From a virus: a stretch of 20,262 bases of DNA. The position numbers and the translations under genes are program-made. Where the stretch lies: IMG/VR virus record IMGVR_UViG_3300022747_000039, positions 1-20,262 of that record; one strand, given 5' to 3'. Below the pieces are notes generated by a model, which was not told the DNA's origin, searched no databases, and worked only from the letters and a program-made list of their open reading frames with translations. Numbering within the stretch: position 1 is the first letter of the stretch; every line of letters starts with the position of its first letter. Below are positions 1-20,262 of this stretch, piece by piece.

Positions 1-633
1 GATTTCATCGGATACGACGAATGGACAGGAACCGGAGTCAGTGCGGAGAAGTTCGCCAAGGAACTGTCCGCAATCACGGCTCCGGTTATTCGCCTGCGGA
101 TCAATTCGCCGGGTGGCTCCGTCTTTGACGGTCGCGCCATCCATGCGGCTCTTAGGGCGCATCCGTCAAAGGTTGTGGCCTCGATTGAAGGCGTAGCGGC
201 GTCTGCGGCGACCTTCATCGCTATGGGCGCTGACACGGTGGAAATGGCAGCGGGGTCGCTGTTCATGATCCACAACGCATGGACGTTCGCCATGGGCAAT
301 TCGGAAGAGTTCCTGTCAACGGCGGCGCTCCTGGAAAAGATCGACTCCACGCTGGTCGCTGATTACGTCGCTAAGACCGGCGCGACCGAAGAGCAGGTTA
401 AGGCGTGGATGGCTGCGGAGACATGGTTTACCGCCGAAGAGGCGCTGGCTGCGGGCTTCGTGGACTCGATCACGACCACTGACCCCGTGCAGGCGTCGTG
501 GGATTTGTCTGGCTATGAGAAAGCCCCGGCGCAGCAGGCGAAGGCCGAAGAGCCGGTAGCTAACGACGAAAACGATATTGCGTGGGCTGAGGCAGCACGA
601 AGGCTGCGGCTCATGGAATGCACTTCCGCCTAG
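1..633 (+). CDS. ClpP-like prohead protease (5' partial)
   Basis: This is a head maturation protease of the ClpP/S49-like serine fold, which cleaves capsid precursors during prohead assembly. The frame is open to the left edge, so the N-terminus is missing; 210 residues are visible. The oxyanion-type motif INSPGGSVFDG (visible residues 34-44) and the nucleophile block GVAASAATFIAMG (Ser68) are clear. MIHNAW gives the likely catalytic His91, and LEKID (Asp115) followed by YVAKTG fits the third catalytic position of this family. The tail EEALAAGFVDSI is also typical. The GTG at 175 is internal and is not a start. The gene lies directly before the capsid gene, as expected. Portal and terminase would lie to the left of the window. 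The family call is secure; the Asp assignment is by family pattern. Confidence 0.93.
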   Translation, partial: DFIGYDEWTGTGVSAEKFAKELSAITAPVIRLRINSPGGSVFDGRAIHAALRAHPSKVVASIEGVAASAATFIAMGADTVEMAAGSLFMIHNAWTFAMGNSEEFLSTAALLEKIDSTLVADYVAKTGATEEQVKAWMAAETWFTAEEALAAGFVDSITTTDPVQASWDLSGYEKAPAQQAKAEEPVANDENDIAWAEAARRLRLMECTSA

Positions 634-659
634 CGGCGCTCCCGCAAAGCAGAACGACC

Positions 660-683
660 GGCCCGCCTTGTGCGGGCCTTTTT
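660..683 (+). terminator. Hairpin plus T-tract before the capsid gene
   Basis: A perfect 7-bp stem, GGCCCGC (660-666) with GCGGGCC (672-678), has a CTTGT loop and is followed by five T residues (679-683). It has the form of an intrinsic terminator but lies inside the late operon, 22 bases before the capsid ATG. It may act as a partial terminator or an mRNA-stabilising 5' end. It is the first of three closely similar modules (see also 3969 and 7960). Confidence 0.7.
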
Positions 684-705
684 ATTTCCAACGGAGATTG
701 AAAGC

Positions 706-1914
706 ATGTCGAAGATTTACGAACTGCGGGAGCATCGGGCCTCCCTGACGAAGGAGGCCCGTGCGCTCCTCGACAACAACCCCGGCACGATGTGGTCGAA
801 GGAACATCAGGCCAAGTATGACGGCCTGATGGACTCCATCGGCTCCCTCGACAGCCAGATCGGCAACCATGAGCGTCAGGCCAAGGCGGAAGCCGAAGCC
901 AAGTTCGAGGACGCGGCGGTCGAGTCCGTCTCTGCCAAGGCTTCGTCCGGCAGCCGTGCGCTGTTCGCGTCGTGGCTGCGCGGCGGTGATCGCGCCCTGT
1001 CGGCGCAGCAGTGGCAGGAAATCCGCGCCACGATGTCCACCGGCACGGGTTCGCAGGGCGGCTATTCGGTCCAGTCCGATATCGCGGCGGAACTGATCGA
1101 CGCCCTGAAGTATTACGGCGGCGTCCGCTCGGTGGCCGACGTGATCCGCACGGAGAAGGGCAATGCCCTTAGCTATCCGGGTTCGGATGGCACCTCGGAG
1201 ACGGGCGAACTGATCGGGGAGAACACGACGGCCACGGCCGCCGATCCGTCGTTTACGACGGTTGCGCTGAACGCCTACAAGTATTCGTCGAAGATCGTTG
1301 CGGTTCCGTTCGAACTGCTTCAGGACTCGTCCATTGACGTGGAAGCCTTCGTGCGCCGCCGTCTGGCTGATCGCCTCGGTCGCATCACGAACTCGCACTT
1401 CACGACTGGCACGGGTTCGAGCCAGCCGAATGGTGTGGCGACTGCTGCCACGACGGGCAAGACCGGCACGACGGGGCAGACCACCTCGATCATCTTCGAT
1501 GACCTCATCGACCTGATCGCCTCGGTTAACTACTCGTACCGTCAGGGCTCGAACTGCGCGTTTATGACCTCGGACGCGAACCTCGCCAAGATTCGGAAGC
1601 TGAAGGACAGCCAGCAGCGCCCGATCTTCATTCCGGGTTGGGATGGCCTCGGAAAGCCGATGCCGGACACGATCCTGGGATACCGCGTCGTCATCAATGA
1701 TGACATTGCGGCGATGGCGGCTAGCGCGAAGTCGGTCCTCTTTGGTGACTTCAGCTACTACAAGGTCCGCGATGCCATGGACGTGACGATGTTCCGCTTC
1801 GAGGACAGCGCCTACGCGAAGCTGGGCCAGGTGGCCTTCCTCGCGTGGATGCGTTCGGGCGGCAACCTCGTCGATACGACGGCGGTTAAGGCTTACGCCA
1901 ACAGCGCGACCTAA
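706..1914 (+). CDS. Major capsid protein, HK97 family
   Basis: This is the shell-forming coat protein of HK97 fold, 402 residues. The start is the ATG at 706, with GGAG at 693-696 nine bases upstream; an upstream in-frame extension to 670 would begin inside a hairpin and is rejected. Residues 1-80 (MSKIYELREHRASLTKEAR...) are charged and helical, like the delta/scaffold domain that the prohead protease removes. The mature part follows (SGSRALFASWLRGG onward), with family-typical stretches GGYSVQSDIAAELIDALK, SKIVAVPFELLQDS, FTTGTGSSQPNG and ILGYRVVINDDIA. Length and neighbours (protease before, connector genes after) fit HK97-type head modules. The exact cleavage point cannot be read from the sequence. 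Confidence 0.95.
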   Translation: MSKIYELREHRASLTKEARALLDNNPGTMWSKEHQAKYDGLMDSIGSLDSQIGNHERQAKAEAEAKFEDAAVESVSAKASSGSRALFASWLRGGDRALSAQQWQEIRATMSTGTGSQGGYSVQSDIAAELIDALKYYGGVRSVADVIRTEKGNALSYPGSDGTSETGELIGENTTATAADPSFTTVALNAYKYSSKIVAVPFELLQDSSIDVEAFVRRRLADRLGRITNSHFTTGTGSSQPNGVATAATTGKTGTTGQTTSIIFDDLIDLIASVNYSYRQGSNCAFMTSDANLAKIRKLKDSQQRPIFIPGWDGLGKPMPDTILGYRVVINDDIAAMAASAKSVLFGDFSYYKVRDAMDVTMFRFEDSAYAKLGQVAFLAWMRSGGNLVDTTAVKAYANSAT

Positions 1915-1926
1915 GCGCAAGGGAAG

Positions 1927-1948
1927 GGGGCCGGGTAACACCGGCCCC
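1927..1948 (+). other. Hairpin after the capsid gene
   Basis: A perfect 8-bp inverted repeat, GGGGCCGG (1927-1934) with CCGGCCCC (1941-1948), has a GTAACA loop and begins 13 bases after the capsid stop. No T-tract follows, so it is not a standard intrinsic terminator. It could protect the 3' end of capsid mRNA or weaken translation of the downstream genes. The role is inferred. Confidence 0.55.
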
Positions 1949-1962
1949 TCCCAGAGGATCAC

Positions 1963-2154
1963 ATGGCACTGAAGAAAGGCCGAGTTTTGACCGGCACCTA
2001 TATCGAAGGCGTCCGCTACGAATGCGACGACGTTGTTCAGATCGAGGCGGCGCTGGCGAAGACGCTGGCCGATGTCCTCGACACCTCTCCCGCTGCCGTT
2101 GACCACGCCGAAAAGGCGCTGGGCAAGGCGGCAAAACTTCATAAGGGCAAGTAA
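1963..2154 (+). CDS. Small protein between capsid and connector
   Basis: This protein has 63 residues and begins MALKKGRVLTGTYIEGVRYE, with a good AGAGGAT ribosome site just before the ATG. The N-terminal half looks like a small beta hairpin. The C-terminal half is Ala/Lys-rich and probably helical, ending KLHKGK. Small proteins at this place in HK97-like head modules are often head accessory or scaffold-related, but I do not recognise a specific family. Its stop overlaps the next ATG (TAATG), which points to translational coupling with the connector gene. Confidence 0.75.
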   Translation: MALKKGRVLTGTYIEGVRYECDDVVQIEAALAKTLADVLDTSPAAVDHAEKALGKAAKLHKGK

Positions 2155-2729
2155 TGGCTAGCCTTACGATCATCACGCAGCCGACCTTCGAGCCGATCAC
2201 GCTGGAAGAGGCGAGGGCGCATCTTCGGGTCACCTCGTCGGATGATGACGCGCTGATCGTTGGGTACATGCTCGCTGCTCGGCAGCACGTCGAGGACTAT
2301 CTGGGGCGCTCTCTCATTACGCGCACCCTCGAAGTTACGATTGACGACGGATTGCCGTGCGAAATTGAACTTCCGCGCCCTCCGCTGGCCTCTGTCACGT
2401 TTGTCACCTACGTCGATACCGCAGGAGCCACGCAGACTCTTTCTGCGGGGCTTTATCAGGTAGTCACTGGAATGGTGGGCGGGAAGATTGTCCCAGCCTA
2501 CGGGGCGTCCTGGCCCTCTACGCGCTGCCAGTCGGATGCCGTCACGGTGCGATATGTGGCTGGGTACGGGGCCAATTCGACATCCGTGCCTGACGCGATT
2601 CGCATGGCGATCCTGCTGCTGGTCGGCCACTTCTACGCAAATCGTGAAGCGGCAATGGTCGGCGTCAGTGTCTCCGAACTCCCGTTCGCGGTAGAGGCGC
2701 TGCTTAACCCGTACCGGGCGTACTTCTAA
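2154..2729 (+). CDS. Head-tail connector protein, gp6-like
   Basis: This 191-residue protein is of the HK97 gp6 / phiE125 gp8 connector type, which forms the ring below the portal. Family marks are the opening LTIITQPTFEPITLEEARAH, the helical block DDDALIVGYMLAARQHVEDYLGR, and the late block VPDAIRMAILLLVGHFYANREA ending LLNPYRAYF. The middle is beta-rich (LEVTIDDGLP, SVTFVTYVD), as in longer members of this family. It starts at an ATG overlapping the previous stop by one base and ends the same way into the next gene. Position between capsid and head closure gene supports the call. Confidence 0.88.
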   Translation: MASLTIITQPTFEPITLEEARAHLRVTSSDDDALIVGYMLAARQHVEDYLGRSLITRTLEVTIDDGLPCEIELPRPPLASVTFVTYVDTAGATQTLSAGLYQVVTGMVGGKIVPAYGASWPSTRCQSDAVTVRYVAGYGANSTSVPDAIRMAILLLVGHFYANREAAMVGVSVSELPFAVEALLNPYRAYF

Positions 2730-3049
2730 TGCGAGCCGGCGCACTCGACAGGCGGGCAGAACTTCGCCGTAGGCTGCTGACCCGTGACGACACGACTGGC
2801 GAAGAGGCCGTTACTTATGTGACCTATGCGACGGTATGGGCGTCTAAGCGGGACATCCGTGGCCGGGAGTTTTTCGCGGCGCAGCAGATCAATGCTGAAA
2901 CGACGACGATCTGGCAGATCCGCTACCTCTCGGATGTGGTGTACACGGATCGGCTGGTCTGCGAGGGCGTGACCTACAACATCATCGGCATTGCCGAAAT
3001 CGGCCGGCGCGTCGGGCTTGAAATTCAGGCCACGGCGGTGCGCCCGTGA
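2729..3049 (+). CDS. Head closure / head-tail joining protein
   Basis: This 106-residue protein belongs to the SPP1 gp16-like / PF05521 head-tail joining family, which closes the connector after packaging. The pattern AGALDRRAELRRRLLTRDDTTGE near the N-terminus, then TVWASKRDIRGREFFAAQQINAE, TTIWQIRYLSDV and the C-terminal GVTYNIIGIAEIGRR...LEIQATAV are diagnostic for the small beta-barrel fold. The ATG overlaps the previous stop (TAATG), and the last codons overlap the GTG of the next gene by four bases. Confidence 0.9.
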   Translation: MRAGALDRRAELRRRLLTRDDTTGEEAVTYVTYATVWASKRDIRGREFFAAQQINAETTTIWQIRYLSDVVYTDRLVCEGVTYNIIGIAEIGRRVGLEIQATAVRP

Positions 3050-3573
3050 TTCAGGCCCGGGTCGAGGGCCTGACGGAGCTGAAGGATCTGCTCGAGCGAA
3101 AGCTGCCGGAGCATATCCAGGGCAAAGCCATGCAGGGCGCGCTCGCGCAGGCGGCGAAGCCGATTGTGACGGAGGCTCGCAAGAACGCCCCGGTCAAGAC
3201 CGGGATCCTTCGCCGGGCGATTTACTCGCTGAAGGCACGGGAAAGCACCCGCCAGAAGGCCATTCGGCTCATCACCGTGCGCGCCGGGAAGCGCCAGGGG
3301 AAGCGGGATGCCTACTACTGGAAGTGGATCGAGTTCGGGCGTGGCGCGTCCACGGCGAAGAAGGGTTCGTTAGGTACGCCGGAGCGCGGGTTCTTCGGCA
3401 AAACCGTGAAGGCAACCCTGGCGCAGCCCTTCCTGCGACCCGCTTTCGAGTCTCAAAAGATGAGGGCAATTGATGTCTTCAAGGCCACGATGGTCAGTGA
3501 GATCGAGAAAGTGTCCGCGAAGTACGGCAAAAGCCTGCGCCGCAGGATCAATCGAAAGGTGTTCGGCGCATGA
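3046..3573 (+). CDS. HK97 gp10-family neck / tail completion protein
   Basis: This 175-residue protein matches the HK97 gp10 family. It opens VEGLTELKDLLERKLPEH, followed by ALAQAAKPIVTEARKNAPVKTGILRRAI, the hallmark 'AP.kTG.Lr' segment. The segments YYWKWIEFGRG and QPFLRPAFES are also typical. The protein is thought to act at the head-tail junction, possibly as the tail terminator partner. The start is a GTG overlapping the previous stop (GTGA), the only start that preserves the N-terminal family motif. The C-terminus is very basic (KYGKSLRRRINRKVFGA). Confidence 0.9.
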   Translation: MIQARVEGLTELKDLLERKLPEHIQGKAMQGALAQAAKPIVTEARKNAPVKTGILRRAIYSLKARESTRQKAIRLITVRAGKRQGKRDAYYWKWIEFGRGASTAKKGSLGTPERGFFGKTVKATLAQPFLRPAFESQKMRAIDVFKATMVSEIEKVSAKYGKSLRRRINRKVFGA

Positions 3574-3944
3574 GCATTGAAACCGTGCTCGCGGTCCTGA
3601 AGGCCGATGCCTCCGTGACCGCCATTGTAGGCACTGGCACGTCTGCCCGAATTTCACCCCTCATCAAGTCGCAGAACATCACGCTGCCCGCCGTCACGCT
3701 GCAGCGGACTTCGACGACGCCGACCAACTCGCTCGGCAGCATTCCGCACACCGGCCTCGACCAGACGCGCGTGCAAGTGGATTGCTGGGCGGATTCCTAC
3801 GCAGGAGCAAGGGCCCTGTCCGCCACCTGCCGGGCTGCATTGCAGACCGCGGGGCATCCATGTGTGGGCGAGTTCGACGCCTACGACCCAGAGACAGACC
3901 CTGGCGTGTATCGACTGACGCTCGATTTCTCCGTCTGGTCCTGA
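3570..3944 (+). CDS. Tail completion protein, DUF3168-like
   Basis: This 124-residue protein has the DUF3168 (PF11367) pattern: VLAVLKADASVTAIVG, then RISPLIKSQNITLPAVTLQRTST, TRVQVDCWADSYAGARALSATCRAAL and a beta-rich end GVYRLTLDFSVW. Members of this family form the tail terminator ring at the head-proximal end of siphophage tails. The ATG overlaps the previous stop (ATGA). It is the last gene of the head-neck block: the next 65 bases hold a hairpin with a T-tract before the tail tube gene. Confidence 0.9.
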   Translation: MSIETVLAVLKADASVTAIVGTGTSARISPLIKSQNITLPAVTLQRTSTTPTNSLGSIPHTGLDQTRVQVDCWADSYAGARALSATCRAALQTAGHPCVGEFDAYDPETDPGVYRLTLDFSVWS

Positions 3945-3968
3945 CCAGGACTTAACGGCTTCTACCCG

Positions 3969-3990
3969 ACCCGCCTTGCGCGGGTTTTTT
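3969..3990 (+). terminator. Hairpin plus T-tract before the tail tube gene
   Basis: Stem ACCCGC (3969-3974) pairs with GCGGGT (3980-3985) around a CTTGC loop, with a run of six T residues at 3985-3990. AGGAG (3997-4001) and the tail tube ATG (4010) follow directly. This is a good intrinsic terminator form placed just before a highly expressed gene, and the second copy of the module seen at 660. Confidence 0.7.
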
Positions 3991-4009
3991 CATTTCAGGA
4001 GTTCGAAAC

Positions 4010-4651
4010 ATGGCTATCAAGAGTCAGGGCACCGTATTGCGGATTGAGACGGCCCGCGCAGCGACGAAGGTTATCAGCGGTCTGACGAACGCAAACCCGG
4101 GCGTTGTGTCGGCTGCCTCGAACGGCTACGCGAACGGCGACATCATCTACATCGACAATGTCGGCGGCATGACGGGCGTCAACAAGCGCGCCTTCGTCGC
4201 TGACACGGTGGCGGCTGGTACGTTCAACCTCAAGGGCGTGAACACGACGGACACGTCGGTGTATGCGGCCTATACCTCTGGCGGCGACTCCTACAAGATC
4301 ACTTCGACGGCCGTTGCCGAAGTCTCTGGCATCGACGGTTTCGACGGTCAGGCCAACGAATTTGACGTCACCAACCTGTCGAGCATCGGCAAGGAGTATC
4401 TGCTCGGCCTACAGGACTTCGGCACGGTCAGCTTCGATGTGTTCCTCAAGAACACCGACACCGGTCAGGCCGCTCTTCGCACGGCGAAGGAGTCCGGGGC
4501 GCCGAAGGTCTTCACGATCACTGACTCTGCGGGTCAGGTGATGGCGTTCTTGGCCTACGTGAAGGCATTTACTGTGTCGGCCACCGCCGATGACGCGGTG
4601 AAGGGCAAGGTCACGCTGCGCATCACTGGCGCACCGTCGTGGTTCGCCTGA
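4010..4651 (+). CDS. Major tail tube protein
   Basis: This 213-residue protein would polymerise into the tail tube, corresponding in position to lambda gpV. The N-terminal MAIKSQGTVLRIETA and the C-terminal TITDSAGQVMAFLAYVKAFTVSATADDAVKGKVTLRITGAP are typical of tube proteins of the gpV-N class (beta sandwich). Residues about 22-92 (GLTNANPGVVSAASNGYANGD, GGMTGVNKRAF, FNLKGVNTTDTSVYAAYTSGG) form an inserted small beta module. It resembles the FCCH-like module often seen in phage tail proteins. A strong AGGAG lies eight bases upstream of the ATG. The stop overlaps the next ATG (TGATG). Confidence 0.92.
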   Translation: MAIKSQGTVLRIETARAATKVISGLTNANPGVVSAASNGYANGDIIYIDNVGGMTGVNKRAFVADTVAAGTFNLKGVNTTDTSVYAAYTSGGDSYKITSTAVAEVSGIDGFDGQANEFDVTNLSSIGKEYLLGLQDFGTVSFDVFLKNTDTGQAALRTAKESGAPKVFTITDSAGQVMAFLAYVKAFTVSATADDAVKGKVTLRITGAPSWFA

Positions 4652-4992
4652 TGCGCCTTTCGAAAGAAGCACTGCTCGCGGGTTGCCCCCGCGAGTTCGC
4701 CGAGGTGGACATCGGCGTCGGCACGGTCAGGGTTCGGACGCTGTCGGCCGGCGAGCAGTTGGCGCTTGAGCAGGCCCTGCGCAAGCTCCACGAGTCGAAT
4801 GACCTGCAGGCGGTCATGGTCCAGCAGCTGGCGGCCTATGTCGCCGACGACGACGGCGGGCCGCTTCTTACGGTTGAAGAGGCCGTCCGAATGATGGCCC
4901 TCAGCCCGCAGGCGATCACCAAAATCGTCTCTGCCGCGCAGGACCTCAACCGCTGGACCGACTCTGAGCGTGAGGCCGTCCGGGGAAACTGA
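4651..4992 (+). CDS. Tail assembly chaperone (G-like)
   Basis: This 113-residue protein is in the position of lambda gpG, a chaperone that keeps the tape measure soluble while the tube is built. It is acidic and helical, with LLAGCPREFAEVDIGVGTVRVRTLSAGEQLALEQAL and VEEAVRMMALSPQAITKIVSAAQDLN. The start chosen is the ATG at 4651 overlapping the tube stop; an upstream GTG at 4639 lies inside the tube gene. The gene ends AAC TGA, and the bases just before the stop form a slippery heptamer, so a fraction of ribosomes should make the longer fusion described separately. Confidence 0.88.
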   Translation: MRLSKEALLAGCPREFAEVDIGVGTVRVRTLSAGEQLALEQALRKLHESNDLQAVMVQQLAAYVADDDGGPLLTVEEAVRMMALSPQAITKIVSAAQDLNRWTDSEREAVRGN

Positions 4993-5189
4993 TAGCCCAA
5001 CCCGGGCGGCGCCTGCTGTTCACGGTCGCCCGAGAGTTGGGGATGTTGGTCGCCGACCTCGAGCGGCGGATGTCTGCGCGTGAACTCCTCGAATGGTCCG
5101 AATTCCTTTCGCTGTCCGATGAGGACTTTAGGAAGGGCGTGTCGGTGGACGACCAGGTAAAGAACGTCTTCAGGAGCATGTGTGCCTAG
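4651..5189 (+). CDS. Tail assembly chaperone G-T fusion by -1 frameshift
   Basis: A second reading frame lies one base back from the G frame. It is open from 4974, has no own start near its beginning, and runs to a TAG at 5187-5189. It encodes LIAQPGRRLLFTVARELGML, MSARELLEWSEFLSL, ending VKNVFRSMCA, like lambda gpT / DUF4035 extensions. With a -1 slip at 4983-4989 the product would be joined at base 4989 (113 residues of G plus 66 of T, 179 in all). In lambda the G-T protein binds both the tape measure and the tube subunit. The T end overlaps the tape measure GTG by eight bases. Confidence 0.85.
4983..4989 (+). promoter_or_regulatory. -1 ribosomal frameshift heptamer GGGAAAC
   Basis: The heptamer G GGA AAC is in the exact X XXY YYZ phase of the G frame and is followed at once by TGA (4990-4992). 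It differs from the lambda G-T site (GGGAAAG) only in the last base. Five bases downstream, GCCC (4995-4998) can pair with GGGC (5004-5007), a weak candidate stimulating hairpin. A TGA in the -1 frame at 4971-4973 sets the upstream limit of the overlap, so the slip must lie within about 16 bases. Confidence 0.85.
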
Positions 5190-6930
5190 TCTCGGATCAC
5201 TCGTCATTGAACTGGCCGCGAACACGGCTAGCCTGCAGTCCGACATGGGGCGGGCCGTTCGCATCGCGGAAGGCGCTGTGGGCCGGATTACGTCAGTTTT
5301 CGGCGCGCTGTCCGGGATTGGAGCAGGAGCGGGCATATCGGCGCTGGCTGCCAGCGCAATTGAGGTTGGCGACAACCTCAACAAGGCGGCTATCAAAGCC
5401 GGCGTGAGCGGCAGGACGATGTCGGAGCTGGCCTACGTCGCCAAAATGGCCGACGTGGACTTGCAGAGCCTGTCCACGGGCCTGAAGTTCATGCAGAAGA
5501 ACCTGTCCGAGGCGGGCTCCGGTTCGCAGGCCGCTGCGAATGACCTTGCTGCGCTGGGCCTTTCCGTCGCCCAGCTGAAAGCACTCTCCCCAGATCAGCA
5601 GTTTGAGCTTCTGGCGGACCGCATCAATGCGATGACGGATCCGGCAGACAAGGCCCGGGCTGCGGTGGCTCTCTTCGGCAAGGCCGGCGCAGACCTGCTG
5701 CCGCTGTTCTCGCAGGGCGCTGACGGAATCCGCAAGGCGCGCGAGGAAGCACAGCGGCTCGGCATCGCCCTGTCGAACGACCAGATCGCGAAACTGGCGG
5801 AAGCCGACGATGCGATCAAGCGCATGAAGGCCTCGTGGGAGGCGCTATCGACGCAGATGGTCGCCACCGTCGCCCCGGCGATCACGCTCGTGCTGGACAA
5901 GATAACGAGCAAAGACGACCTGGCGCTCGCGCGTGCACAGCTTGAGAGCCTGCAGAACGGCTACGACGAGCTGGCGAAATCTGCACTGCGGGCCAAGATC
6001 GCGCGGCTCGAGGCTGAGCAGCAGAAGTCGATGTTCGCATCCGCCTCGTCTGCGTTCGCCAAGACCATGGCGCCGGGAAGTAGCGCGGCGCCTGGATACG
6101 GCGAGGACGCTGCAGCGGCCAAGAAGGCGGCGGACGAAAAGCAGCGGATACGCGATGCGCAACTTAGGGCGGATGTCGAGTACGCCAACGCATCCTCCGC
6201 CCACCGCAAGCGTCAGAACCAGCAGTCCCTGTCCGCGATGTACAAGGACTGGGACGAGTACTTCAAGGGCCAGGAGAATCTGAGCCGCAACGCCATCGAG
6301 CTGGACAATGCGAACCTTGCCGTCCGCAGGGCCAACACGCAGGCCGGCCTTCAGGCGATGTATTCAGACTGGGACGCCTTCTATCAGCACCAGAAGCAGG
6401 CCCAGGAGGGCATTTCGCTCTTCGCGGAACAGGCCGCGCGCAACATGCAGTCGGCGTTCGCGGACTTCCTCTTTGATCCCTTCAAGAACGGCCTCAAGGG
6501 CATGCTGACCGGGTTCCTGCAGACCATCCAGCGGATGGTCGCGGATGTCGCTGCAGCCAGCATCCTCAAGTCGATCTTCGGTGCTGGCGAGAGTGGCAAG
6601 GGGAACGGTCTCGGTGCTGCCATCGGCGGCTTCTTCAGCGGGCTGGGCTTCGCCGATGGTGGATCCCCGCCGGTGGGCAAGGCATCGCTGGTCGGCGAGC
6701 GTGGGCCGGAACTCTTCGTCCCGCGATCGGCCGGGACGATCATCCCGAATGGTGGCCTTGGCGGAAGCGTGTCCATCTCGCCGGTCTACAACATCGATGC
6801 GCGAGGCGCGACGGTCGACCTGATCCAGTCGCTGCCGGCAATCCTCGAGGCCAATACCAGACGCGCAGTGGAACTGGCGCGCGGCGCGATCCGCGATGAC
6901 CTGTCGCGCGGCGCGTTCAGGAGGATATGA
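5182..6930 (+). CDS. Tail tape measure protein
   Basis: This 582-residue protein sets tail length. The start is a GTG at 5182 with AGGAG at 5172-5176. The N-terminus LGSLVIELAANTASLQSDMGRA is the common tape measure opening. A Gly/Ala-rich hydrophobic segment (about 33-60) and long Ala/Lys/Glu helical stretches follow. The C-terminus carries the usual FADGGSPPVGKASLVGERGPELFVP and NIDARGA blocks. By the family rule of about 0.15 nm per residue, the tail would be near 87 nm. Residues about 350-410 hold two copies of an AMY-x-DWD-x-(Y/F) motif 40 residues apart. The protein is short for the family but looks complete. Confidence 0.93.
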   Translation: MPSLGSLVIELAANTASLQSDMGRAVRIAEGAVGRITSVFGALSGIGAGAGISALAASAIEVGDNLNKAAIKAGVSGRTMSELAYVAKMADVDLQSLSTGLKFMQKNLSEAGSGSQAAANDLAALGLSVAQLKALSPDQQFELLADRINAMTDPADKARAAVALFGKAGADLLPLFSQGADGIRKAREEAQRLGIALSNDQIAKLAEADDAIKRMKASWEALSTQMVATVAPAITLVLDKITSKDDLALARAQLESLQNGYDELAKSALRAKIARLEAEQQKSMFASASSAFAKTMAPGSSAAPGYGEDAAAAKKAADEKQRIRDAQLRADVEYANASSAHRKRQNQQSLSAMYKDWDEYFKGQENLSRNAIELDNANLAVRRANTQAGLQAMYSDWDAFYQHQKQAQEGISLFAEQAARNMQSAFADFLFDPFKNGLKGMLTGFLQTIQRMVADVAAASILKSIFGAGESGKGNGLGAAIGGFFSGLGFADGGSPPVGKASLVGERGPELFVPRSAGTIIPNGGLGGSVSISPVYNIDARGATVDLIQSLPAILEANTRRAVELARGAIRDDLSRGAFRRI

Positions 6931-7938
6931 TGTCCGAGTTCTACTGGCCGCAGGACATCATTCCCTCGTCGCAGACGTGGCGGGTCATTGATGCGTCCGG
7001 GGCCTTCACCTCGCCGCTCACGGGGGCGACGCGGACCGTTTCACGCCCTGGCACGCGCGTGGGTTGTTCGATCACCGTCTCGAACCTCACCGGTTCGCAG
7101 CGCCATCGGCTCATGGGGGTGCTTTCGGCATTGAACGGCCGGTCGCACCGGATCTGGATCCCTGATTTCTCGACCTCGATCCGGGGTTCGTTCCCGACGG
7201 GCGAGGCGTTGTCGAATTCTTCGTTCCCGAACACCTCTGGCTGGTCAAGCAGCGCCGCGGAGCTGTCGCTTTATGCGGACTCTGGCCGGCTGAGGCTTTC
7301 GCGCTCCGGAACGGTGGCAGATCGGTACGCCTATTCGCAGGTCTCGACGACTTCGGGCGCGAAGTACCTTTTCCGTGCTGGCCTGCTGGCCGGCTATGGG
7401 TCGATGAACTACGCACTGCAGCTCGGGACCACTGCAGGCGGCGCCGAGCTTTCGAACACCCCCGCCTATACCGCGAACGGGTATCGGTACACCGTGGCGA
7501 CCGCATCCGGTGCGTCGGCCTATGCCTCCGTGCGCGACTACGCCTCAGGCCGGTCGGCGGACAATTTCCAGATCGTCGACACGCCGTCGGTTTCTCGCTG
7601 CGCCACCGTCAATGGCGCGTCCCAGACGGGAAGCGGCCTGTGGGTATCTGGCCTGCCTGCCAGCACGACCGGCCTGCTGGTCGCGGGGGACATGGTGGCC
7701 GTCTACACGTCCACCTGGGAGATCAAGCGCGTGACCGCTGATCTCAATTCGAACGGCAGCGGAAACGGGTACCTCGTCTTCGAGCCGGCGCTCAGAAGCT
7801 CGCCTGCGGCTGGCGCACCGATCGCCATCTGGCGCCCGACGGCGAAATTCATGCTTGCCGGCAATGAGCTGTCTTGGGAGACGGTGCCCGGAAGGTTCAC
7901 CGGGGTTCACGGTGGATTTCATGGAAGACGTGACCTAA
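6930..7938 (+). CDS. Tail-tip protein with inserted module; apparent 1-base frameshift
   Basis: The protein has 335 residues if one base is removed. The ATG at 6930 has AGGAGG five bases upstream; the ATG at 6927 is too close to it. Residues 1-92 (SPLTGATRTVSRPGTRVG) and about 225-335 (NGASQTGSGLWVSG, LVFEPALRS, WRPTAKFML) resemble a tail protein often found after the tape measure. Residues about 93-225 look like an inserted beta-sandwich (FPNTSGWSSSAAELSLYADSG). As read, the frame runs on to 8042 through a hairpin and into the next gene. Skipping one G of 7902-7905 gives GFTVDFMEDVT and a TAA at 7936. Third positions are 8 of 10 G/C in that frame and about 5 of 18 in the read-through frame, so the insertion is probably real (mutation) or a sequencing error. 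Confidence 0.72.
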
Positions 7939-7959
7939 CCCAATTTCAAAACGACCCAG

Positions 7960-7988
7960 AAGCCCGCCTCGTGCGGGCTTTCTTGTTT
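7960..7988 (+). terminator. Hairpin plus T-rich tract before the tail-tip gene
   Basis: An 8-bp stem, AAGCCCGC (7960-7967) with GCGGGCTT (7973-7980), encloses a CTCGT loop and is followed by a T-rich run (TCTTGTTT). GGAG (7991-7994) and the ATG at 7999 come next. This is the third copy of the module found at 660 and 3969; its T-tract is interrupted, so termination would be weaker. Confidence 0.62.
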
Positions 7989-7998
7989 CTGGAGTCCC

Positions 7999-8631
7999 AT
8001 GACGCGCTTTGCATCAACCGCGAACCAGTCGGAAGCGGCTAATTCCGCCATCCGCCTCTTCATCGCCTGCGACCTCGATTTCATCTCGGGGCACGTCCGC
8101 GCCCACGACGGCCTCGGCACGATCAATTTCGGCGGGTTCGACTATCTCGGGGTCGGCAGCTTCGGCGGCATTGAGATTGCCGAAGAGTCGATTTCAGTGA
8201 TCGCAAAGCCAGTCACCATCTCACTCTCTGGCGTAGATCCGGCGCTCGTCGCAACTGCCGTGACTGAGGCATATCAAGGCCGATCCGCCACGATATATCT
8301 CGGGATGATTAACGCGCAGACAAACGCGCTCATCGACACGCCCGAAACCCTCTGGGAAGGGCGCATGGACGTGATGACGGTAAGCCTCGGTCCTGAGACT
8401 GGCTCCATAAAGCTCAATTGTGAGCATCGACTGCGCCGCGAGCCACGGATCGCCCGATACACCGACGCGGACCAGCAGATCGCGCATCCGGGTGACAACT
8501 TCTTCAACCTCATCGGGAAAATCCCCGGCTTCAAGGGCACTTGGGGGACGGAGGGCGTCGCAAACGACGGCGGCGGAAGTCAGTCGCCTACCAGCAACTG
8601 GCAGAACTGGAATGGTGGCTATCGATGGTAA
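7999..8631 (+). CDS. Tail-tip protein, DUF2163-like
   Basis: This 210-residue protein sits where lambda L or DUF2163 hub proteins lie. It is beta-rich: VRAHDGLGTINFGGFDYLGVGSFGGI, then IAKPVTISLSGVDPALVATAV and YLGMINAQTNALIDTPETLWEGRMD. These resemble the hub/ring proteins that connect tube and tip. SIKLNCEHRLRREPRIARYTDADQQIAHPGDNFF is a recurring C-terminal block. A GGAG site precedes the ATG. The end overlaps the next ATG by seven bases. The family name is my best match by pattern; the position is more certain than the name. Confidence 0.75.
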   Translation: MTRFASTANQSEAANSAIRLFIACDLDFISGHVRAHDGLGTINFGGFDYLGVGSFGGIEIAEESISVIAKPVTISLSGVDPALVATAVTEAYQGRSATIYLGMINAQTNALIDTPETLWEGRMDVMTVSLGPETGSIKLNCEHRLRREPRIARYTDADQQIAHPGDNFFNLIGKIPGFKGTWGTEGVANDGGGSQSPTSNWQNWNGGYRW

Positions 8632-9023
8632 GGCGTCACGATTGGGCGGCGCTGATGTTCGAGACATCGATGGCGCATCAGGACTGTGATTTCGCGTGGG
8701 GCGTCAACGACTGCTGCCTCTTTGTCGCCCGAGTCATCGACGCCATGACGGACTCGGACCTAGAGGCGCAGATCCTTTCCCGCTACTCCGATCACGCCTC
8801 CGCGCTCGCGTTTATTGCCGAGCACGGCTCCCTCGAGTCTGCCGTGTCGCACTACCTCGGGACCGCTGTGCAAGGCAGCCCGATGCGGGGCGATGCAGTG
8901 TTGATCGACGGTGGCGAGGACTTTGCCATCGGTGTCTGTCTCGGTGGCGTGATCGCCGGCATGGGTCCGAACGGCCTGCGCCAGCTTCCGATGTCCGAAG
9001 TAATCAAGGTCTGGCCGGTATGA
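8625..9023 (+). CDS. DUF6950 family protein, NlpC/P60-like tail protein
   Basis: This 132-residue protein opens MVRRHDWAALMFE. The block FAWGVNDCCLFVARVIDAM matches the DUF6950 core, where the Cys after ND corresponds to the nucleophile of NlpC/P60-like papain folds. The segment RGDAVLIDGGEDFAIGVCLGGVIAGM follows and ends LPMSEVIKVWPV. It lies in the slot of lambda gpK, whose peptidase domain helps tail assembly or peptidoglycan passage. The expected catalytic His is not obvious, so activity is uncertain. The start at 8625 overlaps the previous gene by seven bases; a longer upstream reading to 8541 would run inside that gene and lacks family similarity. Confidence 0.82.
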   Translation: MVRRHDWAALMFETSMAHQDCDFAWGVNDCCLFVARVIDAMTDSDLEAQILSRYSDHASALAFIAEHGSLESAVSHYLGTAVQGSPMRGDAVLIDGGEDFAIGVCLGGVIAGMGPNGLRQLPMSEVIKVWPV

Positions 9024-12000
9024 GCAAGGTCGTCAAGGGATTGGTTATCGCGGCGGCCATCACGCTAGCGATTCCATTTGCCGCAGTTGTTGCCCCGGGT
9101 CTGCTGACGGCGGGATTCGTTTCGACCGTAAACGCGCTTGCCCTTGGCGCTTTCGTTTCCGGCATCACTGCGCAGCTTGCTGGCGGGGCCGGTGGTGCGA
9201 CAGTCCAGCGGCCATCTGCATCGGTCGAATACAGCGGGACGGTCGAACCGCGAAGAATCATCTACGGCAAGATCAAGGCCGCTGGGATGAACGCCATCCC
9301 CCCCGTCACGTCTGGAATCGACAATGGGAACCTGCACCAGGTCTCGGTCATTGCCGGCCATGAAGTCAACGCAATCACCGATGTCTATTTCAATCAGGAA
9401 CTGATCCCGTCTGCGTCCATCGGCGCAGTTACTGGGTCTTTCTCGGACGGCCTTGTTTCGACTGGAACCTTTGCTTCGAAGGCAAACATCCGTCGTTACC
9501 TCGGCACATCCACCCAAACGGCGGATTACATCCTCGACAACGAACTCGCGATATGGACGACGAGTCACATGGGGCGCGGCGTTGCCTACATCGCGACTCG
9601 GTTCCTGTTAGACGCGACGGTTTACAAGGCCGGGAAGCCCGACGTCACTGCGATGGTCGAAGGCAAGAAGGTCTACGACCCGCGCCTTGACTCGACCAAT
9701 GGCGGGGTTGGCTCTCAGCGTGTCGCGGACCCTACGACATGGACGTTCAGCAACAACCCGGCGCTGTGCCTCGCAGACTATATCATCGATGGATCACTGG
9801 GAGTCGGCGAGGATTCCGCGCGGGTTGATTGGGCGCTCGTCATTACTGCCGCAAACATCTGCGACGAATTGGTAACGGTTCCGAATGGTTTCGGTGGAAG
9901 CCTCACGCAGAAGCGGTACACGTCGAATGTCGCGCTGTACGCTGCGTCCGCGTACGAAGACAACATTTCAGTTCTCGTCGGCGCGATGCTTGGCTCCTGC
10001 CTGTATTCTGGCGGGAAGTGGCGCATCAAGGCTGGTGCGTGGGAATCCGCAACGTTCTCGATCGGCGACGCCAACGTCATCGGAAACGGCATCGAGGTAT
10101 CTACCGCATACCCATACAAAGACCGGTACAACGGAATCCGTGGGTCGTTCATCGACCCGAGCAACAACTGGCAGGCCAGCGAGTTCCCGGCGACTGCGAG
10201 CGCGACATTCGCGTCTGCGGATGGCGAAACCGTCTTCAAGGACGTCAGACTTGATGCCTGCACAGACGTCCATGAAGCGCAGCGCATGGCGATCCTGCTC
10301 ACGCGCAAGAGCCGCAACGGGATGCTGGTTAGCGTCTCCTGCGATATGTCGCTGTTCAAGGTGCGTCCAGGCGAAACCGGAGTCTGCAGCATCACTGAAC
10401 TGGGCTGGTCTTCGCAGCTTGTGCGGTGTGAGGGGTGGAAATTCAATCCTGCGGGCTTCGTGGAGCTTGTGCTGCGTGAAGAAAATGCAGCGGATTGGAA
10501 TGATCCGGTTCTGACCGACTACACGACCCCGCTGAACATCTCCAACCCGACGCCGGTGTCTTTCCGCCCGGACCCGCCGTCTGGGCTGGTGGTAACGCCC
10601 ACGACTAATGCCATTTACCTGACATGGGTGGCGCCGGCGAACATGCCGTACTCCGCCCAGTACGAGGTCTGGGAGTACACCGCCTCCACGCCCTTCTCGT
10701 CGGCCACGAAGGTCTGGTCAGGTACGACCACGACGTGCACCCTGCCGAAGACGGACAACGTCACCCGTTACTATTGGGTTCTGGTTCGCATGCCGGATGG
10801 CACTGCGTCCGACACTTATCCCTCGTCGGCCGGATCTGGCGGCAGCGCCGGATCGATCTTCTATGGATACCTGACGCTTCCGGCGATCACGCTGGCGGCC
10901 GACAGCGCGGGCGTGGTCGCGAGCTACGCTGCGGCCACCGGCACGTACAAGACTTACAGCAGCGGGGTCGATGTCACGATCGGTAGCGGCGTGGTATACG
11001 CCCTTGTCTCGAGCACGGGCTGCACGGCCACGATTGACGCCAGCACTGGGGTCTACTCCGTATCTGCGATGTCCACGGACAACGCGACTGCCGTTTTCAG
11101 CGCAACCTACAATTCGGTCACGATCCAGACAACGTTCGCGCTGTCGAAGGGGCGGGCCGGCGCGTCTGGCGCATCCGCCCCGACCGCATACCTGACCGTT
11201 CCTTCCGTGACGCTGTTCAGCTACACGAACGGCAGCATTCAGTCCTACTCGGCGGCCACTGGTAGCGTGAAGGTGTTCTCGGGCGGCGCAGACGTGACCG
11301 CTTCCTCGACATTCGCCGTGGCTGCACAGACCGCCTGCACCGGCACGGTAAACGCCTCCGGCGTCTACAGCGTCACCAACGTGACGGCAGACAATGCCGA
11401 GCTTCGGATCAACGCGACCTACGGCGGCGTTACCATGACGCTGGTGTTCGCAATTTCCGTCGTGAAGGTCGGCTATGAAATCGTCAGTGCATTACCAAGC
11501 ACGAACCTTTTCGAAGGACGCCTTGTATACCTGACGACCGACAACAAGCTGTACAGGTACGATGGCGCGGCATGGACCAAGGCAGTTGACGGCGCGGACA
11601 TTCAGGCGAACTCGATCCTGACGAACTCCATCGGGGCGGGGCAGATCACTGTCGCCCTGCTTGCGTCAGACTCGGTGACAGCCGTCAAGATCCAGGCCAA
11701 CACGATCACGGCTAATAAATTCCTTACTGACCAGGGCGTGGATCTCGCTGCGATCGTAAGCGGCGCGCTCAACACCATCATCAGCGCATCGCAGTCATCG
11801 CTGATCAATGAACCAGCCGGCACAGACACGATCTTCACACGCGCCACGTCCGCATCGACCGGCGCGAACAGCCGGTACATTCAATACGTCAAGTTCGACG
11901 TGTCGATCCGCAGTCGCAACGATTCCACGCCGTCCGGCGGAAGCGGCAGCGCCTACGTCAAGCTGCAGTATTCGACGGACGGCGGAACCAACTGGATCGA

Positions 12001-12211
12001 CTCCGGCGCCAGCGCGTTCTTCAACTACGTGGCCGGTGCGACGACCTATTTCGCTGCCTCCTCCGTTTCCGTGAATGTCGGATTCCTGCCGGTCGGCAGC
12101 AACGTGATTTTCCGCCTTTCAATCCGCAACGGCAGCGGCACTGCCGTCACCTCGTCTGGGTTCGACATCCAGTCGTGCGGGTACGACGTTTACCTCGGAT
12201 TCAGCAAGTAG
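9020..12211 (+). CDS. gpJ-like tail tip / receptor-binding protein
   Basis: This 1063-residue tip protein would contact the host surface. The ATG at 9020 overlaps the previous stop (ATGA); the frame is open further upstream but only inside the DUF6950 gene. Residues 4-58 are strongly hydrophobic (GLVIAAAITLAIPFAAVVAPG), like lambda gpI. Residues about 65-510 form the hub (GTVEPRRIIYGKIKAAG, EVNAITDVYFN). A fibronectin type III domain covers about 517-609 (PDPPSGLVVTPTTNAIYLTW). Two related Ig-like repeats follow from residue 617 and from 724. Then comes a helical spacer (DGADIQANSILTNSIGAGQI) and a beta-rich C-terminal domain from about 910 (SSLINEPAGTDTIFTRA), the most likely host-specific part. 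Confidence 0.88.
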   Translation: MSKVVKGLVIAAAITLAIPFAAVVAPGLLTAGFVSTVNALALGAFVSGITAQLAGGAGGATVQRPSASVEYSGTVEPRRIIYGKIKAAGMNAIPPVTSGIDNGNLHQVSVIAGHEVNAITDVYFNQELIPSASIGAVTGSFSDGLVSTGTFASKANIRRYLGTSTQTADYILDNELAIWTTSHMGRGVAYIATRFLLDATVYKAGKPDVTAMVEGKKVYDPRLDSTNGGVGSQRVADPTTWTFSNNPALCLADYIIDGSLGVGEDSARVDWALVITAANICDELVTVPNGFGGSLTQKRYTSNVALYAASAYEDNISVLVGAMLGSCLYSGGKWRIKAGAWESATFSIGDANVIGNGIEVSTAYPYKDRYNGIRGSFIDPSNNWQASEFPATASATFASADGETVFKDVRLDACTDVHEAQRMAILLTRKSRNGMLVSVSCDMSLFKVRPGETGVCSITELGWSSQLVRCEGWKFNPAGFVELVLREENAADWNDPVLTDYTTPLNISNPTPVSFRPDPPSGLVVTPTTNAIYLTWVAPANMPYSAQYEVWEYTASTPFSSATKVWSGTTTTCTLPKTDNVTRYYWVLVRMPDGTASDTYPSSAGSGGSAGSIFYGYLTLPAITLAADSAGVVASYAAATGTYKTYSSGVDVTIGSGVVYALVSSTGCTATIDASTGVYSVSAMSTDNATAVFSATYNSVTIQTTFALSKGRAGASGASAPTAYLTVPSVTLFSYTNGSIQSYSAATGSVKVFSGGADVTASSTFAVAAQTACTGTVNASGVYSVTNVTADNAELRINATYGGVTMTLVFAISVVKVGYEIVSALPSTNLFEGRLVYLTTDNKLYRYDGAAWTKAVDGADIQANSILTNSIGAGQITVALLASDSVTAVKIQANTITANKFLTDQGVDLAAIVSGALNTIISASQSSLINEPAGTDTIFTRATSASTGANSRYIQYVKFDVSIRSRNDSTPSGGSGSAYVKLQYSTDGGTNWIDSGASAFFNYVAGATTYFAASSVSVNVGFLPVGSNVIFRLSIRNGSGTAVTSSGFDIQSCGYDVYLGFSK

Positions 12212-12217
12212 GCTCCC

Positions 12218-12763
12218 ATGCGAATGTTCATCCTCTGTGGACCTGACGGCGTGGAGCTTGGCGGATTGTCGGCAGTGTCTCCGGACCAGCTTCCGCCAGC
12301 GGATGAGGGTCAGCAGTGGATCGAGGTTTCCGGGCACATCCGCAACTGGACGACGGCGCTGGTTGATGGCCAGTGCGTGCCGGTTCCCAAAGAGCCGACG
12401 GAATCGGCCCTGCTGGCGGCGTCGAAGAGCCGAGCCCGCGAGACTGTGAACGAGATGCGGGGGGCGCGCGAGTTCTCCTTCTTCACATGGGACGGCTCGA
12501 CGTTCGACGCCGATGCGAAGTCGCAGGCGAGGCTGCAGGGCGCTTTCCAGCTGGCGAACCTCGCGCTTCTCTCTGGACAGCCGTTTCAAATCGAATGGAC
12601 GCTTGCGGATAACACCGTGCGCCAGCTGTCGGGGCCGGACATGGTAAGCGTGGGTCACGCGCTGGCGGATCATGTTCTCGCGGCGCACCGGGCAGCAGCC
12701 ATCCTAAAGGCGCAGATCGACGCGGCCACCACCATCGCCGAAGTCGAAGCCGTTGCGTGGTGA
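12218..12763 (+). CDS. DUF4376 family tail-associated protein
   Basis: This 181-residue protein has a C-terminal DUF4376 domain (about 70-181). Its marks are ASKSRARETVNEMRGAREF, FFTWDGSTFDADAKSQARLQGAF and PFQIEWTLADNTVRQLSGPDM. The end is AILKAQIDAATTIAEVEAVAW. Such genes lie after tail fibre or tip genes and are often called tail fibre assembly proteins, though the biochemical role is not established. The N-terminal 60 residues (MRMFILCGPDGVELGG, QWIEVSGHIRNW) are variable in this family. It starts seven bases after the tip gene with a weak ribosome site. Confidence 0.85.
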   Translation: MRMFILCGPDGVELGGLSAVSPDQLPPADEGQQWIEVSGHIRNWTTALVDGQCVPVPKEPTESALLAASKSRARETVNEMRGAREFSFFTWDGSTFDADAKSQARLQGAFQLANLALLSGQPFQIEWTLADNTVRQLSGPDMVSVGHALADHVLAAHRAAAILKAQIDAATTIAEVEAVAW

Positions 12764-12766
12764 CCC

Positions 12767-13039
12767 ATGAATCCGCACACCTACGCCTTCAAGATCCTCT
12801 ACGCGCTCGACGTTTTCGTGGCGTCCCTGCTGTTTCGCGATGCCGCGATCACCATCAGCAGCTACTGCGGCCTCGCGCTCCGCTACAGCAGGCCCGGCGC
12901 TTTCGAGCGCGTGAAGCGCGGCCTAGGCCGATGCCTGAATTTCGTCGCGACAGATCACTGCGAAAAGGCGATCGGCGGCGACGCGCGCCGGGCGCATGAG
13001 GCCCTGCGCATCCTCGGATTCACCCACCCAAAGCCCTGA
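12767..13039 (+). CDS. Phage hypothetical protein, 90 aa
   Basis: I do not recognise this 90-residue protein. It has a moderately hydrophobic N-terminal part (ILYALDVFVASLLF, residues 9-22), then SYCGLALRYSRPGAFERVKRGLGRCLNFVATDHCEKAIGGDARRAHEALRI. Three Cys (34, 56, 65) and several Arg could suit a compact helical fold. It begins three bases after the DUF4376 stop and precedes the lysis genes, so it may belong to the lysis cassette or be an anti-holin-like accessory. That is inferred from place only. Confidence 0.7.
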   Translation: MNPHTYAFKILYALDVFVASLLFRDAAITISSYCGLALRYSRPGAFERVKRGLGRCLNFVATDHCEKAIGGDARRAHEALRILGFTHPKP

Positions 13040-13049
13040 AGGACCGGAA

Positions 13050-13382
13050 ATGGCATCACACCGACCCACGCAGACAGACCATCCCACGAGCAGCGGGGGC
13101 GACATGGCGAGGGAAACGCTTCTTTCGTGGGAGCGCGCAGCGGTCCTGATTTCCGTGCTCGGCCTGCTGTTCCAGGTCGGCGCGTGGATCTGGTGGGGCG
13201 GCCGGTTGAGTCAGCGCGTGGACATGCTCGAGGCGAGTCAGTCGCAGGAGCTGCAGATGCACACGAACTTCCGCGACGCGAACGCTCGGCAGGACGTCGA
13301 TATCGCGGTCATCAAGCAGCAGTACAGCGACATCCTCGCTCAGCTGAACCGCATCGCGCAGCACATCGAGCAGCGCCGATGA
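13050..13382 (+). CDS. Membrane protein with coiled coil, lysis cassette
   Basis: This 110-residue protein begins MASHRPTQTDHPTSSGGDMA. One membrane helix (about 29-50, ERAAVLISVLGLLFQVGAWIWW) is followed by a polar helical tail with coiled-coil character (RVDMLEASQSQELQMH, QDVDIAVIKQQYSDILAQLNRIAQHIEQ). The shape resembles small phage holin/antiholin or XhlA-like partners, but no family motif is decisive. An internal ATG at 13104 is an alternative start that would give a shorter N-terminus, similar to dual-start holins. The stop overlaps the DUF5675 ATG (ATGA), so the two are coupled. Confidence 0.75.
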   Translation: MASHRPTQTDHPTSSGGDMARETLLSWERAAVLISVLGLLFQVGAWIWWGGRLSQRVDMLEASQSQELQMHTNFRDANARQDVDIAVIKQQYSDILAQLNRIAQHIEQRR

Positions 13383-13852
13383 TCCTGACGCGGTGGCACT
13401 ACGGGCCGGACTGCACTCTCGGGTGGCTCGAGCACGATGGCTTGAAGCTCGCGACCATCGAACGGCCGTGGCTCCCGAACCCGGCAGGCATCGGCGGCGT
13501 GCCGAAGCAGTCCTGTATCCCCGACGGCAGTTACGCCGTCGAGAATTTCACCGGAACGCGGTTCACAGAAGTTTTCCGGCTGTCGAGCCCGCTGCTCGGG
13601 GTCTACCGCGACCAGCTGCCGCCGGGGCAGGACTGGGGCCGGCATTCGATTCTGATTCACGCCGGCAACTGCGTCACGGATGTCGTCGGCTGCATCGCCG
13701 TCGGCCTGCGCCATACCGTCATAGGCGGCTATCCCATGGTGCTGCAGTCCGCCGACGCGCTGCTGGCGCTGCGCGAGGCCCTGCGCACGACGCAGGCCGA
13801 CGTGCTGACCATCCAACCTTATCGAGGAACGCAGGAGGTATGCCGTGCTTGA
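13379..13852 (+). CDS. DUF5675 protein, candidate endolysin
   Basis: This 157-residue protein has the DUF5675 pattern: LGWLEHDGLKLATIERPWLPN, CIPDGSYAVENFTGT, FRLSSPLLGVYRD, then ILIHAGNCVTDVVGCIAVG. The His94...Gly104-Cys105 arrangement recalls the H...GC active site of YkuD-type L,D-transpeptidases, which would suit a peptidoglycan enzyme. That resemblance is my inference and the spacing differs from YkuD. It lies between two membrane protein genes and Rz/Rz1, and no other lysozyme, amidase or transglycosylase is visible in the cassette. The start is the ATG at 13379; the open frame further upstream lies inside the preceding gene. Confidence 0.85.
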   Translation: MILTRWHYGPDCTLGWLEHDGLKLATIERPWLPNPAGIGGVPKQSCIPDGSYAVENFTGTRFTEVFRLSSPLLGVYRDQLPPGQDWGRHSILIHAGNCVTDVVGCIAVGLRHTVIGGYPMVLQSADALLALREALRTTQADVLTIQPYRGTQEVCRA

Positions 13853-14264
13853 AGACATCCTGAAGTGGGCCGGCGCCGGTGATGCCGCCCTCAAGGCCAT
13901 GGGCCCGGTAATCACGATCCTTTTGGCGTGGATCGGCGGGGGTGCGATCGCCCAGTTCCTGAAATACCCCATTTCGCGTGCGGTTCAGGACGGCGCCGCC
14001 TTCGACTGGACCGTTCGCACCGTCGCCGTACTGGCGGCTTTCGGCTTCGCGCATGTCCTGTCCGGCTCCGTCACGACGCCGCTCGAGGTCGTCGCGGCTG
14101 TCACCCAGCCCGTCGCCTACTGGGCCAGCCTCCGGGTCATCCGGCGATTCTGGCCGTGGATGGAGGTCTACAGTGCGGTCGGAAGCTGCACGCCCCCTGC
14201 GACCGCCTATGCGGCCGCAGAGCAGCGCCGCGCCGACCAGTCAGGCGAGGGCAGCGGGGTATGA
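13845..14264 (+). CDS. Holin-like membrane protein
   Basis: This 139-residue protein has three likely membrane helices: about 19-39 (MGPVITILLAWIGGGAIAQFL), 57-75 (TVRTVAVLAAFGFAHVLSG) and 79-98 (PLEVVAAVTQPVAYWASLRV). It has a charged C-terminal tail (EQRRADQSGEGSGV). Size, three helices and place just before Rz fit a class I holin. The start is GTG at 13845 with AGGAGG at 13833-13838; the nearer ATG at 13840 is in another frame and stops after seven codons. It overlaps DUF5675 by eight bases and Rz by four. Confidence 0.75.
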   Translation: MLEDILKWAGAGDAALKAMGPVITILLAWIGGGAIAQFLKYPISRAVQDGAAFDWTVRTVAVLAAFGFAHVLSGSVTTPLEVVAAVTQPVAYWASLRVIRRFWPWMEVYSAVGSCTPPATAYAAAEQRRADQSGEGSGV

Positions 14265-14716
14265 GCCTCGACTACATCCGCGCCGGCATCGCCGCCGTCG
14301 CTGTCGCCCTCGTGCTGGCTATCGGCTGGGTCGTCCTGTCCTGGCGGGACGATGCCCGCCAGCTGGAGGGCCTGCGCCAGCAGCTGCAGGACGAAAGGGC
14401 GGCCAGATCCCTCGAAATCGAACAAGCGGCCACGGCCGGCAGGAACTACCACGATGAACTGGAAACTCTCCGCGCTCGCCCTGCCGTTGGCCCTGTGCGC
14501 CTGTGCAGTGCAGCCCCAGCGGCTCCCACGGGCGACGCCGCCAGCAGAGCTGATGATCCCCCCGCCACCGCCGGGGTGGGCCTCCAAGGCACTCAGGGAG
14601 GCCGTGACATCGGGCCAGACCTCGACGCCCTAGCGGCCCGGTGCGACGCGCTGACGGCGCAGCTGCGCGCCCTGCAGGGGTGGGAGCGTGCAATTCAGGA
14701 CGAACCCGCCAGATAG
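14261..14716 (+). CDS. i-spanin (Rz-like)
   Basis: This 151-residue protein has a single N-terminal membrane helix (about 7-27, RAGIAAVAVALVLAIGWVVL) followed by a long periplasmic part. That part has heptad-like stretches (DDARQLEGLRQQLQDERAAR and LDALAARCDALTAQLRALQG) around a Pro/Ala-rich middle. This is the form of the inner membrane spanin that, with Rz1, fuses inner and outer membranes in the last step of lysis. The ATG at 14261 overlaps the holin-like stop (ATGA). A complete Rz1 gene lies inside it in another frame, which strongly supports the call. Confidence 0.88.
   Translation: MSLDYIRAGIAAVAVALVLAIGWVVLSWRDDARQLEGLRQQLQDERAARSLEIEQAATAGRNYHDELETLRARPAVGPVRLCSAAPAAPTGDAASRADDPPATAGVGLQGTQGGRDIGPDLDALAARCDALTAQLRALQGWERAIQDEPAR
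14454..14633 (+). CDS. o-spanin lipoprotein (Rz1-like), nested in Rz
   Basis: This 59-residue lipoprotein is encoded wholly inside Rz in the +1 frame. The signal peptide MNWKLSALALPLALCACAVQ ends in a lipobox LCAC with Cys17 as the likely lipidated residue. The mature part is short and proline-rich (PPAELMIPPPPPGW), as in Rz1 proteins. It should be an outer membrane lipoprotein that pairs with the Rz C-terminus. The frame is open upstream to 14352, but only the ATG at 14454 gives a signal peptide. Confidence 0.9.
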   Translation: MNWKLSALALPLALCACAVQPQRLPRATPPAELMIPPPPPGWASKALREAVTSGQTSTP

Positions 14717-14807
14717 GCGGATGGCCGGGCCGGCGCGCTGCCGGCAGGCTCAGTAAATGAGCCTCTCCGATCTATTCCTGGAATGGGCCTTTCGAGACAG
14801 AAAGGCT

Positions 14808-14880
14808 GTCCAATACTCAAACCGGTGCAGCGGGAAACAAGGCACTTCAAGTGCCTCTAGTCGGGTGCTTCGTATTGGAC
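14808..14880. repeat. 9-bp inverted repeat GTCCAATAC / GTATTGGAC
   Basis: The two arms (14808-14816 and 14872-14880) are perfect and 55 bases apart. The 5' arm is directly adjacent to the 14787-14806 hairpin, and the interior holds the hairpin at 14841-14855, so as RNA this could fold into a stacked, branched structure. As DNA, the arms could be inverted protein-binding sites. A related direct copy, GTCCAAAAC, occurs at 15006-15014 within the integrase 3' end. Confidence 0.6.
14835..14855 (-). terminator. Possible terminator of the integrase operon
   Basis: Read on the minus strand, the hairpin GGCACTTGAAGTGCC (plus positions 14855-14841) is followed by TTGTTT (14840-14835). It lies about 120 bases beyond the integrase stop and is the best intrinsic terminator form for leftward transcription. 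The stem is only 6 bp with a 3-base loop, so strength is uncertain. Confidence 0.4.
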
Positions 14881-14976
14881 GACAGAAGGCGATAAAGCCT
14901 GCACGTTCAACGCGCTTGCCGAATTGCCCCTAGGTACTGCTGCATCATCGGCGTGTGGTCGGGCGCGCTGATTCCG

Positions 14977-15966
14977 CTAGGGTTTTTTGCTGCTGTCAAT
15001 TGACTGTCCAAAACTCGGGCCTTCCACGACCGGCTCTTCCTTGTCGCGAAGGTATCGTACCGTCTGCGCAGCGCCCGAGTGACCGAGCAGCGCGGTGGCG
15101 TTCAGGCCCTGCCGTTTCGCCTCGGTTGCAGCCAGCGCGCGCAGGTCGTGCAGGTGCGCATCCTTAACCCCTGCCGCCGTGCAGGCGCTGTCCCACTGCA
15201 GTTTCACCGACCGGTAATCCGGGGCCTTCCCGCGGCGGTTGTGGAGGAGCGTCAGGGCGACGATGTTCTGGTGCAGTTTCTTGGCGCGATCCACCGCGTC
15301 CTTGAGCTCAGGCGACCACGCGACGGTCAGCTTGCTGCCGGTCTTCTGCTGCTCGAACCGGATGCCTGAGTCGGTCAGATTCGCCCTGCGGATCGCCAGC
15401 ACGTCGCCGATTCGCTGCCCGGTCAGCCGGCACAAGTCCATGATGACCTGCAGCCTGGGCGCCGCCTGTTCGCGGATGGCGTCGAACTCCTCGCGGGTGA
15501 TGAGGCGCTTTCGCTTCGCTTCCCTGAACCCCTTGAGGCCGACGGCCGGGTTTTCGTCCACGAGCTGCTGCTCGACGGCGTAGTCGAACACCTGGCGCAG
15601 GAGCGAGAGGCAGCGGTTCGCCATGTTCGGCGTTCCGATGAGCGAGGCCTTGAACTGGGCGACGTGTTTCTGCCGCACCTGCTGGGGGCTGAACTCGTAG
15701 AAGGCGCGCGAGAGCTTAGTCGCGGCGACTCGGTACTGCTTGGCGGTGCTCTTCGCCACACGCCCGCAGACCGCATCCAGGGCGGTTTCGATCAGTTCCG
15801 GCATCGATCCCTTCGGGGCGTCGATCGTGGCCGCGTAGGCGGTCAGAGCGTCCCGCAGGTTGTCTGACAGCCGGGTCCACTTTCCACGGCGCACCAGGTA
15901 ATAGGCCCCGTGCCGGTGGTAGACCCCGGCCGGCAGGTGGCGGTCCTTTTTGCGGGGCCTGTTCAT
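14977..15966 (-). CDS. int: Tyrosine recombinase integrase
   Basis: This 329-residue phage integrase catalyses site-specific recombination between attP and the host attB. An N-terminal beta segment (HLPAGVYHRHGAYYLVRRGKW, about 10-30) probably binds arm sites. It is followed by a SAM-like core-binding domain (about 54-145). The catalytic domain has all signature residues: Arg185 (TGQRIGD), Lys208 (QQKTGSK), His273-x-x-Arg276 (HDLRA), His296 (LLGHSGAAQT) and Tyr305 (VRYLRD). The enzyme therefore looks active. Its ATG overlaps the stop of the DUF4224 gene by four bases, so it is the last gene of the leftward operon. Confidence 0.96.
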   Translation of the reverse strand: MNRPRKKDRHLPAGVYHRHGAYYLVRRGKWTRLSDNLRDALTAYAATIDAPKGSMPELIETALDAVCGRVAKSTAKQYRVAATKLSRAFYEFSPQQVRQKHVAQFKASLIGTPNMANRCLSLLRQVFDYAVEQQLVDENPAVGLKGFREAKRKRLITREEFDAIREQAAPRLQVIMDLCRLTGQRIGDVLAIRRANLTDSGIRFEQQKTGSKLTVAWSPELKDAVDRAKKLHQNIVALTLLHNRRGKAPDYRSVKLQWDSACTAAGVKDAHLHDLRALAATEAKRQGLNATALLGHSGAAQTVRYLRDKEEPVVEGPSFGQSIDSSKKP

Positions 15967-16151
15967 GCGGACCTCAATTGTGGCTCCCGCCTGGGCGGCT
16001 CGCGCAAGTGCTCGAGGTGGGCGCGCAGTACGACCAGCGTCCCGTCCGTCCGGCGCTTGTAGGGGATTCCGAGGTGCTCCAGCTGGCGGACCTGGAAAGC
16101 CGGGCGGGTCCGTCCGGTAAGCACCCGAACTTCGTCAGCCGACAGGAACAT
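15963..16151 (-). CDS. DUF4224 protein, excisionase candidate
   Basis: This 62-residue protein begins MFLSADEVRVLTGRTRPAFQVRQLEHLGIPYKRRTDGTLVVLRAHLEHL. This is the DUF4224 pattern, a small winged-helix-like domain usually found directly upstream of phage integrases. By place and fold it is probably the recombination directionality factor or a repressor of int. GGAGG lies just upstream of the ATG, and the stop is fused to the integrase start (ATGA). The start overlaps the end of the next upstream gene by 17 bases. Confidence 0.85.
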   Translation of the reverse strand: MFLSADEVRVLTGRTRPAFQVRQLEHLGIPYKRRTDGTLVVLRAHLEHLREPPRREPQLRSA

Positions 16152-16308
16152 CAGCGCCTCCGGCCTTCCAGTATTCCTCGCACTTTCCTCCGTCGTAGAT
16201 CGGCACCTCGCGGAACCACGACTGCCGCTTGCCAGCCGGGGCGAGGTTGCGCCAGCAGGTAGCGCAAAGCCGGGAGTCTCCGCCCTGGCACTTCGTGATG
16301 TCGGTCAT
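16135..16308 (-). CDS. Small Cys-containing phage protein, 57 aa
   Basis: The protein begins MTDITKCQGGDSRLCATCWRN and continues with KRQSWFREVPIYDGGKCEEYW. Four Cys (7, 15, 18, 43) are spaced like a small metal-binding knot. Short proteins of this type (C-x(n)-C-x2-C, then a conserved Q-x-x-F/W and a late Cys) recur in early regions of many phages without a known function. The start chosen is the ATG at 16308, overlapping the upstream stop; a longer reading to 16434 would cover the neighbouring gene. Confidence 0.78.
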   Translation of the reverse strand: MTDITKCQGGDSRLCATCWRNLAPAGKRQSWFREVPIYDGGKCEEYWKAGGADVPVG

Positions 16309-16322
16309 GTCGCACCCCGCGC
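16305..16322 (-). repeat. Gene-junction repeat, copy A
   Basis: The 18-base plus-strand sequence TCATGTCGCACCCCGCGC covers the stop of one minus-strand gene and the start of the next. It is identical to copy C at 16879. Confidence 0.75.
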
Positions 16323-16505
16323 ACCATCCATAACCGAAAACAATTCGCGCCGCAGCCTTGCTCGAATGCTCTCGATGTGTCGCTGGCATTTCATAATACT
16401 CAGCTTTTCGTCCAATGATTCCGCAGCACTGCATTCAGAGCGGAGGATAGACAGTACAACGTCCACCGATTTGATCTTGTGCTCTATTTCGTCCTGTTCG
16501 TTCAT
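16305..16505 (-). CDS. Phage hypothetical protein, 66 aa
   Basis: I do not recognise a family. The protein (MNEQDEIEHKIKSVDVVLSIL ... SLDEKLSIMKCQRHIESIRARLRREL) is almost entirely charged and helical, likely a short coiled coil or helical hairpin. It ends GARGAT at the 18-base junction repeat shared with two other genes here. The start is the ATG at 16505, overlapping the DUF551 stop by four bases. Confidence 0.7.
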   Translation of the reverse strand: MNEQDEIEHKIKSVDVVLSILRSECSAAESLDEKLSIMKCQRHIESIRARLRRELFSVMDGARGAT

Positions 16506-16519
16506 GTCGCACCCAGCGC
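16502..16519 (-). repeat. Gene-junction repeat, copy B
   Basis: This copy has one mismatch to copies A and C (TCATGTCGCACCCAGCGC). Similarity with copy C continues for about 15 further bases (GGCGTCG, then GGCGGC). Confidence 0.72.
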
Positions 16520-16882
16520 GGCGTCGCTTGGCGGCTTCGGGAGCGGCATCCAGTGGGTTGGGTTGCCGCCCAACGGAAGAACCGGATTCTCCGAATCGTG
16601 TTCTTCGTACCACCCCTCATCTGCGTAAGCCACGCCATCTTCCTCATTGTAGGTGCCACAGTCCTGATAGTCGTCGTGCATCTCAAGACTATTTGGCAGG
16701 TAATAGCAGGCCATGACGCACCGAGATTTGCCGAGTTCATTGACGTAATGGACTATGACCTTCCGCATCTTCGGCGCAGTCTCAATCGGCTGCCATCCCG
16801 CATCGGCGCGCAGCTTCGTGACCTCGGCCTGCAATCGCAGGATCTGCTGGGCCATCGCTGGTCCGTCGTATTGGTCGCTCAT
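16502..16882 (-). CDS. DUF551 family phage protein
   Basis: This 126-residue protein has a helical N-terminal part (about 1-28, AMAQQILRLQAEVTKLRADA) and a C-terminal DUF551 domain. The domain opens GWQPIETAPKMRKVIVHYVN and ends PTHWMPLPKPPSDA, the two conserved ends of this family. DUF551 proteins are common in phage early regions; their role is unknown. The LQAEVTKLRADA segment is shared with the next upstream gene through an exact 31-bp DNA repeat. It starts at the ATG at 16882, overlapping the upstream stop. Confidence 0.85.
   Translation of the reverse strand: MSDQYDGPAMAQQILRLQAEVTKLRADAGWQPIETAPKMRKVIVHYVNELGKSRCVMACYYLPNSLEMHDDYQDCGTYNEEDGVAYADEGWYEEHDSENPVLPLGGNPTHWMPLPKPPSDAALGAT
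16798..16828 (-). repeat. 31-bp direct repeat, copy 1 (in the DUF551 gene)
   Basis: This is an exact 31-base match to 17016-17046, 218 bases away and in the same reading frame. It encodes the AEVTKLRADA segment that links the N-terminal helix to DUF551. Confidence 0.9.
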
Positions 16883-16896
16883 GTCGCACCCCGCGC
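16879..16896 (-). repeat. Gene-junction repeat, copy C
   Basis: This copy is identical to copy A. As in the others, the minus strand reads GGTGCGACATGA, so the repeat carries the last codons (GAT), the stop and the next start. Confidence 0.75.
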
Positions 16897-17169
16897 GGCG
16901 TCGATGGCGGCGTCAACGTGACCCTTTCCCGCGAATGGAAGTCGCGCTGTGATCGTGAACAGCGCATCTCGACCTGCGGTGTCGTGGTCATCACCAGTCA
17001 GCCACCGATACCGCTCCGCATCGGCGCGCAGCTTCGTGACCTCGGCGGCGAGAGCGTCGTAGTCTGACGCAAGGACGTATCGCGGCCACTCAAGGAAGTT
17101 CTGCCCCTTGTCCTCTGTGAGTACAAGTTCGTGGTCGCGGTTGCGCGTCTGTACGTACCGTTTAATCAT
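16879..17169 (-). CDS. Phage hypothetical protein with AEVTKLRADA-YRWL motif
   Basis: This 96-residue protein begins MIKRYVQTRNRDHELVLTED. The middle AAEVTKLRADAERYRWLTGDD is a widespread phage early-gene motif (a short coiled coil followed by YRWL), with no known function. It ends VDAAIDAARGAT. The ATG at 17169 has a strong GGAGGGAAGAAG just upstream and overlaps the previous stop (ATGA). It shares its middle with the DUF551 protein and its end sequence with two other genes in this cluster. Confidence 0.78.
   Translation of the reverse strand: MIKRYVQTRNRDHELVLTEDKGQNFLEWPRYVLASDYDALAAEVTKLRADAERYRWLTGDDHDTAGRDALFTITARLPFAGKGHVDAAIDAARGAT
17016..17046 (-). repeat. 31-bp direct repeat, copy 2 (in the YRWL gene)
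   Basis: This is an exact match to copy 1. Here the encoded AEVTKLRADA precedes ERYRWLTGDD. Perfect identity at third codon positions points to recent duplication or recombination rather than old homology. Confidence 0.9.
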
Positions 17170-17393
17170 TCTTCTTCCCTCCGCCATACGTGACACATGC
17201 AGCCACACGCATCGTCGTCTAGGTTGTCATCGGCTGGGTCTATATCGTGCCTCACGATGTAGCACATCCGCGCATCCTCGCTGACGCACGCACATCCGTA
17301 CGTGCCTGCCGGGCCTTCAGTGTTCGTGGATACACACATGCCGGGATGGCCCCAAGGAAGTTTGCAAGGGAAGTTAATACAGCGTCGTCTCAT
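17166..17393 (-). CDS. Cys-rich phage protein, 75 aa
   Basis: This 75-residue protein has nine Cys (5, 10, 20, 34, 36, 44, 63, 65, 67). The N-terminal CINFPCKLPWGHPGMC resembles the C...C...GH.G.C pattern of small phage metal-binding proteins, and the end DACGCMCHVWRREEE is an unusual Cys cluster. It probably binds zinc or an iron-sulfur centre; the function is unknown. The start is the ATG at 17393, fused to the upstream stop (ATGA); a GTG at 17402 is a weaker alternative. Confidence 0.72.
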   Translation of the reverse strand: MRRRCINFPCKLPWGHPGMCVSTNTEGPAGTYGCACVSEDARMCYIVRHDIDPADDNLDDDACGCMCHVWRREEE

Positions 17394-17764
17394 GGTGCCC
17401 ACTCATGTTCGGCAATGCGCATGTTTCCGGGGTACTGCAACTGCGTCCATGCTTCAGACGTTTCGGCGGCTGCTTTGCTCGGCCATTTCATCGCGTGATT
17501 AGGATTGCTGCACCAGTCTCCTTCCCCGCAGTAGTACAGAGTCGGACCAACCTGATCGTTTGTTTCGATCAGCCATGCGGTTCCAACAAACGAGCGTCCA
17601 AGAACGTACTCCAGCATCTGCCGCGCTTCGATGGCCGTCAGCAGGTTCGTGCCGCTACGCGAGTGTGGGTACTTGTTGTCTGTCGCGCACAGGTCGGCGC
17701 ACACAGTCTGCGGGAGCTTCCACGCAAGAAAGCGGTTTACCAGTTCGTCGATATGATCATTCAT
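17390..17764 (-). CDS. Phage hypothetical protein, 124 aa
   Basis: The protein begins MNDHIDELVNRFLAWKLPQT, then DNKYPHSRSGTNLLTAIEARQMLEYVLG, a stretch seen at the N-terminus of many phage early proteins without known role. The C-terminal half (WLIETNDQVGPTLYYCGEGDW, then SEAWTQLQYPGNMRIAEHEWAP) looks like a small separate domain. GAGGAA precedes the ATG at 17764 and five bases separate it from the upstream gene, so this is one of the few junctions in the operon without overlap. Confidence 0.78.
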   Translation of the reverse strand: MNDHIDELVNRFLAWKLPQTVCADLCATDNKYPHSRSGTNLLTAIEARQMLEYVLGRSFVGTAWLIETNDQVGPTLYYCGEGDWCSNPNHAMKWPSKAAAETSEAWTQLQYPGNMRIAEHEWAP

Positions 17765-17769
17765 GGTGA

Positions 17770-18003
17770 CTATTCCTCTTTGTAATCGGTTGCTACGACG
17801 TTCCAACAATCTTCGGGAAAGCCGTGGGCGGCTGCGAAAACCTGATAGGCTTCTCTAGCCGCATCCATTTCGACCGCGTGCATCCTTACAGCGTGAGTGC
17901 GCAGGCCCTTAATCGTGCGAAACGTCCGCGTGCAGAAATCGCAGCGATACAGCGCGTCAGGGAACGTCTCGTAGTAGACCTTCATGTCTTGTTTCATGCT
18001 CAC
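17770..18003 (-). CDS. Small C2H2 zinc-finger protein
   Basis: This 77-residue protein has one classical C2H2 finger: CDFCTRTFRTIKGLRTHAVRMH, spaced C-x2-C-x12-H-x4-H, with the hydrophobic positions (F and L) in place. The C-terminal half is helical (AAREAYQVFAAAHGFPEDCW). A single finger of eukaryote-like spacing in a phage early gene suggests a DNA- or protein-binding regulator, which is inference. The GTG at 18003 has GGAG seven bases upstream and overlaps the previous stop (GTGA). The ATG at 17997 is an alternative start. Confidence 0.78.
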   Translation of the reverse strand: MSMKQDMKVYYETFPDALYRCDFCTRTFRTIKGLRTHAVRMHAVEMDAAREAYQVFAAAHGFPEDCWNVVATDYKEE

Positions 18004-18323
18004 GGCTTGTCTCCTTCTGCGAGGGCGGCTCTGGCATAGGCAACCGGGCAATCCTCCTCGCAACATTCGTGGTTCAGGTGCTGCGTATCAACAAGCAGGC
18101 CCCGCAGCGCATCCTCCAGCCGCTTGACTCGCGCCAGTGCGGCGTTGAATTCTTTGAATTCTTCGATCCACAACGCTTCTTCCCTGATCCACGACGCAAC
18201 AATGCGTTCGTGGTGCTCACGCTCCTTCACCAGCGCAGCGAGGGCGTCGGCTGCTTCAAGTTCAAGGTTCGTGGGCGGCTCGTCGGATAAAAGACGGCTA
18301 ATCAGGTCGGTGTGGTCGGTCAT
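18000..18323 (-). CDS. Phage hypothetical protein with coiled coil and Cys motif
   Basis: This 107-residue protein begins MTDHTDLISRLLSDEPPT. A long charged helix follows (about 20-85, ELEAADALAALVKEREHHER). The C-terminal LNHECCEEDCPVAYARAALAEG has a C-x4-C-P pattern before a short helix, seen in other phage early proteins. No function is known. The start at 18323 overlaps the stop of the small membrane gene upstream (ATGA), and AGAGGAAG lies just before the ATG. Confidence 0.75.
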   Translation of the reverse strand: MTDHTDLISRLLSDEPPTNLELEAADALAALVKEREHHERIVASWIREEALWIEEFKEFNAALARVKRLEDALRGLLVDTQHLNHECCEEDCPVAYARAALAEGDKP

Positions 18324-18445
18324 GGCTTCCTCTCGCGCAACAGATTCAAAACGTAGATTCCAAGGCCAAAAAGAACGGCAAAGGCCACAAAAAGACCAGC
18401 CTCGACAACTTCCTTTGCCAGCCAGAACTTGATGGCTTCGATCAT
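18320..18445 (-). CDS. Small membrane protein, 41 aa
   Basis: This 41-residue open frame begins MIEAIKFWLAKEVVEAGLF. It has one strong membrane helix (about 15-36, EAGLFVAFAVLFGLGIYVLNLL) and a basic tail LLRERKP, so N-out/C-in or N-in orientation cannot be settled. Its ATG is fused to the upstream stop and its stop to the downstream start, both ATGA. This double coupling is the main evidence that it is real. Single-helix small proteins in phage early operons may act in exclusion or regulation; the role is unknown. Confidence 0.72.
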   Translation of the reverse strand: MIEAIKFWLAKEVVEAGLFVAFAVLFGLGIYVLNLLRERKP

Positions 18446-18660
18446 TTAGCCCCCTTGAGCGCGTCGAGTGCGTCAATCGCGTCCTCACCGCCACCCGTTT
18501 CCTCGTAGAACTCCACCGCTCGCACCAGCTTCAGCAGTCGGCGGTAATCGGACTCGCGGACGATGCGGACGGCGCTCTCAGTGGAATCTTGTTTCTTGAA
18601 GAACGCGCCGATGTAGCCTTTACGGGACCACGCCCTCGGCGCTTTGATCTTGATGGTCAC
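18442..18660 (-). CDS. Phage hypothetical protein, 72 aa
   Basis: I do not recognise this protein. It begins (M)TIKIKAPRAWSRKGYIGAFFKK, then SAVRIVRESDYRRLLKLVRAVEFYEETGG, with a beta-like N-terminus and a helical C-terminus ending DALDALKGAK. The start is the GTG at 18660, which overlaps the upstream stop (GTGA). A longer reading to 18756 would lie inside the upstream gene with Arg/Gly-rich shadow composition. Confidence 0.7.
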   Translation of the reverse strand: MTIKIKAPRAWSRKGYIGAFFKKQDSTESAVRIVRESDYRRLLKLVRAVEFYEETGGGEDAIDALDALKGAK

Positions 18661-18902
18661 AGCTTCACCCCCCAGATCTTCTTCCGCCCCTGCCAGCACT
18701 CGACCCACATGCGCTCGCCATGCGCCACCGCGAGCGTTCCGTGCCGGGCGTCGCACTGCATCTGCAGCGCGACTTCCTCCAGCGAGGGATGCGGGACCAG
18801 TTCATCCGGCATATCGAACGCGTCCACGATCATGGCTACAGTCGCAATCAGGATTGCGATGGCGATGATCAGGCCGAGGTAGCTGTAGCGTTGATGGCTC
18901 AT
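18657..18902 (-). CDS. Single-span membrane protein, 81 aa
   Basis: The protein begins MSHQRYSYLGLIIAIAILIA. One membrane helix spans about residues 8-28 (YLGLIIAIAILIATVAMIVDAF), followed by a soluble part with MQCDARHGTLAVAHGERMWVECW. The two Cys of the soluble part (about 51 and 70) could form a disulfide if it faces the periplasm. The ATG at 18902 is fused to the methyltransferase stop (ATGA). Function unknown. Confidence 0.74.
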   Translation of the reverse strand: MSHQRYSYLGLIIAIAILIATVAMIVDAFDMPDELVPHPSLEEVALQMQCDARHGTLAVAHGERMWVECWQGRKKIWGVKL

Positions 18903-19771
18903 GCTGCGAACAGATCGGACTGACCCGCTGCCCCCTTCAGGTTTTCGCAGGCCTGTTTCCAATAAGCCTCCTTCAGCTCAACGCCGATAAACTTCCTTCC
19001 GGCTTTGAGAGACTGATACCCCTCGCTTCCAATTCCCATAAAGGGCGATAAAACCGTATCGCCGGGGTTTGACCACATCACGAGCGCACGCTCGATAAGG
19101 TCTAGTTGCAACGGGCAGAGATGCTTCTCATCCTTTTCGCTTCTTGCGACCTTCACATTCAGGACATTCGTCTGCTTGATGTCCATCCAGACAGGGCTGG
19201 CCCATTGCTGCCACTGCTCCACCGGGAACTCTGATGCGTCGTGTGTGATCGGCTCGGCATTCTCTCCGGGCTTTACGAACGTAATCAGGTAGTCAGGCAT
19301 TCCGCCCCGAGACTTGGCGCTGTCATTTCGAAGCTGCTTGTACAACAGGCCGACATGCTTCGTGCGGGTCATCTCCACAACTGGGCATTTCCAGATCGTT
19401 CGGCGGCTGTGCATGATCCAGCCGGCTTCCTGATGGATGCGGATGATGTCGCCGGAGAAGTCCTTGATCCCAACCGCGCCGTCCTTCCATTTCGTCATGG
19501 GAAGGTCGCTGCAATGCACCGCAGTCAGCCGGCCAGGCTTGGTAATGCGAAACTTCTCCCGGACCAGATAGGCGTAATGCTCGGCAAACTCGCCGTCGCT
19601 GGAGCTATTTCCCATGTCGGCGGCAGAATCGCTGTAAACAAACAGCGAGCTGAAGGGTGGGGAATAAACGCTAAAGTCGATGCAATTATCGGGCAGCTGG
19701 CTGGTGACGCTTACGCAGTCGCCGTGATATGCAACCCAAGTATCGCCAGTCTTTTGATTCAGGCAATCCAT
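18899..19771 (-). CDS. DNA methyltransferase, N4/N6 type (beta order)
   Basis: This 290-residue amino-methyltransferase of the PF01555 type would transfer a methyl group from SAM to adenine N6 or cytosine N4. The catalytic motif IV is SPPF (37-40, in CIDFSVYSPPFSSLF) near the N-terminus. The SAM-binding motif I, FMGIGSEG (244-251), and VELKEAYW lie near the C-terminus, giving the beta-class order. SPP(Y/F) is most often seen in N4-cytosine enzymes, but adenine cannot be excluded. No restriction nuclease is visible nearby, so it is probably a solitary phage enzyme for restriction evasion. It overlaps the helicase end by 13 bases. Confidence 0.9.
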   Translation of the reverse strand: MDCLNQKTGDTWVAYHGDCVSVTSQLPDNCIDFSVYSPPFSSLFVYSDSAADMGNSSSDGEFAEHYAYLVREKFRITKPGRLTAVHCSDLPMTKWKDGAVGIKDFSGDIIRIHQEAGWIMHSRRTIWKCPVVEMTRTKHVGLLYKQLRNDSAKSRGGMPDYLITFVKPGENAEPITHDASEFPVEQWQQWASPVWMDIKQTNVLNVKVARSEKDEKHLCPLQLDLIERALVMWSNPGDTVLSPFMGIGSEGYQSLKAGRKFIGVELKEAYWKQACENLKGAAGQSDLFAA

Positions 19772-20262
19772 GACGGAAGGCTTCCTTTGTGGGTGGGGGA
19801 ATACGCAACACGGCGTGCAGAGTTCCTGCCGCTGTTGCGCTTCATGGCCGCACGCATGGCGACCTTCATGCTGTCGTGATCGTTAGCTTTTCGGTCAATG
19901 ACGCGAGCGATTGAGTCCTCGCCTTCCGCCACGACCAGATGGACTTGTACTTCCCGCTTTTGGCCGAATCTCCAGAACCGTCGAACGGCCTGATACCAGC
20001 TTTCGTAACTAAACGAGCGGCCAACAAACACAGTCCTGGCGCAGTGCTGCCAGTTCAGGCCGAACCCGGCTACTGACGGTTTCGTGACCATTACGCGAGC
20101 GTTGCCGACTGCAAACGCTTCAAGGTTTGCTTCTTTGGTTTCCGGCTTCATGCTGCCGCGCACTTCAACCACATCAGGTGCATCGCCCAGTGCAGTAATT
20201 ATGGCGTCAGCCTCATAGTCGGTATCGCACCAGATAACCCACGGCTCGCCATCGGACAGGGC
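19759..20262 (-). CDS. SNF2-type helicase, C-terminal part (5' partial)
   Basis: The frame is open to the right edge, leaving the last 167 residues of a superfamily 2 helicase. Visible are WVIWCDTDYEADAI (start of the helicase C domain), VMVTKPSVAGFGLNWQHC (motif V, residues about 57-74) and ESWYQAVRRFWRFGQKREV (motif VI with the arginine fingers, 87-105). HLVVAEGEDSIARVI and a basic tail follow. Phages often carry such SNF2-like ATPases beside methyltransferases or in replication modules. Walker A and DEAD-like motifs lie outside the window. The GTG at 20172 is internal and is not a start. Confidence 0.88.
   Translation of the reverse strand, partial: ALSDGEPWVIWCDTDYEADAIITALGDAPDVVEVRGSMKPETKEANLEAFAVGNARVMVTKPSVAGFGLNWQHCARTVFVGRSFSYESWYQAVRRFWRFGQKREVQVHLVVAEGEDSIARVIDRKANDHDSMKVAMRAAMKRNSGRNSARRVAYSPTHKGSLPSWIA

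What the first reader, a model, noticed from the sequence alone, without database searches (positions are those of the whole stretch)
13379..13852. DUF5675 as the only endolysin candidate, with an L,D-transpeptidase-like H...GC motif
A full Gram-negative lysis cassette (membrane proteins, Rz, Rz1) surrounds this gene, but no known muralytic enzyme is present. IHAGN...VVGCIAVG (His94, Cys105) recalls the YkuD active site. If it cuts or exchanges peptidoglycan crosslinks, it would be an unusual type of phage lysin.
Basis: partly seen in the sequence, partly recalled or inferred. Interest (0 to 1): 0.65.

Follow-up and report, generated by a model that had tools for sequence, protein, structure and literature searches.

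The report
Cysteine-type phage endolysin replacing lysozyme (DUF5675)
A small phage protein family of unknown function sits where phages keep the enzyme that breaks the host cell wall, has displaced ordinary lysozymes there in at least two phage lineages, and carries a cysteine-histidine active site like that of bacterial wall cross-linking enzymes, so it is very probably an overlooked class of phage lysis enzyme.

Summary
Window 13379-13852 encodes a DUF5675 protein (PF18925, E 1e-17) with His94 and Cys105 as stated, between a 1-TM protein and a holin-like protein, followed by nested Rz/Rz1. No known muralytic domain was found in the searches run on the window, but the window is a 20-kb fragment. 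(1) Vibrio phages martha and 1.028.O are about 97-98% identical in DNA around the slot; DUF5675 in one replaces a GH108 muramidase in the other. In HP1-like Vibrio phages a DUF5675-holin cassette replaces holin plus phage lysozyme. (2) Of 82 DUF5675 proteins, 33 weakly match Pfam Tlde1 and 11 weakly match YkuD; His94, Asn97, Gly104 and Cys105 are invariant in 23 divergent sequences. (3) DUF5675 also forms the C-terminal tip of an Rhs protein, like a toxin domain. Against: no significant Foldseek match to solved L,D-transpeptidases, the His of SHGC is missing, Pfam cut-offs for YkuD and Tlde1 are not met, and no activity was measured. Best reading: a holin-dependent endolysin with a divergent YkuD/Tlde1-type Cys-His site, cutting stem peptides or crosslinks. 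Endolysin role about 0.88; Cys-His chemistry about 0.75; exact bond uncertain.

The parts
13379..13852 (+). DUF5675 protein, proposed endolysin (157 aa)
   Evidence: PF18925 E 1.1e-17; phrog_1501; AF2 model mean pLDDT 93.6, pTM 0.88
13655..13705 (+). active-site motif I93-H94-A-G-N97...D101-x-x-G104-C105-I-A-V-G109; His94 codon 13658-13660, Cys105 codon 13691-13693
   Evidence: H94, N97, G104, C105 invariant in 23 divergent sequences, most of them not chosen by this motif
12996..13382 (+). 1-TM protein with cytoplasmic coiled-coil-like tail, stop overlaps the DUF5675 start (probable start 13104); holin- or releasin-like candidate
   Evidence: TM segment by hydropathy; phrog_19656 E 7e-4, unknown
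13845..14264 (+). small membrane protein, holin candidate, overlaps the end of the DUF5675 gene by 8 bases
   Evidence: one clear hydrophobic segment by hydropathy; no Pfam or PHROG family
14261..14716 (+). Rz-like inner-membrane spanin
   Evidence: phrog_2466 E 3.8e-5; N-terminal TM
14454..14633 (+). Rz1-like outer-membrane lipoprotein spanin, nested in Rz in another frame
   Evidence: phrog_1267 E 0.007; lipobox LCAC, proline-rich

Best explanation
The DUF5675 protein is the endolysin of this phage. It is a small soluble one-domain enzyme without signal peptide or SAR segment, so it should need a holin to reach the periplasm (inferred). There a cysteine nucleophile (Cys105), activated by His94 in a divergent YkuD/Tlde1-type domain, attacks the peptide stems of peptidoglycan. 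The likeliest target is the carbonyl of meso-DAP at position 3 (the L,D bond to D-Ala4): hydrolysis, or exchange with a free D-amino acid, would open 4-3 crosslinks and trim stems, after which Rz/Rz1 disrupt the outer membrane. Shown computationally: slot replacement, cassette position, invariant His/Cys, weak collinear sequence match to Tlde1/YkuD. Inferred: enzymatic activity, acyl-enzyme chemistry, exact bond.
For: Slot replacement 1: martha 12B12 and Vibrio phage 1.028.O flanks are 96-99% identical in DNA in the blocks around the slot; homology stops just inside the gene after Mor and resumes at L005 10149, two bases after the DUF5675 stop; the same slot in 1.028.O holds a GH108 muramidase with PG_binding_3, in MuM16-2 a GH108 lysozyme, in Mu gp22 endolysin (function from PMC9239132). 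Replacement 2: HP1-like PE002 against 1.202.O, 80-86% identical flanks; DUF5675 + GTA_holin_3TM replace HP1 holin + Phage_lysozyme (E 9e-28) + TM protein; HP1 has hol-lys-Rz there. GH108, Phage_lysozyme and YkuD absent from martha, ZX4290, PE002; no known lysin among the 25 of 38 families shown for 42 martha proteins. Microvirus of 4.9 kb with DUF5675 as one of six genes, itself hit by YkuD at E 8e-4. Close relative L155: TM protein - DUF5675 - Rz/Rz1. Adjacent genes enriched for small membrane proteins, 48% and 33% against 9% (p 5e-18, 7e-9), and including known holins. 33 of 82 members match Tlde1_dom (best 1.3e-4), 11 match YkuD (best 0.0023), the next most frequent after DUF5675 itself; L031 aligns over YkuD 32-126/146, L101 over Tlde1 10-100/120. 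H94, N97, G104, C105 invariant. DUF5675 as C-terminal tip of an Rhs protein.
Against: Foldseek found no significant PDB match for either model; LdtMt1/LdtMt2 appear among non-significant hits for L031 at TM about 0.3. HHalign to a 5-sequence YkuD profile aligned H and C correctly but at probability 8%. The His of SHGC is missing (VVGC here). The window protein itself does not match YkuD or Tlde1 at E 1. At least one neighbour of a DUF5675 gene is a known cell-wall hydrolase (PF07486), so it is not everywhere the sole lysin. In large Vibrio phages (such as 1.187.O) it lies outside an obvious lysis cassette. The genome-wide lysin comparison was underpowered (0/40 against 4/40).
Confidence: 0.75

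Rival explanations
1. DUF5675 is the endolysin, but its chemistry is not L,D-transpeptidase-like: the HxGN...GC site belongs to another cysteine hydrolase fold (for instance an amidase or D,L-endopeptidase) that resembles YkuD by convergence, perhaps using the invariant Glu28 and Asn97.
For: No significant fold match to YkuD structures; SHGC histidine absent; Glu28, Gly50 and Tyr52 are invariant in the family and Glu28 has no counterpart that I could identify in YkuD.
Against: Recurrent matches to Tlde1 and YkuD rather than any other enzyme family, collinear over most of the domain; order of elements (three strands, I-P-x-G-x-Y, His strand, GC, helix, strand) agrees with what I know of YkuD domains.
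Confidence: 0.13
2. DUF5675 is an accessory lysis or wall-modifying protein rather than the essential endolysin; the true endolysin is unrecognised or encoded outside the window.
For: Window is a 20-kb fragment; a DUF6950 tail protein could be muralytic; one DUF5675 neighbour is a known hydrolase.
Against: Replacement of GH108 and of Phage_lysozyme at two lysis slots, with neither family elsewhere in the DUF5675 phage genomes.
Confidence: 0.09
3. DUF5675 is a superinfection-exclusion or lysogenic-conversion gene that happens to sit near lysis genes.
For: Sporadic distribution in bacterial genomes (11 of 369); found in large phages away from holins.
Against: In martha it lies in the late lysis slot after the late activator, and it replaces the lysozyme with the downstream genes unchanged at 97% identity.
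Confidence: 0.03

Closest known systems
YkuD L,D-transpeptidases (PF03734; E. coli LdtB, LdtMt2)
   Same: Order of elements, His before Gly-Cys, N-terminal strands and I-P-x-G-x-Y corresponding to T-P-x-G-x-F; best member E 0.0023 over most of the domain
   Different: His-to-Cys distance 11 instead of about 16-18, no S-H-G-C, loop between Cys and helix longer by a hairpin, no signal peptide or PG-binding domain, below Pfam cut-off, no significant Foldseek match
Tlde1 T6SS effectors (PF10908; Tlde1a, LD-carboxypeptidase/transpeptidase, PMC9638812)
   Same: Compact L,D-transpeptidase-type toxin domain; His121-Cys131 distance 10, close to 11 here; Arg115-His121 distance 6, equal to Arg88-His94 here (residue numbers); 33 of 82 DUF5675 proteins match weakly
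   Different: Tlde1 keeps SHGC and is injected by a T6SS; DUF5675 is mainly a phage protein; below the Pfam cut-off
Phage endolysins of the lysis slot (GH108, Phage_lysozyme GH24, Mu gp22, HP1 lys)
   Same: Same position in the lysis cassette; direct replacement in closely related phages
   Different: GH108 and GH24 lysozymes are glycosidases; DUF5675 is predicted to be a cysteine enzyme acting on peptides
YkuD-domain phage lytic proteins in PhaLP (PMC8310338)
   Same: A YkuD category of 10 proteins is already listed among phage lytic domains
   Different: PF18925 DUF5675 did not appear in the domain-table passage read, and the family looks far more common in phage contigs

Membership tests
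DUF5675 (PF18925) | Pfam gathering score | tested here: met
   64.4 bits against 26.7
YkuD L,D-transpeptidase (PF03734) | Pfam gathering score | tested here: not met
   No match for the window protein; best family member seen 19.0 against 23.4 bits
YkuD L,D-transpeptidase (PF03734) | Catalytic Cys preceded by catalytic His in the motif | tested here: met
   His94 and Cys105 invariant in 23 sequences and aligned with the YkuD His and Cys by hhalign
YkuD L,D-transpeptidase (PF03734) | S/T-H-G-C motif | tested here: not met
   V-V-G-C here; the HGC His is replaced across the family
YkuD L,D-transpeptidase (PF03734) | YkuD fold | tested here: inconclusive
   Confident models, but no significant Foldseek match; LdtMt1/2 at TM about 0.3 among non-significant hits
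YkuD L,D-transpeptidase (PF03734) | L,D-transpeptidase, carboxypeptidase or endopeptidase activity | not testable with these tools
   Needs biochemistry
Tlde1 domain (PF10908) | Pfam gathering score | tested here: not met
   33 of 82 members match at E up to 1, best 1.3e-4; among ten scanned singly the best score was 14.2 bits against 30.1
Phage endolysin (functional class) | Position in a lysis cassette next to holin and spanins | tested here: met
   Window 12996-14716; close relatives L153, L154, L155
Phage endolysin (functional class) | Takes the place of a known endolysin in related phages | tested here: met
   For family members: martha against 1.028.O and PE002 against 1.202.O; not tested for the window's own lineage
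Phage endolysin (functional class) | Peptidoglycan cleavage and requirement for lysis | not testable with these tools
   Experiment needed

The most novel reading that the evidence does not exclude
DUF5675 defines an unrecognised class of phage endolysin: a minimal cysteine enzyme of L,D-transpeptidase type that opens peptidoglycan at meso-DAP rather than cutting glycans. It has repeatedly displaced lysozymes in unrelated phages, may serve even a microvirus, and also forms the toxin tip of Rhs proteins.
Probability: 0.6. Interest if true: 0.78.

Novelty: new variant of a known kind. Interest (0 to 1): 0.62.

Why it matters
It links phage lysins with Rhs and T6SS-type wall toxins, would explain how some phages without a recognised lysozyme lyse their hosts, and the near-identical phage pair martha / 1.028.O offers a ready natural experiment.

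Tried and rejected
DNA-level search of the cassette in phages: no match. phmmer of the window protein and hmmsearch of A2 against PDB: nothing relevant. Foldseek on two models: not significant. The search for related loci with the diverse alignment A1 failed, so a DNA pattern was used; that pattern imposes I93, H94, G96, N97, D101, G104, C105 and I106 on A2, so conservation was judged on A1 and A8 instead. Mutual exclusion with known lysins across contigs: 0/40 DUF5675 contigs with Phage_lysozyme or Amidase_2 against 4/40 random contigs, underpowered; no M15 in either set. PHROG scan of neighbours was dominated by tail and HNH families with one holin family. An attempt to fetch Ralstonia phage RP31, whose 1251-aa BFVD segment carries DUF5675, failed. 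Literature: DUF5675 is in two open papers only, neither assigning it a lysis role; PF18925 in none.

Full report
Observation. The ORF at 13379-13852 is real, 157 aa, and a secure member of Pfam DUF5675. Upstream ends a 1-TM protein; downstream lie a holin-like protein and nested Rz/Rz1 genes, the latter only weakly recognised. The window is a 20,262-bp virus fragment, so absence of a lysozyme from it is weak evidence on its own; I therefore looked at relatives with complete or near-complete genomes.

Natural gene replacement. In the Mu-like Vibrio phage martha 12B12 (L005) DUF5675 is the second gene after the Mor-type late activator and is followed by a conserved small gene, a membrane protein, a DksA-type zinc finger, DUF2730 and terminase genes. 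Vibrio phage 1.028.O has a Mor protein 98.6% identical and the same order. BLASTN puts the blocks around the slot at 96-99% identity (97.3% over 1367 bases downstream). The two genomes part just inside the gene after Mor and rejoin two bases after the DUF5675 stop codon; in 1.028.O the corresponding gene is a GH108 muramidase with a PG_binding_3 domain. MuM16-2 has a GH108 lysozyme there and Mu its endolysin gp22, shown experimentally to be the lysis enzyme (PMC9239132). A short secreted protein upstream of the lysin is exchanged with it. A second replacement is seen in HP1-like Vibrio phages: PE002 (L015) carries DUF5675 and a GTA-type holin exactly where 1.202.O (L138) carries an HP1 holin, a phage lysozyme (E 9e-28) and a TM protein, between flanks 80-86% identical; HP1 itself has hol-lys-Rz there. 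GH108, Phage_lysozyme and YkuD are absent from martha, ZX4290, PE002 and the window, and none of the 25 families shown (of 38) for 42 martha proteins is a known lysin.

Context elsewhere. The family occurs in a 4.9-kb microvirus as one of six genes. In the closest cellular relatives the order is TM protein - DUF5675 - Rz/Rz1 (L155), 1-TM - DUF5675 - TM - spanin-like (L153), and 1-TM - DUF5675 - TM - lipoprotein (L154) (L153 and L154 read by eye). Across the IMG/VR loci the adjacent gene is a small membrane protein in 48% (upstream) and 33% (downstream) of cases, against 9% in the background (Fisher p 5e-18 and 7e-9; mechanical ORF calling, so approximate). Recognised holin families occur among the neighbours. 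The comparison of known-lysin content between DUF5675 contigs and random contigs pointed the same way but was underpowered.

Active site and relationship. In 23 divergent sequences, nearly all of them not selected by the motif, the invariant residues are Glu28, Gly50, Tyr52, His94, Asn97, Gly104 and Cys105. In a Pfam scan of 82 members, 33 match Tlde1_dom (best E 1.3e-4) and 11 match YkuD (best E 0.0023); the next family has five. These are weak single scores taken from many members, but they recur for the same two families, which both comprise L,D-transpeptidase-type enzymes, and the longest are collinear over most of the domain. Profile-profile comparison aligned the His and the Cys of the two families but with low probability. 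Both AlphaFold models are confident (pLDDT 93.6 and 94.6), yet Foldseek found no significant solved structure; M. tuberculosis LdtMt1 and LdtMt2 appear among the non-significant hits of the second model with the highest probabilities and TM scores in that list, about 0.3. The order of elements fits a YkuD core, with a shorter His-Cys loop and an added hairpin before the helix (my reading). The SHGC histidine is missing; in Tlde1a the corresponding H129A mutant keeps D-amino-acid exchange but loses much of the other activities (PMC9638812), so its absence is compatible with activity.

Independent functional hint. In one of 369 genomes sampled, DUF5675 is the C-terminal domain of an Rhs-repeat protein directly after the conserved core end, the position of toxin domains in Rhs proteins (general knowledge). 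That fits a domain that damages a bacterial target, as Tlde1 does.

Mechanism. I propose a holin-released endolysin whose Cys105 thiolate, activated by His94, forms an acyl-enzyme with meso-DAP3 and resolves it with water or a D-amino acid. This would sever 4-3 crosslinks on the donor side and trim tetrapeptides. YkuD enzymes with carboxypeptidase and endopeptidase activity are known (PMC12729407). The bond specificity is inference.

Prior knowledge. Some crAss-like phage records already carry names such as transpeptidase or L,D-carboxypeptidase/transpeptidase for family members, and PhaLP lists YkuD as a rare lytic domain. I found no paper giving DUF5675 a lysis role, though only open-access papers could be searched. 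It is therefore filed as a new variant of a known kind.

Noticed in passing
L269:328-1890 (genome G294): Rhs-repeat protein (TEN_YD-shell, RHS_repeat) whose C-terminal variable domain is DUF5675, with the His/Asn/Gly/Cys residues conserved; apparently an interbacterial toxin tip.
   Followed up: partly
L264:601-1890: 430-aa bacterial protein with N-terminal DUF5675 and a C-terminal region of about 290 aa without Pfam match.
   Followed up: no
L005:9181-9639 and L136:5434-5886: In martha and 1.028.O a small protein with a signal-peptide-like start, just upstream of the lysin gene, is exchanged together with it; possible lysin partner or moron.
   Followed up: partly
L139:4199-4696 (Vibrio phage yong1 gp35): Gene in the HP1-like lysis slot annotated as RNA polymerase subunit alpha has a weak SLT transglycosylase match (E 0.035); probably a third kind of lysin in this slot and a misannotation.
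   Followed up: partly
window 8595-9023: DUF6950 protein just before the J-like tail protein, with a DCC motif resembling NlpC/P60; possible tail-tip peptidase.
   Followed up: no
window 12996-13382: 1-TM protein with a long tail, similar in topology to the Mu gp25 (DUF2730) releasin; may regulate lysis.
   Followed up: no
window 14977-15966 (-) and 18899-19771 (-): Apparent tyrosine integrase right after the lysis cassette and an apparent DNA methyltransferase further on, by reading the translations; suggests a temperate phage.
   Followed up: no
L004:3009-3419: Bee-associated microvirus of 4.9 kb encodes DUF5675, a possible lysis enzyme in a tiny ssDNA phage.
   Followed up: partly
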